DNA from: Cymbomonas tetramitiformis
Lineage: Eukaryota; Chlorophyta; Pyramimonadophyceae; Pyramimonadales; Pyramimonadaceae
Direction: 5' to 3'
NCBI GenBank assembly: GCA_001247695.2
Contig: LGRX02034704.1
Span: forward strand, 1-64,000
DNA length: 64,000 nucleotides
Shown here: piece by piece, positions 1-64,000 of the stretch
How the letters are laid out: each line of letters begins with the position of its first letter
How positions within the stretch are numbered: position 1 is the stretch's first letter
Notes under the pieces: model-generated
Told to the model about the DNA's origin: nothing
The model's input: the letters and a program-made list of their open reading frames with translations, nothing else
Databases searched by the model: none
Program-made: the position numbers and the translations under genes

Positions 1-540
1 GAATAAAATACAGCCCCTGAATAAAAGTTCAGGGGTAGGAAACTACCCCCTGTACTGGGGTAGTATACTACAAACAGAATACAAGTTCAGCCCCTGAAGA
101 AAAGCTCAGCCCCTGAAGACAAAATTCAGCCCCTGAAGACAAAATTCAGCCCCTGAATAAAAGTTCAGCCCCTGAAGAAAAGTGAAGTAGAGCGAAAATA
201 GAGCCCCTGTACAGGGGCTGTATTTTTGTACAGGGGGAATGAGAATATAATTGCAAGCATTATAAAAAAAACGAAGAGTGAAGCAAAAATACAGCCCCTG
301 AACAAAAAAATACAGGGGCTCCTTAAGAGTGCAAATTGAAAAGTACAGGGGCTGTATTTTTGTAGAAACAAGATATAAATATTTCCGGGGGTATGAGATT
401 TTTTCTAAAATGTATAAAAATTGAAAATACAGGGGCTGAACTTAAATACAGCCCTGTATTTCAAAAACAACCCCTGTATTTAAAATACAGCCCCTGTATT
501 TAAAATACAGGGTCAAAAAAACAGGGTCAAAAAAACAGGG
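1..540. repeat. Minisatellite with CAGCCCCTGA core
   Basis: Degenerate tandem array of 20-30 bp units built on a CAGCCCCTGA/TACAGGGGCTG core separated by AT-rich spacers. Many units are imperfect palindromes (AAATACAG, CCCC, TGTATTT). Apparent ORFs here are repeat translations and are not supported as genes. Confidence 0.85.
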
Positions 541-619
541 TCAGTTTTTCATCGTAATAACCCCCCAACTCCCGGATGTACTCCCGATAGGAGTGGTGAG
601 ATGATCTTGAATCACGAGA

Positions 620-1110
620 TGCGTAAATAATTGGAAATTCCGCATATCTTCGGGGTAAAATATGGAATTGTTACCCGCCTCTCTCTCGTTGTCGATTACT
701 AACGATCGATCGAGAGAATCCCGGGTAGGACTCCTCAGATCGGTAAACCTGTTAGAGAAGTGTTGCGGCAAATTCACAATTGTAAATTCCGCATATCTTC
801 GTGGTATAATTTTGAATTGTTAAACGTGTCTCTCGTTGTCGGCTACGAACGATCGGTCGAGAGAATCCGGGGTAGGACTGTTGAGATCGGTAAAACCGTT
901 AGATTAAACGCGGGAGCGTTCGCCCAAGACGCACACCTTTGGCCTTGGAGCATCGATCGCATTTAGAATTTTTGGGCATAAAAATTACAATTGGTTATTC
1001 TGCTTATGACCCATATTCGTGGTATCCCTCAGATGCTATCGTATCATGATTGGCCGGTAAAGCGCGAGCGCTCGACACAATCCTGGGTAGGACTGCTGAC
1101 ATCGGCAGGA
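620..1110. repeat. ~150-bp degenerate tandem repeat, three units
   Basis: Units begin near 620, 770 and 990 and share, in order, a CCGCATATCTTCG-like segment, a CTCTCGTTGTCG segment, an ACGATCGATCGAGAGAAT-like segment and GGGTAGGACT. They are related in style to the GATCGATCG satellite at 11.0-11.5 kb. No gene is seen in the block. Confidence 0.7.
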
Positions 1111-1145
1111 ATTTTTTTTGGAAATTTTCCAACGGCATAACTTTT

Positions 1146-1342
1146 GAGGGACAGCTCCTGCGGTGTGGCCTGTCGATGTCACTTTTTTTTCCAGGAAACC
1201 TGTTTCGCTCCTTTAAGGGAAACGAAAAGAAACAAAAAAACAGCATATTTCTGAAAAGGCTGCGAAGCGTCGTTAATATAAACGAATCTTTTTGCGACAC
1301 GACAAATAAAAAGACCTCGCGACACAATTGAGAGGCTACCCT
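1146..1342. repeat. Dispersed repeat R1, copy 1
   Basis: About 190 bp nearly identical and in the same orientation to 12050-12237. Both contain CTGCGGTGTGGCCTG, CTTTAAGGGAAACGAAA and finish with CGACACAATTGAGAGGCTACC. The sharp common right end suggests the end of a mobile element whose remainder differs between the two sites. Confidence 0.75.
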
Positions 1343-1381
1343 GTATCACTGCTTGAGCCAGATATATACATATATATCACA

Positions 1382-1405
1382 CAGCAGCAGCAGCAGCAGC
1401 AGCAG
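1382..1405. repeat. (CAG)8 microsatellite
   Basis: Eight perfect CAG triplets after an ATATATACATATATAT tract. It reads as polyglutamine or polyserine in two frames, but no convincing gene surrounds it. Confidence 0.9.
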
Positions 1406-2391
1406 CGCCCTACATTCTTTACAAGTTTTACCATTTCGCCTTATTTCATTCCAATTCGCCCTACGTTGTGGCCAGCAGCGCCCGTACTGCGGAAAAATTG
1501 GCTCGCTTTACGTTATTTTTGACCTCACCGCCGGTTTCCTCGTCGAATTTTACCCCAAATTGGTTTCGTTACATCGCCCGATTTGGTTTATTTTACGAAT
1601 AGTTACGTTTTCGACACGCACCCAAACGCGCACTCGCCGTTCTGGACAGCAGCACCGCTCCTGCAGGAAAAATGGCTTGCCGCACGACTTGTTTGACGTC
1701 ACTGGCGTCTTCCTCGTCAGAATCAACCCAATTTGACTTTTTCATCTTTGGATTTCACCGATTTTACAGAAAGTTGGGTTTCTCGCTTGGAACCTTATTC
1801 TATATCTCACAGATTTCTGCAGTCTGCTGTCGGTCATGCCCGCCGCGCACCAGCGTGCACACGGGGCCGCTATTCGGTCTGCCCTGGCATCTCTCCGAGT
1901 ACATTGACGGTGTTCTGCACCTGGCTATGGTCTGGTGGTGTCTGGTGGTGCTTATGCACCAGACACCAACATCGAGTCTGTCGCCTTCGCCAATGACGAC
2001 AACTTTGACGACAACGAACGAGTTGCGTCCGCAGCATCCTCCGCTCTCCCCTCCACCCTGCGTGCCCCTTGGCCACTGTGTGGTGGTGTGTGGTGGTGCT
2101 GCAGCACCCATCCCACCGAATCTTCCCCTGCTTGCGCGTTCGTGTGCAACAGAGTGGGGGCTCGCCGCATTTTTCACCTTCCACCCCCATGCCCCCTCTT
2201 CGTTGACGCATTCGCTCTGGTGGCGCCAGGCCGCTTTCGGCTCTGGCATCGCACCGGCATTGGTTGGATGTTGTTGGGGTGAGTACTGCCTCGTTGGCGC
2301 TCGGCGTCTACGATCGAGGACAACGCCGCCTCAAAGAAGATTGATCACAGTGCACTTCAGCATGGACCCTTCTCCACGCCCACATGGCGTG
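1406..2391. other. GC-rich stretch without a recognised gene
   Basis: Long overlapping ORFs occur on both strands (a 259-codon one at 1672-2451 plus, a 149-codon one at 1800-2249 minus). They are low-complexity, Pro/Ser/Cys-rich and mutually antisense, and I recognise no domain. TGGTGGTGTGTGGTGG-type simple sequence recurs near 1930 and 2080. It may be diverged leader or flank of the adjoining LTR element. Confidence 0.4.
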
Positions 2392-2656
2392 TACTGGAAT
2401 ATCCTAGTTCAGAGATATCAGACAGTCAGTGAACTGTTGAAATATAGATAGACTCTCATAAGAAATAAATCCTAAGCTAGATATACCCGGAACGGTCTCG
2501 GAGTCGGAACAGTCTCGGACCTAGCTACCTGTGACACCTTGGTGTGTCACAGCACAAACAGTCATCAGTCACCAGTCCAGTGTTGGCTACCTAGGAACAT
2601 GTCATAGGGGCCTGCACCGGGACTCCCGGTCAGGGCTGCCTATACAGATTTCAGCA
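2392..2656 (-). mobile_element. LTR of gag-only family A (3' LTR, copy A1)
   Basis: 265 bp matching, with about 80% or more identity by eye, the LTRs at 45147-45404, 43341-43614 and 58640-59911. On the plus strand it runs from TACTGGAATATCC to CAGATTTCAGCA; on its own (minus) strand it starts TGCTGAAATCTG. The next bases inward contain the purine-rich tract CTGGGGTGGTG expected just upstream of a 3' LTR. The element interior (2657 onward) is on the right, so this is the 3' LTR of a minus-strand copy. Confidence 0.85.
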
Positions 2657-3517
2657 CACCACCCCAGCACTGTGGGTAGTGACTGACAGGTAAGTCGGAT
2701 AAGTCAAATAAGTTAGGGCAGGAGCTAGGTTGACAAGACCTAACTGCTTATCCAACTGTGCAATTCTGATACACAAATTAGAACCCTCTAGCTAGCACAA
2801 GTGCAGAAACCCGCGGGTAAGGACCTCCCGCTAAACTACTGAAAGGCACCGAGCTAGCAAACCAGAAAAGTAATATATTGTAGATGTCAAAGTAAAAGTA
2901 GAAACCAGCAGATTGAAGACCATGTTGAGGTCAACGCACATCTCAGCACACCACCAGAAAGGGGTGTACTGCCAGAACCAGAAGCATAACTGCTCGGGGT
3001 CAAAGTCCAGAGGAACACCGTCACCACAATGTCCATTGTAGCAGCCTGCGGCACTGCACTCCAGTGGGTCAGGCAGCCGGTGAGCCACCGCTGCAGCACC
3101 CAGGGAGTGCAGCACCGCGTCCAGAGTGACGGGGTCCAGCTCGGTGATACCAGAGTAGATGCAGAGATCCCCCCTGCACAGCACAGGCTGCGGTGCAGCC
3201 TGACCCGATACCTGCACAGACTCGATGTTATTGGCCGCCGCGAAGGCGGCAGCTCCCCACATCACCACGAAACGCCAAAAATCCGGACGATAAGGGTTTG
3301 GGTTTTCAATTTCGATGTTAGTATTGCATTTAGATTCAACGTACATTGTTTCTAACCTATTTCGATGTTGAGGAAAACGATGGTGACCTCGAAATTTAGT
3401 GGTTCTCAGTATGTAGGGTGTTACAGCGACCTGAAAACTCCCTATAGAGCTCGGATTTTCAGGGTTTGAGTGCACACGAGTACATATGGAGTGAATAGTG
3501 TTCAAACTTGATATCAA
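2657..3517 (-). pseudogene. C-terminal end of family A gag/membrane polyprotein, copy A1
   Basis: 2657-2870 is non-coding and matches 45405-45640 almost base for base. The minus-strand frame above it (stop at 2831) encodes a Cys/Trp/Phe-rich tail with a hydrophobic stretch around FWRFVVMWGAAAFAAANN. It corresponds in position, and weakly in sequence, to the aromatic-rich tail of the copy at 45636-46260. The gag core is not present here; the element is cut off upstream near 3.5 kb. The role of the aromatic-rich tail is unknown. Confidence 0.6.
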
Positions 3518-3810
3518 TGCAATATTACTTCACCTTAGATATTGATTGGTAAAAATTGATGCCTTAGCTCACTTGCAACCATGTCACGTGGGGTACTCAT
3601 GGCATACGCGCGATGGGAAATTGGGGTTCTTAGCATAATTCATTCAAAATATAGTATGAATTTTGTTGTTGAACGAATGTAATACGTCAAGTTGTTTCCC
3701 CCATGAATTACATCATCCATGCATTGCAAGGTATGTTATAAAGCCTCCAGTTTTCGTTAGAGCCAAACATAACTCGAAGCGGACTGAAACCCTGACTGAA
3801 ACCCGTGTTT

Positions 3811-5232
3811 ATGGGTTTCAAACGAGTTGCTGGCAAGTCTGCCTCGAAGGTAGGTAACGTTCACGCCGTGCAAGCAACAGCAACTAACACTACTCTTCCA
3901 ACGAGGGAACAACTTTCAAAGGAACTTTCAGCAAAAGTTACGAAGCAGGATGTTGAGATCTCGAAGTTGCAAGCCACGATCGTGACGAAGGATGCTCTAA
4001 TCAGCAAGTTGCAGAGTGATCTTAAAGATGCACAGGCAGGGGCACGCATCGTGAGTGCCCAACTAGCAGAAAGTGAAACTCGGTTGGAACGTGTGAAAGA
4101 TACACTCAAAACATACAAGTCTAGGGTAAGAGCACTCCAGACTGAAGCTTCCAAAGATCGAGCTTTCCACAGATGCAAGCCTGGTACGAGCGAAGCCAAA
4201 GAAGCCATGAAAAAACGGTTTGCACGCCTTGCTGAGTCACTCGAAGTATTGTTGCATCAAGAGCCTATGTTGCTTCAGTCTATGCTCGAAGATAGAGAAA
4301 ACACGGCCGACGATCAACGCCCTGTGTACATTGAAGCTCTCGTCGCCTTTCTGTCTCGGCATCGGCTAGCAATACGCGCTGCTGTGACGATCCTTGATAC
4401 GCAACCTGTCACGAAGCTGACGAAGTATCTGGAAGCCAATGACACACTCCGTGAGCTTGAGAACTTCTACACACAACGTGCTGTCAACGAGATCACCAAG
4501 CAGTGGTCACCGACGATCGGACTCGCGATTCGATTCAGACTTGGACTGAGTATGGAAAACTATGACAGACTCCGCACGATGCTCTCTAATTCGTTTGACA
4601 CTGAGAGCAACGTCTCGACGACGCGGTACGTGATGGACGCAACTTCCAAGTATAAGGCAATGCAGTGGCGGATCAAGGCCCCAAAGTTGCCGACTAATTA
4701 TGCTGTGGACAAGTTGAGAGACGAGATCGCTACAAAGCTAGACCTCCAGGAGAATGAGCTTGGCACCTGTGCTCAAATCAGTTTCCCAACAAAACTCTCA
4801 CAAGTGCTCACTAACGAGATGCAGAAAGGTTTCCTTCGTGGCGTTGTCTCTACTACCCCTGAAGATGCCGTCATCCGCCTCGAGTTGTTCATCAGTGGCG
4901 ATGCCCATGGCATACATCGTGGGGTGAAGGTCACACGAATCACATTCAAGCTGAAGGTCGAGAACATGGTCTTCAATAACTCACCTTTTCAGATGTACAC
5001 CGTGGTGTTCTTCCGCGGCTCTGACAACTATGCGAACCTGCAAGAACACAACACTACCTTCAGTCGTGAACTTTCCGTCCTTGCTAAAACACCCTTGACA
5101 GTTGGCGGTAGACAGTTGAACGCGAAGATTTTTTCCACCTCTAGTGGTGCTAGTTATCATTCTCGACTCGAGCCACTCATTAAACATGTAGTTGAAAACG
5201 GAGCGCGGCCACGTCTTGTTGACGTATTTTAG
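3811..5232 (+). CDS. Coiled-coil protein of unknown function (473 aa)
   Basis: ATG at 3811 is the first in a frame open to TAG at 5230-5232. Residues ~35-110 are heptad-like and charged (predicted coiled coil), followed by a helical middle. The C-terminal third carries a LFISGDAHGIHRG...TFKLK...YTVVFFRGSDNYANL pattern. That pattern recalls uncharacterised, often transposon-associated eukaryotic proteins with an 'SGDG...geEnyenl' region; this is resemblance from memory and no function can be named. Directly after the TAG the same frame stays open for 49 more codons, so the gene may be truncated by a nonsense change or end there naturally. No introns are obvious. Base composition is milder than the GC-rich gag genes nearby. 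Confidence 0.6.
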   Translation: MGFKRVAGKSASKVGNVHAVQATATNTTLPTREQLSKELSAKVTKQDVEISKLQATIVTKDALISKLQSDLKDAQAGARIVSAQLAESETRLERVKDTLKTYKSRVRALQTEASKDRAFHRCKPGTSEAKEAMKKRFARLAESLEVLLHQEPMLLQSMLEDRENTADDQRPVYIEALVAFLSRHRLAIRAAVTILDTQPVTKLTKYLEANDTLRELENFYTQRAVNEITKQWSPTIGLAIRFRLGLSMENYDRLRTMLSNSFDTESNVSTTRYVMDATSKYKAMQWRIKAPKLPTNYAVDKLRDEIATKLDLQENELGTCAQISFPTKLSQVLTNEMQKGFLRGVVSTTPEDAVIRLELFISGDAHGIHRGVKVTRITFKLKVENMVFNNSPFQMYTVVFFRGSDNYANLQEHNTTFSRELSVLAKTPLTVGGRQLNAKIFSTSSGASYHSRLEPLIKHVVENGARPRLVDVF

Positions 5233-6640
5233 ACCCCACACCGCGACACCTCTGGCATTGTGTATTCTTTTAAACATACTGCTGCGAAGGTCATTGATAA
5301 AAAGCATCATATCCGTTGGGCAAACCGTCAAAATATTTCGACACAGTACGTTCCCAGGGCAAATGCCGTGATTTTCAAGCAGTAGGCTTCGAGAGGGTAG
5401 GCGTATACCACAGGAAGGGCAAAACCGCTGCCCCCCTCGACGTTCTCGCCAGCTCGGCGAAAACTCAAAAACGGGACCTGCATAACGTTTCCAAAGCGCC
5501 TTCAAAGTAAGTTTTTCATGAAATATGTATAATAACAAAGTGTTGTGAGCAGTCAGAGGTCCGATGGGTCGCAAACGCTCGGATGCGGGGTGAAACCCAA
5601 ACCAAGATTCACAGAGGTTTTACTCGGTAAATAGGAACTGACGCCCCCTCGTGAAATAACGTGAATTCCTTTTTCGCAAGAGTACCGTTGAAAAATCCCT
5701 TACATACGTTTCTAAATAACACTAAAACAATCGTTTAAAAGAAAGTCGAACCGTTCTAAGGCCCTAAATCAATAATGGTGTTTTTTCCCGCAAGGACGGG
5801 TTAGGGTGCAAAGTGCGTATCCGACACGAAAACTGAAAGTCGGAACGACGGAAACGGATATATCGTTGCAAATAAGAAACCTCTTACCTTGAGCAGCACG
5901 GGGAGTACTAACAGGCATGTTTAAAAATAAAATTGCAGTTGAAAATGCTCTGTTTTATTTTCTATCGCGAGAAATAAGCGATTTGGCCGTCTGTGGTGGG
6001 ATCACTGAAAACAGCGTAACAATCACTTCTCGGAACGACAAACTAACTGTCTCGGTAAACGATTTATCGTCCGGAGCGCGTAGCGCGCCCGCTGTGCCCG
6101 GAGGCACAGCGTGAGCCGATATGCCTATGCGTATGTATGCGTGTCATCGGGAGTAATCTGGGATTGGCACGATGACAGTGAAATTGGGCTTGAAATCACG
6201 ATGAGAATGAGTACCAGATGTCCGGGGTATGACAGTATGACACTATGACACTATGACAGTATGGCACTATGACACTATAGTAGTATGACAGTACTGTGGG
6301 GGGTGTCATCGTGGCACTCAGTCAGACCCTCGAAGAATGGTCAGATTCGCATCGGGGTTGAAAAGACAATGAAATCGAATATCAGATGTCGGGGCTATGA
6401 CAGTATGACAGTATGACACTATGACAGTATGACACTATGACAGTACAGTAGTATGACAGTACTGTGGGGCAGTCATCGTGTCAGTCTGTCGACATAGCAT
6501 CTGAATCGAGAATGACGAATCGGAATTAGAAATGAGATCGGATCGGGAATTGAACGTTGAGCCGAAGTGTGACATCGGCTGCCGAGTGGTTGACCCTGCA
6601 ACCTGAGTGACGAGTGAATAAGTGGAGCACTTGAGAAGTG
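5233..6640. repeat. Intergenic, with a TATGACAGTATGACAC minisatellite
   Basis: 5233-6120 holds no gene I can support; I looked for rDNA because of the AT/GC pattern and found no conserved rRNA block. 6225-6300 and 6395-6470 are two clusters of 8-10 bp repeats (TATGACAG/TATGACAC), each followed by a similar GTACTGTGGGG...TCATCGTG segment, so the pair is itself an imperfect direct duplication. Confidence 0.6.
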
Positions 6641-6736
6641 TTTAGCCTTCAGAACTCGGAACCGAATTATCGTTTGTACCTCAATCTGGCCCTGATCCAG
6701 TATATTATAAAATCCGAATTGTGTACCTTTGCACGT

Positions 6737-8692
6737 TCAATCAAAAACATATTTCCGAGCATTTGTCGTAGTGCCCCAGGCACACCCGCGGTGATGTGCC
6801 ACTCCCATGACAGAGATCAAGAGAATGAAGGAAATGATGTAAGGCATCCCCCACGTACCCGCGGGGAAGCCCCATGGCGGCTTGCCACACCCATAGGTGC
6901 GGGAAGCACCACCAGACCAGTCTCCGTAGGCACCGCCAGAGCGAGGCGCGTGGGCTGCGGACTCCGACGCATGATTTGCCGAAATAGCCGGACTCCACTG
7001 CTTCATGATGAAACTGCCGTCAGCGAGGTCCTCGTAGTCGTCGCTGTCGTAGCCAGTGAGGTCAACCTTTGCGATGGCGGCGCGATTGACGGTCTGAACG
7101 AACCCAGCGAACTCACCGTCCGTCGCCGCCGTGGCGGTCACCCGTGCATACAGGCATAGCAGGGGCCGGCACGGCGGATGCCGATGCCGCAGCACCACCT
7201 GCCGGAACCTGCTCCTCAGGCGTGATTCCCGCTGCGGCGGGGCCACACACCAGAGCCGAAGTCTGCTGCTCGATGCCGCCAGGAGGCGGCCCGGGGAAAG
7301 ATGCGTGTGTGAAGTGCACCTGGTGATTGGCCGCGGAGTGAACCTCCGCGGCAAGATCGTCAAGCCGTCGGAGAATGTCGTCCCCCGTGGGCTCGTCGGG
7401 AGGCGGCGTAGGCGGACACGTCGATCCCGCCCAGCACCGCGCCCGCACAAAGCACCGCGGGCGGCCCGTACGTGGTGGCCGCACGAGCGAAGGCCTCCGC
7501 GCCATCATCCGCTGCCTGCTGGAACAGGACACACATGGCAAGTGCATGCACCCCCTCCGCGTCCTCCTCGTCGATAGGAACTCAGAATGCCGCGGCGGAG
7601 GTGGGCGAGTGTTGGCGCCCGCCCAACGGGCAGTCGCGGTAGAAGTGATAATTCTCACTACCCTTTGCCCGCTTTCTTGCACCTGCCGCAGAACGGCTTC
7701 GCCCGCTGATCGTCGCGGTCGAATCCCACGGGTGGTGCAGTGTGCTGCCCCACACGATACCCCTTCGGCAGCTGCGTCCGCTGCTGCTGCCGCTGCGGCA
7801 CCCGCTGCCGCTGAACCGCCGGAGTGCCCTCACCGTGCTGTTGCTGCACCAACGCCTTCAGCTCCATAATCTTCTCGAGGAGGGCGTCGTACTCGCCGCT
7901 GGAGAGGTGCGCGGAGATGCTGCCCGTGCCCGAAGCCGCCTTACCCGCGTCCGTCTGTGCCCAAGCCTGGTAAATCTCGACCACCATGGAGCGGAGCGAG
8001 ACAAGCGAGACATGAGCAAGGTCAGCGGCCATGTGGTACCGCACCTTGACCGCAGCGTAAAATGCTGGGTACAACCTACTGTACAGGCTCAGCTTCCTCG
8101 TAGCTTCCGTAGGCGTCCAGTCGGAGGCCTTGTTATCCCGCACCAAACGTTGCTCCTTCTTAGCCAAAATCGGCTGCGGGTCAACGTTTGCGGGATAACG
8201 CAAAGTCGCATGCTCCTCCTGCTGCGACTCCCGCAGCGCCACCGGCACGCAGCCCTTGATGATGTCGACCAGAGCGCGTCGGCCATCTCGGTCAGACGAA
8301 GCATCCGTACCAGTCAGCCAGACGTACGCGTTGCTGTGCTTCTCCACCACGAGAGCCAGCACGTCGTAGAGCAGTCCATTGACCCTGTCCACAACCAGAG
8401 CCAGGGGGTCGTCGAGGTCAAAGGAAGCAAGCTCCAGCCCAGCAGACTGAAACTCCGTACGCAGCCGCACCACCAGGTCGGACAGAAGGCCAGCGTCGTC
8501 CGCACCGCGGAAGCGGTGCTTCTTGTCACCAAGAATGTCCTCGCGGATACTCCTGCATGGCCCAGGCACGATGAAGACGCGTCTTGTAGATCTCGTCGGC
8601 CAGTTTCCCCTGCTCTTGCAAGTAACGCCTGGTCGCAACGTCGGCGTCCTCGTTCGAAGCAGAGTTGGGAGTCGGAACAGTCGAACAGACAA
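6737..8692 (-). pseudogene. Decayed gag/membrane polyprotein of family A (copy A2)
   Basis: Reading right to left, the first frame (8692-7658) is gag-like with conserved blocks FQSAGLELASFDLDDPLAL, TGTDASSDRDGRRALVDIIK and VRDNKASDWTPTEATRKLS. It ends in a zinc knuckle CGRC...H-x4-C that is split by a frameshift at about 7658. The C-terminal half continues in other frames and includes VDLTGYDSDDYEDLADGSF, then CGKPPWGF and a hydrophobic segment (YIISFILLISVMGV). Protein order is therefore gag, zinc knuckle, spacer, CG[KR]PPxGF motif, transmembrane segment. No protease, RT or integrase is present. At least one frameshift plus the lost C-terminal tail make it non-functional. It contains the uninterrupted sequence that serves as empty site for the 46.3 kb, 48.1 kb and 48.98 kb insertions. 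Confidence 0.8.
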
Positions 8693-9276
8693 TCTGGTAT
8701 TTTTGACTCTTTGAACCTACTTTTAGACGACGTTTTTTTGCTTTTGTACCCTTTTTTTAGACCAAATTTGGCATCACACGTCATCAAATCGCATACGCAT
8801 ATTCTTGACACGTCATGACACGTGCACACGTCATCATATCGCACAGTGAACCGTTGACACGTGGCACTATGATATGTGTTTATTGAGTTTTTTTTTATCT
8901 CCGTCGGCAAGGTAATTGAACAACATAAGAACGCAGAAGAAGCAATCAACGGAGATAGATATCTTTTTGGATTGGGTGTGTTCATAAACACAAGCCCCGC
9001 GTCAAAACGCGGTTATACTACTATCATCGCACGGGTATTGTTGCATGGACGTTGTCTATTCCTTTATTTACAAGTATAATGTTTGCTAGTGTTAGTAGTC
9101 TTACTATATATATGGTTGCCCATAAATGTTCGATAGTGAATTTTCCGCGCCGTGCCAAATGGTCATGTTTACGCAGAATGCTCTCTCTCTCTCTCTCTCT
9201 CTCTCGCAGTGAGACCCTATACAGCGAAGCGACGATTTCTAAGATGATGTGTTCATCTAAGTAACGTATTCCTATA
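8693..9276. other. AT-rich spacer with (TC)n
   Basis: No gene seen. 9181-9205 is a (CT)12 microsatellite. 8790-8870 repeats ACACGTCATCA/TGACACGT several times. Confidence 0.6.
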
Positions 9277-10351
9277 TGGCTACTATCCAAATTCATGGTC
9301 CTCCCACAAGGACCAACGCGCGATGACTATTATGAGTGCCACATGGATCTTTGAGGCGTATACGTGCTTTTGACATCATATTTATGAGTCAATTGAATAA
9401 TTTCCCCTACAGGATCGTCCACGCGTATGCTAGAGGGGCGTGCTTAAAGGGTGCGCTTTTGATATGTTTTTTATCGAAATCGTCGAAAAACAGATGGTCC
9501 TCCCACAAGGACCATAGTCTTTAACCGTCCTAGCGGTTGCATGGTGCGCGGTGTTGGCCGCGCATGGTCGTACACCTTGAGTTTATGACCAAATATGAAA
9601 ACTTAGTTGGATAGTCCACACTCTAGTCGCCATCTGAGCTCTCGTTTACCGTGGCGGCTGATCACTCCCGAGTGAAATAAGGATTTTGTGATTTTTGCAC
9701 TTCTAATTTTCACTTCGCGTCAAGCTAACGAGTGCACATCGCTCACATACTTGCCCATATGGCTTATGTTAAGCTTTCAAAAAATCATTTTATGGATATA
9801 CTTCAAAAGTTTAAGCACCATACGCTCCTACTACACTGTGAATGCACTCTAGCGGGCATCGTGGATAATGGGTCATGTTTGCACCGATTATCCCATTCCG
9901 GCTAAAAAAACGACTAAAAAGGTGTGCAGTTGTTAATAAGCATTAGAGATGGCCAATATATGCACTCCAACATGACGTATGACCCAAATATGATGGGGAC
10001 ATGTGTATAAGATCGATATTATCGCATGGACGCAGGTGTAGCCTGCACATACTATTCCCAAAAGATTATTGAAGATGTCGTATCTTTTTGTGCCTTTTTG
10101 AATTTTCAGAAAAAATGCAATCTGAAAAGTTGAGGGTGCTTGTCGCAAATGCGAACGCCATGGATATATTGGGTGGATCCAGGCCGGACCAAGCATCGAA
10201 GTAATTAATATATGTCCCATTGATACTAAAAATCATTGGGCGCGCCTTCTAGATCCGAACCAATGCCCAATTAAATTCTTGCAACATTGGTCCTTGTGGG
10301 AGGACCATAATCGATTATGGTCCTCCCACAAGGACCATGTGATAGTAGCCA
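9277..10351. mobile_element. Hairpin-ended inverted-repeat element (HP-1), 1075 bp
   Basis: Starts TGGCTACTATCC and ends GATAGTAGCCA, flanked on both sides by TATA (9273-9276 and 10352-10355), a 4-bp target duplication. Perfect hairpins of the form GGTCCT-cccaca-AGGACC lie at 9297-9314 and 9496-9513 near the left end. Two more lie back to back at 10289-10306 and 10319-10336 near the right end, where together they form a palindrome of about 50 bp around ATAATCGATTAT. No ORF worth annotating; non-autonomous. Same architecture as the elements at 29741, 48148, 51274 and 52433. Confidence 0.85.
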
Positions 10352-11019
10352 TATATAATATTATCACCTATTTCTACTGAGTCAGTGGGTATCCCCATCG
10401 TGGAGAATGATAACCCCTTTCGCTACTTGTGGAAGTCGCAAAATTCTTACCATTCCGCTCGCTATACCCACATAAACGCGCCAGCCCTCAGCGAGATTTA
10501 TTGTTGGCCGTTCAGTGTGCGCTAATTACCATTGAAATATAACACATATTAAATGATATTTATGCAAACGTTTCCCTCATCCGCTGCGCATGCACGCTTG
10601 CAAGCGAGCGCGCGGATGATGGAAGAAACGCGGATGCGGTTGACATCCGTGTTTGTTCTAGGGCTGGCAGCGCGCTGTCAGATGCTCAAAATATGTTACA
10701 TCTGCATATATGTTATGCGTGGTATGTTTGTGCTTTGCATGATGCCTTTATGCGGTGCGTACAGTATGTCGATCGGCTGACTCGATGCGTACCCAATGAG
10801 GCAATGCCCCCACCCTGGAACCCGGTCTTTTTGTCGCATGCATGGTCACTTCTGTCGTTGTCGCAAGAAAATGTTTCTGTCGCACGTCAAAAAAAGGAAT
10901 CTTCTGAAAAAACCAGAAACGGGGCTTCGTTCCCTTAAAGGGACAAAGACCGATTTCACAAAAAAAAGGTGGGGGGACGAAACGACATCGTCATCGGGAC
11001 ACTGTCAAAACTGCCCAAA
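10352..11019. other. Spacer without recognised gene
   Basis: Contains ORFs only by chance. Around 10860-10970 there is a diverged relative of repeat R1 (CTTCGTTCCCTTAAAGGGACAAAG). Confidence 0.4.
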
Positions 11020-11530
11020 ACTTTTCCACATAACAAAATTTGATCTTCAGCGTTATCGCACGCCTTTGGAAGATACACCATCCCCCTATCGACTATTTTT
11101 CGACCGCCCGATCGAATCGTCGAGCGAACGATCGGACAGTCAGATGACAGATTCTCGAAGAAGGGCATCTTCAAGTTGTTGCAGCGATCTTGAATATACT
11201 CCAATCCTACATCAACTAATTTTCGACCGATCGATCGATTCGTCGACCGAACGATCGGACTGTCCGATCTTGCGTGCTAATGGATTCGTTTCCGAAGACA
11301 AGATCTTCAAGTTGTCACAATCCTCCATGGACTAACTTTCGACCGATCGATCGAATCGTCGACTGAACGATCGGACTGTCCGATTTCGCGTGCTAATGGA
11401 TACGTTCCGAAGACAAGATCTTCAAGTTGTCGCAGCGATCTTGAATACAATACAATCCTCCGTCGACTAACTTTCGACCGATCGATCGAACCGCCGACCG
11501 ACTGCCCGATCAGTAAAAAACACAAAAATC
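11020..11530. repeat. ~125-bp tandem satellite with CGATCGATCG core
   Basis: Four units whose core TTTCGACCGATCGATCG occurs near 11096, 11219, 11335 and 11470, followed by ACGATCGGACTGTCCGAT and by GACAAGATCTTCAAGTTGTC. Periods are about 123, 116 and 135 bp. Each core is itself palindromic. Confidence 0.8.
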
Positions 11531-12049
11531 CGCTCGATCGATCAGAAATCCGCATCGGAAATCGAATCGTGGGGTTGTCACAAGAAGTGTCGCATAGTCG
11601 CAAGACTGTCGCAAGGATCTAGAATGTAGAAGATCCACTCGGGATACGATACTCACTCGATCCTCGTAGGTCACATCTTGAACAACTACAGCATCCTTTA
11701 AGCGGCCGACAACCCATCTTCATTCCGAGGCGCCGACAACGACCAACCGACCTGTGCATTGCTGTTCTTTGTTTTTTTGTTTGACTGTATTAGTTTCTGA
11801 ATAGCGCACTGTTTCCTGCAGTCCTGTTTGCTCCGTATTTTTTTGTACTTTGTTTCTACGCTGGGATTGCGCGCTTCCGATCCCCAACTCATGCTCTGAG
11901 CGCGATGTGCTTTTTGCAGGATCTCGTGCGTCGTGAACGAAGGCGACTGAAGTCCTGGCTGCTAGCTCCCTTTTAATATTTTGTTTTGACTTTGGCAGTG
12001 CTTCAATTCCGTCGGGAATTTTGCAAGCCGACTCCCATTTCTGCACTTT
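11531..12049. other. Spacer, no gene supported
   Basis: A minus frame (11720-12280) runs from the truncated gag through repeat R1 into unique DNA. Because it crosses two element boundaries it is almost certainly a chance read-through. Confidence 0.5.
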
Positions 12050-12237
12050 AGGGACAACTCCTGCGGTGTGGCCTGTCGATGTCACTTTTTTCCAGGAAAC
12101 CTGTTTCGCTCCTTTAAGGGAAACGAAATGAAAAACAGCATATTTCTGAAAAAGCTGCGAAGCGTCGTTAATATAAACGAATCTTTTTGCGACGCGACAA
12201 ATATAAAGACCTCGCGACACAATTGAGAGGCTACCCC
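12050..12237. repeat. Dispersed repeat R1, copy 2
   Basis: Same ~190 bp as 1146-1342, ending at the identical GACACAATTGAGAGGCTACC. It abuts the broken 3' side of the gag fragment at 12240, so either the insertion of R1 or a deletion at its edge removed the rest of that element. Confidence 0.75.
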
Positions 12238-12239
12238 CT

Positions 12240-13104
12240 GCCGCCACTCCCAGCTCCGCCTGCTGTTGTTCCCATGCCACAAAAAATGCGAGTCACCAGG
12301 TTCGTGAGCGTGGATAACGGGACGGGTCGGAGGTCAGCGGGCATGGGATAGCGCACACGAACCGCCGCATAAAAATCGGGGTCGAGGCGCTCGAAGAGTT
12401 TGTGCTTGCGTGACATTTCGGTCGGAGTCCAATCCTCCGACCGGTTGTCACGCACCAGCCTTTGTTCCCTCGCCAAGAGTGGGCGCGGGTCGACACGAGC
12501 GGGGTAGCGAAGTTGGGAATGTTCCTCCTGGAGGGTTTGTCGCACCCCTGGGGGAACACAACCCTTGATCAAATCAAGGAGGGCGCGTCGTCCATCCCTG
12601 TCAGAGACCGAGTCGGTCCCAAGAAGGAAGTCCTCAACTGCTGAGTCCGTCTTCACAATGTACGCGGAGCGTGTCGTATAATAGCTCGTTGACCTTCGGA
12701 ATGACGGCCTTGGTGAGGTCGTCGAAGTCAAACGACGACAAGTCCAGCCCAGCCGAGCTGAACTCGTTCTTCAGGACGACGACGATCTTGGAAAGTTTCT
12801 CGGAGTCCTTCGCAGCTTCAAAGTACTGGTCCGTGCCGCCCAAGGAAAGCTCGCGAACTGCCTTCGCCCATTGTCGATGTCGTCCTTTGGCATAAATCGC
12901 GGCCACCTTCGCCACGTTCTCCTCGAAGAGCTGCCTTGCTTGTAAGACTCCGACAGAATCATCAGCGTGAGGAGCCCCGGGAACAGGTATAGGTGGCGTG
13001 GATGGTGTGGATGAATCTCTTACTGCCGGAAGCAGCCTGATGGAGGCGTCAATGTCGCTGTCCAGCAACAGACGCCTCCTCGCTCGTGTGTTTGCAGCAC
13101 TCAT
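12240..13104 (-). pseudogene. N-terminal gag fragment, family A subfamily (copy A3)
   Basis: ATG at 13104 begins MSAANTRARRRLLLDSDIDA; DSDIDAS is also present at the same place in copies at 42.87 kb and 55.63 kb. Then LKNEFSSAGLDLSSFDFDD and SVSDRDGRRALLDLIKGCVP match copy A2. A frameshift near 12640-12650 splits the ORF (first frame ends after CEDGLSS; the second resumes at EDFLLGTDSVSDRDGRR). The zinc knuckle and membrane part are missing, cut at 12240 by repeat R1. Confidence 0.8.
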
Positions 13105-13482
13105 TTCTCTAGATACCTTCAGGAGATCGGCGGTGCGGGTGAAGGACACGTGTTGCTAGCGGGTCGGGAAAAGCGAAATTGTGATACAGCTTCGTTGAGG
13201 TGGCTGTGCGGTGTGAAATAGTCGAGTAGTGGCAAGCTAGCTTTGCCGTCCAGCAAGGCGCCGCGCGCGATGCGCGAAATCCGGCGGTCCCCCAAGGTGA
13301 ATCAAATGCTCAAGACATAATTCTTTGCCGCGAGCCTCCCCGTAACGTCAGCTCAAAGATCAGCGCATGGTCCCAAGCGTAGACGCAACACGCGTCCACG
13401 CACCACCTACTCCAAGCGGCAAAGCTTAGCCAATCATGGCCAAAGCAGTGAGAAAATAATTAGCGTGAATGGGATCACGACC
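13105..13482 (-). other. 5' leader of copy A3
   Basis: Lies between the 5' LTR and gag. It contains the family leader words CCAAGCGGC, TTAGCCAATCATGGCCAAA and, next to the LTR, the hairpin CGTGA-atggga-TCACG (13463-13478), the equivalent of the CGTGGAC/GTCCACG hairpin of the 58.6 kb copy. Confidence 0.65.
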
Positions 13483-13710
13483 TAGGGGAATATACCCGTT
13501 CGGTATATTCAGATATATCAGATATCGCAGTCGAGTGCTACTTTCGGATACCTTTAAACTGAATATTGAGAAGTATTAACTTAATAACCTAAACCTAAAC
13601 CCGGAACGGTCACACGAACTATACTCGTACTCGTACCCTAGTCACGATCTCAGTCTGGAAACTCTGACTCAGGCGCCTGCCTGTCAGGGCTGCCTGGTCA
13701 GAACTCGGCA
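13483..13710 (-). mobile_element. 5' LTR of copy A3
   Basis: About 228 bp positioned exactly like the other family A LTRs (start TAGGGGAATATACCC beside the leader hairpin, end GAACTCGGCA on the plus strand). It shares AACCTAAACCCGGAACGGTC and CTGTCAGGGCTGCCT with them, otherwise diverged, so a distinct subfamily. Confidence 0.65.
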
Positions 13711-13737
13711 ATGCGTGACGCTTCTCGATATAACATG

Positions 13738-13830
13738 AGGTCGGACCTGAGATCGGACCTGAGGTCGGACCGAGGTCGGACCTGAGGTCGGACCTGAGGT
13801 CGGACCTGAGGTCGGACCGAGGTCGGACCT
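13738..13830. repeat. 14-bp minisatellite GAGGTCGGACCTGA
   Basis: About seven tandem units of GAGGTCGGACCTGA / GAGGTCGGACC next to the LTR. Produces a Ser-Asp-Leu-Arg repeat in an ORF that is not a gene. Confidence 0.9.
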
Positions 13831-14085
13831 CGCATCTTGTCCGATGTAGCAGTAGAAATCGATTCTTTGCCGTCAGAAGATAATATTTTTGACGGTCCAG
13901 GGGCATATTACTTTTTAAGGCAATATTTTGACATCCAGTATCGAGTCAACACTCGCGATACTCAAGATGACCGATCATTCCAGTGTCGGCTTTTGCAGAA
14001 TCGTGACCGTTTTATTCATGTCCGTTTTTGCAGTTCTTAACAGTAGCGAGTGTTTTTTTCAACTTGCACGCGATACGTACGATAT

Positions 14086-14395
14086 GCCTAAGCGCAAGTT
14101 TAAGTAGGAAGAGTTCAATGACGCTGAGATGCTTGCTTTGCATGCGGAACAACGATCCCAACGACGGAGTCGTGTTGCTCATGAAGCGAGTTTCATGAAT
14201 AGCCCGTCCGCTTTTCATGAGTGCGTGGAGGTCGAATTCCTCCCCGCCATCAAGCCGATCGACAAAGGGTGGACTAAGAAAGTATTTGATGATGTTCACG
14301 CGGATAAAAGCACACGAGTAAAGCGCAGTGTTGTTCGAAAAGAACACGTGGCTTTACTTGTGGACAACTTAAATCCGAAAAAACTTCATGGCTGA
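14086..14395 (+). CDS. Cassette ORF1, basic protein of unknown function
   Basis: An ATG at 14086 gives MPKRKFK followed by an in-frame TAG (14107-14109) and then an open frame to TGA at 14393-14395. Without readthrough, translation would start at the ATG of 14131. The protein is highly charged, about 95 aa, with no domain I recognise. Its stop overlaps the start of ORF2 in ATGGCTGA, the compact overlap of viral or polycistronic genes and odd for a nuclear gene. Confidence 0.45.
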
Positions 14396-14999
14396 GAAGA
14401 AGATCAAAAGTCGAATATTTGTCGACTTGTTTGCCGCGGGTTCGGAGATCAATCAAAACTTAAAACCAATTCTAGAAAGTCGTTTCGGAAGGGGTAAATT
14501 CAACTTCATTTCAGTGACCGGCGACACTAAGGCAAAAAATGTGAAGGGCTGGATCCCTATGAACATCTTTAGTGATAACGACAACCGGAAAGTTTTAGGT
14601 CAAATTATTATTTGTGCACCGCCTCCAGATGGAATGAGTGACGCGGCAATCATGTATGTTGCAGAACACTGCAAAGATTTTTGCGCGTTTTTGGTGCCTG
14701 AGATGTGGCTTGCCGGTGACCGTGCCTATCCTCTTCGAAGAATGTGGTGGGCGAAAAAGCAAGAAGAAAAGCTCATCTACGAGCTTGAGGGTGTTCGAGG
14801 CATGCGCTGGATTGTGTGCGTTAAAGAAAAGCGCAAAGGCAACGATCTGTTCGCAAAGACCTCTGTGAAACTTAGCGCTAAGCCAGGATTAGAAAAGGCT
14901 TACGCCGAGCGCAAAAAGGCAGCACAAGAAAGCGCTTCTAGTAATGGGGAAGATGCTCTTGAAGATGCTTTGCGTAATGATGCTTCCGATAGATGCTAG
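14388..14999 (+). CDS. Cassette ORF2, methyltransferase-like protein (203 aa)
   Basis: Opens MAEKKIKSRIFVDLFAAGSE. The N-terminal VDLFAAGSEINQNL resembles the 'DLFA...N' start of phage-type N6-adenine methyltransferases. IIICAPPPDG followed by CAFLVPEMW about 22 residues later fits the motif IV (xPPx) plus following hydrophobic strand of Rossmann-fold SAM methyltransferases. The usual N/D before PP is Ala here, so catalysis is uncertain. The C-terminal third is Lys/Glu-rich. Assignment is by motif shape only; alternatives are an inactive MTase-fold protein or a chance resemblance. Confidence 0.5.
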   Translation: MAEKKIKSRIFVDLFAAGSEINQNLKPILESRFGRGKFNFISVTGDTKAKNVKGWIPMNIFSDNDNRKVLGQIIICAPPPDGMSDAAIMYVAEHCKDFCAFLVPEMWLAGDRAYPLRRMWWAKKQEEKLIYELEGVRGMRWIVCVKEKRKGNDLFAKTSVKLSAKPGLEKAYAERKKAAQESASSNGEDALEDALRNDASDRC

Positions 15000-15246
15000 C
15001 GATACACCGTTTCTCGGTATAAACGCTTGTGACATGGAACATCATGGAAGTACATAATTTGAATTATGCATAAATGATATTCTTGTACCTGTGTGAATGC
15101 GTGTGCGTATGAAATGCTTGAATTTTTGTTATGCGCGTTATGCGTGTCGTCCTTGGCGTGAATATTTGTTGTCGACACTGTTAAGGACTGCAAAAACGGA
15201 CATGCATTGCAAAAACGGTCACGATTCTGTAAAAGCTGACACTGGA

Positions 15247-15736
15247 AAATTTATGAGTGCTAGCGACATACGAATTCGTCGCTGCGATGATGACAGCGTC
15301 ATTATTTTGAGATTTAATGCCATTAAATTTTGTAATGACCATCTCCAAATTCGCCTGCCAGCACGTAATGTGATTTTGAGATTCTTTTAAATGCCAATAA
15401 AGTATTGAAATTCAGCCAGGTATTGAAAAACAGCCAGGTCAAAGCCATCGCAGCACGCATATTGGTGCAGATTTTCGGTGCCACGTTTCGGTGCCACGTC
15501 GTACACCACCAGCGTCGATGGGCCCACGGACCATGGTCGCATCATGGTCCGACCTTGCAACCTGGGCACCACCTGGGGCCGTAATACTGCCGTTGCTGGG
15601 CACGACGTATGGCGATAGTATCGACAGACGATCGGGATGCGAGAACGGATGCGACGCGCCTGCAAGGCTCGTACAGAAGGGGCATCGTGGGTGGTACCTG
15701 GAGCAAGGTTGGGGGCGCAGGTCCGACGCGCTCTAC
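15247..15736. other. Spacer, no gene supported
   Basis: Contains two versions of an ATTTTGAGATT...TTTAAATGCCA sentence near 15305 and 15370 and a short tandem repeat TATTGAAA-TTCAGCCAGG near 15405-15440. An antisense ORF overlaps the end of the next gene and is not believed. Confidence 0.4.
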
Positions 15737-15988
15737 TTATGATGTGTGCTCGTCGGTGTTCGTGGGGGTATCGCCCATCATATGCATGTTGATCAACTCC
15801 TTGAGAAGAGCTTGGGGCTTCTGGTGAGGATTCACCGTCTTCCCGTATCGTTTGAACATCTGCTGCACGACCGGGAAGCCCTGCACCAAGCTGGCGCGTG
15901 AGAGGCGCCCATCGATGAAGTCGAGGTCTGACATCCTCGGCGCCCACCGCACTCCCCCCGCGTCAGGCTCCATGTTCTTCGTCTTCAT
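15737..15988 (-). CDS. Hypothetical protein, downstream of an ATGA overlap (83 aa)
   Basis: Begins MKTKNMEPDAGGVRWAPRMS and ends NPHQKPQALLKEL...DEHTS before TGA. Composition is ordinary globular. The start codon overlaps the stop of the upstream ORF in ATGA, so the two look translationally coupled, or they are one gene broken by a frameshift (joining them would give ~150 aa). No family recognised. Confidence 0.45.
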   Translation of the reverse strand: MKTKNMEPDAGGVRWAPRMSDLDFIDGRLSRASLVQGFPVVQQMFKRYGKTVNPHQKPQALLKELINMHMMGDTPTNTDEHTS

Positions 15989-16191
15989 GTGGAAGCCAAG
16001 GACCCCACCTCTCGGACCCGATGCTCTGACTTGGTGCGGCTTCGCGTTGATGGTATGTCACGTTGCGGCAAGGAGACGTGTGCGGCTGCTGTGCTTTCCT
16101 GCGCTGCGACTGGCGTGAAGTCTTCTGGTTCAGCTCCTGTCGCTCCTGCTAAAAGTCTTTTCTTGCGAGCCATGCCGACTGGTTGATTCAT
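15985..16191 (-). CDS. Hypothetical basic protein (68 aa), upstream partner
   Basis: Begins MNQPVGMARKKRLLAGATGA; the second Met (MARKK) is an equally good start. Ends ACA TGA, whose last four bases ATGA carry the start of the next ORF. Upstream at 16282-16400 lies a four-copy 31-bp repeat that could be regulatory. Function unknown. Confidence 0.4.
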   Translation of the reverse strand: MNQPVGMARKKRLLAGATGAEPEDFTPVAAQESTAAAHVSLPQRDIPSTRSRTKSEHRVREVGSLAST

Positions 16192-16281
16192 ACGACCGGT
16201 GAACGTGAATGTAGAAGGCTGAGTCGACAGTGGAGTTAAAGCTTGTCCACGGTATGTCTATGGATTATCGCGTATTAATTT

Positions 16282-16400
16282 CATTTGCCTACGGGCAGAT
16301 GACCATTAAATGCATTTGCCTACGCGCAGACCACCATTAAAATCATTTGCCTACGCGCATTCTACCATATACGGCATTTGCCTACGCGCACTGCAAAGTT
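16282..16400. repeat. Four 31-bp direct repeats, iteron-like
   Basis: CATTTGCCTACGCGCA (one copy with GGGCA) recurs at about 16282, 16313, 16344 and 16375, each followed by a variable CCACCATTAAAAT-type spacer. Regular 31-bp spacing equals three helical turns. It sits between the minus-strand ORF pair and the 3' side of LIL3. Confidence 0.8.
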
Positions 16401-16845
16401 AACCCTTTTTGAATTTAATGTTTATCATTAAAAAAAAAGTTCCATCAAACTGAATTCGTCGATGACATAATATTCCCGTTCACGAAACTTTTTTTTTTAA
16501 GATTCCCAAATTTTGTGTATCCCTTAACAACGAAGGGAAGGCAGCATCTTAAAAAGCCGGTAATTTTTCGTCAACGTCAAATATTCGCGAGCTTTATAGA
16601 TCATCGAAATCGTCTATGCACACCTAACGAAGCTGCAAGGTGCACCTTTCAACCTCCTCGAAAATACTCACAAGGGTAACCCATAGACAATTTCGTAACT
16701 TTGAAGCTGGACGTCCCTATCAAGCTAGAATGAGGTCTAGGGATGTTGCATAAAATTGCGAAGAGAAGATGAAAATTGCAAAGGCAACACAAACTGCTGG
16801 TCAATGAAATGCGGTGTGCCAATGAATATATATTTAAATTATTTA
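16401..16845. other. Spacer beyond the 3' end of LIL3
   Basis: AT-rich, no ORF of interest. Convergent with the 3' end of LIL3. Confidence 0.5.
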
Positions 16846-16850
16846 TTACA
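16846..16850 (-). promoter_or_regulatory. Putative polyadenylation signal TGTAA for LIL3
   Basis: On the minus strand TGTAATAAA occurs 66 nt after the LIL3 stop codon. TGTAA is the usual green-algal poly(A) signal; AATAAA overlaps it. Confidence 0.6.
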
Positions 16851-16915
16851 ACAACGTTACTAATTTCCCCCCAGTACCCCCTCTATTTTCCCTAAATTTC
16901 GTATAGGATGATTGT

Positions 16916-18630
16916 TCACTCAGACTTCTCGGAGGGACGCTCAACCCCATCCCAGGTAGCAGCCCACTGCCTGTCGTAGAAAGTTGCCTCATCGGCGAGT
17001 TCCTTAAGGTTATCCAAGTCCTCTGTTCGGCGAATAAACAAGCACCCAGCCAAAGTTGCACCCAAGAACAGCTTGCCCCACCACGAGTCCATTTGGTCCA
17101 CGATGCTGATGTGCGTGGTGGCATCGATCAAGTATGCACCAACGTATCCGATCTGCAATAGACAAACAGAGGATAGATACCGACTAAGACAACTTCCGAA
17201 AATAGGCCGGGTATCGGAATACACAGCAAGACAGGTCATGGAAGCGAGGTATCAGCAGCTAAAAAAAACACCTGACCTCGCAACAGCGGCTACACAATAT
17301 AAAGTAGCTTTTATCAGTAACGAAAGACAAACCCCGAGGTTGACGTGTCACTGACTTTAACAAGAGAGGAAAGAACTACCCATCCCGCTATAAATGCTGG
17401 GGGGGAGACGGCAAAAGACTTCAGACGGTACCATTGCGGCACGGCCGTTGGCCATTTCAGCTTGGGGAAGGTGGAAGCGCTTGACCCATGCCGTCCAGGG
17501 GATCTCTGACAGGTCAAAATCCACGGGATCGTCAATTTTGCACGCCTCTGGTGTAGCCTCCAAAATCTTTCGCCTTACGACCTCAGCATCAATCACAGAA
17601 TCCCAGTCCACTTCCCCGTCTTCCCCCTTGAATTGTTCAAAATCCCAGCGGCCTTTGACCCAGCGAGCATCGGAGAAGGCGCCGTCAATGGCAACCTGCA
17701 CCAGCGCACCCGACTCGGTTCATGTTTCAGGTAGCTGCATACTTTCAAAGTTTATCATGCCCCAAGCAGAACAGCAAGTCTAAGAGCAGTGAGAGGTGAT
17801 ATCCGCGAAATAATTCCCAAACTGTGCAAGGTGCAAGTGAAGCGCGGCATGCCCACCTGAGGAACTGCGCCCGCTTCGAGGGTAGCTTTGGCTGCGCTCT
17901 TTCCGAGGGCCTATGTACCGGGTGCGCGCACACCACCTTTAGACCCAGAGAGATGAAGAGGCCCCAGAGAGGTATAGAGACCCCAAAGACCCACAATCGA
18001 ACAAGTTCCTAACAGAAGAAACAAACTTCGTATGCTTACCTTGTCACCCTTCAGAGTCCCACCAGTTTCAAGAGGAGAAGGCTTCCTCTTGGGCTTATCC
18101 TCGGCGATGACCGCCTCTTCTGCCATACACCGGATTGCGGTCCTGGCAGACGCGTCCAACAGAACTGTTCTTATTGATTTCGTGCAGACCCCGTTCCGTG
18201 TATGCAACGAGAATACGAAAACGACTTTTGGTCATAGTCGAGGCTTCTTCTCTTCGAGAACTTCGAGGCTCTTGGAGATATGCGGCGATTATCACAGCTA
18301 TATTTATTCGGCAGGGCGTTGCGTGCATGACAATTGTGCGCAAAGGACACTGCCTGTTTTGAAGCAGACATAAACACATGATCGTATTGTGATATTATCA
18401 GTCCCGCTCTTCGCATCACGAGGCTGTGATCTCATTACTTTATTTCGGGCCCATGCCAGAACGCCACACAACGGGATGGTACCCGAGCGCTCAATATCAG
18501 TGTAGCTTTGGAGGGCAGCCCCGCACCTCTTGCTCGCAGGCACCACGCACTTGGGAGACACCCTTGCGCAAACGCGCGAGGTTCCATTGTGCTTAAGTCC
18601 AATAACCTTGTTTGCAGTGAAAGTGGCCAT
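16916..18630 (-). CDS. LIL3: LIL3-like light-harvesting-like protein, chloroplast (257 aa, four exons)
   Basis: Exons on the minus strand: 18630-18483, 18164-18040, 17695-17432, 17152-16916; introns 1-3 are GT-AG (about 318, 344 and 279 bp), and phases join to 257 codons plus TGA. Plant LIL3 proteins are about 260 aa. The first ~60 residues are Ser/Arg/Ala-rich like a transit peptide. The core holds DARWVKGRWDFEQF, DWDSVIDAE.RRK, IPWTAWVKRFHLP and the chlorophyll-binding helix AEMANGRAAM-IGYVGAYL, with the E and N-x-R of LHC helices, split by intron 3 after Met. A second hydrophobic helix (LFLGATLAGCLFIRR) and DEATFYDRQWAATW follow; both are LIL3 hallmarks. Established role: a thylakoid protein that tethers geranylgeranyl reductase and other chlorophyll-synthesis enzymes. 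The exon 1/2 junction is the least certain. It is the only intact single-copy-type gene in the window. Confidence 0.9.
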
Positions 18631-19433
18631 TTCAGATAATTCTATAAAGAATTGCGGAGTAATATAGATTAGGACAAAGTTCTGAGCTGAAGGAACGCAA
18701 TAGGTTTCTAAAGTTAATATTTATCCCGGTTGCGGCGATGAACACAAGAAGGTGTTGATCCAACTTGGATCCACTGAATGAAGCATAGTTGGTTGATATG
18801 ATTTTCTGGATCTTCTCAGTATGACGTGTTCCAATCGCACATGCTCACCATCCGTATGTTCTTACTTTAAACATAAAAGCAGATTTTTGGAATCCGAACG
18901 TCACACTTAGACCATGGAGTACGTTGAATCCATGGATCTAACGGCTACAGAAAGAGAAATCTTGAAATGGATTTTTGAGGCACATATTTTCTCGCAGCCC
19001 ATACTGTCAAGTGTCAAGTTGTGTCCATCTGAGGACGCCGAGAAAGTGTGAGAGTCGTTATTGATTTAGATTTACTTGGGCCGCCTGCGCCTTCCATGTG
19101 GAATCAATCTTCATTATTGTTCATATAAATTCCTATCGCAATCCAAAAACTTCTTGAGTCTTGAATCTTGAACCTATCACTCTCTCTCGACCAAAGAAAA
19201 TGTAAAAGATTTTCTTTGGCCGAGAGAGAGAAACGTCGCTCGAGCTTATAAACGACGGTAGGACAGTAGAGCCCCATATATAGAACATTCAACATAGAAG
19301 ATACCAGTCTAGATAGTCTTGAGAAGATTAGATAGGATAGGAAAAGGAATATCAATACTTTTGTAGTCACAAGTCATAGTCAGTAGCTCAGTCGAGTGTC
19401 ACCTGGGTGACACTGTCTCAGTGTATCGATATG
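18631..19433. other. Upstream region of LIL3, with an inverted repeat at 19177-19229
   Basis: Presumed promoter side of LIL3; no TATA box is obvious in the first 100 bp. 19177-19229 is a strong hairpin with arms CTCTCTCTCGACCAAAGAAAA and TTTTCTTTGGCCGAGAGAGAG around a ~10-nt loop. No other gene seen. Confidence 0.5.
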
Positions 19434-21840
19434 GTTTTCTAATCGGCTACGGCTACAGAGCCGACAAATGACACATTTGTAATGGAAACTCGGCCGCTGC
19501 ACTGCGTGTGGAAATTATAATGACATACGACTACCCTATACTACCCTAGCCCAAATCGGTACCCACAAGGTCCCACCTCTCACGGATGCTATCCCAAGGG
19601 GTACCCACACTCCCGACACCACGAGACATAAAATATCCGGCTCTCTCACTCAGAGTTAGGCTACGGTTCAAATACTTAGCTGGGGCTGAAACCCTCCAAA
19701 GCTACAGGGTACCTGCTCATCGCAAGTCAGGTATGTCGGTAATGCACCAACACCCAGCTAAGCCTACCGTACAGCACTTAAAGCAGGAACTAGCATGAGG
19801 GTCCTTCGCAGGCCCCCATGAGGGATAACTGTTGCCAGCCTCTGCCAAACAGTCAGTACTGCACGGGTGCAATGCCGCAGCCTACTCTCTACGGAGCCTA
19901 ACAAAGATCCGTCCGCCCTTCTGCGGGCCAAAAGACAATCTTCCATCCCATTGCTGCTAGCGCACTCCGATCACCGCTGCCACGGTGCTACCTGCTCAAG
20001 GGCGGGGGGCGGGACTTCCACACAGTTAACCAGAACACGGCAAGAAGCCTTCTCAGTCACTGAGACGGCTCTTATGGCCTCCGACCGATTAGAAAACCTC
20101 AGTTTTCAGATCGGTTCCCGGTGACTGTCATACTTCCAGTCACCTGTCACAGATCAGAAAACTCTCAGTTTTCTAATCGGCTACGGCTACAGAGCCGACA
20201 AATGACACATTTGTAATGGAAACTCGGCCGCTGCAAGCCCACAAAGATCACCACAAAGCAGTGCGGAAAAGGGGCAAATAAGAAACTCAACTAGCATTGC
20301 AACAAACTCAACTAGCATTGCAACTCAGCAAGACCGCCCTGCTGCCTGCCGAAACCAGAAGCCCAAACCTGCAAAATTTACCGACAGCATTAAGACAACA
20401 CAGCAAAAACAATCGGAGTTAAGCACTCACATCGACACTCCGTCAAAACATCAAGACTCACGCAATCGCGGCAACGACGCCAATACACGTCCACGAGACA
20501 CATCGCCCCAAGAAAGCATCTACGCATCAAAGAAAGCACAATTAAGAAACTTGAAAAGCACTCAAACAAAAACTCGCACAATTCACACCACGCGAGACTC
20601 GTGCTCGCTTACAACGGCATCACGCCATACAAATTAGGGTTCTTCAAAATTCATTCCTACGTCTGGCAATTCCGCACAGACCAAAGTTCATTGCGATCAC
20701 ACGCCGACGTACGGCAACGGCACTCATGGCCAACGGCACTCATGGCCACACGGTCAAAATCCACCACGTCCACGGCCACGACCAGCACCGCGAGGCAGGG
20801 TACAGTCGTTCTGGTGGTGCCCCCATTGGCGGCAATTCCAGCACTGGATCCTCACACCATCTTGGGGCATAGGAGGGGAAGGTACATTCACAACAGGATG
20901 TTCATAAGAAAAACGCTCCCCTGCTGAATTCCCCCTCGGCTGGTCGCGCTGTTTTGCTGCAGCAGCAGCCACCTGCTTCTCCGCCTTCACCAACTTCTCG
21001 GCTTTTCGCATCGCCTTGTCTTCCTCCTCGTTGTCAACATACGAGCGCAACTCCAACTTCTCGCACATCGGCCAACCCAACTCAGGCCCCTTGTCGCTGA
21101 CCATTGCCAACATTTTGGCACGAGCTCGTGCTCGCTCCCTGCCCTTCTCAGCCAGGTCCATTACACGCTCAAGGGCCCTAATCGCGTCCTCAGGCAGCTC
21201 CAAACCCACCACCAATTGCTGAACGTCCTTCACCGCTGCCACCGTCGTGACGTGAGCGACGTAGTGGTGCTGGACCTCAGCATACTGCTTGCGCAACCCC
21301 TTGTCCTTGTCCTTTTCGTTCGTGGCCCTAGTCAGCTCCACACGATCAGACCCTGGAAAGTTCTCCAGGTCCACAGGCATTTCCCAAGGGCGCCCACGCT
21401 TTCCAGCCGCTTGAGTCGCGTCCCCCAACAATTGCGCCAACCGATTGGTAAAGCGACCCATTTGGACCATCAGCTTCCCCTGTTCAGGCGTAAGCTCCTC
21501 TCCCTCACCAAAAGCAATAATCGCTGCCACATACTGGGGTCGCGCCTCCAACTCCGTAATCTTGAGCTGGCATTTCTCAGCGTCCGTGTACCACTCCATT
21601 CCGCGCACAAAAATAGATAAAAATTCTCAACTGCGCTACGTAATCAACGAACAAATTCTCACTACGGAACGCGCAGCGAGACACTTCCACACAGTTAATC
21701 AGAACACGGCAAGAAGCCTTCTCAGTCACTGAGACGGCTCTTATGGCCTCCGACCGATTAGAAAACCTCAGTTTTCAGATCGGTTCCCGGTGACTGTCAT
21801 ACTTCCAGTCACCTGTCACAGATCAGAAAACTCTCAGTTT
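19434..21840 (-). mobile_element. Gag-bearing element with split direct repeats (TOC1/PAT-like arrangement)
   Basis: Two repeats are arranged a - X - b a - Y - b on the plus strand: a = 19434-19501 and 20168-20235 (68 bp, identical), b = 20014-20171 and 21683-21840 (158 bp, about one difference). Y carries a minus-strand gag; X (about 0.5 kb) has no ORF. The left end of a and the right end of b fall at the same internal point of the fused b-a repeat, within a short GTTT core. There is no clear target duplication. Split direct repeats are known from tyrosine-recombinase retrotransposons of the PAT/Ngaro group, including Chlamydomonas TOC1; no RT or recombinase is present, so this would be a non-autonomous derivative. 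The alternative is two tandem LTR elements with both outer LTRs cut at the same base. Confidence 0.6.
20754..21599 (-). CDS. Gag-like protein with CCHC zinc knuckle (281 aa)
   Basis: The first Met is at 21599 (MEWYTDAEKCQLKITELEAR). The body is helical and charged, with a long Lys/Arg/Glu/Ala stretch suggestive of coiled coil. Near the C-terminus is a canonical retroviral knuckle C-WN-C-RQWG-H-HQND-C (CX2CX4HX4C), followed by an Arg/Gly tail (RGAGRGRGRGGF), typical nucleic-acid binding. The frame is intact. It is the only ORF in the split-repeat element. It is unrelated in sequence to the family A, B and F gags, which have looser knuckles. Confidence 0.8.
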   Translation of the reverse strand: MEWYTDAEKCQLKITELEARPQYVAAIIAFGEGEELTPEQGKLMVQMGRFTNRLAQLLGDATQAAGKRGRPWEMPVDLENFPGSDRVELTRATNEKDKDKGLRKQYAEVQHHYVAHVTTVAAVKDVQQLVVGLELPEDAIRALERVMDLAEKGRERARARAKMLAMVSDKGPELGWPMCEKLELRSYVDNEEEDKAMRKAEKLVKAEKQVAAAAAKQRDQPRGNSAGERFSYEHPVVNVPSPPMPQDGVRIQCWNCRQWGHHQNDCTLPRGAGRGRGRGGF

Positions 21841-22009
21841 ATGTATCGAATATTTATATGAGAGTGAAAGAAGATTTGAACTTTACGCCTAATTTACCGC
21901 ACCCGTCGGCTGCCGCTGTCGCGCCGTGCCGCGTCGCGCCGTCGGAAGGCATGCGATGGGCATGGCATGGCATGTCGACCACGAGAGGTGTGGGGTAAGG
22001 TCGGTCTCC
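21841..22009. other. Short GC-rich spacer
   Basis: GTCGGCTGCCGCTGTCGCGCC-like simple sequence; no gene. Confidence 0.4.
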
Positions 22010-23300
22010 AGCCCTTACCGTAAGGTTACCCCGGATTTTGGGGACCTTACCGGTAATATCGAGCCGCTAACCTTACCCCTTTGCTAACCTTACTTTGGAC
22101 GGTAAGGTTACTAATTGCGGTACGGTTACCGTGACCTTACCGTAAGGTTACCGTATAATTTATGGTAATATCTCGTAATTTTTACCGTATTTTGCCGATT
22201 TATAGTATTAGACATTCGGCGTAACGGGATGGGCTCTTCGTCGTCAGATTCAGAACCTTCTTCGTTTTTAGGCGCGTGCTCAGACCCACTCGCACTCCTA
22301 CATTTTCTTTTGCCACCGCCAACCAAGCCCGATGTGCGTAACAGCGAAAATTCCATCACCATATACTATATGATATCGCTATAATCGCAGGAAAGATGAA
22401 AAAGCGAATTCGTTGAACAAAAGAGGAGGGATTATAGCGTTGTTGTACGTACCTCTAGAGTTCTCAACGCTACCAAGGACTATCTGGCCCGCACCGAATC
22501 ACCGCCAAAATAGGTGGAAAGGCCGTTGGTACGCCGCAGATAATACGATCGTCGTACTCGGTCAAAGAATTGTGCAAAGCGACAGACGAGAAGGCATGGG
22601 CTTCGTCACGATACCCAACCACTTCAGGGTTGAGCACCTCAGCCTTTTTGCCCTTCCTGTCAAAAGCGTTCTCCAGAAGGTAGGTGACGGGTGTGCGTAC
22701 ACGATTGCCACGGGAAAAAACGTCCCGCGCATTCGACCTAGGAGGAGGAGGAGGAGGAGGGAAATCGGACGGAGGATTTGTATCGTCGATAGAGCCGGGT
22801 GACCGTCCGTTGTTTTCACGAGAAAAGAATGAACCACCCTCGAACGACGTTGGGTTATCCGTTGTCGAATTTTCCTGAGGACTGTAAGCATCGACACCGA
22901 AGGGCAAGCGATACAAACGCAGAAGAAGACAACATAAAACCATCCGCACCGCGGGATACTGCATGTGTTGACTGTTGTCTTAGAAAGGAGGTCGGGTTGT
23001 GGAAAATAAAACACTCTTGACGATCTGAGTTCATTAGTTGAGTGATCCCACAAACAATATAACAGGCTTTGTATATTTAAAGTATAGTCACATTTGTATA
23101 AACCTGCATGTGCATTGTGTAAATCGATCTGAAGCGATCTTGTGGGGGGTAAGGTTACTATTTACGGTAAGGTTAACGGGTGACCATACCGTAAGGTCGA
23201 CGGTAAGGTCGACCTTACATTACCGTCATTTTGGGGGGAAATTCGACGCTAATGTATAACCTTACCATTACGGTAAGGGCACGATAACCTTACCGTGACG
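22010..23300. mobile_element. Possible element bounded by GGTAAGGTTA-rich inverted ends
   Basis: 22010-22155 and 23145-23300 are dense in CCTTACCGTAAGG and its halves in both orientations, and nowhere else in the window is this word common. Reverse-complementing the right block gives the same order of words as the left (CCCTTACCGTAA, then a CCCC..TTTTGGGG-like segment, then ACGGTAA). The interior holds one minus-strand ORF. Ends and target duplication cannot be fixed by eye. Confidence 0.4.
22470..22964 (-). CDS. Hypothetical protein with signal-like start and proline tract
   Basis: Begins MQYPAVRMVLCCLLLRLYRL (signal-like), then an acidic/Ser-rich stretch, a run of eight prolines and a globular part with TPVTYLLENAFDRKGKKAE. 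It may splice from a GT near 22455 to a second minus frame around 22126-22362 (Ser/Glu-rich, KRKCRSASGSEHAPKNEEGS). I recognise no family; it lies between the two GGTAAGG blocks. Confidence 0.35.
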   Translation of the reverse strand: MQYPAVRMVLCCLLLRLYRLPFGVDAYSPQENSTTDNPTSFEGGSFFSRENNGRSPGSIDDTNPPSDFPPPPPPPRSNARDVFSRGNRVRTPVTYLLENAFDRKGKKAEVLNPEVVGYRDEAHAFSSVALHNSLTEYDDRIICGVPTAFPPILAVIRCGPDSPW

Positions 23301-23889
23301 CTAACTGTCAGGGATATGTCATGGAAGAGGAGATATATATAATGAGTATATATATCACTGCAGAGACGGAAACCGGACTACGACCGGGCTTTCGGATAGA
23401 GAACTAAGATGAATCGCGGGGAACTCCAATCTTGCTCCCTCTGTAAGGGGGAGGCACAATGGGTCTCCTGTCTGTCACCCCTTGGCCCGAGATGTCACCA
23501 GTGTCCGTTGTCACAGTTAGCCGTGTGCCATAAAACACTCACCTGAGTATTTTATACCATCTTAGTATTCGAGAACATCCGCCCCTGCGTACCTGTTCTG
23601 CTCCTGATGGGTTGCAAAATTAGTTGGTAAGGTTAAGTATGTAGAGGCGCATAATTTTTTAAAAGAGGATTTAAGAATATATAACGACTTATTTTTTCAT
23701 ATTTCGTATGAGAATATCATATTCCAAATTGACTATTTTTTCAACTCTGAAATTTCGGGCAGTCGGGTGCCCACCCGAGGAAGAAACGTCTCTCCGAATC
23801 GTTCGTATGCGCGTTGAATGTGAAGTAGACAATAATTTAAGACTTTACTAGTTAATGAATATCAGATACTGCAGGATGGTACAACTTTG
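23301..23889. other. Spacer; 23700-23820 repeats at 26990-27110
   Basis: No gene. 23700-23820 (ATTCCAAATTGACTATTTTT, then AATTTCGGGCA) recurs about 75% identical at 26990-27110, on the far side of the retroelement ORFs in the same orientation. This could be the 3' UTR of two neighbouring 5'-truncated copies, or flanking repeats of the element. Confidence 0.5.
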
Positions 23890-24927
23890 ATGCCGGTGGA
23901 CCAAAACATTTTAAGAATGAATGCCAACAGTACGGCAAGGATCAACACAGGAGAAGGTTCGGGAGCCGAGATATACTTAGCATATGTTGAAAATAGGCTC
24001 AAAGACCTTTTCAGAGCAAGGTGCAACAACTCATGTGCAGCGGATAACAGTGAATTTAGCTGCCCGAGTGCATCAGAAGATGAGGAACAGGGCACGCATG
24101 ACAGCGCAGATCATAGGGTTAGCTTTGATTTTGCAAGTGACGGATCGCTCTACAAAAGCTCATCTTTTGCAAGTTGCGGAGCAGCATACATGAGATTTGA
24201 GGAGGGAGACTCAACACCAATCATGAGCAAACATAACATACCAAGGGAGACGCCTATTACCTCACCTACAGCAGGAATCATAGATAACATCCATAAACCT
24301 AGCTCCACCACCGCAGAAATTTTGGGTCTCGGAAAGCTTCTTCAAGATCGGAAGCATGAAATTCTGAACACCTTGGTTCCCTTTACCCATGTAATTGACT
24401 CTATGGCAACTATCAATGCTGTAAACCGTGACCCTGGAACCCTAAATGTCAGGGACCTTATGCAAGAGCCAAACAGAAGGGACTTGGTAGCCATTAGACT
24501 GATTTTGGAAGAATTAGGATTTTACAACACAACAGGACAAGCGAAACTCCTGATTAAATGGATCAGAGGGCACAATAACGATAGGCTCCATGACAAAGTA
24601 GATAGAACGGCCAAAAGAGCGGCATTTAGATACAGCGGAAGACAGCTTAGATTCGATGAAGACGGAGATTTAGATTTTTCCCTCCTCTTTCATGAACAAT
24701 CCATAACAGGAGGCATCAGGAACCATATTAGGAGGCTTCAAAGATTGAGCCATCACAAAAAATGGAAAGACATGAATGGACAAGGCAGAGCACTCAGACT
24801 ATTGGAGGAAAATCACGTGAAACCAATCAAGGATATATCAAAAATTGCATCTAAGTATTTCACGGCCTATAGGTGCAGAGAACTCACAGGCCTACAAGCA
24901 TCCCCTCATAGAGCACACAGGATGTGA
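23890..24927 (+). CDS. Non-LTR retroelement, RNase H portion of ORF2 (5'-truncated)
   Basis: The frame is open from 23836; first ATG at 23890. RNase H catalytic positions are recognisable in order: DFASDGS (Asp), SSTTAEILGL (Glu), VIDSMATI (Asp) and IRGHNNDRLHDKVDRTAKRA (His, Asn-Asp, Asp). The basic tail runs into the zinc finger of the next entry. No reverse transcriptase or endonuclease is found upstream, so the copy is 5'-truncated, as LINE insertions usually are. TGA at 24925-24927 interrupts the same frame, probably a mutated Trp codon. Confidence 0.75.
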   Translation: MPVDQNILRMNANSTARINTGEGSGAEIYLAYVENRLKDLFRARCNNSCAADNSEFSCPSASEDEEQGTHDSADHRVSFDFASDGSLYKSSSFASCGAAYMRFEEGDSTPIMSKHNIPRETPITSPTAGIIDNIHKPSSTTAEILGLGKLLQDRKHEILNTLVPFTHVIDSMATINAVNRDPGTLNVRDLMQEPNRRDLVAIRLILEELGFYNTTGQAKLLIKWIRGHNNDRLHDKVDRTAKRAAFRYSGRQLRFDEDGDLDFSLLFHEQSITGGIRNHIRRLQRLSHHKKWKDMNGQGRALRLLEENHVKPIKDISKIASKYFTAYRCRELTGLQASPHRAHRM

Positions 24928-26817
24928 ATGGGAGAAAGCCCGACCTGCCAGAAGTGTGGCACAACAGCACTGTGCACCTATAAACATATCCAACTGAACT
25001 GCCCAGGAGAAGGAAATGAACTACATCAGCTAAGAGAAAACCAACAGGAGGAAATAAAAGAGACTATCAAAAAAGCCACTGCAGGAGACCCGAGATTGAT
25101 AATAGAAGGCAGAAACACAAGGGGTGGCACCACCAGAGCCGCTGAAATTTCCCCCCTAGCAGAAATAGACAAGGACCTAACAGCCTCCAGACCGCTTGCT
25201 GCCCTTCCAGAGGCTAGCATGTACAGACTATCAAATACCAGGAAAGGTACTGTAGCAGTAGCCGCTGCACCCATCGGCATAAACAACGATGGGTGTCACA
25301 ACTTCCAAGACCTACAGTACATCAAAAAGAAAGAATTATGGAAGTTAGTTGAGTGGCATAGGCTGACAACTGATACACCCCAGACATCGATCAGTAATTA
25401 CACACAACGGGCCAATGATATCCACTCAGCGCTTATAGCATGTAATACTGAGTCGGGCGACCCGAAGAATTGTTATGCAATGAGAAGAGATTTATTAGAC
25501 ATCATCATAGATGAGAGAGGCTTAGGAAAGGACGGATGTGAGCTTTTCTGTAACCCTGTAAACTCACACCCAGGAATCAAATCAAGGAGGTGCATTCCCA
25601 CGGCAGCAATGAAAGAGGCGCTGAGACCCTTTTGCCACAAAGGAGAAATAGGATGGGATGGACTTGCAAGAGATGCATATATCAACAGTGTCACTGGAAA
25701 AGGGAAAAAGGTCTATGGAAACCCACCATTTGATGGTGGGGTCCTAAGGGAAGCATCTGCTGTTATGCAGACATTGTCCCGTGGCTTAGAGGCGGCCAGG
25801 ACTTCAGAGGGATTCGAGGGAATCTGGATCCTGCCTTTATCTCCAAAGAACCTCAAAAAGTGGACAGGAAAAGGTTTTAAGTTAATCTTCAAATACCCAA
25901 GGGGGACCATACCGTTCATCCCACATGATTACTGGTCAGGTAAAGGACCCTACACAATGCCAGGGGAGGGATGTTACAAAGATAAGTACTCAGATGTAGT
26001 CATAATGTCCATGGATAGTGAGAGCATGGGATGCCCCGTCAGTAAGAAACTTGACAATGATAAACTGCAATACAAGCTGCTTCAATGGTTCATAAATGTA
26101 GTCCCGCATAAAAAGATTACCCCCAAACTGCTCAAAGAAACAGGCCTGCACCCGGATATGATTGAGCAAGCCCTTAATGAGAGAGACTGTTCGTTGCCAC
26201 CCCGGTTATGCCCGTGGGTTGGGGGCAGGAATAATGTGGAGCAACGAGACCAGTACCCTGGAGCACACTTGGATGGCGAGCACAGGAATGCAGGAGGAAC
26301 CCCCTTCCTTAATGCGGTGGAGTGGCCGGAGGAACTTGCTATCATGGGATACTTACCAGAAGGCTTTGGCAAGGTGCTGAAAGGGATCGGGGTTCCACAT
26401 CGTGGGGTGAAGACACTCTTGAAAAAAATGCCCAGGATGTGTAGGCGTCATGCAAGGGAAAGATGCATATTACATGAAACGGGAGTCCCACCTGAGAGTG
26501 GCACCATAGAGGAAGCGCCCAGCATTCAGGAACTTTGCACGAAAAATAGGAAAGAAAATGAGGTTGTAAAGGCCGCAAGGGAAGTGCTAGGCAACTATGT
26601 GAACCCCCACCCAGCCACCCTCCCCTCAGCCCCCATGGGGTTGGGGCCCCGTAGGGCCCCGGCCCTGCGGGGGCACCACCGGCCCAGGGGCCGGAGCACC
26701 CCTGGGCTTTTCTCACTTCATCACCACCACCGCCCACTCCGCCTCCATCACCATCGTGCATCAACTCCACGACCTGCTGATGTTTTCGTTTCCGACGCTG
26801 GTGGCAGACACGCTTAA
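24928..26817 (+). CDS. Non-LTR retroelement C-terminal part: zinc finger plus NPPF methyltransferase-like domain
   Basis: Same frame as the RNase H entry, restarting with MGESPTCQKC. C-QK-C...YKH-x4-C is the zinc finger commonly found after LINE RNase H. About 180-340 residues in, there is a unit beginning CELFCNPVNSHPGIKSRRC, followed by IGWDGLARDAY, KKVYGNPPFDGG, EGIWILPLSPKN and YSDVVIMSMD. Order and spacing match phage Dam-type N6-adenine methyltransferases ('DlFA..N', then 'W', then NPPY/F motif IV, then a hydrophobic strand). A further ~200 aa have no match I know, and the last ~70 residues are Pro/Arg/His-rich. The MTase reading is inference from motifs. Such a domain is known in DIRS-type elements; behind a LINE RNase H it would be new to me. 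Confidence 0.6.
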   Translation: MGESPTCQKCGTTALCTYKHIQLNCPGEGNELHQLRENQQEEIKETIKKATAGDPRLIIEGRNTRGGTTRAAEISPLAEIDKDLTASRPLAALPEASMYRLSNTRKGTVAVAAAPIGINNDGCHNFQDLQYIKKKELWKLVEWHRLTTDTPQTSISNYTQRANDIHSALIACNTESGDPKNCYAMRRDLLDIIIDERGLGKDGCELFCNPVNSHPGIKSRRCIPTAAMKEALRPFCHKGEIGWDGLARDAYINSVTGKGKKVYGNPPFDGGVLREASAVMQTLSRGLEAARTSEGFEGIWILPLSPKNLKKWTGKGFKLIFKYPRGTIPFIPHDYWSGKGPYTMPGEGCYKDKYSDVVIMSMDSESMGCPVSKKLDNDKLQYKLLQWFINVVPHKKITPKLLKETGLHPDMIEQALNERDCSLPPRLCPWVGGRNNVEQRDQYPGAHLDGEHRNAGGTPFLNAVEWPEELAIMGYLPEGFGKVLKGIGVPHRGVKTLLKKMPRMCRRHARERCILHETGVPPESGTIEEAPSIQELCTKNRKENEVVKAAREVLGNYVNPHPATLPSAPMGLGPRRAPALRGHHRPRGRSTPGLFSLHHHHRPLRLHHHRASTPRPADVFVSDAGGRHA

Positions 26818-27421
26818 TTAGTGCCTTGTCACCCATGCTTCCATGCTCTGTGGAATGCTTCCTGCCTTTGCAGACTGTCATGTATGAGGGGAACAGACTC
26901 GAGTAGATCGTTCCGAAGGCATTGCCTTACTCATCGACGTAAATGTTTTATTATTATTATCATTATTATTAATTTATGAAAACCGATTCGTTTTTGTTAT
27001 TCTCATTGAGAATGTTATTTTCCAAATTGACTATTTTTTTAACTTCGAGATTTCGGGCACTTGGGTGAGCATTAGAGGTAGTCTAAACGTATCGGGGCGT
27101 TCTCCGAATGTTCCGAATGTGAACCGCGTCGGGGATGTATGGAATCGCTATATGTGCATATGGATTCCATACAAATATGATAATGCAAATTCTACAAAGA
27201 AACGTATACATTTCTCCAACATGGAAATAACCGAGTGGGTTGTGATCTCCCGAAGAGATAAAGAGGTGCAAGAATGCAGATGCGCACTCGAGAAAGCGAG
27301 TGTAATAATTCATGTGATGTGAAGGTACATACAAAACATTGTTGGAACCAAATCCGAGGTTATTGCTACATATCAATAATACAAACGATAAGGGGACATC
27401 TTGTCTATAACACTTTCATAT
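26818..27421. other. Spacer downstream of the LINE-like ORF
   Basis: (TTA)n near 26950-26970, then the repeat shared with 23700-23820. No gene supported. Confidence 0.5.
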
Positions 27422-28249
27422 CTATACCAACGCTAACAGGCGCTGATGGGTCCGATCCGATATGAAATATTCAGCACCCCGCCGAATTAAGGGCACCTCA
27501 GTCGCTATCACCGCCTCGCATGGAATAAGGCATTTCTTGGAGGTGTCCAAAACGTATGCGTCCCGTTCCCCCTCATCCTTCCATTCAAAGTATCGACCGG
27601 AGATCACCCAGGAGCCAGGGCCGTGTGTGACACCATAGTCATCCTCTTGCATTTCACAATCTACTTGCATGCTTGAGGCCAAGGCCTTGACCAAGTAGTA
27701 GGAATGTGCGGCGTCCCCTTCGACCCGCACCGCAAAAACGCTTCCCCGCCGCACCTCCAAACTCACCTCCGTCGCATACCGCTCCACCATCATGCGCACT
27801 TGTCTCGCTTCCGCTCCCGACGCCGCACGCAACTCCACCTCCCTCCAAGAGTCGACATGAGATTTCTCCAAGCACCGGGAGGAGTCCGGCACCGGGTGTG
27901 TGCATTGCGCATAGCAATGGGCGCAATAGCAAGAGCGGTCCCGAAATAGGAGGCGCCCTTCACCAACCCCCGCGCGAACGCTGTGCATACGCAGCGTGCC
28001 GTCAACCGACTGATACGCTTCACCCGTCCGGTCAACCGCGCGCATTCCCCCGGGCTCCTCGTGTAGGGGACTTTCGGGTACAAGATAGAAGTGCCGCGCA
28101 TTGAAAGTGACCTTGCTCTTCATATAAGTAGTAGGGTCCGGACGGGAAAGTCGTGCAACACAGAACCGGTGCAAATCCCCCGCGCAATTTATGTTCGCAT
28201 AGAACTCGTCTCCCTCCGATATCACGGCCGTGGCCGCCGCGTGTTTCAC
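27422..28249 (-). CDS. Cys-containing hypothetical protein, N-terminus uncertain
   Basis: The frame is open from about 28280 but has no ATG until the Met of TTYMKSKVTFNARHF near 28120, so the true start may be spliced. Mid-protein there is a cluster CYCAHCYAQC...C, possibly zinc-binding, followed by VDSWREVELRAASG. The C-terminal half has AHSYYLVKALASS, DDYG.THGPGSWVISGRYFEW and YVLDTSKKCLIP, which looks like a small beta-barrel reader-type fold. I have seen similar layouts in uncharacterised transposon-associated proteins but cannot name a family. Confidence 0.45.
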   Translation of the reverse strand: MKHAAATAVISEGDEFYANINCAGDLHRFCVARLSRPDPTTYMKSKVTFNARHFYLVPESPLHEEPGGMRAVDRTGEAYQSVDGTLRMHSVRAGVGEGRLLFRDRSCYCAHCYAQCTHPVPDSSRCLEKSHVDSWREVELRAASGAEARQVRMMVERYATEVSLEVRRGSVFAVRVEGDAAHSYYLVKALASSMQVDCEMQEDDYGVTHGPGSWVISGRYFEWKDEGERDAYVLDTSKKCLIPCEAVIATEVPLIRRGAEYFISDRTHQRLLALV

Positions 28250-29455
28250 ATGTGCACCCGCCGCATCTTGCTCCCCTTATGCGTGTGCCGTCTCAAAAAA
28301 GTTCCTTTAACAAGGGACACCCAAGTACCACTCCGCCTTACTCTTCCCAACAGAGTATATTGCTTACCGTGGCGGGCCGGCCCGGGGCCGTAGCTCACCA
28401 CTCCGGGCCGCATGCGGGCCGATGGAATATATGGATGCGGGCCGTGACGTTTGATATGAAAATACCAAAATTTATGAAAAATTATGCGATTTTTACAATA
28501 TCACCATACTTAAAATTAAATTTTCGCGCCTGCGGCGGGCAATTTTGGAGACTGGCCGTATTGGCCGAAAGCGGGCCAGTGGACTTGCTGATTGCGGGCC
28601 GTAAAGAAAAAAATAAGCAATACACACTGCTTCCCAACATCCGCGAAAACCCCCGCACACTTATGTTGCGCCCCACTACCATCAACCTACTCGTGCAAGA
28701 ACACCGGTTTCGCCAAAACCCGGCCCACAAAGTAGTCCTCGATAATCGTTTTCCGCATGTGCCGAGCAAAGTGGTGGTCGTGCACACGGTCATCGCTCAA
28801 AAAGTAAAGATAGTTGTAACAAACGCCGGCTTCCCATGGTACCGTGCCGGGTTTGTCCAGCTGGTGACAGGCGTGACAGATATGACAAGTATGACAGGTC
28901 TCGCGTAAGATGACTGCTCGAGAAGAATAGACTTGCCAAAGAAGATATGGTCATTATCGGGTGACCATGAAGTGATAAGATGATATGACAGTTACAACTT
29001 TGCCACTGACGTGTCAGTCAGAATGTGGTAAACGGTAACATTGTTAAAGCTGGCATGGAATAATGACTTTCCATTGGCTAGATGAAGATTTCAGGGCGGA
29101 AGCCTGTTACAGTTTTGGAGATGTGACACAGACTTGAGATATAAGTAAGCTCTGACCGCAGGTCAGGACTAGTGGACTCATTATTGTTTTGCCTTCGCAA
29201 GTGCTAGGTGGCTGTTCGCGTGCCAGTGCTAGACCGCTAAAACAGTTCTGCTCACAGTTTTATACAATAATTCGTACTTTTGGTTATTATGCCGATCTTT
29301 TTATGAATATATTTTACTGCTGTTTTTTATTCTTTTACAAAACAATAATGTCCTGCGCGGAGCGGCTTTTTATTTCAGTGCTAATTCAGAAGTAGAGACC
29401 CTCTGGCGACAAGTTAGCAGCAGTTTGTGAAAGCAGATTCGGAAGTCAGGTGACT
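28250..29455. other. Spacer including a relative of the CAGGG MITE
   Basis: 28440-28600 matches the interior of the MITE at 58678-58956 (TTTGATATGAAAATACCAAA..., TTTTCGCGCCTGCGGCGGGCAATTTT, TGGCCG repeats), so it is probably a diverged or broken copy. 28865-28900 has TATGACAG-type repeats. No gene supported; a plus ORF at 28153-28908 runs across this repeat. Confidence 0.5.
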
Positions 29456-31518
29456 CCAGGGGCACCCACGGTGCACTGGCGGACCCTTCTTCTTTTCTAT
29501 ACTTGGCGGTACTTGCACGAGAAAAGGCTACCGGTGGCGGCGGCGGCGGATCAGCACTAAATTTACCACCTAATGAGTGGCTTTTTATTATCTTGCAATA
29601 TGCTCAGCTTGACTACATACCTTGTTCTGCAGTGAATCCAGGGGCACCCCTGGTGCACTGGCCTAACTGTAGACAGGTTTGTGTCACTGAGAGCTAATCA
29701 GCACGGCATCAGCTTGGGCGGCGACAGCGACAGAGCAGATTGGCTATTACCCTTCGGGTGGCTTAAGCCACCCTAACAGCGATTTAGGGTGGCTTAAGCC
29801 ACCTTAACGTTTTCAATTATTGCGGGAGCTATCGGTACCGGAAACTAGATTTTTTAAGCTCAAAATGACGGCGACAATGTCTTCTTTTAGACACTATATG
29901 CACTATTCGGCAAGCCCAAGTTTCCGGTGAGCAATTTTGGGAAGTATCCAAGAGGGTGCAACATTTAGTGAATTTTGAGCAATTTTTCCGATTTTTGCAT
30001 ACCCATGCTACTTCAACCGAGATTTTGAGGGTCAAGATGACCTCGGATCAAACTTTTGGCAGCACACTGCAGAAAGAGCAGCTCGAGATCTTGACATCAT
30101 AGGTCTCCAAATTTTGAAAAGCGCCTTCGAGGAAGCCCCCGTGAGCTAATTGGCTTAAGGTGGCTTAAGCCATCTTAAGGAAAATTGGGAAATACCCACC
30201 CTACTTCAACCGAGATTTTGAGGGTCAAGATGAACTCAGATCAAACTTTTGATAAGACACTACAGAAAGAGCAGCTCAAGATCTTGACGACACAGGTCTC
30301 CAAATTTTGAAAGCACCGCCGAGGAAGCCCCAATGAGCCCTTCAAGTTAAGGTGGCTTAAGCCACCTTAAGCTGCGGGTAATAGGCAAGATTAGCGGTGA
30401 ATGACCACCTTACTTGATGAGTAGTTATTATCCTGCGGTCCCTCTAGTTGACCACCTTGTCTGAAGTGAATCCAGGGACACCCCTGGTGTACTGGCCTAG
30501 CTGGAAGGCAAGTGTGCGACCTAGAAGCTAATTAGCAGCGGCATCTGCCTGGGCTGACTAATTAGAAGTGGATCTGCAGTGAGTTACTATCTGTATGGCT
30601 GGTCTTATATCTTACAGTTTCCCTGACGGTACCACCCTGTCTGACGGCTAATCCAGGGACACCCACGGTGTACTGGCCTAAGCTTGAAGCAGGAGTGTCT
30701 TCATAAGAGAATTAGCAGCGGCATCAGCCCTGAAGGCAGCAAGTGGGTCAGCTTCATATATATTATCTACTGTTCTGGCAGAGGTATCTGGTGGATTCAG
30801 ACTTGATTTGCCCACTGGCTCAGCCTGGAGTGCTGCTGGTTATTTTTGGAACACCTTCGGATGTTTGCTGACACTCTCTTAGCCCTCCTACGGCTCTTGG
30901 CTACTGGTGAGGCCCTTATGACACTGATTACCTTCTTAATGAGCAGTGGTGTTGCGAATCCAGGGGTGCTCAGCACACTGGCTTAGCCTCCAACTCTGCA
31001 TAGCGACTTGCACTCCTGCTTACTGGACTGAGAACGAGCTTCCATGGTAACTTCGGTGCTCTTGATGAGCAGTGGCGTTGCGAATCCAGGGGGTGCTCAG
31101 CACACTGGCTTAGCCTCCAGCTCTGCGTAGTGACGTTTGCTTCTGGTACCTTGGTTGAAAACGAGTTCCATGACGACTGCAGGACCCTTAATGAGCAGTG
31201 GTGTTGCTAATCCAGGGGTGCTCAGCACACTGGCTTAGCCCCCAGCTCTGCGTAGTGACGTTTGTTCCTGGTACCTTGGCTGAGAACGAGTTCCCATAAC
31301 AACCTCTGTGCTCTTGATGAGCAGTGGCTCTGCGAATCCAGGGGTGCTCAGCACACTGGCTTAGCTCTAAGCCTTTCACACGAATATTCTGCATCTGCCG
31401 CTGATTCAGAGCGCCGAGACATATTGTTAAGCCCTTGCTTGGGCCTGTGCTGGCTACACGCGTTTCGTCCTCCTGCTTGTTCAGAACGGTGGGAATCCAG
31501 GGGCACTCAGTGCACTGG
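29456..31518 (+). repeat. Array of nine covarying hairpins, CCAGG...CTGG
   Basis: Cores at 29456, 29638, 30472, 30653, 30960, 31086, 31212, 31338 and 31497, each 22-24 nt, beginning CCAGGG and ending AC-TGG. The inner stem changes in a paired way: GCACC/GGTGC (1, 2), ACACC/GGTGT (3, 4), GTGC/GCAC (5-8), GCAC/GTGC (9), with loops CAC, CCT or TCA. Spacing is 126 bp for units 5 to 8 and about 182 bp for 1-2 and 3-4. The 834-bp gap between 2 and 3 becomes 183 bp once the inserted element at 29741-30387 (plus 4-bp duplication) is removed. The array ends about 215 bp before the gag ATG of the Ty3-type element, so it lies in that element's leader or flank. Confidence 0.85.
29741..30387. mobile_element. 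Hairpin-ended inverted-repeat element (HP-2), 647 bp
   Basis: Starts TGGCTATTACCC, ends GGGTAATAGGCA, flanked by AGAT on both sides (29737-29740, 30388-30391). Two back-to-back hairpins, GGGTGGCTTAAGCCACCC at 29756-29773 and nearly the same at 29787-29803, lie at the left end. Single hairpins with the same word lie at 30347-30370 and about 195 bp further in, at 30153-30179. Two ~130-bp direct copies inside (30010-30110 and 30197-30320) contain CAGAAAGAGCAGCTC. It splits the hairpin array of the Ty3-type leader. Confidence 0.85.
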
Positions 31519-31732
31519 CCTAAACCAGCCTAAATTAAGCCTGCATCCTGCTGGTGAACGAGCTTTACGCTGAGAGAGGACGAGCCTCCTTCTCCCCACT
31601 CGTTGAGCATTAACGTAGCACTTGACCACGGAGGGTGAAGCAGAGTTGAGCATCGCCGCTGTCCAGTCCACAGAACGCGAGGCACGGCGATTGGCTCGGG
31701 AAAGGAACAGTCAGAGGCGGATCACTGGCTAT

Positions 31733-33865
31733 ATGAGCACAGAGGGGTCGGCTCCAGAATCCAGCCCCTCTACACCAGTATCACCATCAGCAGCAGCAGC
31801 AGCAGCATCAGCAGCAGCAGCAGCAGCACTTGCAGGAGGAGTGGCAGCCCCAGTGCCCGCAGCCAGCCAGTTTCTCTTCGCACTTGATAGCTTAGACGAT
31901 ATGGACCAGAATGACAGGGACAGTGACGCGCTTGACAAGACTGACTCAAAGCTTCGTTACACCGGTGGCAAGAACGAGGATAGGTCAGCTTTCATCAGGC
32001 GTTTTGTTGAAATGGTGGGGAAAGAGCAGCGGGCTCATGAGTCCAGGGTGCGCAGGCAGATGAGATCAGCAGCCTTTCAGGGGCTCAGCCCACAGGCAAA
32101 GAAGGCATTGAGGGACTCCCAGCCAGATTACAGATCACTATGGGACGGCCTGCCCTCGTTCCTAGCAGGGGATGATCATTCCACCTCAGTCGCTTATGAC
32201 TGGTGGTGCGCCGCGTACCTGAAGAACGGCCTTATGGCTTCCCACGCCTTTCATGTTCTGAAGGATATCTCTGAGAGGGATTCCTTCCAGGGCTCTGTGC
32301 GCTGTGCACAACCCCCTTTCCATGAAATGCAGCCAGGGGTGACATGGGCAGTCTGCAGAAGGTTCCGAGATGGCGATGCCGATGGTGAAACATCTGACGA
32401 GTGGGAAACGGAGGGAGCCTCCACCAAGGGTCTCACAGGCACGGATGGTACCGAAGATGCTCACTACTTCTGGGCTTTGAGGGCTTTCGTCGCAGAACTC
32501 GAGGCCAAGTTCCTGATGAAGGGCACCAAGGAGAAGGAGGACCTGCTGGTCGGCAAGTCGCAGACCCCCGAGCAAGATGGCCTCGCCTACGTGAAGAGCT
32601 GCCGCCGCAGGGAGTCCGCTCTCAACGCTGGGAAGATGGTGGAGGACTCCATCGTCAGGCAGGACATCGATGAATGCATAAAGGGATTGCGCATCAAGGA
32701 ATACAGGGATCGCGTGTCCGAGCAGCTGCGAGTCAGCCATCCTGCCCCTAACAAGGTCACCTGGGAGAACCTGGAGGTCATCATAGAGGTCCAGGATAAG
32801 CTGAAGAACGATGCCGAAGCCTGGGTATTGATGCGTCAGCAGGATCTCGTTCGCAGGGCGAGCTGCGTGTACTCTTGTTACGAGGCGAGGCAACTTGGAC
32901 TTGACCTACCCGAGCTGGTGGCTTCCATGAGGCGCTCTGGCTCTGCCCGGAAAACTGGGGACAGGCGTAAGGACAACAAGAAGAAGAAGCCGGCGCAGCC
33001 TGGCAACGATGACGCGAAGAAGCCACCGAGAGAGGCGAACAACGCTGAGAGGAACAAGTCCACGTACAGCAAAGTTCCGCCACCCGACGCTCCGAAGGAC
33101 AGGCAGTGCGAGTATTGTTTCACGCGCTTGTGGCATACCCCAGACCGCTGCTGGACTGGCTGTCGTGACTCCCAGGTGCCCCCGGGCTTCCACAAGGACC
33201 GGCAGAACTCAAAGTACCCAAATAAAGTCAAGAACGCCCAGCTGCGCGCTTACAACATCGCGCATCGCTTCGACAAGCACAAGATGGGGATCACCACAAA
33301 GGAGTGGCTCAAGCTGCCGGAGGCCAAGCAGCAGCAGCAGCAGCAGGTGGCAGCCAGCGCTGAAGTGAAGGAGACGCTCGCTGCTGAGCTGTCAGGCTTG
33401 CAGGCAGCAGCACCGGCCAAGGGAGGCAAGAGCACCGAGGCACAGGCCCAGTCAGAGGCGAGCGATGACGACGCGGAGTACCATTCAAACTTCAACGAGC
33501 GAGCTGAGTACGATGTGGACGAGTGCGACTGCCTCGCCGATGAAGGGCTGGGTGGCAGCGACCGCGCTGGGCCGAGCCACGCACCAGAGCTTCAGGCTAG
33601 GGCCGCAGTTGCCCTGGGGAATACGCAGAAGATGCGGGGCTTCAAGGTCAAAACGCCTGAGGAGTTTGACAAGGCCGCCCAGGTGCCCAGAGCTGTCCCT
33701 CCCAACGTCCTCAGCAGGAAGTTCCACCTGCTGGCGTCCAAAGAATCTCCGCAGCTCCATGCGGACCTGCTCGCAGATTGCGGCGATCTTGCTGTCCCAG
33801 CGCGCCATAGACCTCCCGAAGGACATCGAAAACCTCCTGGCCCTGGAGGAGCTCGAGGGCAATGA
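31733..33865 (+). pseudogene. Gag of a Ty3-type element
   Basis: The frame is open from 31622; first ATG at 31733 (MSTEGSAPESS). An alanine/serine-rich low-complexity stretch is followed by a helical gag body and a basic KKKKPAQPG region. The zinc knuckle is C-EY-C-FTRLW-H-TPDR-C (CX2CX5HX4C) at about 33107-33150. A glutamine run follows at ~33330. The frame is lost near 33775-33795, where the protease frame takes over (one base offset), either a programmed shift or decay. Confidence 0.75.
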
Positions 33866-34982
33866 GCTAGGGGACGCGGTCGTGCAGCCCACCGAGGTCA
33901 ACGAGCACCAGCTCAAGGACACGCCCATCACAGTTGTGCAGGATGTGGAAGAGGCAGCAGCAGTAGCAGAAAGCACAGGGCACCAGATGGACGAAGAGAT
34001 GCCACTGGATGAGATGCCAGACGGCGTGGTCGATAGCGCCGCAGCCCGGTGTGCAGCCGCTGCCTGTGTGAGTGACCTGGGGGTGGATGATTTCAGCGAC
34101 CATGGGCATGTTCGGGTTGGCACCATCAAGACCCGCGCCTATGACTCACTAAGGGAGAAGATGAAGCAACACCTAACCGAGGATCAGACGCTGCTGATGG
34201 CGCAGGTGCAGCCGATTTGCAAACTGCAGAATGCCACCCTTTATGAGGGCTTGGCGCTGGTGTCCTCTGGTGGTGAGCTCATGCTCTATCGGGCGATCCT
34301 CATGGACACCGGGGCCAACTGCAATATCATCTCCATCGCAGTTGTCAGACAGCTGGGCCTCACAGTGTACGAGGCCAGCACTGGCGCCAAGGTCACCAGG
34401 TGTGACAACAGTCCAACGAAGTTCACGCATTATTGTCACGTGGACGTCGTACTGGCTGCGGGTACACCGCACATGACGCTTCATCGGCTGCATGCCTTCG
34501 TATCATTTGAGCCTGAGAACTCGTGGGACCTGCTGATAGGCACCGGGCCATTGAAGAACTCCCTCATGATCGACATCAAGCTTGGGAGTGGCGTGGCTGT
34601 GTCACATGCACCCTCAATTCTGGGCATGGACACTCAGGTGGTTCTTCCGCTGGTGGACATGACGCCACCCAAGCGCCCCAACCAACCCAGGCGAGTGGAC
34701 CCAGTCGTGTGCTTGACAACGGAGATCTTCGGCCAAGATCTGGTGTGCGAATGGCCGACGTACCATCCTCCCAGCGCAGGGGAGGAGAGGATAGCCGCTT
34801 CCGGTGTGCGCTCTGAGCATATCGATGACATTGAGGCGTCGCCGGTGCCATCACCTTCGTCTTCGCCGACAGAACCTGGCGAACTCCCACCAGTGCGTAC
34901 CAGTTCGCACGCAGCCCTGCGGCAACGCGCCCTCACATGGACTATTCTTGTCCCGTTGACAATCGCCGGACGAGTGCGCTGA
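33780..34982 (+). pseudogene. Retropepsin-type aspartic protease region
   Basis: After an acidic linker (LALEELEGNELGD...), ILMDTGANCNI at about 34296-34330 is the catalytic DTG(A) of retroviral-like proteases, with a downstream SWDLLIGTGPLKN in place of the flap/ILG region. The frame ends at TGA 34980-34982, and a +/-1 frame continues from about 34937. Confidence 0.75.
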
Positions 34983-37080
34983 AACCGCTGGCACGTGCTG
35001 TGCAGGCGGAGTCAGAGAGCGTCCTCGAACAATTCTGTGCGCGCCCGATCCCTTGGGAGGGCGGTAGGGTCAGACAATTCTGGGATGACTGGGAGGGCGA
35101 CGTCCTTCCCGACCACAGATGGGTGGACCAGAGGCTGTACCGGGACAGCAACGACATCGCGCGGCTGTGCCACATCGTCAAGCATCCCGGCCAAGACATG
35201 CCAGATCCACCTTCGGACGCACATGTCTGTGTGGAGTTCGCTCGATGTCGCGAACAGAAGTGGGTGACGAAAGACCAGCTGAAGTGGCCTAGCTGGCTGG
35301 ACGTTGACCAGAAGCTGCACCAGGAGGCGGGGAGTGACAATTGGTCGTTCAGCGGCAGTTACGCCACGCACATACCGTCCAGCGCCAGCAAGCGGAATGT
35401 CATCCCCCGAGAGAGGCATGTCACGATGCTCGACACCAGCATGCTGAAGGTGTTGCAGGACAAGGTCCAAGCGCTGCAGAAGTACCCCAGCGGTGAGGTC
35501 ACCGGGACTCTCATGTGGGATCTGGAGAAGCAGGTCTTCTGCGTTCAGCCAGACACGGCCGCGCAGTACCTCGACCTTATGCGATGCACGTTGGACCACG
35601 CGGCGGTGTTCAACGGCGAGGAGCTGCTGCAGGAGCTTCAATTCCCTCATTGGTACGAGAGCGTTGGCGTCTGGGAGTATCAGTTACTCAGGTACCTTCA
35701 GCCAGTGGACATGGAGCTTCTCAGGGATGGTATCTACGACACGTGGTGCAGGGATGGCCGAGATCGGCTACCCCTGGAGCTGGTCCAGCTGGATCTCAAC
35801 TCCAAGTTCTACCCAGTGGAAGATGGCCTCGGAGGGCACGGCAGGGTATTCGCTGACAATGCATCTGCTCAGGAATACCTACACTTGGGGGAAGCCAGGA
35901 GGATGCTCAAGTCTGTTGGCACTGAGCAGGCGGGGCTCACCGCGCTCAGAGCGGATGCAGCGCGCAGGCCACCGCCACCACAGGCCAAGCGCGTGGCGCC
36001 ACGGCCGTCTGCGCCCACCGCAGGGGCAGGACCCTCTCGCGCGACCGCTGGGCCGTCTCGAGCCAGGTCCCCCAGTCGTGACAGGTCGGCACGACCGAAG
36101 TCGCCACCACGCGTGGCGCCAATGCATTCACCAACGCCACCCCCTACTTCCAGCGTCGACATAATGGTGGGCAATGTTTGTGACCTCCACCCGCGCTTGC
36201 CCCATCAGCGGGACCCTCGCGTGCGGCCGCTGGCCCATCTCGCGCCAGGTCGCCATCCCCATCTGCTACTTCCAACGCAGGGTCGTGGGCAAACTCAATC
36301 AGAGTCAAGCGTGGTACCCGATCCCGATATCCAGGAGACGCACCTCCCTCCCCGCCGTACGAGCCATCCACGGCTCAGACGCCGCCGCTGTCCCCGTCTC
36401 TGACAGGGGCACCTCCCTCCCCATCTTCTGTGGGGTCAGATTGGAGTGCTGTTGGGAACGCCACGAGTGTAACCGGCCGGTCAGCGCACGCCTTTCTGGA
36501 TGCAAGCGAGGTCGAGAACTTGAAGTCCCGCAGCAACCTCACCGTATTCATGGTGAAGTATGGCGTGGACCGTTGCCGTGACCGCCCTGTCGTGTTCCAG
36601 CTGGGCGCATGTTATGCTCAGCGAGGTCTTCAACAGCGTAGCCGCAACGAGATCTCCAACAGCGTAGCGCGAAGGCACGACAAGACGATTTCCTGCGCGC
36701 AGCGTGGCTGGCATCTCCCTCTTGGGGGACAAACCACGTCCTCCAGCTTGCTGGGGGCGGTGGCGTCGGCCTACGCCGATGTGGTACAGCTTGGCAGAGA
36801 GACTCAACAAGCGCTTAATTGTGTGGGAACGCTATGCGCGTACGTGACGCATCGATCCGCGCACGTGTTGTGCTGCAGGGAGAACCCGAATGCCAAGCCA
36901 GTCTATTACATCTTCGAAGACCATGACAGGTGTTTGCCCTGGCATACTCAGTTCACGGAGGAGTGCCTCGCAAAGGAGGATCGCAAGTTCACACAGATGA
37001 CGTGGGGGTCCAGTTTGAAGGCTGCTCCGTGGGTACGGCCAGCGCTGGAATTCCTGGAGGAGCGCCTTTTTTCCAACTGA
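34937..37080 (+). pseudogene. Polyprotein region of unknown function between protease and RT
   Basis: Two frames (34937-36403 and 36430-37080) continue the polyprotein. The first is globular (LDVDQKLHQE, FPHWYESVGVWEYQLLRY) with a Pro/Arg/Ser tail; the second has paired Cys residues (LCCRENPNAKPVYYIFEDHD). Neither matches integrase, RT or RNase H. Ty3 elements normally go straight from protease to RT, so this 2.1-kb unit is unusual. Confidence 0.5.
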
Positions 37081-37518
37081 TCCCCCGCACGCCCTTCAAG
37101 CTCGTGTGGCAGAAAGGCCTAGGTACGTGAACGAAATCACCGACCGCTCATCACGTCAGCAACGATGGCCGGCTAGCCGCATGGTTGTCCAAGGACAAAG
37201 GGCGAGCGCTGGTGCACGCGCATCCGCTCCTTCTGCTGGCCGCCGCGAGTCGACGTCCCGCGCCATGCCCGCGCCGCAAGCGCCCCGGCCACCGGCCAAC
37301 CTCACCTCGCAGTGCCCGCCTTCCTCTGCTTCGACGTGCAGCGCTTTAACAGAGCGAATGGTGACAGAGGAGGAGTTTGAGGACCACACGCGACGAGCCC
37401 GAGCGCGTTTTCAGAGGGGTCTCCCGAGGACAGCGGGAGGGCGACCCTTCTGAGCAACCAACGCTGTGGCCTTGGGCTGCCGGCACAGGCAGTCCGCGTA
37501 AGTAAGGCCGGGTGTCCT

Positions 37519-38520
37519 GTGGGCGTTCATCACGCTTGCAGGCAGTGCATTGGTTTGTGGTGGCTGGGACGAGGTCCCATGCCCATAGTGGCTATTTGGG
37601 CAATGCTGGAAGCGTTGGCTTGGCATCTGTTGCAATACCCTTTCCAGGTTTTGTGGTGGCGCTGCGTCGCCTCGTGCTGGGACTCACTGCAGACATGGTG
37701 GTCACTCGCTCGACGTTATCCTCGCCGTGAGTACCACGACATTTGGGTGTCATGGGCCCTCGCCGTCGTTTGGTACGCTGGGCTCCTCTTCGTGCACACC
37801 ACAGGTGTCTATGCCGGGATACGCCTTGTCCTTGCGAAGAATTGGACAGTGGTGCCCCTCAAGGGGGTCATTATTTCCCTGGCGTGTTGGTCGCGCCGTG
37901 TTGAGGCCGTGCTCCTCATGATCCTCGCTTGGCTCTGGATCTGTGCTAGTCTTCATGCTGACGACGTTGCACGCCATGTCGCTCGTGCCGTCGACGTCCC
38001 TCCGGACGCACGTGGCAGCCAGATTGGTCAGGGATGGACTGTCCCATCCTTGCGCTGGTCCCAGGTTCTCTTGCTGGGCCGTGTACACCTGCCCACTTTA
38101 CCCGTCAGACTGGATAAGCCTCGTTTTGCAGCGCGTTGGGCGCAGCTTCGGCATAATCTTAGGCTGCACCGCGTCGCGCAGACCGCCTACCTGGCACTTG
38201 TCTTCACGCTGGTGGTCTTTGCTGATGCTGATGGAAGTTCTCGCTTAACGCACGGGGGGTGGAGAATGATGGCGTGCTTGTTCGCTTCGAACCCGCCGGT
38301 AGCCGCGGTGCGGTTCAACAGAATTTTGCGATTTTTTCTGCTTTTGTGCGGGATTTTGTGGGTCGCCAGCAAGCTGGTGAGTGGTATATATGCCTGCACA
38401 TGGTGCCATGCCATCGACGCGGACTGCCTGGGGTGCGTCGCCTTGCACTTCCTGGGAGGCTCAGCAGTCGTCAAGGCAGTGGGAACCGGGCTGGGAGGCC
38501 AACGTCGCGGAGCAGGATGA
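37519..38520 (+). pseudogene. Multi-membrane-span segment inserted before RT
   Basis: A 333-codon frame with about six hydrophobic segments (VSWALAVVWYAGLLFV, AVLLMILAWLWICASL, YLALVFTLVVFADA, FFLLLCGILWVASKLV among them), Trp-rich. It overlaps the start of the RT frame by about 140 nt. It could be an envelope-like or anchoring domain of the element; no ATG clearly defines its start and no homologue is recognised. Confidence 0.5.
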
Positions 38521-39995
38521 GGTCTTGCCGTACACCGTGCTGGACGAGCTTCAGCCCTTGGGCAAGACGACTGTGACCAAGGACGAGGCAGCGTGGCTCG
38601 ACACAGAGCTCAATGCCACGTTTGGAGGCCATCCTGACTTCAAGGAGGAGCATTGGGAGGAAATGCGGGCTGTTCTTCGCAGATGCAAGGGCACCTTCGC
38701 CAACACCCCTCACGACTTGACTGGCTACAAGGGCAAGGCAGAGCACAACACGTTCTCCATCCCGTTCAAGGACGAGTCCAAGGCCGTTTACCAGAGGCCG
38801 AGGAAGTACAACCCGGGCGAGCAGGAGATCATTGACATTCACTGCAAGGAATTGCTGGAGTATGGCTTCATAGAGCCCGCAGCCAAACATTGCAGGCATG
38901 CGAGCAATGTCGTTGTGGCTGGTAAGAAGGACCACGAGACTGGTTTGTGGACCCAGACACGCTTCTGCGTAGATCTCAGGGGCGTCAACCGACACTCTCT
39001 CAAGGACAATACCTTGCCGCATCGACCAGAGGAGCTTTACCAGAAGGTTGCGAAGGCGAGGTTCAAGACGACGCTGGATGCCACCAAAGCCTTGCTTCCA
39101 CCAGATTCCTATGGCCACAGAAGAGGACAGGAGCAAGACGGCGTTTTGGTGGAAGAACCAGTTGTACCAGTACACCTCGATGCCTTTTGGGGCTGCTGGA
39201 GCAACGTCTGCGTTTGTGAGGATCATGGACTACGAGCTACGTCACCTGCAACATTGCACGGTGGCATACGTCGATGACGTGGTGGTCTACACGGATTCCA
39301 CGCCCGAGCAGCATCTGAAGGACGTCGAGGAGGTGCTGCGCACGTTGGGGGACGCTGGCATAAGGCTGCACGCAGGCAAGAGTACCTTTGGGGCAACCAC
39401 TGTGGACTTTCTGGGCTACCGCATTGGGCACAACTCTATTGGTGCGCAGGAGGCAAAGAGGCCCCAGGATAAGACTGGGCTCCGTTCCATTCTGGGCATG
39501 ATGAACTACTATAAGGGCTTGGTGGGTGAGCCCGGGGGACCAAATTATTCTGAGATGGCCCGCCCCCTCAACGATTTGCTCAAGAAAGAGATCACAGATA
39601 TCAAGGGAGCTTGGGGGAAGGAGCAGGACCAGGCACTCCAGGACCTTAAGGACTCGCTCTGCGCAGGGAGATGCCTGAGGCCAATCGATTATGACAGGCC
39701 CCTCATATTGTACACCGACTGGAGCATCTATGGCATTGGTGCAGTGTTGGGCCAGAAGGATGACGATGGAAAGGAGTACATCTGCGTGGCGATCAGTCGT
39801 TCCTTGAGCAAGACGGAGAGGCAGTACGCCAGCTTCAAAGGTGAGATGCTTGCGGTGGTGTGGGCAGTGCGCACGCTGATGCCGGGCGCATGTGTGGTTT
39901 GGTGTGGTGTGTGTGTGGTGAGCAACAGGAGCGATTGGAGCAACAAAGCATGCCGCGACATGACCAGCGAAGCCATCGAGGGAGCGTGGACATCG
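38480..39995 (+). pseudogene. Ty3-type reverse transcriptase and truncated RNase H
   Basis: The RT starts around DELQPLGKTTVTKDEAAW. Conserved blocks: SIPFKDESKAVYQRPRKY, RFCVDLRGVNRHSL, TLDATKA; then, after a frameshift at about 39094 (extra bases in GCCTTGCTTC), FHQIPMATEEDRSKTAFWW, MPFGAAGATSAFVRIMD, the active site AYVDDVVVYT at ~39264 and FLGYRIG. RNase H begins LILYTDWSIYGIGAVLGQ and reaches FKGEMLAVVWAV, then is cut off. No integrase or 3' LTR is found, so the copy is 3'-truncated. Confidence 0.85.
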
Positions 39996-40569
39996 CCGTA
40001 ACCCACGTGATCTGATTAGTAGCCGACAAGAATGTTGTTGCCATAGGAATTAGCCACGAAGAAGTGAAAAATTCATCCATGGTAGAACGTAGGTTGCAAT
40101 CTTGCAAATGATTAGAGAGATGCGCTTAGGTTGGCGGGCGGCAATGTAAGTAAGGCATGTATATAAATGTAAAGGTGTGTGGGGCATGCATTATTTTGGG
40201 GTAGGATTGTTGGTGATACAAGTAAACACGTGTTTCAGAAATGTGACCGCGGCAAGGAGAGTGTGGGCAAGTCCCCGACTACACAAAGGTATCGGGTTGG
40301 CAGCCCAAAATTTGTGTGGATCCCTTCTTGTGGCGGGCCATGGGCATTCCAAGCAAGGAGGCAACTTTCTTGATTCAATCCTTAGCCACACACCGTGGAA
40401 AGCAAGGGGGGTTGAGTAGCGATGTTAAGCGGCAATTATAGGTTGAATACCCTTCCAGAGGGTTGTCTACTTGGGAGGAATGCCCGTCACTTGTATGAAT
40501 AATGACAACATATAATGGATAAGATGAGTATAGGGATGGGGGGGGAGCATGCATAACTTGCAATGAAGT
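39996..40569. other. Spacer, no gene supported
   Basis: GT-rich sequence following the broken RNase H. It does not resemble integrase in any frame. Confidence 0.5.
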
Positions 40570-41130
40570 GCCCTGGCCGATTCAGGGCCTGAAAGGCATT
40601 TTCAGGGCACTGGCGTCATTTATGGGCACGAAAACCGATCTCCGGACACGAAACCATTTTCAGGCCACGAAAATGGTTTTTAAAACCCTGAAAATCCCAT
40701 TTTCAGGCCCCTGAAAAGTCGTTCGGGGCTGAATGCCGTTTTCAGGGTCTGAAAACCATTTTCAGGGCCTGAAAACCGTTTTCAGGGCCTATAAAGTCAT
40801 TTTCAGGGCCCGAAAACCATTTTCAGGGCCTGTAAAGTCATTTTCAGGGCCTGAATAGTCGTTTTCAGGGCCTGAAAAGTCCTTATCGGGGCCTGAAAAC
40901 CGTTTTCAGGGCCTGAAAAGTCGTTTTCAGGGCCTGAAAACCGTTTTCAGGGCCTGAAAAGTCGTTTTCAGGGCCTGAAAAGTCGTTTTCAGGGCCTGAA
41001 AAGTCGTTTTCAGGGCCTGAAAAGTCGTTTTCAGGGCCTGAAAAGTCGTTTTCAGGGCCTGAAAAGTCGTTTTCAGGGCCTGAAAAGTCGTTTTCAGGGC
41101 CTGAAAAGTCATTTTCAGGGCCTGAAAAGG
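40570..41130. repeat. Minisatellite of a near-palindromic 20-21 bp unit
   Basis: More than 20 tandem copies of TTTTCAGGGCCTGAAAA plus GTCG or CCG spacers, most regular between 40900 and 41125. The unit is a palindrome apart from its centre. A Phe-Gln-Ala-Leu-Lys repeat ORF on the minus strand is a by-product. Confidence 0.95.
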
Positions 41131-41505
41131 CATTTGTAGGCCTTAGGGCTGTTGTCGCAAGGGGGGGGTTAGGATTTTCGTTTTTGTCGGCCCGGGGTGG
41201 GGTCGAGAGATCGAGAGATGCTTCTGTCCGCTGGGTGGGTGGGGGCAAGAGATGCTGCTGTCCGCTGGGGGGGGGTCTGCGAATCCAGCGTGTCCGGAGG
41301 GTGACACGCCAAGATGTCCGGAGGGTGCATGCCATGTCATGTCGACACGTCGGTTCTCGTTCACAATTGGCACATGGGATGGCACACGGGAGTGTACTTG
41401 ACCATATTCCAGAGTGTTTCTAAGTGTCTTTCCCACTAGCTGTGGGATATTCTTTCACATCTTTCAATGTCTCTTGCTCATCCCACACAATGTCGCTCCC
41501 CTTGA
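41131..41505. other. GC-rich simple sequence
   Basis: TGTCCGCTGGGGGGG and GTCCGGAGGG words recur here and again at 42410-42500, on the other side of the SAM-like gene and MITE, so the two stretches were probably one satellite or a duplicated flank. Confidence 0.5.
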
Positions 41506-41910
41506 CAGTCGAGAGCGTGCTTGGCGGTGGGCTTTTACACCGGCATGTCGTTGCCTTCACGGAAGAAGGCTTCACAGCAGACATTTTAAAAGGCCACATC
41601 CCTGATGATGACCTGGAAGAGCTCGGTCTGTCATAAGTGGGCATTAGCGTTTTCTGCATGCGTATCTGGACTTTAGCCGCGCTTGGCGACGACTTGATTC
41701 AAGAGAAGATTGATGGCGCTAGTTCAATAGATCTATTAGAGCAGCGCGCAACCAACAAAAATATGCTCACGAACCTGACGAACAATTCGTTAAAGAAAAC
41801 ATTTAAGCGCATGGCGACGCGTCGGGTATTCCTTAACGCTGTTGAGTGTGAGCTCAAGAAACAGTCTGCAGCCGTACCTACCGGTAAGAGCTTCTTGTTA
41901 ATAAAGTGTG
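41506..41910 (+). pseudogene. SAM-domain-like gene fragment with in-frame stop
   Basis: ATG at 41506 opens a frame whose GFTADILKGHIPDDDLEELGLS resembles the C-terminal helices of a sterile-alpha-motif domain. TAA at 41634-41636 interrupts it, and the same frame continues VGISVFCMRIWTLAALGDDL...KKTFKRMATRRVFLN, which fits the 'GLS-vGIR' end of a SAM domain. Either a nonsense mutation or an unrecognised intron. Fragmentary; partner genes unknown. Confidence 0.4.
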
Positions 41911-42066
41911 CTCTAATTCGATGTGTTGTGTTGTGTTATATTATAAATTATTACAAGAAGGTGGGGAAGTCGATCCACAAAAAAATATGTAACGGAGTCG
42001 CCGGATGAACCCTTCCTCGCGATGTCTCTAGGGGCTTCCAGCCGATGTGTCCGAAGGGTCCACTTA

Positions 42067-42404
42067 CAGTAATCGCCCATATTTAAGAAAACAGGGATTT
42101 TGGGCCAGCCAGCCGTACTCATCGAGTTGGGTACCCCCGCCAGCGTCAGCGTCATAAGAGAACTCGAAGAATAGTAAGCCATTTTCTTTCAATTAGCCAG
42201 CTATTTTCTTAAATTTTCATTGATAAACGCTTAAAACGGCCACAATTTCAGGAAAAATCGCCTGCGGCGCCAGCACAAAGGTTGCTCATTTCGGGAATTT
42301 TCTTAGCCGAAAAAGCCAGCCAGCCGTACGCATCGAGTTGGGTACCCCCCCCAAACGCTGGCTGCTTTCTTAACGTCGGGTTTTCTTAAAAGTGAGTGAT
42401 TACT
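42067..42404. mobile_element. MITE with CAGTAATC ends and TA duplication (338 bp)
   Basis: Starts CAGTAATCGCCCATATTTAA, ends TTAAAAGTGAGTGATTACTG, flanked by TA on each side. Inside, GGGTACCC and CAGCCAGC words occur in mirrored positions. TA target and CAGT ends point to the Tc1/mariner superfamily, pogo-like. No ORF. Same family as 46322-46877. Confidence 0.85.
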
Positions 42405-42539
42405 GTATGTGTCCGGAGGGAGGGTGGGGTGCTCCGTCGAGTTTGTCCGGAGGGGGGGTGGGGGTCAACAAAGATGATGTCCGCTGGGGGGGAGGGGGGT
42501 CAAAGGGCATGTCCTAACCCCCCCTTGCGACAATAAATG

Positions 42540-42830
42540 GAACAGCCCTGAACAGAACAACATGCGAGCATCAATGGCTATATCGTCTAGCCGATGCGGG
42601 AAGTTCACCTAGTGCTCTCGGGTTCACAACCCGATGGTGGTAACACGTGCGACGTGTGAGAGCATTAGAGTATATGAGGAGCATTGGGCTCAAGCAAGCA
42701 CTTCTGGTCACCAGACTGCTGCACTCATATCCACCAAACTCTTGCGCGTAGCTGTTACAGTTCAATAACAGCCGTGCCATGTATCTTGTCCATCAAGGAC
42801 CGTGACAGGCTCCCTTAAAAATCCAGCCCA
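42540..42830 (+). mobile_element. Diverged, partial LTR related to the 59090 insertion
   Basis: In reverse complement this shares with 59200-59310 the order CAATGCTCCTCATAT, ACCACCAT.GGGTTGTGAAC (stem of a perfect hairpin) and CCGAGAG...AGGT.GAAC. It is therefore a decayed copy, opposite in orientation. Ends not defined. Confidence 0.5.
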
Positions 42831-42854
42831 CACCAGTTAAAGGGTGTCTTTATT

Positions 42855-43185
42855 CTATTTCATTTCAATGAGCCTCAGCGAGGCGTCGATGTCGCTGTCC
42901 CTCGTAAGGGATTTATTCGCTCTTGTGGTAACACCCATCTCTCGAAAAGCCTGAGGGAAGGTGACTCGCACGAACGCGTTCGGGTGTCGTTGCGGAAAAC
43001 ATTGGGATGAACCGCCGCGGAGCGAGCGAAGAGGACACGGCAAGCGAGGGGCACTCGAAGATGCCGTCGAAGCCGAAGATGTCGCGAACACCAGCCCAAA
43101 ACTCAGTAACCAGCGGGATCAAGGCCAACACAAAACTGAGGATGAACATTGCGTCAACTAGTCCAGAACGAGGCGCCGTCCCCAT
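42855..43185 (-). pseudogene. N-terminal end of family A polyprotein (copy A4)
   Basis: ATG at 43185 gives MGTAPRSGLVDAMFILSFVL, then a continued hydrophobic stretch and WAGVRDIFGFDGIFECPSLA. This is the cleanest copy of the N-terminal membrane segment that precedes gag in family A. A frameshift follows near 42915, and DSDIDASLRL resumes in another frame before the element breaks at about 42855. Confidence 0.7.
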
Positions 43186-43340
43186 AGCTGCCGTCCCAAG
43201 TCGTTCACCGATTCAGCTCAAACCATACTTCCTAGATGCACCCAAACGCGCTCTCGCGCACCACCTTTCCAAGCGGCCGTTTAGCCAATGTATCATGGCC
43301 AAATTAGCAAGTGGTAAAAGCGTGGAATGGGTCCACGACC
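43186..43340 (-). other. 5' leader of copy A4, uninterrupted reference for the F insertion site
   Basis: Contains CCAAGCGGCCGTTTAGCCAA unbroken, the empty site for element F (56040-58575). Next to the LTR is the hairpin CGTGGA-atggg-TCCACG. Confidence 0.75.
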
Positions 43341-43614
43341 TACTACCGGAATATCCCAGTTCACGGATATCAGACAGTCAGGAACCAATATAGATAAACT
43401 CTCATAAGATAATAAACCCTAAGCTAGATATACGGTACCCGGAACGGTCTCGGAGTCGGAACGGTCTCGGACCTAGCTACCGACCTATGACACCTCGGGG
43501 TGTCACAGCACGAACCTACAGGTCAGTCATCAATCCAGTGTTGGCTACCTAGGAATCTGTCATAGGGGCCTGCACCGGGACTCCCGGTCAGGGCTGCCTA
43601 TACAGATTTCAGCA
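43341..43614 (-). mobile_element. 5' LTR of copy A4
   Basis: 274 bp, TACTACCGGAATATCC to CAGATTTCAGCA on the plus strand, highly similar to the LTR at 2392-2656 (AAACCCTAAGCTAGATATAC, CCGGAACGGTCTCGG, GGGGCCTGCACCGGGACTCC). The leader lies on its left, so it is the 5' LTR of a minus-strand copy truncated in gag. Confidence 0.85.
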
Positions 43615-43904
43615 TTGCCATTCCGAATGGTTACATCCGGAAGTGCTGTCACAACAATGCCCCCCTTCTTAGAAGCAAATGGGCGGTACATTCCCGATTC
43701 AGGCAATGCTTGGAAATAAAGCTCCCGCTTCATCTCATCGCGAAGGTCGGCAAGTGGAAAAAGTGTTTGGGCGCAAATGTCAATGAAGGAGGAGCCCTTC
43801 CTTGGATTCAGCAGTTTAGGTTCCCTCACCTGTGATCTCAGCCTCCACATGCTCCAATTTAATTCCAAAATAGCCCGGTGGCTTCAATTTAATTTCTTAC
43901 TAGT
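43615..43904. other. Spacer
   Basis: A 102-codon minus frame (43560-43868) begins outside and runs into the LTR. SGMYRPFASKKGGIVVTALP inside it resembles SMYRLSNTRKGTVAVAAAP of the LINE-like ORF at 25.2 kb, so this may be a scrap of a related element. Confidence 0.4.
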
Positions 43905-44760
43905 GTCTATTGGGATCAAGGTGGGGTAACCCACCGTAAGAACGCCTTACGGTGGGTTAACCATAGCGTAGTTTGTTAACACCATAATGCACATCGAATG
44001 GTCTCAAATATGGTCGATCATATGTGATTTCACAACTAGACATTCATGTTTAGCTGGACAAAGCCGAATGGCATGTACTTGTGATCGGATATATCCGCGG
44101 TATCCATCCCAATATACCTCCGATGGCACGTTCGGTGCCGTGATCCCAAATGCACACAAACGTGGCCCGATTTCTACGTTTCATCCACGATGCCAATGTG
44201 CGCATGGGTGTATTTCGTGAAGGTTGATCTATTTTTACCACCTTGAGTCAATACTTCGCGAGAAACATGCATATATATCCCCGTATAAACAAAACATCGT
44301 CATGTTTGCCCTCAAGTATGGAAAAACATTGAAATTGCAAATGTTTTTCTTTTTTCTTTTCTTGAGTTACTTGTGTAGAGTGATATATTCGATATATCGA
44401 ATGACGCCAAGTATAAGAAGCATTTGTTATGGGCCATAGTTCATGAAAATATTGTGATAGGTACATTCCGAATGTGATGGGCATATTCAAAATCTACCCA
44501 AAGATGCAATAATTGGGTAACCCACCGTAAGGATTTGAGGTGTTTTTTCGCTTGACCCCTTGGTATTAGCACGCATATTAGACGCATCTATACAGTATGT
44601 AAAGTACTTTTTTCAAGTCCACGCACTAATATAACCCCCAAGGTGTGTCGAAAAGCATGGGTTTGCCCAAATTGGCACAATATGCTAGCTCTAACGATGC
44701 GGTTTTCGAATGTCTCTTACGGTGGGTAAACCCACCGTAAGGTGCGCCTGGCAATCGACA
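43905..44760. mobile_element. Hairpin-ended element with CCCACCGTAAG stems
   Basis: Possible inverted ends CTAGTGTCTATTG (about 43908) and CAATCGACACTAG (about 44752). CCCACCGTAAG...CTTACGGTGGG hairpins sit just inside both ends, and a third CCCACCGTAAG lies at about 44521, roughly 200 bp from the right end. The layout parallels the HP elements but the ends differ and no 4-bp duplication is visible. No ORF. Confidence 0.45.
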
Positions 44761-45146
44761 CTAGGGTCGTTATCGGTGGTATTCAATCCGAAATTTACGC
44801 CTATTTTACAACGGTTGAAACGCGGCTATGCCGGCCAATTCCACAATTCCACATTTGATGGACGGCTGAATAGCGATGCATGGTATCAGTTGCAAATGAA
44901 GTGATAGTTTGGGTAAGTGATAAGCTGATAGTAATACAGTAGTCCGATTTACCGAATAACCGCGGTGCCCGTGCTAAATAGGAATCATATACTAATGCCA
45001 CGGGCCAAATCAAACCAAAATTAGTGGCCCTGGGCTATATTATAATCATTTTATGTGAAACGGGCCATCTTGCTGGATTTTTTCAATAAGGTAACGGGCT
45101 ATCTTAGACAGGTCAAACATGAAGACGGGCTGCGGTTTAAAGCCAC
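44761..45146. repeat. Degenerate GGGCCA/CGGGCT satellite, left part of the A target
   Basis: ACGGGCCATCTT, ACGGGCTATCTTAG and GTGGCCCTGGGCTATATTA recur about every 40 bp. The same satellite continues at 59912-60100 on the other side of element A, the split halves of one array. Confidence 0.6.
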
Positions 45147-45404
45147 TACTGGAATATCCTAGTCCAAAGATATGAGATACTCAGTGAACTCAATATAGAT
45201 AGACTCTCTAGATAAATAAACCCTAAGCTAGATATATATACCCGGAACGGTCTCGTACGGTCTCGGAGTCTAGCCTACCTGTGACACAGCGGGTGTTACA
45301 GTACGAACCTACATATCAGTCAGCAGTCCGGAGTTGGCCTAGGGATCTGTCATAGGGGCCTGCACCGGGACTCCCGGTCAAGGCTGCCTATACAGATTTC
45401 AGCA
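45147..45404 (-). repeat. 3' LTR of element A (258 bp)
   Basis: Starts TGCTGAAATCTG on its own strand and ends GGATATTCCAGTA. Immediately upstream on that strand is CTGGGGTGGTG, a polypurine-type primer tract. Differs from the 5' LTR mainly by a 34-bp deletion there. Confidence 0.85.
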
Positions 45405-46321
45405 CACCACCCCAGCACTGTGGGTGGTGACTGACTAGGAGAGTTAGATAATGCAAGATTAGTTAGGGCACGCAGAAGCCAGGCTGACAGACCTAACTGC
45501 TAATCCAACTGTGCAATTCTGATACACAAACTGGGACCCTCTAGCTAGCACAAGTGCAGAAACCCACGGGTAAGGATCTCCCGCTAAACTACTGAAAGAC
45601 ACTGAGCTAGCAAACCAGAAAAGTAATTGTAGATGTCAAATTAAAAGCATATATACCCCAGAAAAGTTGCTGAAGTCACTGGAGTTCCGCACACCACCAT
45701 GCATGTTGGTGTGCAGCCAGAGTGAACAAGAAGTCAATCGACAGGGCCCCAAGCAATAATATAATCCAGCAGTAGCCTCGTGAAAGTCCATGCCGTAGTA
45801 ATATGAAAAGAAACCAGCACCGTAGTAGTGGTCCACGTCCAGAGGCCCAAGTTCATGTAGAGCCATGACGTAGTAGTGGGCAACGTCGAATCCCAAATCT
45901 GCCTGAGTGAGGTCTCGAAACAGAGCAGGGGGGTCAGGTGGCTCGAGCTGTGGCACATCGTGAGCCGCATACAAACCCTGCGCCGGGTTCACCAATTCAA
46001 CAAATCCATTCGTGAAGAAAAATGACGGAGTCCCCCAATCGAGAGCACCACCAGGCGAAGGCAACTCCGTAGTCGACGAAGCCTCGGGCACGGCAGCCAC
46101 CCCGCCCCATGATTGAGATGCAAAGAACGAGAGAAAGGAGAAAATGAATCCCCCAACCACGGCCCGACCGTGGCAGGAAAGCCCCGGGGCGGTTTCCCAC
46201 AACCGTAGGTCCGCTGAGTCTCAGACCCGAGCTCATGAGCCGCAGGTTCCGACGCATGATAAGCCGAAACAGCCGGAGTCCGAGGCTTCAGAGTGAAGCT
46301 GCCGTCAGCGAGGTCCTCGTA

Positions 46322-46877
46322 CAGTAATCACTCACCTTTAAGGAACTCCGACGTTAAGGAACCAGCCTTTTTTCTTTTTTGGGGTACCCAAGTTGATGAG
46401 AAAAGCTGGCTGGACTTTTTTTGTTATGGAATCACCCTGAAATAAGAAATATGGTGCTGGCTGCCTATCTTAAGGGACATTTCATACATTTCATATATTA
46501 AGAAATCTAGGCTGGAAATTTTACCAAAATTGTGTAGGCAGATGCTATTTTTATTAGATTTTTTAATAAAACTCTGCAAAAATCGAGGCACAGTACGATA
46601 TGATGATTAAGTTCATACGTAACTACAGTATTATACTTTCACCCAGAATAAATCTCAGGGTCCATTTTCTAGGTTTTGAAAAATTTAAGAAATGTGGCTG
46701 GCTATGTACGGATGGCACGTGGATGGCTATGGAATGTGCTGGCTGGCTTAAGAGATCGTGGTCACTATTCTTAACAGATTCCATAGGATACAGGCGTGCG
46801 GGCGGGGGGCACCCCAAGTTGATGAGAAAAGCTGGCTGACCTGGAATTTACGGTTTTCTTAAAGGTGGATGATTACT
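46322..46877. mobile_element. MITE with CAGTAATC ends in element A (556 bp, TA duplication)
   Basis: Starts CAGTAATCACTCACCTTTAA, ends AAAGGTGGATGATTACTG, flanked by TA. The host sequence reads GAGGTCCTCG-TA before and TA-GTCGTCGGTGTCGTAG after it. Copy A2 has the uninterrupted GGTCCTCGTAGTCGTCG near 7030-7046, proving insertion at a TA. Interior CAGCCAGC and GGGTACCCAAGTTGATGAG match 42067-42404. Confidence 0.9.
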
Positions 46878-48147
46878 GTAGTCGTCGGTGTCGTAGCCAG
46901 TGAGGTCAACCGGCGCGATGGCGGCGTGGTTGACAGTCTGAACGAACCCAGGGAACTCACCGTCCGTCGTGGCGGTCACCCGCGCCGATTGAAGCGGCAC
47001 GGGCTTCACCTCCCCCACCTGCGAGACAGGCATAGCAGGGGCCGGCACGGCGGATGCCGATGCCGCCGCACCACCTGCCGGAACCTGCTCCTCCGGCGAT
47101 GACCCCCGCTGCCGCGGGGCCACACACCAGAGCCGACGCATGCGGCCGGAGAACTCCCTGTGGTGGGAAGGATGCGTGAGTATAGTGCACCCTGGAGTTC
47201 GCCGCGGCATGGACCTCCGCGGCGAGATCGACCAGCCGCTGATGAATGTCGTCACCTGCGGGCTCGTCGGCAGGCGGCTGCGGCTTTACCGTGAAGCCGT
47301 AAGCGGACACGTCGATCCCGCCCACCGCACCCGCACAGAGCACCGCAGGCGGCCCGTACGTAGAGGCCGCACTGGCAAAGGCCTCCGCCCCATCATCCGC
47401 CGCCTGCTGGAATAAGGCACACATGGCCAACGCACGCACCCCCTCCGCGTCCTCCTCGTCGATGGGAATGCAGAATGCCGCGGCCGAGTGCGGGGGATGC
47501 GTACGCCCGCCCAAAGGACAGTCGCGGTAGAAATGGTACTGCTCACCTTTTCCAGCCTTCTTGCACCTCCCGCAGAAGGGCTTCGCCTTCTGATCGTCGC
47601 GGTCGAACCCGACCGCCGGCAACGGGTGCGTGCCAACGCGGAAGCCCCGCTGGGTATCGCGCTGCTGCGGCTGCTGCCGCCGCTGCCGCTGCGGCTGCTG
47701 CCGTTGCTGCTGCTGCCGTCCGCTTCGCGCTGCTGCCGCAACAAATCCTGCAGCTCCTGGATCTTGCCGAGGAGAGCGCCGTACTCGGTGCTGGAGAGCT
47801 GCGCGGAGATGCCGCCCTCGCACGACACCGCCTTCCCCGCCTCCGTCTGCGCCCAAGCCTGATAAATTTCCACCACAAGAGAGCGGAGAGATGCCAGAGA
47901 GACATGGGCGAGGTCAACAGCCAGAGGGTACCGCACCTTGACCGCAGTGTAAAACACCGGGTCCAACCTGTCGTACATGGAGAGCTTCCTGGTCTCCTCG
48001 GTGGGCGTCCAGTCCGTAGCCTTGTTATCCCGCACCAGACGCTGCTCCCGAGCCAAAACTGGCTGCGGGTCAGTGTCTGCGGGATAACGCAACGCGGCGT
48101 GCTCCTTCTGGTGCGACTCACGTAGCGCCACCGGCACACAGCCCTTG

Positions 48148-48821
48148 TGGCTACTGCCCGACGCTCCAGTCCTACCACAAGGACCGAAGTAAAAGGGGGC
48201 TAGCCGCCACGATTTTTCGATGTAGTTGATGTTTGAGTGCTTAAAGATCATCGTTGGGTGCCCAAATATTTATTAATTAAAAACATGTGCCGGGTGATAT
48301 ACTCGATATGGGTATGCACTTGTGAGGGCTGAAGACGTGGGGGTAAAATTAATTCAAATTAAATAAAAAGGCCAGTCCTATCACAAGGACCGAAATGTTT
48401 CTCACGCTAGCTACCTCCACTAAGGTCCTGTAAAAATTCGAAGACCTATGTTGTCAAGTTCGCGAGCTGCTCTTTCTGCAGTGTCTTGTGAAAAAAATGA
48501 TCGGAGGTCATCTTCGCCCTCAAAATATCGGTTGAAGTTGCCTGGGTATACAAAATCCGAAAATGTCACTGTGGTGTGGTTGGAATTTACTGATTTTTAA
48601 CGCTACCCGTGCTTAATGTTGATAACGTAGCATGAAATTGCGACATTGTTTAGGCAAGCGGGCAAAGGGGTACTCAGTTTAGGTCCCAATGAGACTACAA
48701 TCCGGAGGATAGGCACTAGGAGCATCAAGAGGATGTTTAAAAAAATTCCCGCGCGTCCGGTCCTTGTGATAGGACTGAACGAGATTCCAGTCCTTTCACA
48801 AGGACTGTCGGGCAGTAGCCA
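48148..48821. mobile_element. Hairpin-ended element (HP-3), 674 bp, in gag of element A
   Basis: Perfect 15-bp ends TGGCTACTGCCCGAC / GTCGGGCAGTAGCCA, 4-bp duplication CTTG (48144-48147, 48822-48825). The empty site is in copy A2 near 8251-8265 (CCCTTGATGATGTC). Hairpins GTCCT-accaca-AGGAC lie at 48169-48184 and 48375-48390 (206 bp apart) at the left; a back-to-back pair at 48760-48775 and 48790-48805 is at the right. 48430-48560 is the reverse complement of the CAGAAAGAGCAGCTC block in HP-2. Confidence 0.9.
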
Positions 48822-49379
48822 CTTGATGATGATGTCCACCAGAGCTCGCCTCCCATCCCGGTCAGACGAGGCGTCAGTACCAGTCAGCCAGACGAAGGCG
48901 TTGCTGTGCTTCTCGATGACCAGATCCAGAACGTCGTAGAGCAAGCCGTTCACCCTGCCCACCACATGAGCCAGGGGGTCGTTGCTGAATATATCAGCTT
49001 GACTGTATATTCGCGGTTTGTGACAATCAGAATAGATAAAAGGCGAGAATTAAGAGAAGTCTTCCCGTTATATGTTCGGGGTCTAGGGTTCCGGGACTGG
49101 TGATAGCCATACACCCTAACTATAGGAATGACAGTCGGGGCGTCACTAGGGTGGTGACTGGCAAACCAGCAGGTGGTCACGGAACTGAAAACAAACACCT
49201 ACTCGGCTTCGGTGGAAATAAGCATCTTACAGGAGGACCTGTCCTTTCTGGCAGGGTGACTCCCGAAACTAGCAGTCAGCGGGGCATACTGCAGAATACA
49301 GATACAGTTAAAACACTAAACTAAGCCCATCTTGGGGCAACCCGGACCAACAGCATCTCAAACTGGAGGCAGGCTAATC

Positions 49380-52104
49380 TCGATCCCGTCAGCTCTAGCC
49401 ACCTTGACAGCGCCCGGGAGAGCCGGCACCACTGTCACAACGCCCAGGAGAGCTGGTACCACTGTTCTCTGAGCCATAGCCGGTGTCTGCATCTTCCGAC
49501 GAATCATGCGTGGTGCAAAATGAGAAACTGCCGATGTTGTGGTTCCCGATTGGTGACGGCGGGATGGCCGCGGGCGATAGCACACCAGCACCACCGACCT
49601 CGTCGTCGGTGTGCTCCGATGCCGCGGATAATTCATGCGTGGGGCAATTTTGGGTAGAACCCAAACCTCGATTGTCGATTGAAAGCGTGCTGGAAGTCGT
49701 TGTCGTTGCCAGGAACACCTCCGGGTGTCCATGAACGACACCACCGACCGGTGGAGCCGCGTCGGCGCCCATGCTGACACCACCGAAGGCTGAAGCGGCC
49801 GACGGCACACACAAAGAAAAGCATGCAAACCGCGAGAGATGTTAGGGCGGAGTACCCAAAACCCAACGGCGGTCTGCCGCATCCCAAAGTCTGTCGTGGT
49901 GGCGGAAGACCCTCGTCGTCATCCTCGGAGTCCTCCTCCGCCACTGAAACGGAGTCCACGGGTGCAACCGGCCCCATGCAATGCATCGCAAGGGTCGGTT
50001 CAGGGCCAGTCAGGTCTAGCTCGACCGCAAACTTCTCCATGAAGGACACGTCCGGCTCGTGGGCGTGCAGCGCGCTGACGGGGTACATCCCCTCGTCGGA
50101 CACCACCGACTGCGGAGCGGTAGGCGGTGCTGGCGGCGGCGGCACGACCAGAGTGTCGGCATGGACCTTGCCGTGGACCTTGAAGCTGTTGATGTTGACA
50201 ACACTACCAACCGCGCAGACCCTGAAGCGGGTGTCAGCGGGCTGGCAGCACTCCAGATACTCGTCGATGGCGTCGGGTACCCGCTCCTCGGTGGCAGCGA
50301 AGGAGAAGGCGGAGACGGTGTCGTAGAGCTCCGGTTTTCCATCCGCAATGTAGCAGACGGCGTCGAAACGAGCGGCGTCGTTGCTCTCCATGGCATTCTG
50401 GAACAACGCGGCGAAGACGTCGTGTTCGCTGTCCGTGATGCTGAAGCCGTGTGCGCCAACATGTCCACGTGACCCGCCGTTCGGGCAGTCGCGGTGCCAG
50501 TGCTTCTCCGCCGTAGCGGAGCATGTGCGATTCGCGCACAAGGGAACGAACGTACCAGTAGGCTTGTGGAAAGCCACCTTCTTTGAAGGCCCTCCACGCC
50601 CATGTCTCTGCGAGAAGTTACCGTGCTCGGGAAGTGGCGTCGTACCGAAACGGTAACCGTCACCATGCCCACCCCGACCGATGGCGTTCTTCTTCTTGTC
50701 GGCGCGGGTCGTGAAACCCTTCGTGTCGTCGATACGGTTGTTGAGGGACTTGATCTCTTTCTTCATGTCATATAGTTGGTCACGGATCTCGTTGAAGATG
50801 GACTTGAAGTCGTTCTCGTCTTGCTGTCCAGTGAGGGCGAGGGCGGAGTGCTTCTGCGTAGCAGGCGGGACGTGCGAGTCGCTCCCGTTCTGAGCGTAGC
50901 ACTCACGAGCCCATTGCTGAATGGTGGCCAGGGACTCTGCCGCACGCTGGTCGTGTAGCAGGAGCCAGTTGACAACCGGCGCAAAGAAATGGGGTCGAAG
51001 GACTTGATGAACACGGACTTGACCTCCATGTCGTCGAGGGTGCTCTTCCGTCGAGCTGACCGAAGAGCGGCGTTGAAGGCGGCGATAGTCCGCGACGGGT
51101 CGTGCTTGGTGATCTTGATGACCAGAAGGTCTGCGATGCCCTGGAAGGGTCCGCCGGAATCCAGAAGCATCCTGGCAATCTCCAGCAACACCCGTTTCCC
51201 ATCAAACGGGTGCGTCTCCGCCGAAGACTCCATCCAGTCTACCGCGGGCGACACCGGAGCGACAATGTACTCAAGCGTCGAAAACAGCAACCTGTTCGCC
51301 CCTGACCCTGATTATGATGGAAATATTGAATTTCGACGGTACTACGCCATGTCATGCGCATATGCGGCGATTAATACGGCTAGTATGATATTAAATAAAG
51401 GGCTTACAAAATTAGTTTTGGTGACACCCTCGAGGGTTAACAACATACGCACCAACCCGAGCTCGTGCAACAAGGCCTAGAGTTGTCGGTACCCTAGATC
51501 CTTGTGGTAGGATCTAGCATATTAATTAAAATTCTGTGAAAGCACCCACCCAAACCACGCTAAGATTAAAGGTCAAACCATCGACATTTCAAGCAAACCA
51601 ATGTTATAGATAATTCAAAAGGTTCATAATTATTGCCCCAAAGCATATGCCGGGCCAAGAAATACGACATACAACGTCGCCATGCACATTTGCGCTAGAT
51701 CCTTGTGGGAGGATCTGGATTAAGGATAGTAGCCACTCAGACAGAGCGAACAGGCTGCAAGGTGGCATCCTCCAGGTCGAACAGAGAAGAAAATGCGGCC
51801 TCTTCAGTGATGAAAATGTCCCGTAACGCCAGAACCAGACGGGCGAAAACGGAGCTGACATTCGATTCCGCTCCAGTAAAGCGTCCAGTTTTGTCTTCAC
51901 AAACCTTCTTGATGACGAGCTTGGCGGCTCGCTCGTCGAAGGATTCCTTCGCCAGACGTCGCACCTCGTCGAGGAACTTCGCCCCTGCCGATTCAGCAGC
52001 TGTAGGGGTGGCTGGCGTAGTCGCATGTCTGGCTGCGGCGTCGTCGAAAATTATAACTAGGGATCGGCGGGCGGCCGCGGTGTGAGATCTAGTATAAGCG
52101 GTCA
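49380..52104 (-). pseudogene. Gag/membrane protein of element B, interrupted
   Basis: Starts MTAYTRSHTAAARRSLVIIF at 52104; the HP-4 insertion falls within FALSEYIVAP, and the downstream part continues in frames ending at 49633 or lower. A Cys/His cluster C-ANRT-C-...-H-x2-RDC takes the place of the knuckle. Further on are VELDLTGPEPT, an acidic EEDSEDDDEG run, GCGRPPLGFGYSAL and a hydrophobic SLAVCMLFFVCAVG. The same order as family A at low identity, so A and B share ancestry. A frameshift near 50760-51000 disables it. Confidence 0.7.
51274..51735. mobile_element. Hairpin-ended element (HP-4), one end degraded
   Basis: The right end GGATAGTAGCCA is followed by CTCA, and CTCA also precedes the left junction (51270-51273). 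Host gag codons read across (TTCGCTCTGTC-TGAG-TACATTGTC). Hairpins GATCCT-tgtggt-AGGATC at 51497-51514 and 51698-51715 are 201 bp apart, as at the single-hairpin end of the other HP elements. The expected TGGCTA and the paired hairpins of the left end are missing. Confidence 0.7.
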
Positions 52105-52936
52105 TGATGAAATGACTATAGAGAGAGGGTGAGGTAAATAATGCGAGGCGAGGCGAACGGTCTGGGCGACGGCTTGCCAGTTGTGGCGGGTCGTCGAGGA
52201 GTGACGGGTAAACAACAAATAATACGAGGTCGTGTGGGACGAAAGGATGCGATCGATGTTGGACGGTGTACCGGAGACCAGAAACAACAAAATCCAGCCC
52301 AACGATACTGCACGGAAAATAAAATGCCAATAACGCGCGCCCCACCCACGTCCAATCAACCGTGCGCCCGTAACTGAGCCATACCGCCCATACCGAAAAC
52401 CTCGCTAACGCGGGTCCCTCACCCCATCTCAATGGCTACTGCCCCGCAGTCCTTGTGGGAGGACCAAATCGACGATTTGGTCCTACCACGAGGACCATTG
52501 TTCCGATAATTTAATTGGCCATCTCCCGTGATTTGTGGTGTCTAACCAATGAAAGGTGGTATATATAGGTCCTATATTAATTTATTTGAACGCTGGTTTG
52601 GCCTATATCCATCCCATATATCCATGACGAACGCATTTCAAACCTCTACACTCAAATTTTTCAAAACGGATTTTCTGGAACATTCAAAATGTGGCAAATT
52701 AGTGACTCATCTTCAATAATTATTTACCAAACATATAGGTAGGCTATTTAATTTAGAATATTTTTTCATAAGTTTAGAATACCCCATTTTATCGTTAATT
52801 TAGAATAAGTTTTCTTTATGTCATCCGGCTATGACCGGTGCATGCATCCATGACGTTGTACCTGTACCTGTTGAGCTATCCCCATGCCATGCGAAATATT
52901 ACACTGAAGAGTTGTCTTGCCGTGATGTCCATATGT

Positions 52937-52992
52937 CCGAATGGAACCAAAAACCGTTCGATTAAAATCGAACGGTTTTTGGTTCCATTCGG
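52937..52992. repeat. 56-bp palindrome
   Basis: Arms of 26 bp (CCGAATGGAACCAAAAACCG then TTCGAT) around TAAA, perfect by eye. Followed by two CACGGCCGTG palindromes at 52999-53035. Confidence 0.9.
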
Positions 52993-53165
52993 AAAGATTC
53001 ACGGCCGTGAATCTAAAAGTCACGGCCGTGATTAACGACTCTTTACGCATAATGACTTTTATTATTTGCCATCTTTGCCACAATAGACACTCACGGCGTG
53101 TTCTGCTTGACAAAAAGTAAGTAACTTGAAGCCTTGAGCTTCAACTTACTGAAAGATATGCCCTC

Positions 53166-53950
53166 GGCTGTTTGGCATCTTTGGGTTTGGGTGTCACGTT
53201 CGAACCCAAACCCAAAGCATCTGCCTTAGAAATAGATTGCGCGTTTCGCGCACAAGTAACTTGAAGCCTTGAGCTTCTGGTAACTTAAATATATGTATCT
53301 TGGCAGTATTCGTGCCAAGTTCGTGCTCTAGGACGCACGGGAAGCCCTCGGCTGTTTGGCATCTTTGGGTTTGGGTGTCACGTTCGAACCCAAACCCAAA
53401 ACATCTGCCTTAGAAATAGATTGCGCGTTTCGCGCACAAGTAACTTGAAGCCTTGAGCTTCTGGTAACTTAAATATATGTACCATGGTAGTATTCGTGCC
53501 AAGTTTCGTGCGTTAGGACGCACGGGAAGCCCTCGGCTGTTTGGCATCTTTGGGTTTGGGTGTCACCTTCGAACCCAAACCCAAAGGCAAAGGCATAGGA
53601 CAGTTTCGTAGATTCTGTCCCGATGCCTTTGCAACCTCGCTTGCTAACTCATATTACAATGAATATTCAACATTCAAGCGTTGGATACCCCACGCCAACG
53701 GGAAGCGCTCGGCTGATTTGTTATTTGGGTATGCGCACCCAAATGACAAAAAACGCATCTTTGAAACTCGTTAGTTTCAAAGATGCGTGGCCGATGCCTT
53801 CGTGCTTATGTGTGTTAATCCATATGAAATATTCCATGGAATAAATGTGAATATCCCGCACAAACGGGAAGCGCTCGGCCGTTTTGTAAAATTAGGGTGC
53901 ACCCAAAATACAAAACGCATCTTTGAAACTCGGAAGTTTCAAAGATGCTT
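53166..53950. repeat. Five tandem ~180-bp units each carrying a hairpin
   Basis: Units start with CGGGAAGC-CTCGGCTG near 53165, 53343, 53523, 53698 and 53868. Each has a stem that differs between units but stays paired: GGGTTTGGGT/ACCCAAACCC (units 1-3), TATTTGGGT/ACCCAAATG (4), ATTAGGGTG/CACCCAAAAT (5). Units 4 and 5 add CGCATCTTTGAAACTCG...TTTCAAAGATGCG. Apparent ORFs are by-products. Confidence 0.8.
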
Positions 53951-55071
53951 GCCGGTCGCGTGCAGCGGTAAAAGGCAAGTCAAAGGGTTTAGAATCTAGA
54001 AGAAGTACAGGGGCCTTTTTTTCAAGCAGGACACGCCGTGAGTGTCTATTACAACGGCGCCCACCATTATCACAAGCGAGACAAACCTTCTTAAAGCTTT
54101 TTGGAGGCTTCCTCATGATGGCACCAGCGGGAACGAGAGCGTTTGACCTGTGTGCACATTATTTGAACACGAGTCGTGAAAAGGACCACCGGTCATAGCC
54201 GGATGACATCAAGAAAACTTATTCTAAATTAACGATGAAACGGGTTATTCTAAGATTAAGAAAACTTATTCTATATTAATTATTTTTCCAAACATATATC
54301 AACACTACACCTGCGCGGATACCATCAAATTGAACCTATAGATATGTCCCAATCATATTTGGGCGGTAGGCCCGGTTGGAATGCATATATTGGCTCGTTG
54401 GCTCGTTGGCTTCCCCTCTAATATATTGGCTCGTTGGTTTCCCCCTAAAACAGTGGTCACGCGAGCTGACCAGCCAGCCATCATAATTGCTTGCTAGAGG
54501 GCATATATCGCAAGGTTGGTGTGTGCGGCACATTAAATCTTCAAGTATATATGTATTGCGAATTTCTGAAAGTCTAACATCATCCAAATATCTTATTTTT
54601 CGACTGGCGTGTACATTTTAGAATGGATGAATGCCAATTTCTAAAGTCCGAAATTCACTAAATTCGGAATTTGCATTGTGTTGAACATGCGCCATGCTGA
54701 AATAGAGCGGAAATGATGATGAGGGTGCGAAGTAACCGATTCAGTTATCTTATTTGGTCATAAACTCAAGATGTATAACCATGAGCATCACCGTGAGCCC
54801 CCATGTGACTCCTAATACTCAAAATAACGGTGGTCCTTGTGGTAGGACCACCATTTTCTTCAAGCTTTTGGTGAAATTACACCCCTAAAGCGTGTCGTTC
54901 AACCACACACCTAAAGTCTCATGGGGGCCGCCGCTATAAGAAATAAAATTCATTTAACTCATAAATATCATGTGCAAATGTTGCCTGTGCCTCAAATAGT
55001 CGATTTGGTGATCGAAACCGCAATTGCCCATTGGTCCTTGTGGTACGGACCATGAATTTGGGTAGTAGCCA

Positions 55072-55142
55072 TCAAGCGTCGGCGTTTAGCCAATCATGGC
55101 CAGTGTCGCAGTGTAAAAATTAAGAGTGCGTGGGTCCAAACC
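55072..55142 (-). other. Leader of element B next to its 5' LTR
   Basis: TTTAGCCAATCATGGCCAGT and GTGCGTGGGTCCAAACCT; the LTR-proximal hairpin of family A is not preserved here. Confidence 0.6.
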
Positions 55143-56039
55143 TGCTGAATATATCAGCTTGACTGTATATTCGATGTTTGTGATAATCAGAATAGATAAA
55201 AGGTGAGAATTAAGAGAAGTCTTCCCGTTTTATGTTCGGGGTCTAGGGTTCCGGGACCGGTGATAGTCATACACCCTAACTATAGGAATGACAGTCGGGG
55301 CGTCACTTCCAACAGTCGTCGAGGTCAAAGGAGGCCAGCTCCAGTCCAGCCGATTGAAACTCCGTACGTAGCTGCACCACCGGATCGGAGAGGAGGCCAG
55401 CGTCGTTCGTACTGCGGAAGTGGTGCTTCTTGTCACCAAGGACATCCTCGCGGACACCCGCTTGGCCCATTGACGATGACGATGCGCTTTGTAGACCTCG
55501 TCGACCAGCTTGCACCGCTCCTACAAGTACTTCCTGGTCGCCACGTCTGCATCCTCATTTGAAGTCGGATTGGGGGTCGGAACAGCTGGCGTACGCACCG
55601 TCGGACTGTTTCGAACCCTGTCTTATAGCCCCAGCGAGGCATCGATGTCACTGTCCCTCTCAAGGGACTTCTTCAAGTGATTACACCCATACTCTGAAAA
55701 GCCTGAGGGGAGGTGGTACGCATGCGCGCGGTCGGGTGTCGTGGCGGAAAAACGGCAATGTGCAGTAGCCGCGGAGAGGAGCGAAGAGAGCGAAGCGGCG
55801 AGGGGCACTCGAAGAGGCCGTCGAAGTCGAAGGTGTCGCGAACACCAACCCAAAAAACAGTAACCAGCAGGGCTAGTGACCGGTGCAAAACTGAAGTCGA
55901 ACATTGCTAAGACCAACCCGGAACGAAGCTCGTTCCCCATGGCCGCCACTCCCAGTCGCTCACCGCAAACAACTCATACCATAATTCCTAGTCGCACCCA
56001 AACGCGCCCGCGCGCACCACCTCTCCAAGCGGCCGTTTA

Positions 56040-58575
56040 TGACGGAGATGCCAACTTTCCCCCCATAGATAGGGGGGGAGCAGTGGTGCACCTTTCTGTC
56101 ACCCCTCGCCTGGCTGTCACTTGCAGTGCTGTCCGTGTCACTGTGTCACAGGCTCCCGAACCCTAAAGTCTGTTCAACATTTGTTATTATCAACTTTAGA
56201 CTTCACCAGCCTGACACGCCTGCCCTTTTCCGCTTCACAGTGACAGTCAATATATACACATATATCTCCTGTTCTATAAGGTTATAGCCCACGCACCTTC
56301 AGTGTTGGCTTGGTTTTTGTTCTCTGGTTCGCTTCGCGCCTTGCGACTCTACCCGACATCTATTCGACATCTTCCGACATCCCGACATCAGCGCCGGACC
56401 GCCTTACAACAGCACCGGCCGACACCGCATTGAGCCACCTCCCGACATCTATTCGACATCTACCACCGGTTTTTTGCCGCACACCCAGTGTGCTTCAATT
56501 CACCGCTGGACAAACGCTATTTTATTCCCGCAATGGCCTCTACCCGACGTGAAGGGCTTGGTTCAGCTCTGCGTGCTGCCCGCACGCGGGGAGCCGCCAC
56601 CCCGTCACATTCGCCCTCGGGATCGCAGAGTACCCCTGTTTCATCCCGTGGACGCCGTAGGATTGTAGGGACATCTTCATTGCGGTCTAAGCCGACATCA
56701 ACGGTCGACGCCCCGACGGCTTTCGACTATTTCAATGACCCCGACGTGTTGGGGACCACGCCCGTGGAGGAGGGCCGCGAGGATGAGTACGTCGACCAGC
56801 TGGCTTACGCATTTCAGTACGGCAGCGATCTCCTGTCCTTCTTCAAGTCCACTGGTCTCAAGATGCCCGCTGGTTTTACTCTGGACACTGCTACTGCCGA
56901 CGTTGACTTCAACGCCCTGCTTTCTGGATTGGCCCACGTGCTGTATCCCGTGTCTTATCACGAGGCAGCGAAGCTTCTCGACCTCGAGCACGACCACGAG
57001 TTTTACCACGTCACCGTCAACGAGATCCTCTTCAGCATTTTACCGCATCCACTTCGTGGTAACGCTCTCAGCGTTTATCACGAATGTGCCCGCCACCACC
57101 CCGCCGACGGCCGCTACGCACTGCAGCGGCTGCGTTACGAGGTCGAGGGCGTGCCCGACTCCGACGGCATGCGTTTCTGGACCCAGCTGCGGGCGGTTGT
57201 GCTCACCGAGATTGAGGACCCCGCCCCACAGCTTGCCCTGATTCGACGCCTTGGTGACCGCCACCAAAAGCTAAAGCCCAACTACAACGACTCTGACCGC
57301 GTTGCGGACCTCTGGCACGTTCTGTCCGAGTCCGCCAAGAAGTCACCGTACGTAGCCCCCCTTTACTTGGTTGTGCTACGCGAGTTGCGGGCGGGTGCCA
57401 CATTCACCTTTGCCCGCCTTGCACTCCGCATCCGCCTTGCATTTCGGGACGAGAGCCCCCTCGCCACACTCTCTCCCTCTTCCGCACCTCCCGCCGCTTC
57501 CGACATCCCGCCCGAGGGTTCCGGCTACCGCCCCAAAGGTGGCGGCCAGAAGCCCCCTCAGCACCCTCCTCGCCCCGTTGCCATGGCCCTCCGGGCGCAG
57601 AAGCAATCCATGGCGCCCTTGGAGGGCAAGTGGGTGACCGACACGCCCAACTCGCTTTACCGCAAGTGGTCGGGTACCGGGTTCCCCTGCACCGTGTGCT
57701 TCCGGCTCTGGAACGTCACGGACGCTCATCCCGACACGCGTGGTGCGTGTCCCTGGGTGTGCATCGAGGCCTTCGCCAACGACAGGCACTTGGAGATGTC
57801 CAAGCCGGCCGCTTCCCGCCCGTCCCTCGACGCGTCCGCTGCTGTGATGTCGTTGCCACCGCCCGCAGTGGACACGCCTGCCCCACTTGTTGAGGGCCAG
57901 ACGGCTGCGGCATTCCACTCCGTGCGGCTTACTGAGCTCGCACCTGGTGGTGGCGACGCAATCGACCCCGTCGGCACCGACGCTCTGGTGGTGCCTGCGA
58001 AGGATGCGGACACCTCCCCGCCGCCCGATGAACCTGAAGAGCCTGCCTGCTTCGGAGCCGCATTTGACGATGAGGACGACACCGACTGGCCGGCCCTCCG
58101 CTCTTCGCCGATTTGGTTGCCCAAGTCCTCCGCTGTCACCGGCGATGTGCATGGCGACTTCCCAAGACCCTAAGTATCGGGCTAGAGATGTGAATGCAAC
58201 TAGCGCCACGGCATGGAATTGCTTCTAGCTAGGTTGAAAAAGGCCTCTTTGAGTTGACATTTGACATTTCTTTTAGCCGCCTGTCCGGGTGTACCGGCTG
58301 GCCCTGCAGTGCACCTCCCGCCTTCGGGGTGAGGTGGTGTGACGGAGATGCCAACTTTCCCCCCATAGGGGGGGAGCAGTGGTGCACCTTTCTGTCACCC
58401 CTCGCCTGGCTGTCACTTGCAGTGCTGTCCGTGTCACTGTGTCACAGGCTCCCGAACCCTAAAGTCTGTTCAACATTTGTTATTATCAACTTTAGACTTC
58501 ACCAGCCTGACACGCCTGCCCTTTTCCGCTTCACAGTGATAGTCAATATATACACATATATCTCCTGTTCTATAA
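56040..58575 (+). mobile_element. Young gag-only LTR element F in the leader of A
   Basis: LTRs at 56040-56279 and 58340-58575 begin TGACGGAGATGCC and end TCTATAA. They differ by one 4-bp indel and one substitution, so insertion was recent. Duplication GTTTA at 56035-56039 and 58576-58580; the uninterrupted target is at 43270-43300. A purine tract GGGGTGAGGTGGTG immediately precedes the 3' LTR. The interior has one intact ORF and no pol. Confidence 0.9.
56533..58173 (+). CDS. Gag-like protein of element F (546 aa, intact)
   Basis: ATG at 56533 (MASTRREGLGSALRAARTRG), stop TAA at 58171-58173. A basic Ser/Arg N-terminus is followed by a helical gag-like body from VDQLAYAFQYGSDLLSFF to about residue 320, a Pro-rich linker and a Cys/His cluster C-TV-C-FRLWNVTDA-H-PDTRGA-C standing where a zinc knuckle is expected. 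The C-terminal region is acidic (AAFDDEDDTDWPALRSS). Unlike A and B there is no hydrophobic anchor. The frame is open throughout, matching the near-identical LTRs. Confidence 0.85.
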   Translation: MASTRREGLGSALRAARTRGAATPSHSPSGSQSTPVSSRGRRRIVGTSSLRSKPTSTVDAPTAFDYFNDPDVLGTTPVEEGREDEYVDQLAYAFQYGSDLLSFFKSTGLKMPAGFTLDTATADVDFNALLSGLAHVLYPVSYHEAAKLLDLEHDHEFYHVTVNEILFSILPHPLRGNALSVYHECARHHPADGRYALQRLRYEVEGVPDSDGMRFWTQLRAVVLTEIEDPAPQLALIRRLGDRHQKLKPNYNDSDRVADLWHVLSESAKKSPYVAPLYLVVLRELRAGATFTFARLALRIRLAFRDESPLATLSPSSAPPAASDIPPEGSGYRPKGGGQKPPQHPPRPVAMALRAQKQSMAPLEGKWVTDTPNSLYRKWSGTGFPCTVCFRLWNVTDAHPDTRGACPWVCIEAFANDRHLEMSKPAASRPSLDASAAVMSLPPPAVDTPAPLVEGQTAAAFHSVRLTELAPGGGDAIDPVGTDALVVPAKDADTSPPPDEPEEPACFGAAFDDEDDTDWPALRSSPIWLPKSSAVTGDVHGDFPRP

Positions 58576-58615
58576 GTTTAGCCAATCATGGCCAAATCAG
58601 CAAGTGGTCGTAAAA

Positions 58616-58639
58616 GCGTGGACGAATGGGTCCACGACC
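58616..58639 (-). promoter_or_regulatory. Hairpin at the primer-binding position of element A
   Basis: CGTGGAC-gaatgg-GTCCACG directly beside the 5' LTR boundary. Other copies have CGTGGA/TCCACG (43341 side) and CGTGA/TCACG (13483 side), so pairing is kept while bases change. No tRNA-complementary TGG starts exactly at the LTR edge. Confidence 0.6.
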
Positions 58640-58677
58640 TACTGGAATATCCTAGTCCAAAGATATCAGATACTCAG

Positions 58678-58956
58678 CAGGGAACATATCAACCCCCTAT
58701 GGCCGGTCTGTGGCCGTACGATGAGGGCTGTGGCCGAGGTTTGGCCGAGTGTGCTTTTGCTTGTTGGCCGAAACGAATTATGTAAATTTTTGAAAATTCC
58801 CCCGAAATTTTGCGATTTTTATGATATTGCCATACATAAAATTAAAATTTTACGCCTACGGCGGGCAATTTTAGATTTTGGCAGGGATGGCCGAAATTTG
58901 GCCGATGGAAATTTTGAGTGTCGGCCGTACGACATAAAAGTTTGATATGTTCCCTG
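58678..58956. mobile_element. hAT-type MITE, 279 bp, in the 5' LTR of A
   Basis: Inverted ends CAGGGAACATATCAA / TTTGATATGTTCCCTG, 8-bp duplication ATACTCAG (58670-58677, 58957-58964); the 3' LTR has the unbroken GATACTCAGTGAACTC. An 8-bp duplication with CAGGG ends is characteristic of hAT. The interior is rich in TGGCCG; a relative lies at 28440-28600. Confidence 0.9.
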
Positions 58957-59089
58957 ATACTCAGTGAACTCAATATAGATAGACTCTCTAGATAAATAAA
59001 CCCTAAGCTAGTTATACCCGAAACGGTCTCGTACGGTCTCGGAGTCTAGCCTACAAATCAATCAGCAGTCCAGAGTTGGCCTAGGGATC

Positions 59090-59845
59090 TGATACGGCGA
59101 GATAAACAGGCCGTGAATATATTATCAATATACAAGTTAACACTGCGAAGTTGGACAGCAACGCAAGTGTAAGAAATAGCGGGTGATGAGGGCAGTCTCT
59201 GAGTGAAGATCTGCTTGAAGCCCAACGCTTCCTCATCTTATACCATACGTCTCCTATCATCATAGATAGTACCGCCATTGGGTTGTGAACCCGAGACGTA
59301 GGTTGAACGACCAGTGTTAATAATAAAACATTTACGCTAGCAAAGGGGACAAAGTCCTGAGAGTGCGGTATCCCTGCAAAGCAGGCTAGTGAAGACACCA
59401 GGGGCTACTCCCTCTACTAGTGTTGTGATAACGAATAGTTCGTTCATACGGTGCATGCGTGTTCCGCACATGCTTAAAGCAAAGATGGTTCTTGTTTGTT
59501 ACTTCAAGATGTATCTTGCTTTGTCATCTTCGAGTTCGACGTACGAACTCTCGATGACAGGGTCATTCAAGTCTTTCCTTGAATAATGACAGATGATGTG
59601 ACATTATCATCTGGCGACAGGTACAGTCATGGTCGACCGTACTGACGACTGTCATAATAATATATGACTCGACCGACTGTCATAATAATATATGACACGA
59701 CCGACTGTCATAATAATATATGACACGACCGACTGTCATAATAATATATGACACGACCGACATGACATGACATGGTATGACATGTCTGACAGGTATGACA
59801 CGTATGTCATGTATGACACATATGTCATCGGTCATGACCCTGACA
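59090..59845. mobile_element. Solo-LTR-like insertion, 756 bp
   Basis: TGATACGGCG...CCTGACA with 5-bp duplication GGATC (59085-59089, 59846-59850) inside the 5' LTR of A; the 3' LTR has the unbroken GGGATCTGTCATAGG. TG..CA ends and a 5-bp duplication suit a solo LTR. It carries four tandem 28-bp units of CGACCGACTGTCATAATAAT plus ATATGACA (about 59650-59765) and a GGGTT-GTG-AACCC hairpin near 59280. Confidence 0.8.
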
Positions 59846-59911
59846 GGATCTGTCATAGGGGCCTGCACCGCGCGGGACTCCCGGTCAAGGCTGCCTATAC
59901 AGAAATTAGCA

Positions 59912-60100
59912 GCCACGGGCCGTTACAAAATTAGATTTAAGCCACCGGGCTATTTTAGATATTTAGAATAGAAAAACAATCCACCGGGCCACATAGGAAT
60001 AAAAATTGTTGCCACCGGGCCAACTCGGATACTAAATAAAGCCGCCGGGCCAAATAGGAATAAAAATTGTTACCACCCGGCTATCTTACAATTTCCCCTA
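59912..60100. repeat. GCCACCGGGC satellite, right part of the A target
   Basis: GCCACCGGGC followed by AT-rich 25-30 bp (TTAGAATAAAAATTGTT type), about five units. Confidence 0.75.
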
Positions 60101-60398
60101 TTTATATTATTTCGTATGAGAAAACGGAGAAAAAAAATATAATTCCCCCGAAAAAGTGCTAATTCTTAATTGATAAATTTGAGAATACATCCTGTAGATG
60201 AAGATACAAGATTTGAAGATAGAGAGAGCGAAAGCTCTCCCCTCTACACGACGACGAGTATGAAACGCTCAGTGGAGTGGCTTGAAGCGCATTGAGTCGA
60301 GAGTGCTGACCACTCCAAGATGAGTAAATTATCGTAAACAAAGTTTCTGGAGATGGCTAGGTGATATCTCGTCTACACCGTTGTCCGAGAACTTCAGT

Positions 60399-62068
60399 AT
60401 GCCACGATCGTCTGTCGAACATGCTGCCCCTGCGATTTCTCGAACCAAGTGGTACGAGATCTTGGCAGACTTCAGTTGGGATCCCGACGAAGCAGAACAG
60501 CGTTGGGTCGATACATATAGGTACGGCGCTGTAAACATGCATATTTGTCAAATAGTTGGCCGAGGTAGCTGTGGGGCTGACCTCGCGTTTTAGGTGTAGG
60601 GCTTCCGTCGCAGTTTAGCTTTTGGGACTGATGTTCCCTTGTAACTCTGGGTCTGACGTCGCGTTGTTTTGAAACCTCCACAGCTGGGAACAGCTACTTG
60701 TGGAGCTTTTACGGGCCTTCTCCACAGAGAAGGATCTGAATCTCAGGATGCAGCTGTTGATTTTCCTGGAGGAACGTGCCAGTGGTCCTCTGCTTTTGAG
60801 TGGCGATCCGACCTCCAACCTGAACAGGTATGACTGCGGCAGCCCCGTATCCTCAGTCCTTTCTTTCACGGTTTCAGGACGACCCTTGGTCTAGGCTCGT
60901 TGGTCTAGTTCGTATCGCGGGAACGTGGTACCACCCACCAATTTCTGATTGCAAGTAACAAGTGGCCCTTGCCACCACCTTCGTATCGCTGACCCGGGAA
61001 AATGGCGCAGCGGACGCAATTTCATGTTACGCGTTCTTCTCCCCAATCTGGTTGAAAAGTCGAAGCGCGAACGGTTGTCACGGCTCTCGCTCAGCCGAAG
61101 TTGGTATGTCGTGCAGCGTGTTAAACTGGGGCGCATCATATACAATCGAAATAAATAAACAGGGCGCAACAGTCCTTGTCTCGCGCAGCTTGCAACAAGG
61201 AGGAAAGGGGCGAAATACTATGTGACCTGTCGTTGCTCGTCTCTGCTCTCTCGAAGTCCTGCTCGGAGGATCACCATGGAGCGCGCCACTTTTCCCGCCA
61301 CTTTTCAGGGTGGCCCAAAAGCTCAACCACGTCTTGACCGCTCCCGTCGACGGCGCGAACATCACGTACAGTCTCAAAGGGCAAGTTCTAGTCACCACAA
61401 CTGTGCTTCTCATCGAGCTGGACGCAGTGAAGCTCGATCCCGGCTTGCTGGAGTCGTTTGTAGACCTTCTGTACAGCGTGGTGCAGAACATTAATTCCTC
61501 CGGAGACCGCGAGGTGACTCTCTCCTCGCAGCGCCCGCGCACCATGCCGCGCGGACCGCTACCGCGCATACCTCGATAGGAGGCCTTGCAAACCTGCGAA
61601 TGATCTTCAGAGTGTACAAGAGCTGGATCCACAAACTCCACCTGTCCGCTGTGCTCCATGTTCCATGACAGCACCTGATATGTCCTGGCATCGGGCAGTA
61701 GCGCCTTGCCGCTCGCTAGCAGGGCTGCCTCACTTTTCTGCGTGTTTGGCGCGACGTCGGCACGTCGCTCTGCCGAGAGTGACGACCGCGAGAGTTGCGA
61801 CTTCTCCCGCTTGGCTGCGGTTTCAAGCAAGCCGTGTCTCAGCGCGTTTCTCAAGGAAGTTTGCCTTTGCTTCACCTTGCCACACACCGTGGCCGATGCG
61901 CGCTCCACTCTGTAGCCCCGGTAACGCTCATCTTGTCACTCTGGTCACTGACAAGGGGCAGCTGCGTTGCAGCTGCGAGGCCTCGCCTGCGAGAGCCTCC
62001 GGGAACTGGAGTGGGCGTACCCGTGCCTGCTCTCTGCCGGGCTCGGCAATCTCTTCAAGCTTGCACAG
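60399..62068 (+). CDS. AP5B1: AP-5 complex subunit beta-like, N-terminal exons (partial)
   Basis: Proposed exons 60399-60520, 60684-60827, 61309-61513 and 61973-62068; all introns are GT-AG and phases fit (2, 2, 0, 0). Translation: MPRSSVEHAAPAISRTKWYE..., then WEQLLVELLRAFSTEKDLN, VAQKLNHVLTAPVDGAN...LVTTTVLLIELDAV, and LRGLACESLRELEWAYPCLL. The last segment resembles the 'ACECLRELE..yPglL' block of AP5B1, a trafficking-complex subunit at late endosomes; the rest is helical and compatible. Only about 190 of ~1000 residues are found and the next exon is not clear (an in-frame TGA follows the best acceptor). The gene may be longer with unseen exons, or a truncated copy. The family call rests mainly on one block. 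Confidence 0.45.
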
Positions 62069-62414
62069 GTACATTCGCGGATGTTGGCCCCACGATTCAG
62101 GGGGATCCGACGTTTCAGAAGCTTGGGTTCGGGAGCTGACGTGACGACTCTCTTCGGCTTGACTTGCAGTGAGTTGGCGAGCTGCAGGACTCCGTGAAGT
62201 GTAGGCGAGCGGGCTGTCCCTCGGTGCCTGCACCTCTGGACGGGCCAAGCTCCCCTGAAGTTGAAGCCTGTCCGGATCCTTGGTTTCTGTGGTTTCCGCT
62301 GGGCACGGCGGCGGCGCTAGCTCTGATTAAGTGCCTTCGTGTTGCACTAGTACCATGTGGTATTTTTCAGGGAGATAAAGGGGGAGAAACTAAAGTGAAG
62401 CCAAAGCCCCGGAT
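62069..62414. other. Possible continuation of the AP5B1-like gene
   Basis: Good acceptor-like sites exist at about 62168 (TTGACTTGCAG) but no long coding continuation. No other gene. Confidence 0.3.
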
Positions 62415-62530
62415 ATCCAGAGATATGCTTCAGATGGGCCTTGGACGGGCCCATCCAGAGATATGCTTCAGATGGGCCTTGGACGGGCCCATCCAGAGAT
62501 ATGCTTCAGATGGGCCTTGGACTTGCCCAT
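62415..62530. repeat. 38-bp tandem repeat, three units
   Basis: CCAGAGATATGCTTCAGATG followed by GGCCTTGGACGGGCCCAT repeated three times, nearly identical. Confidence 0.9.
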
Positions 62531-63549
62531 CCAGAAGGGAAAGTCATACAAAAATGGGCATATTTCAACTCACACGTACTTGGTGGTCAGACTCAACGAC
62601 GCGAGCCTACCCTCCAAACCCTAGCATATAGTCTCCTACCTCCTGTTGGGTATGATGGGTGTTGGCGGGTGGGACCGCTCTCGGGAGTGTAGGATCCAAA
62701 CGGTGATACATATAGTTACACCACAGTGAGATATTACGGGTTCTGGACAGAACCTTGCACACATGCCCACCTTCCAAACCCTAGCACAAAGTCCGGACGT
62801 GTGCTCTGGGACTACCAAAACCCCAAACCCTAGGGTAAACACCTGGAAGTCTGGTGGGTCAGGGAGTATGTAGGGCCCGGGCAACCATATGAGCATGCCC
62901 CGCATTGATCTTTTGGGGTTCTGCAGTACCAGCCCTAGCTTTGAGGACAGGCTGAGGGTGTAAGATGCGCGCTTCACGGGGCTACTTTACTTGCCTCTCG
63001 TGCACGTGTCTCACGCGCCGCCGGTTTTTCCCGATGTGGCTGCGGCCACGCTGCACGCCTGCTGTGCTGCGGCGGCGCAGAGCTGTGGCAGAATCAGGAG
63101 AGGTGGTGTTGCGCCGATGACGTACCAGCGTGATGACGAACGAATCCTGCCCACCATCATCCCTGCCCGCCCGCAGACGCGCCAGAAAGGGCACTTTGAC
63201 TCGGGTGGCCGCGCTGCCGGGGTCAGGGGGAGCGCACGCACGTGGCCGGCGCATACACCTTGCTGTATGCCACCGTGCTGGAAAACTCGGTCATGCACCT
63301 CTGTTTCGTCCCCGGGCCCGAAGGCGGCGCGGTCACCCCTCCGGCCTCCCCGATGTTCCCGAGCCAGGTGGCGGCTGGCGGCGCTGCAGTGCAGGGTGCG
63401 CCCTTGACGTTTCCCTCCGTTGATCTTGATCTCGTGGGGCGGGGGCTGACCGTGGTCATCGTCCTGCAGCAGACGCCGTGTGCTTCGTGCTATTTATAGG
63501 AGCTGAGGGCGGGCTGAGAGGGATGGTTGAGAGGTAGGGATAGCGAGGC
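62531..63549. other. Spacer; GC-rich ORFs not assigned
   Basis: 62590-62850 repeats CCAAACCCTAGCA-type words (three occurrences). 62990-63500 has overlapping GC-rich ORFs on both strands; the plus frame 63242-63499 is open but I recognise nothing in it. Confidence 0.4.
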
Positions 63550-64000
63550 AGGTTGAAGGAGGGCTTAGGAAGGGCTGCGATTGATCCAGGGAGGGCTCAG
63601 GAAGGGCTGCGATTGATCCAGGGAGCGCTCAGGAAGGGGCTGCATCCGGGAAGGCTTAGAAGGGCTGCGATTGATCCAGGGAGCTCAGGAAGGGCTGCGA
63701 TTGATCCGGGGATGGCTTAGGAAAGGCTGCGATTTATCCAGGGAGGGCTCAGGTAGGGCTGCGATCAATCCAGGGAGGGCTCAGGAAGGGCTGTGATCAA
63801 TCCAGGGAGGGCTCAGGAAGGGCTGCGATTGATCCAGGGAGCGCTCAGAAGGGCTGCGATTGATCCAGGAGCGCTCAGGAAGGGCTGCGATTGATCCAGG
63901 AGGGATCAGGAAGGGCGATTGATCCAGGGAGGGCTCAGGAAGGGCTGCGATTGATCAGGGAGGGCTCAGGAAGGGCTGCGATTGATCCAGGAGGGCTCAG
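63550..64000. repeat. ~31-bp minisatellite to the window edge
   Basis: About 14 units of GAAGGGCTGCGATTGATCCA followed by GGGAGGGCTCAG with small indels; it continues past the window. Confidence 0.95.

Follow-up and report, generated by a model that had tools for sequence, protein, structure and literature searches.

The first 64,000 nucleotides of contig LGRX02034704.1 of the prasinophyte alga Cymbomonas tetramitiformis (hereafter, the window) contain stretches with TGGCTA-type ends and with palindromes close to these ends. A preliminary description grouped five of them, HP-1 to HP-5, as a hairpin-ended family with 4-bp target duplications that fits no superfamily. The locus raises the question of which enzyme mobilizes such elements and what role is served by their palindromes.

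Four of the five claimed members are complete. HP-1, HP-2, HP-3 and HP-5 possess both inverted ends (~12 bp, near-identical; TGGCTAYTRCCC and variants) and are flanked by exact 4-bp duplications (Table 1). The single-palindrome end is termed the S end, and the paired-palindrome end is termed the P end. HP-2 has the ends TGGCTATTACCC and TGCCTATTACCC, and five more genomic copies of its type were found (L017, L048, L049, L054 and L055). A TGGCTA left end was looked for in HP-4 and none was found; on this side, the gag frame of the host retroelement runs left past the claimed CTCA duplication, to about position 51300. Since the frame passes the claimed left border, HP-4 is a fragment with one end, and the CTCA most likely belongs to the gag of the host. 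An empty site was found for two insertions: a gag paralog in the window (8106-8405; 82% identical) has the HP-3 tetramer once, and a paralog in L061 (77%) has the HP-5 tetramer once. Around the HP-2 site, the sole spanning paralog has diverged too far at the junction for such a comparison. About 1.5 kb of HP-5 is a nested insertion unrelated to it; once this is removed, HP-5 is about the size of HP-1, and the two are collinear at 67-77%. The nested element has internal 184-bp tandem units with hairpins and an imperfect flanking repeat of ~20 bp.

Table 1. Positions of HP elements, their palindromic sites and associated features in the window (TSD, target site duplication)
Feature	Position	Strand	Description
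HP-1	9277..10351	+	Complete, non-autonomous, 1075 bp; TSD TATA; S end left, P end right
HP-1 S1	9297..9314	-	Axis 29 bp from end
HP-1 S2	9496..9513	-	199 bp inward
HP-1 P2	10289..10306	+	
HP-1 P1	10319..10336	-	Axis 24 bp from end
HP-2	29741..30387	-	Complete, non-autonomous, 647 bp; TSD AGAT; P end left, S end right
HP-2 P1	29757..29772	.	
HP-2 P2	29788..29803	.	
HP-2 internal "core" segment	29999..30119	-	Second copy at 30192-30312
HP-2 S2	30155..30178	.	Imperfect
HP-2 S1	30347..30370	.	Axis 29 bp from end
HP-3	48148..48821	+	Complete, non-autonomous, 674 bp; TSD CTTG; sits in retroelement gag
HP-3 S1	48168..48185	-	
HP-3 S2	48374..48391	-	
HP-3 P2	48759..48776	+	
HP-3 P1	48788..48805	-	
HP-4	51300..51735	-	Truncated; S end only (right side), P end lost; left limit approximate
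HP-4 S2	51497..51514	+	
HP-4 S1	51698..51715	+	
HP-5	52433..55071	-	Complete, non-autonomous; TSD TCAA; nested insertion; P end left, S end right
HP-5 P1	52448..52465	+	
HP-5 P2	52479..52496	-	
Unrelated element nested in HP-5	52738..54282	.	96-bp inverted arms at 52745-52840 and 54187-54282; limits approximate
HP-5 S2	54832..54849	+	
HP-5 S1	55033..55050	+	One-base insertion

Other features of the window were recorded as well. Retroelement reverse transcriptase/RNase H fragments (38381-40001) are closest to Cymbomonas proteins, and among the matches of the reverse transcriptase to C. tetramitiformis proteins are 92% over 59% of the query and 96% over 22%. An open frame at 24928-26817 carries an NPPF-like motif and by eye resembles an adenine methyltransferase, with no Pfam match at E 0.001. 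An SGPE(K/N) peptide-unit repeat that is open on both strands lies at 40938-41423.

The palindromes are overrepresented in the window and are regularly placed. The motif GRTCCTTGTGGKAGGAYC, allowing up to three mismatches, occurs 13 times in the window versus 0.31 expected and a maximum of 3 among 100 shuffles. Start-to-start spacings of the two sites are 199, 192, 206, 201 (HP-4) and 201 at the S ends, and 30, 31, 30 and 31 at the P ends. The fixed asymmetric layout with two palindromes per end is therefore confirmed in the window, with spacings of 192-206 and 30-31. HP-2 keeps this layout with a different word, the loop-less palindrome GGTGGCTTAAGCCACC. The claim of a single word per member is only approximate: in HP-2, HP-3 and HP-5, the copies of the word depart from one another at one to a few bases. 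The palindromes are subterminal, so "hairpin-ended" is a misnomer.

The elements belong to a very large population. The exact 12-bp end TGGCTAYTRCCC occurs 8,636 times in the 851.7-Mb C. tetramitiformis assembly versus 175 times for a reversed control. Among the first 100 of these 8,636 places, 31 loci were chosen for two facing ends before their duplications were known. An exact 4-bp duplication is present in 28 of the 31 and missing in three, a proportion that becomes 26/29 upon excluding two loci that hold three ends and in which the nearest pair was set by hand after the duplication had been seen. At the same 31 loci, duplications of 3, 5 or 6 bp fit none and a duplication of 2 bp fits four. 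A set of 38 complete elements, each required to have an exact 4-bp duplication, was then compiled from 60 fetched loci (34 elements) and the window (four elements). Their upstream flanks are all different, and grouping by the first 60 bp of the S end gave 18 end families. Complete elements were recovered from 1 of 20 single-end loci and from 4 of 9 TGGCTATTACCC singles.

Out of 6 possible arm pairs, the 18 end families form on average 4.94 at S axis 29, and 5.50, 4.94 and 4.56 at P axes 24, 39 and 54, respectively, versus a baseline of 1.6 averaged over axes 12-61. Because the S-first orientation of each element was set with these very scores, those axes are somewhat favored. P axis 39 is the axis of the long palindrome made by the site pair. 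S axis 29 forms at least 4 of 6 arm pairs in 36 of the 38 elements, as does P axis 24 in 37. P axis 54 reaches 5 of 6 or better in 20 elements; in another 11, axis 55 ranks among the best centers. The second S site lies 199-206 bp from the first in 29/38 elements and 192 bp away in six, all of HP-2 type; in the remaining three, it lies at 239 bp once and was not found twice. The layout can be summarized as S-end axes at 29 and about 230 bp and P-end axes at 24 and 54-55 bp. Both the 4-bp duplication and the ~200-bp spacing of the preliminary description thus extend to most of the genomic copies sampled.

Relatives were also sought outside of this genome by pattern. Three pattern scans of viral contigs returned 6, 7 and 0 stretches, and no hairpin arms were seen by eye in these 13; 12 of them hold the CCTTGTGG word once and one (L008) three times, which we read as chance. 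Two stretches matched in a pattern scan of GTDB genomes. When viral contigs were scanned with a transposase profile, 28 stretches matched, and none is a relative. Two Rfam matches to HP-2 fell far below gathering scores and were dismissed as chance palindromes.

Longer copies with an open reading frame between the same ends, envisaged in the preliminary description, do exist and identify the enzyme. The first, L016 (C127 locus), is a 3,922-bp element with both ends and a TTTG duplication. It encodes a defective transposase whose gene lacks the first catalytic segment and has a frame break, and its open reading frame stays under the Pfam cut-off for DDE_Tnp_1_7 (13.8 of 22.4 bits). Full-length homologs include Cymbomonas proteins named either PiggyBac transposable element or hypothetical protein. 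DDE_Tnp_1_7 (PF13843) scored above its curated cut-off in all seven homologs scanned (E 4.1e-08 to 4.7e-26), with P0043 at E 3.6e-19. The assertion that the elements fit no superfamily is thereby overturned. A profile of 12 relatives searched against the PDB gave Trichoplusia ni piggyBac (6x67) as the top match (E 0.0034; next match, 0.24), and PDB searches with single transposase sequences matched no piggyBac chain. Judged from these comparisons of sequence, the relationship to piggyBac is a distant one. In the profile alignment, the DE motif of 6x67, which is catalytic there, aligns with DE 376-377 of the P0043-type transposase. The catalytic D-D-D is present, with D461 and D609 invariant and D376 at least 90% conserved in alignment A4; P0043 has a longer stretch than piggyBac from its second to its third Asp (D461 to D609). 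A C-terminal Cys/His pattern is conserved among the transposases, and from Cys/His spacing alone this region is read as a putative Cys-rich domain (CRD), which in the piggyBac superfamily is a cross-brace zinc domain. An AlphaFold model computed for P0043 from 11 sequences is of low quality (mean pLDDT 44). One transposase clade may have a Tudor-like N-terminal stretch, with matches (E 0.0078-0.048) below the Pfam cut-off.

A genome search for the transposase gave at least 56 matches, with 49 of 149 candidates scored. Several matches have open frames of at least 900 residues, and some contigs apparently carry one copy twice, with equal scores. Flanks of 2 kb on each side were examined at ten transposase loci. 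Matching ends with identical 4-bp duplications enclose eight of them (nine including L016): C1682, which encodes P0043 and has HP-5 ends (TTAG); C3247 (CTTA); C5529 (AATA); C2757, which has HP-3 ends (CATT); C20048 (TTGA); C16582 (TTGG); C7261 (TCGG); and C1025, which has TGCCTATTCTCC ends (CAAG). At C25081, there is a recognizable right end and no recognizable left end, and at C9444, the ends are similar and the flanks unequal, with no matching duplication. The P end lies on the 5' side of the gene and the S end downstream in all nine complete gene-bearing elements, with the second P site or the S axis located by eye in four. The CAAG element at C1025 was found inserted into a copy of another family (TTCT, TGGCTACTGCCC ends; L094/L095).

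Two window elements can be tied to specific gene-bearing copies. HP-5 is 95-97% identical to the C1682 element over 637, 305 and 123 bp, and HP-3 matches the ends of the C2757 element at 94% over 243 bp and 99% over 153 bp; its internal stretch has no match in the fetched C2757 flanks. On this identity, HP-5 is a derivative of the C1682 element, and HP-3 carries the ends of the C2757 element. An autonomous partner of HP-2 was not found, C1025 being only a relative. Transposase relatives from environmental and other sources (P0047, P0051, P0053, P0057, P0058, P0060 and P0061), including one MMETSP transcript, were also noted. The environmental relatives suggest that the lineage extends beyond the Cymbomonas genome.

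The enzyme bears upon two alternative readings. Hairpin-driven single-strand processing, raised in the preliminary description, would make the palindromes hairpins in single-stranded DNA of IS200/IS605-type or rolling-circle elements, in keeping with words that are hairpin-like, with compensating arm changes, and that number two per end. IS200/IS605-like elements, however, use a Y1 transposase and make no target duplication, whereas the elements here have inverted ends, 4-bp duplications and a linked DDE_Tnp_1_7 (DDD) enzyme of piggyBac type, and were rejected as members. The palindrome of the HP-2 family is furthermore loop-less, and in piggyBac, a palindrome at such a distance is a protein-binding site; we consider single-strand hairpins very unlikely. 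TG...CA ends and 4-bp duplications could otherwise denote an integrase-type element (Ginger) or a solo LTR, and Ginger1 and most Ginger2 elements likewise have 4-bp duplications (PMC2836005). Ginger elements have TGTNR termini, long TIRs (about 40-270 bp), specific targets and an integrase-type transposase (PMC2836005), whereas the TIR here is about 12 bp, the HP ends are TGGCT or TGCCT and the enzyme is DDE_Tnp_1_7 rather than an integrase. Ginger1/Ginger2 membership was rejected, and the chance that either kind of element is involved is negligible.

The layout is kept from one transposase clade to the next, but the palindrome word varies. A tree of 13 transposases places the TCCT word in two groups, P0043/P0044 and C2757/C3247, and the TACT word in a further group, C5529/C127, without fixing the order of the three. 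P0050/C16582 has the word GGTACAT..ATGTACC (TACAT) and TGTCCACTACCC ends, and the most distant transposase clade has loop-less palindromes. The C1025 word is GGTGGGTTAACCCACC (short form GGTTAACC), with TGCCTATTCTCC ends, and the C9444 word is TTGGCTGCAGCCAA, with TGTCTCTTACCC ends; the HP-2 word resembles the C1025 type. Site layout is alike across clades, although the S axis, as read from the sequences, is at 28 instead of 29 in the TGTCC clade. Words that follow transposase clades at constant positions are as expected if the encoded protein recognizes them. The proposed coevolution with a recognizing protein is borne out to this extent, and the binding itself we infer.

The arms of the palindromes also vary together. 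Among 24 distinct words, which are related to one another and from which HP-2-type words are absent because they do not align with the others, the covariation score is 0.304 versus 0.128 when shuffled; none of 500 shuffles scored as high, and slid controls scored 0.112 or less. Arm cells are paired in 93% of cases versus 15-45% when slid by 1-3 columns. Exchanges between arms are CG/AT at the fourth pair and GC/AT at the first two, and both-sided variation is confined to 3 of the 6 arm pairs. Two of five measures do not exceed shuffles, namely pairs with changes on both sides (3 versus 2.6) and further pair types (3 versus 4.5).

Binding by the transposase has to be weighed against two other accounts of the palindromes. 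They could be bound by a host factor or a second element-encoded factor, or act as promoters or insulators. This account draws upon the Tudor-like match, which hints at chromatin contacts, and upon the distance of the second S site, as about 200 bp between S sites approximates one nucleosome repeat. Against it are the change of words with transposase clade at constant positions, the presence of palindromes on both ends and the piggyBac precedent, and we consider it rather improbable. Alternatively, template switching or gene conversion, rather than selection for binding, could keep the palindromes perfect, making the covariation mutational. Long perfect palindromes are mutationally unstable, and copies are more alike within an element than between elements, as this account would have it. 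Conversion alone, however, does not account for axes constant to about 1 bp in most of the 38 elements and 18 families, and nearly constant in distant clades with unrelated words. Such processes may contribute to palindrome perfection, and we doubt that they suffice. Our best reading, by analogy with piggyBac, is that the palindromes are putative transposase-binding sites rather than single-strand hairpins.

The target differs from that of piggyBac. The duplication has the form YNNR in 32 of the 38 elements, which were selected for identical duplications, versus 5-13 of 38 in eight control sets of neighboring tetramers, and in 6 of 8 gene-bearing loci. TTAA is duplicated in 1/38 elements, and a central TA is present in 5/38. 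The piggyBac superfamily is defined by a 12-19 bp TIR and a CC[C/T]T terminus (PMC2872659). Its 4-bp target duplication is shared by the elements described here (28/31 end pairs), and its TTAA target and CC[C/T]T terminus are not; the ends are instead TGGCTAYTRCCC, TGTCCACTACCC, TGTCTCTTACCC and TGCCTATTCTCC. Since self-complementarity is lacking in most YNNR tetramers, scars would be expected after many excisions, and the seamless excision of piggyBac, which proceeds through a TTAA hairpin, would often fail.

A mechanism can be proposed from the piggyBac structure. In that system, the core domains hold the first 16 bp of each end; on one end, a dimer of the Cys-rich domain grips and bends the palindromic repeat that spans bp 17-33 (2020 structure paper). 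Base pairs 34-63 of the piggyBac right end resemble bp 7-35 of the left end, and a cryptic site lies near right-end bp 23-31; together these would place sites of the right end at about bp 53 and 27, not far from the P-end axes at 54 and 24. No counterpart of the S-end arrangement (29/~230) was met in the consulted part of the 2020 structure paper. In the Cymbomonas elements, the palindromes would be binding sites for CRD dimers, as in piggyBac, with the catalytic dimer placed on the outer 12-16 bp of the ends. The unequal second sites (~30 bp away at the P end, ~200 bp at the S end) would recruit a second dimer and set end polarity, leading to ordered synapsis. At the S end, the DNA would have to form a loop of ~200 bp for this, perhaps wrapped on a nucleosome. 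Strand transfer with a 4-bp stagger at loosely chosen YNNR tetramers would then generate the duplications.

Taken as a whole, this explanation, in which a transposase diverged from piggyBac acts through CRD-bound palindromes and inserts at YNNR, is very likely to be correct. With it goes the view, held with the same high confidence, that C. tetramitiformis harbors a large DNA transposon radiation with a piggyBac-related transposase, to which HP-1, HP-2, HP-3 and HP-5 belong as non-autonomous (MITE-like) copies and HP-4 as a truncated one. The radiation probably represents a separate piggyBac-related lineage, very abundant in this prasinophyte alga and with environmental relatives, that lost or never had TTAA and CCYT, kept the 4-bp stagger and has palindromic sites in a fixed 24/54 and 29/230 layout with a word that changes with clade.

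An internal segment of about 110-150 bp, present twice in HP-2, is a further shared feature and lies directly inward of the second S site. It is common, at 73-87%, to HP-2, HP-3 (48433-48563)/L046, L026, L036, L056, L034 and L030, which are non-autonomous and represent several end families. Among the transposase loci examined, the segment was seen in L094 alone, within the copy that the C1025 element had entered. The segment may act in cis to enhance mobility.

Genome engineering makes wide use of piggyBac, and the TTAA target and the unequal ends are among the properties that define it. Its asymmetric end organization is termed enigmatic in the 2020 structure paper. The Cymbomonas radiation offers natural variants, with intact-looking transposases, relaxed YNNR targets and changing words at fixed positions, for study of target choice and unequal ends. 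If our reading is true, these form a natural series for palindrome choice by the CRD and for the origin of TTAA specificity in piggyBac. Unclassified repeats make up 43.6% of the assembly according to the Cymbomonas genome paper, in whose main text the word piggyBac does not appear; the lineage may give a name to part of this repeat load. No literature joining Cymbomonas and piggyBac was found, and no catalogued family with these ends was met among the titles and abstract openings of the papers listed.

Comparison with known systems places the elements near piggyBac and apart from it. Like piggyBac of T. ni and piggyBac-like elements, they combine a DDE_Tnp_1_7 D-D-D core and a C-terminal region read as Cys-rich with a short TIR, a 4-bp duplication, a palindrome near bp 17-40 and unequal ends. 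They differ in that TTAA is used in 1/38 elements, the termini are TGGCTA, TGTCC or TGCCT rather than CCYT, both ends have a second palindrome, at a distance of ~30 or ~200 bp, and one clade has the possible Tudor-like stretch. piggyBat of Myotis lucifugus targets TTAA, unlike the Cymbomonas elements. It resembles them in having repeated subterminal palindromes, the first of which (bp 19-30) is bound by a CRD dimer; its three imperfect palindromes, however, are about 44 bp apart and occur on one end, with none on the other (PMC11707139). Pokey of Daphnia is a piggyBac family member with about 10% non-TTAA duplications and derived MITEs, but these duplications retain the central TA (PMC3849761), whereas the outer Y...R is retained here. 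PiggyMac of Paramecium is likewise a piggyBac-type enzyme with a non-TTAA target and an unusual CRD, although it is domesticated, targets TA and is not a mobile element (PMC8086355). Coral CMITEs are piggyBac-related MITE families that also conserve an internal segment across families, but with TTAA duplications, lengths of about 100 bp and CCYT ends (PMC2872659). The Cymbomonas elements are piggyBac-related by their enzyme and, because target and termini both depart from the superfamily definition, are a variant lineage rather than piggyBac proper.
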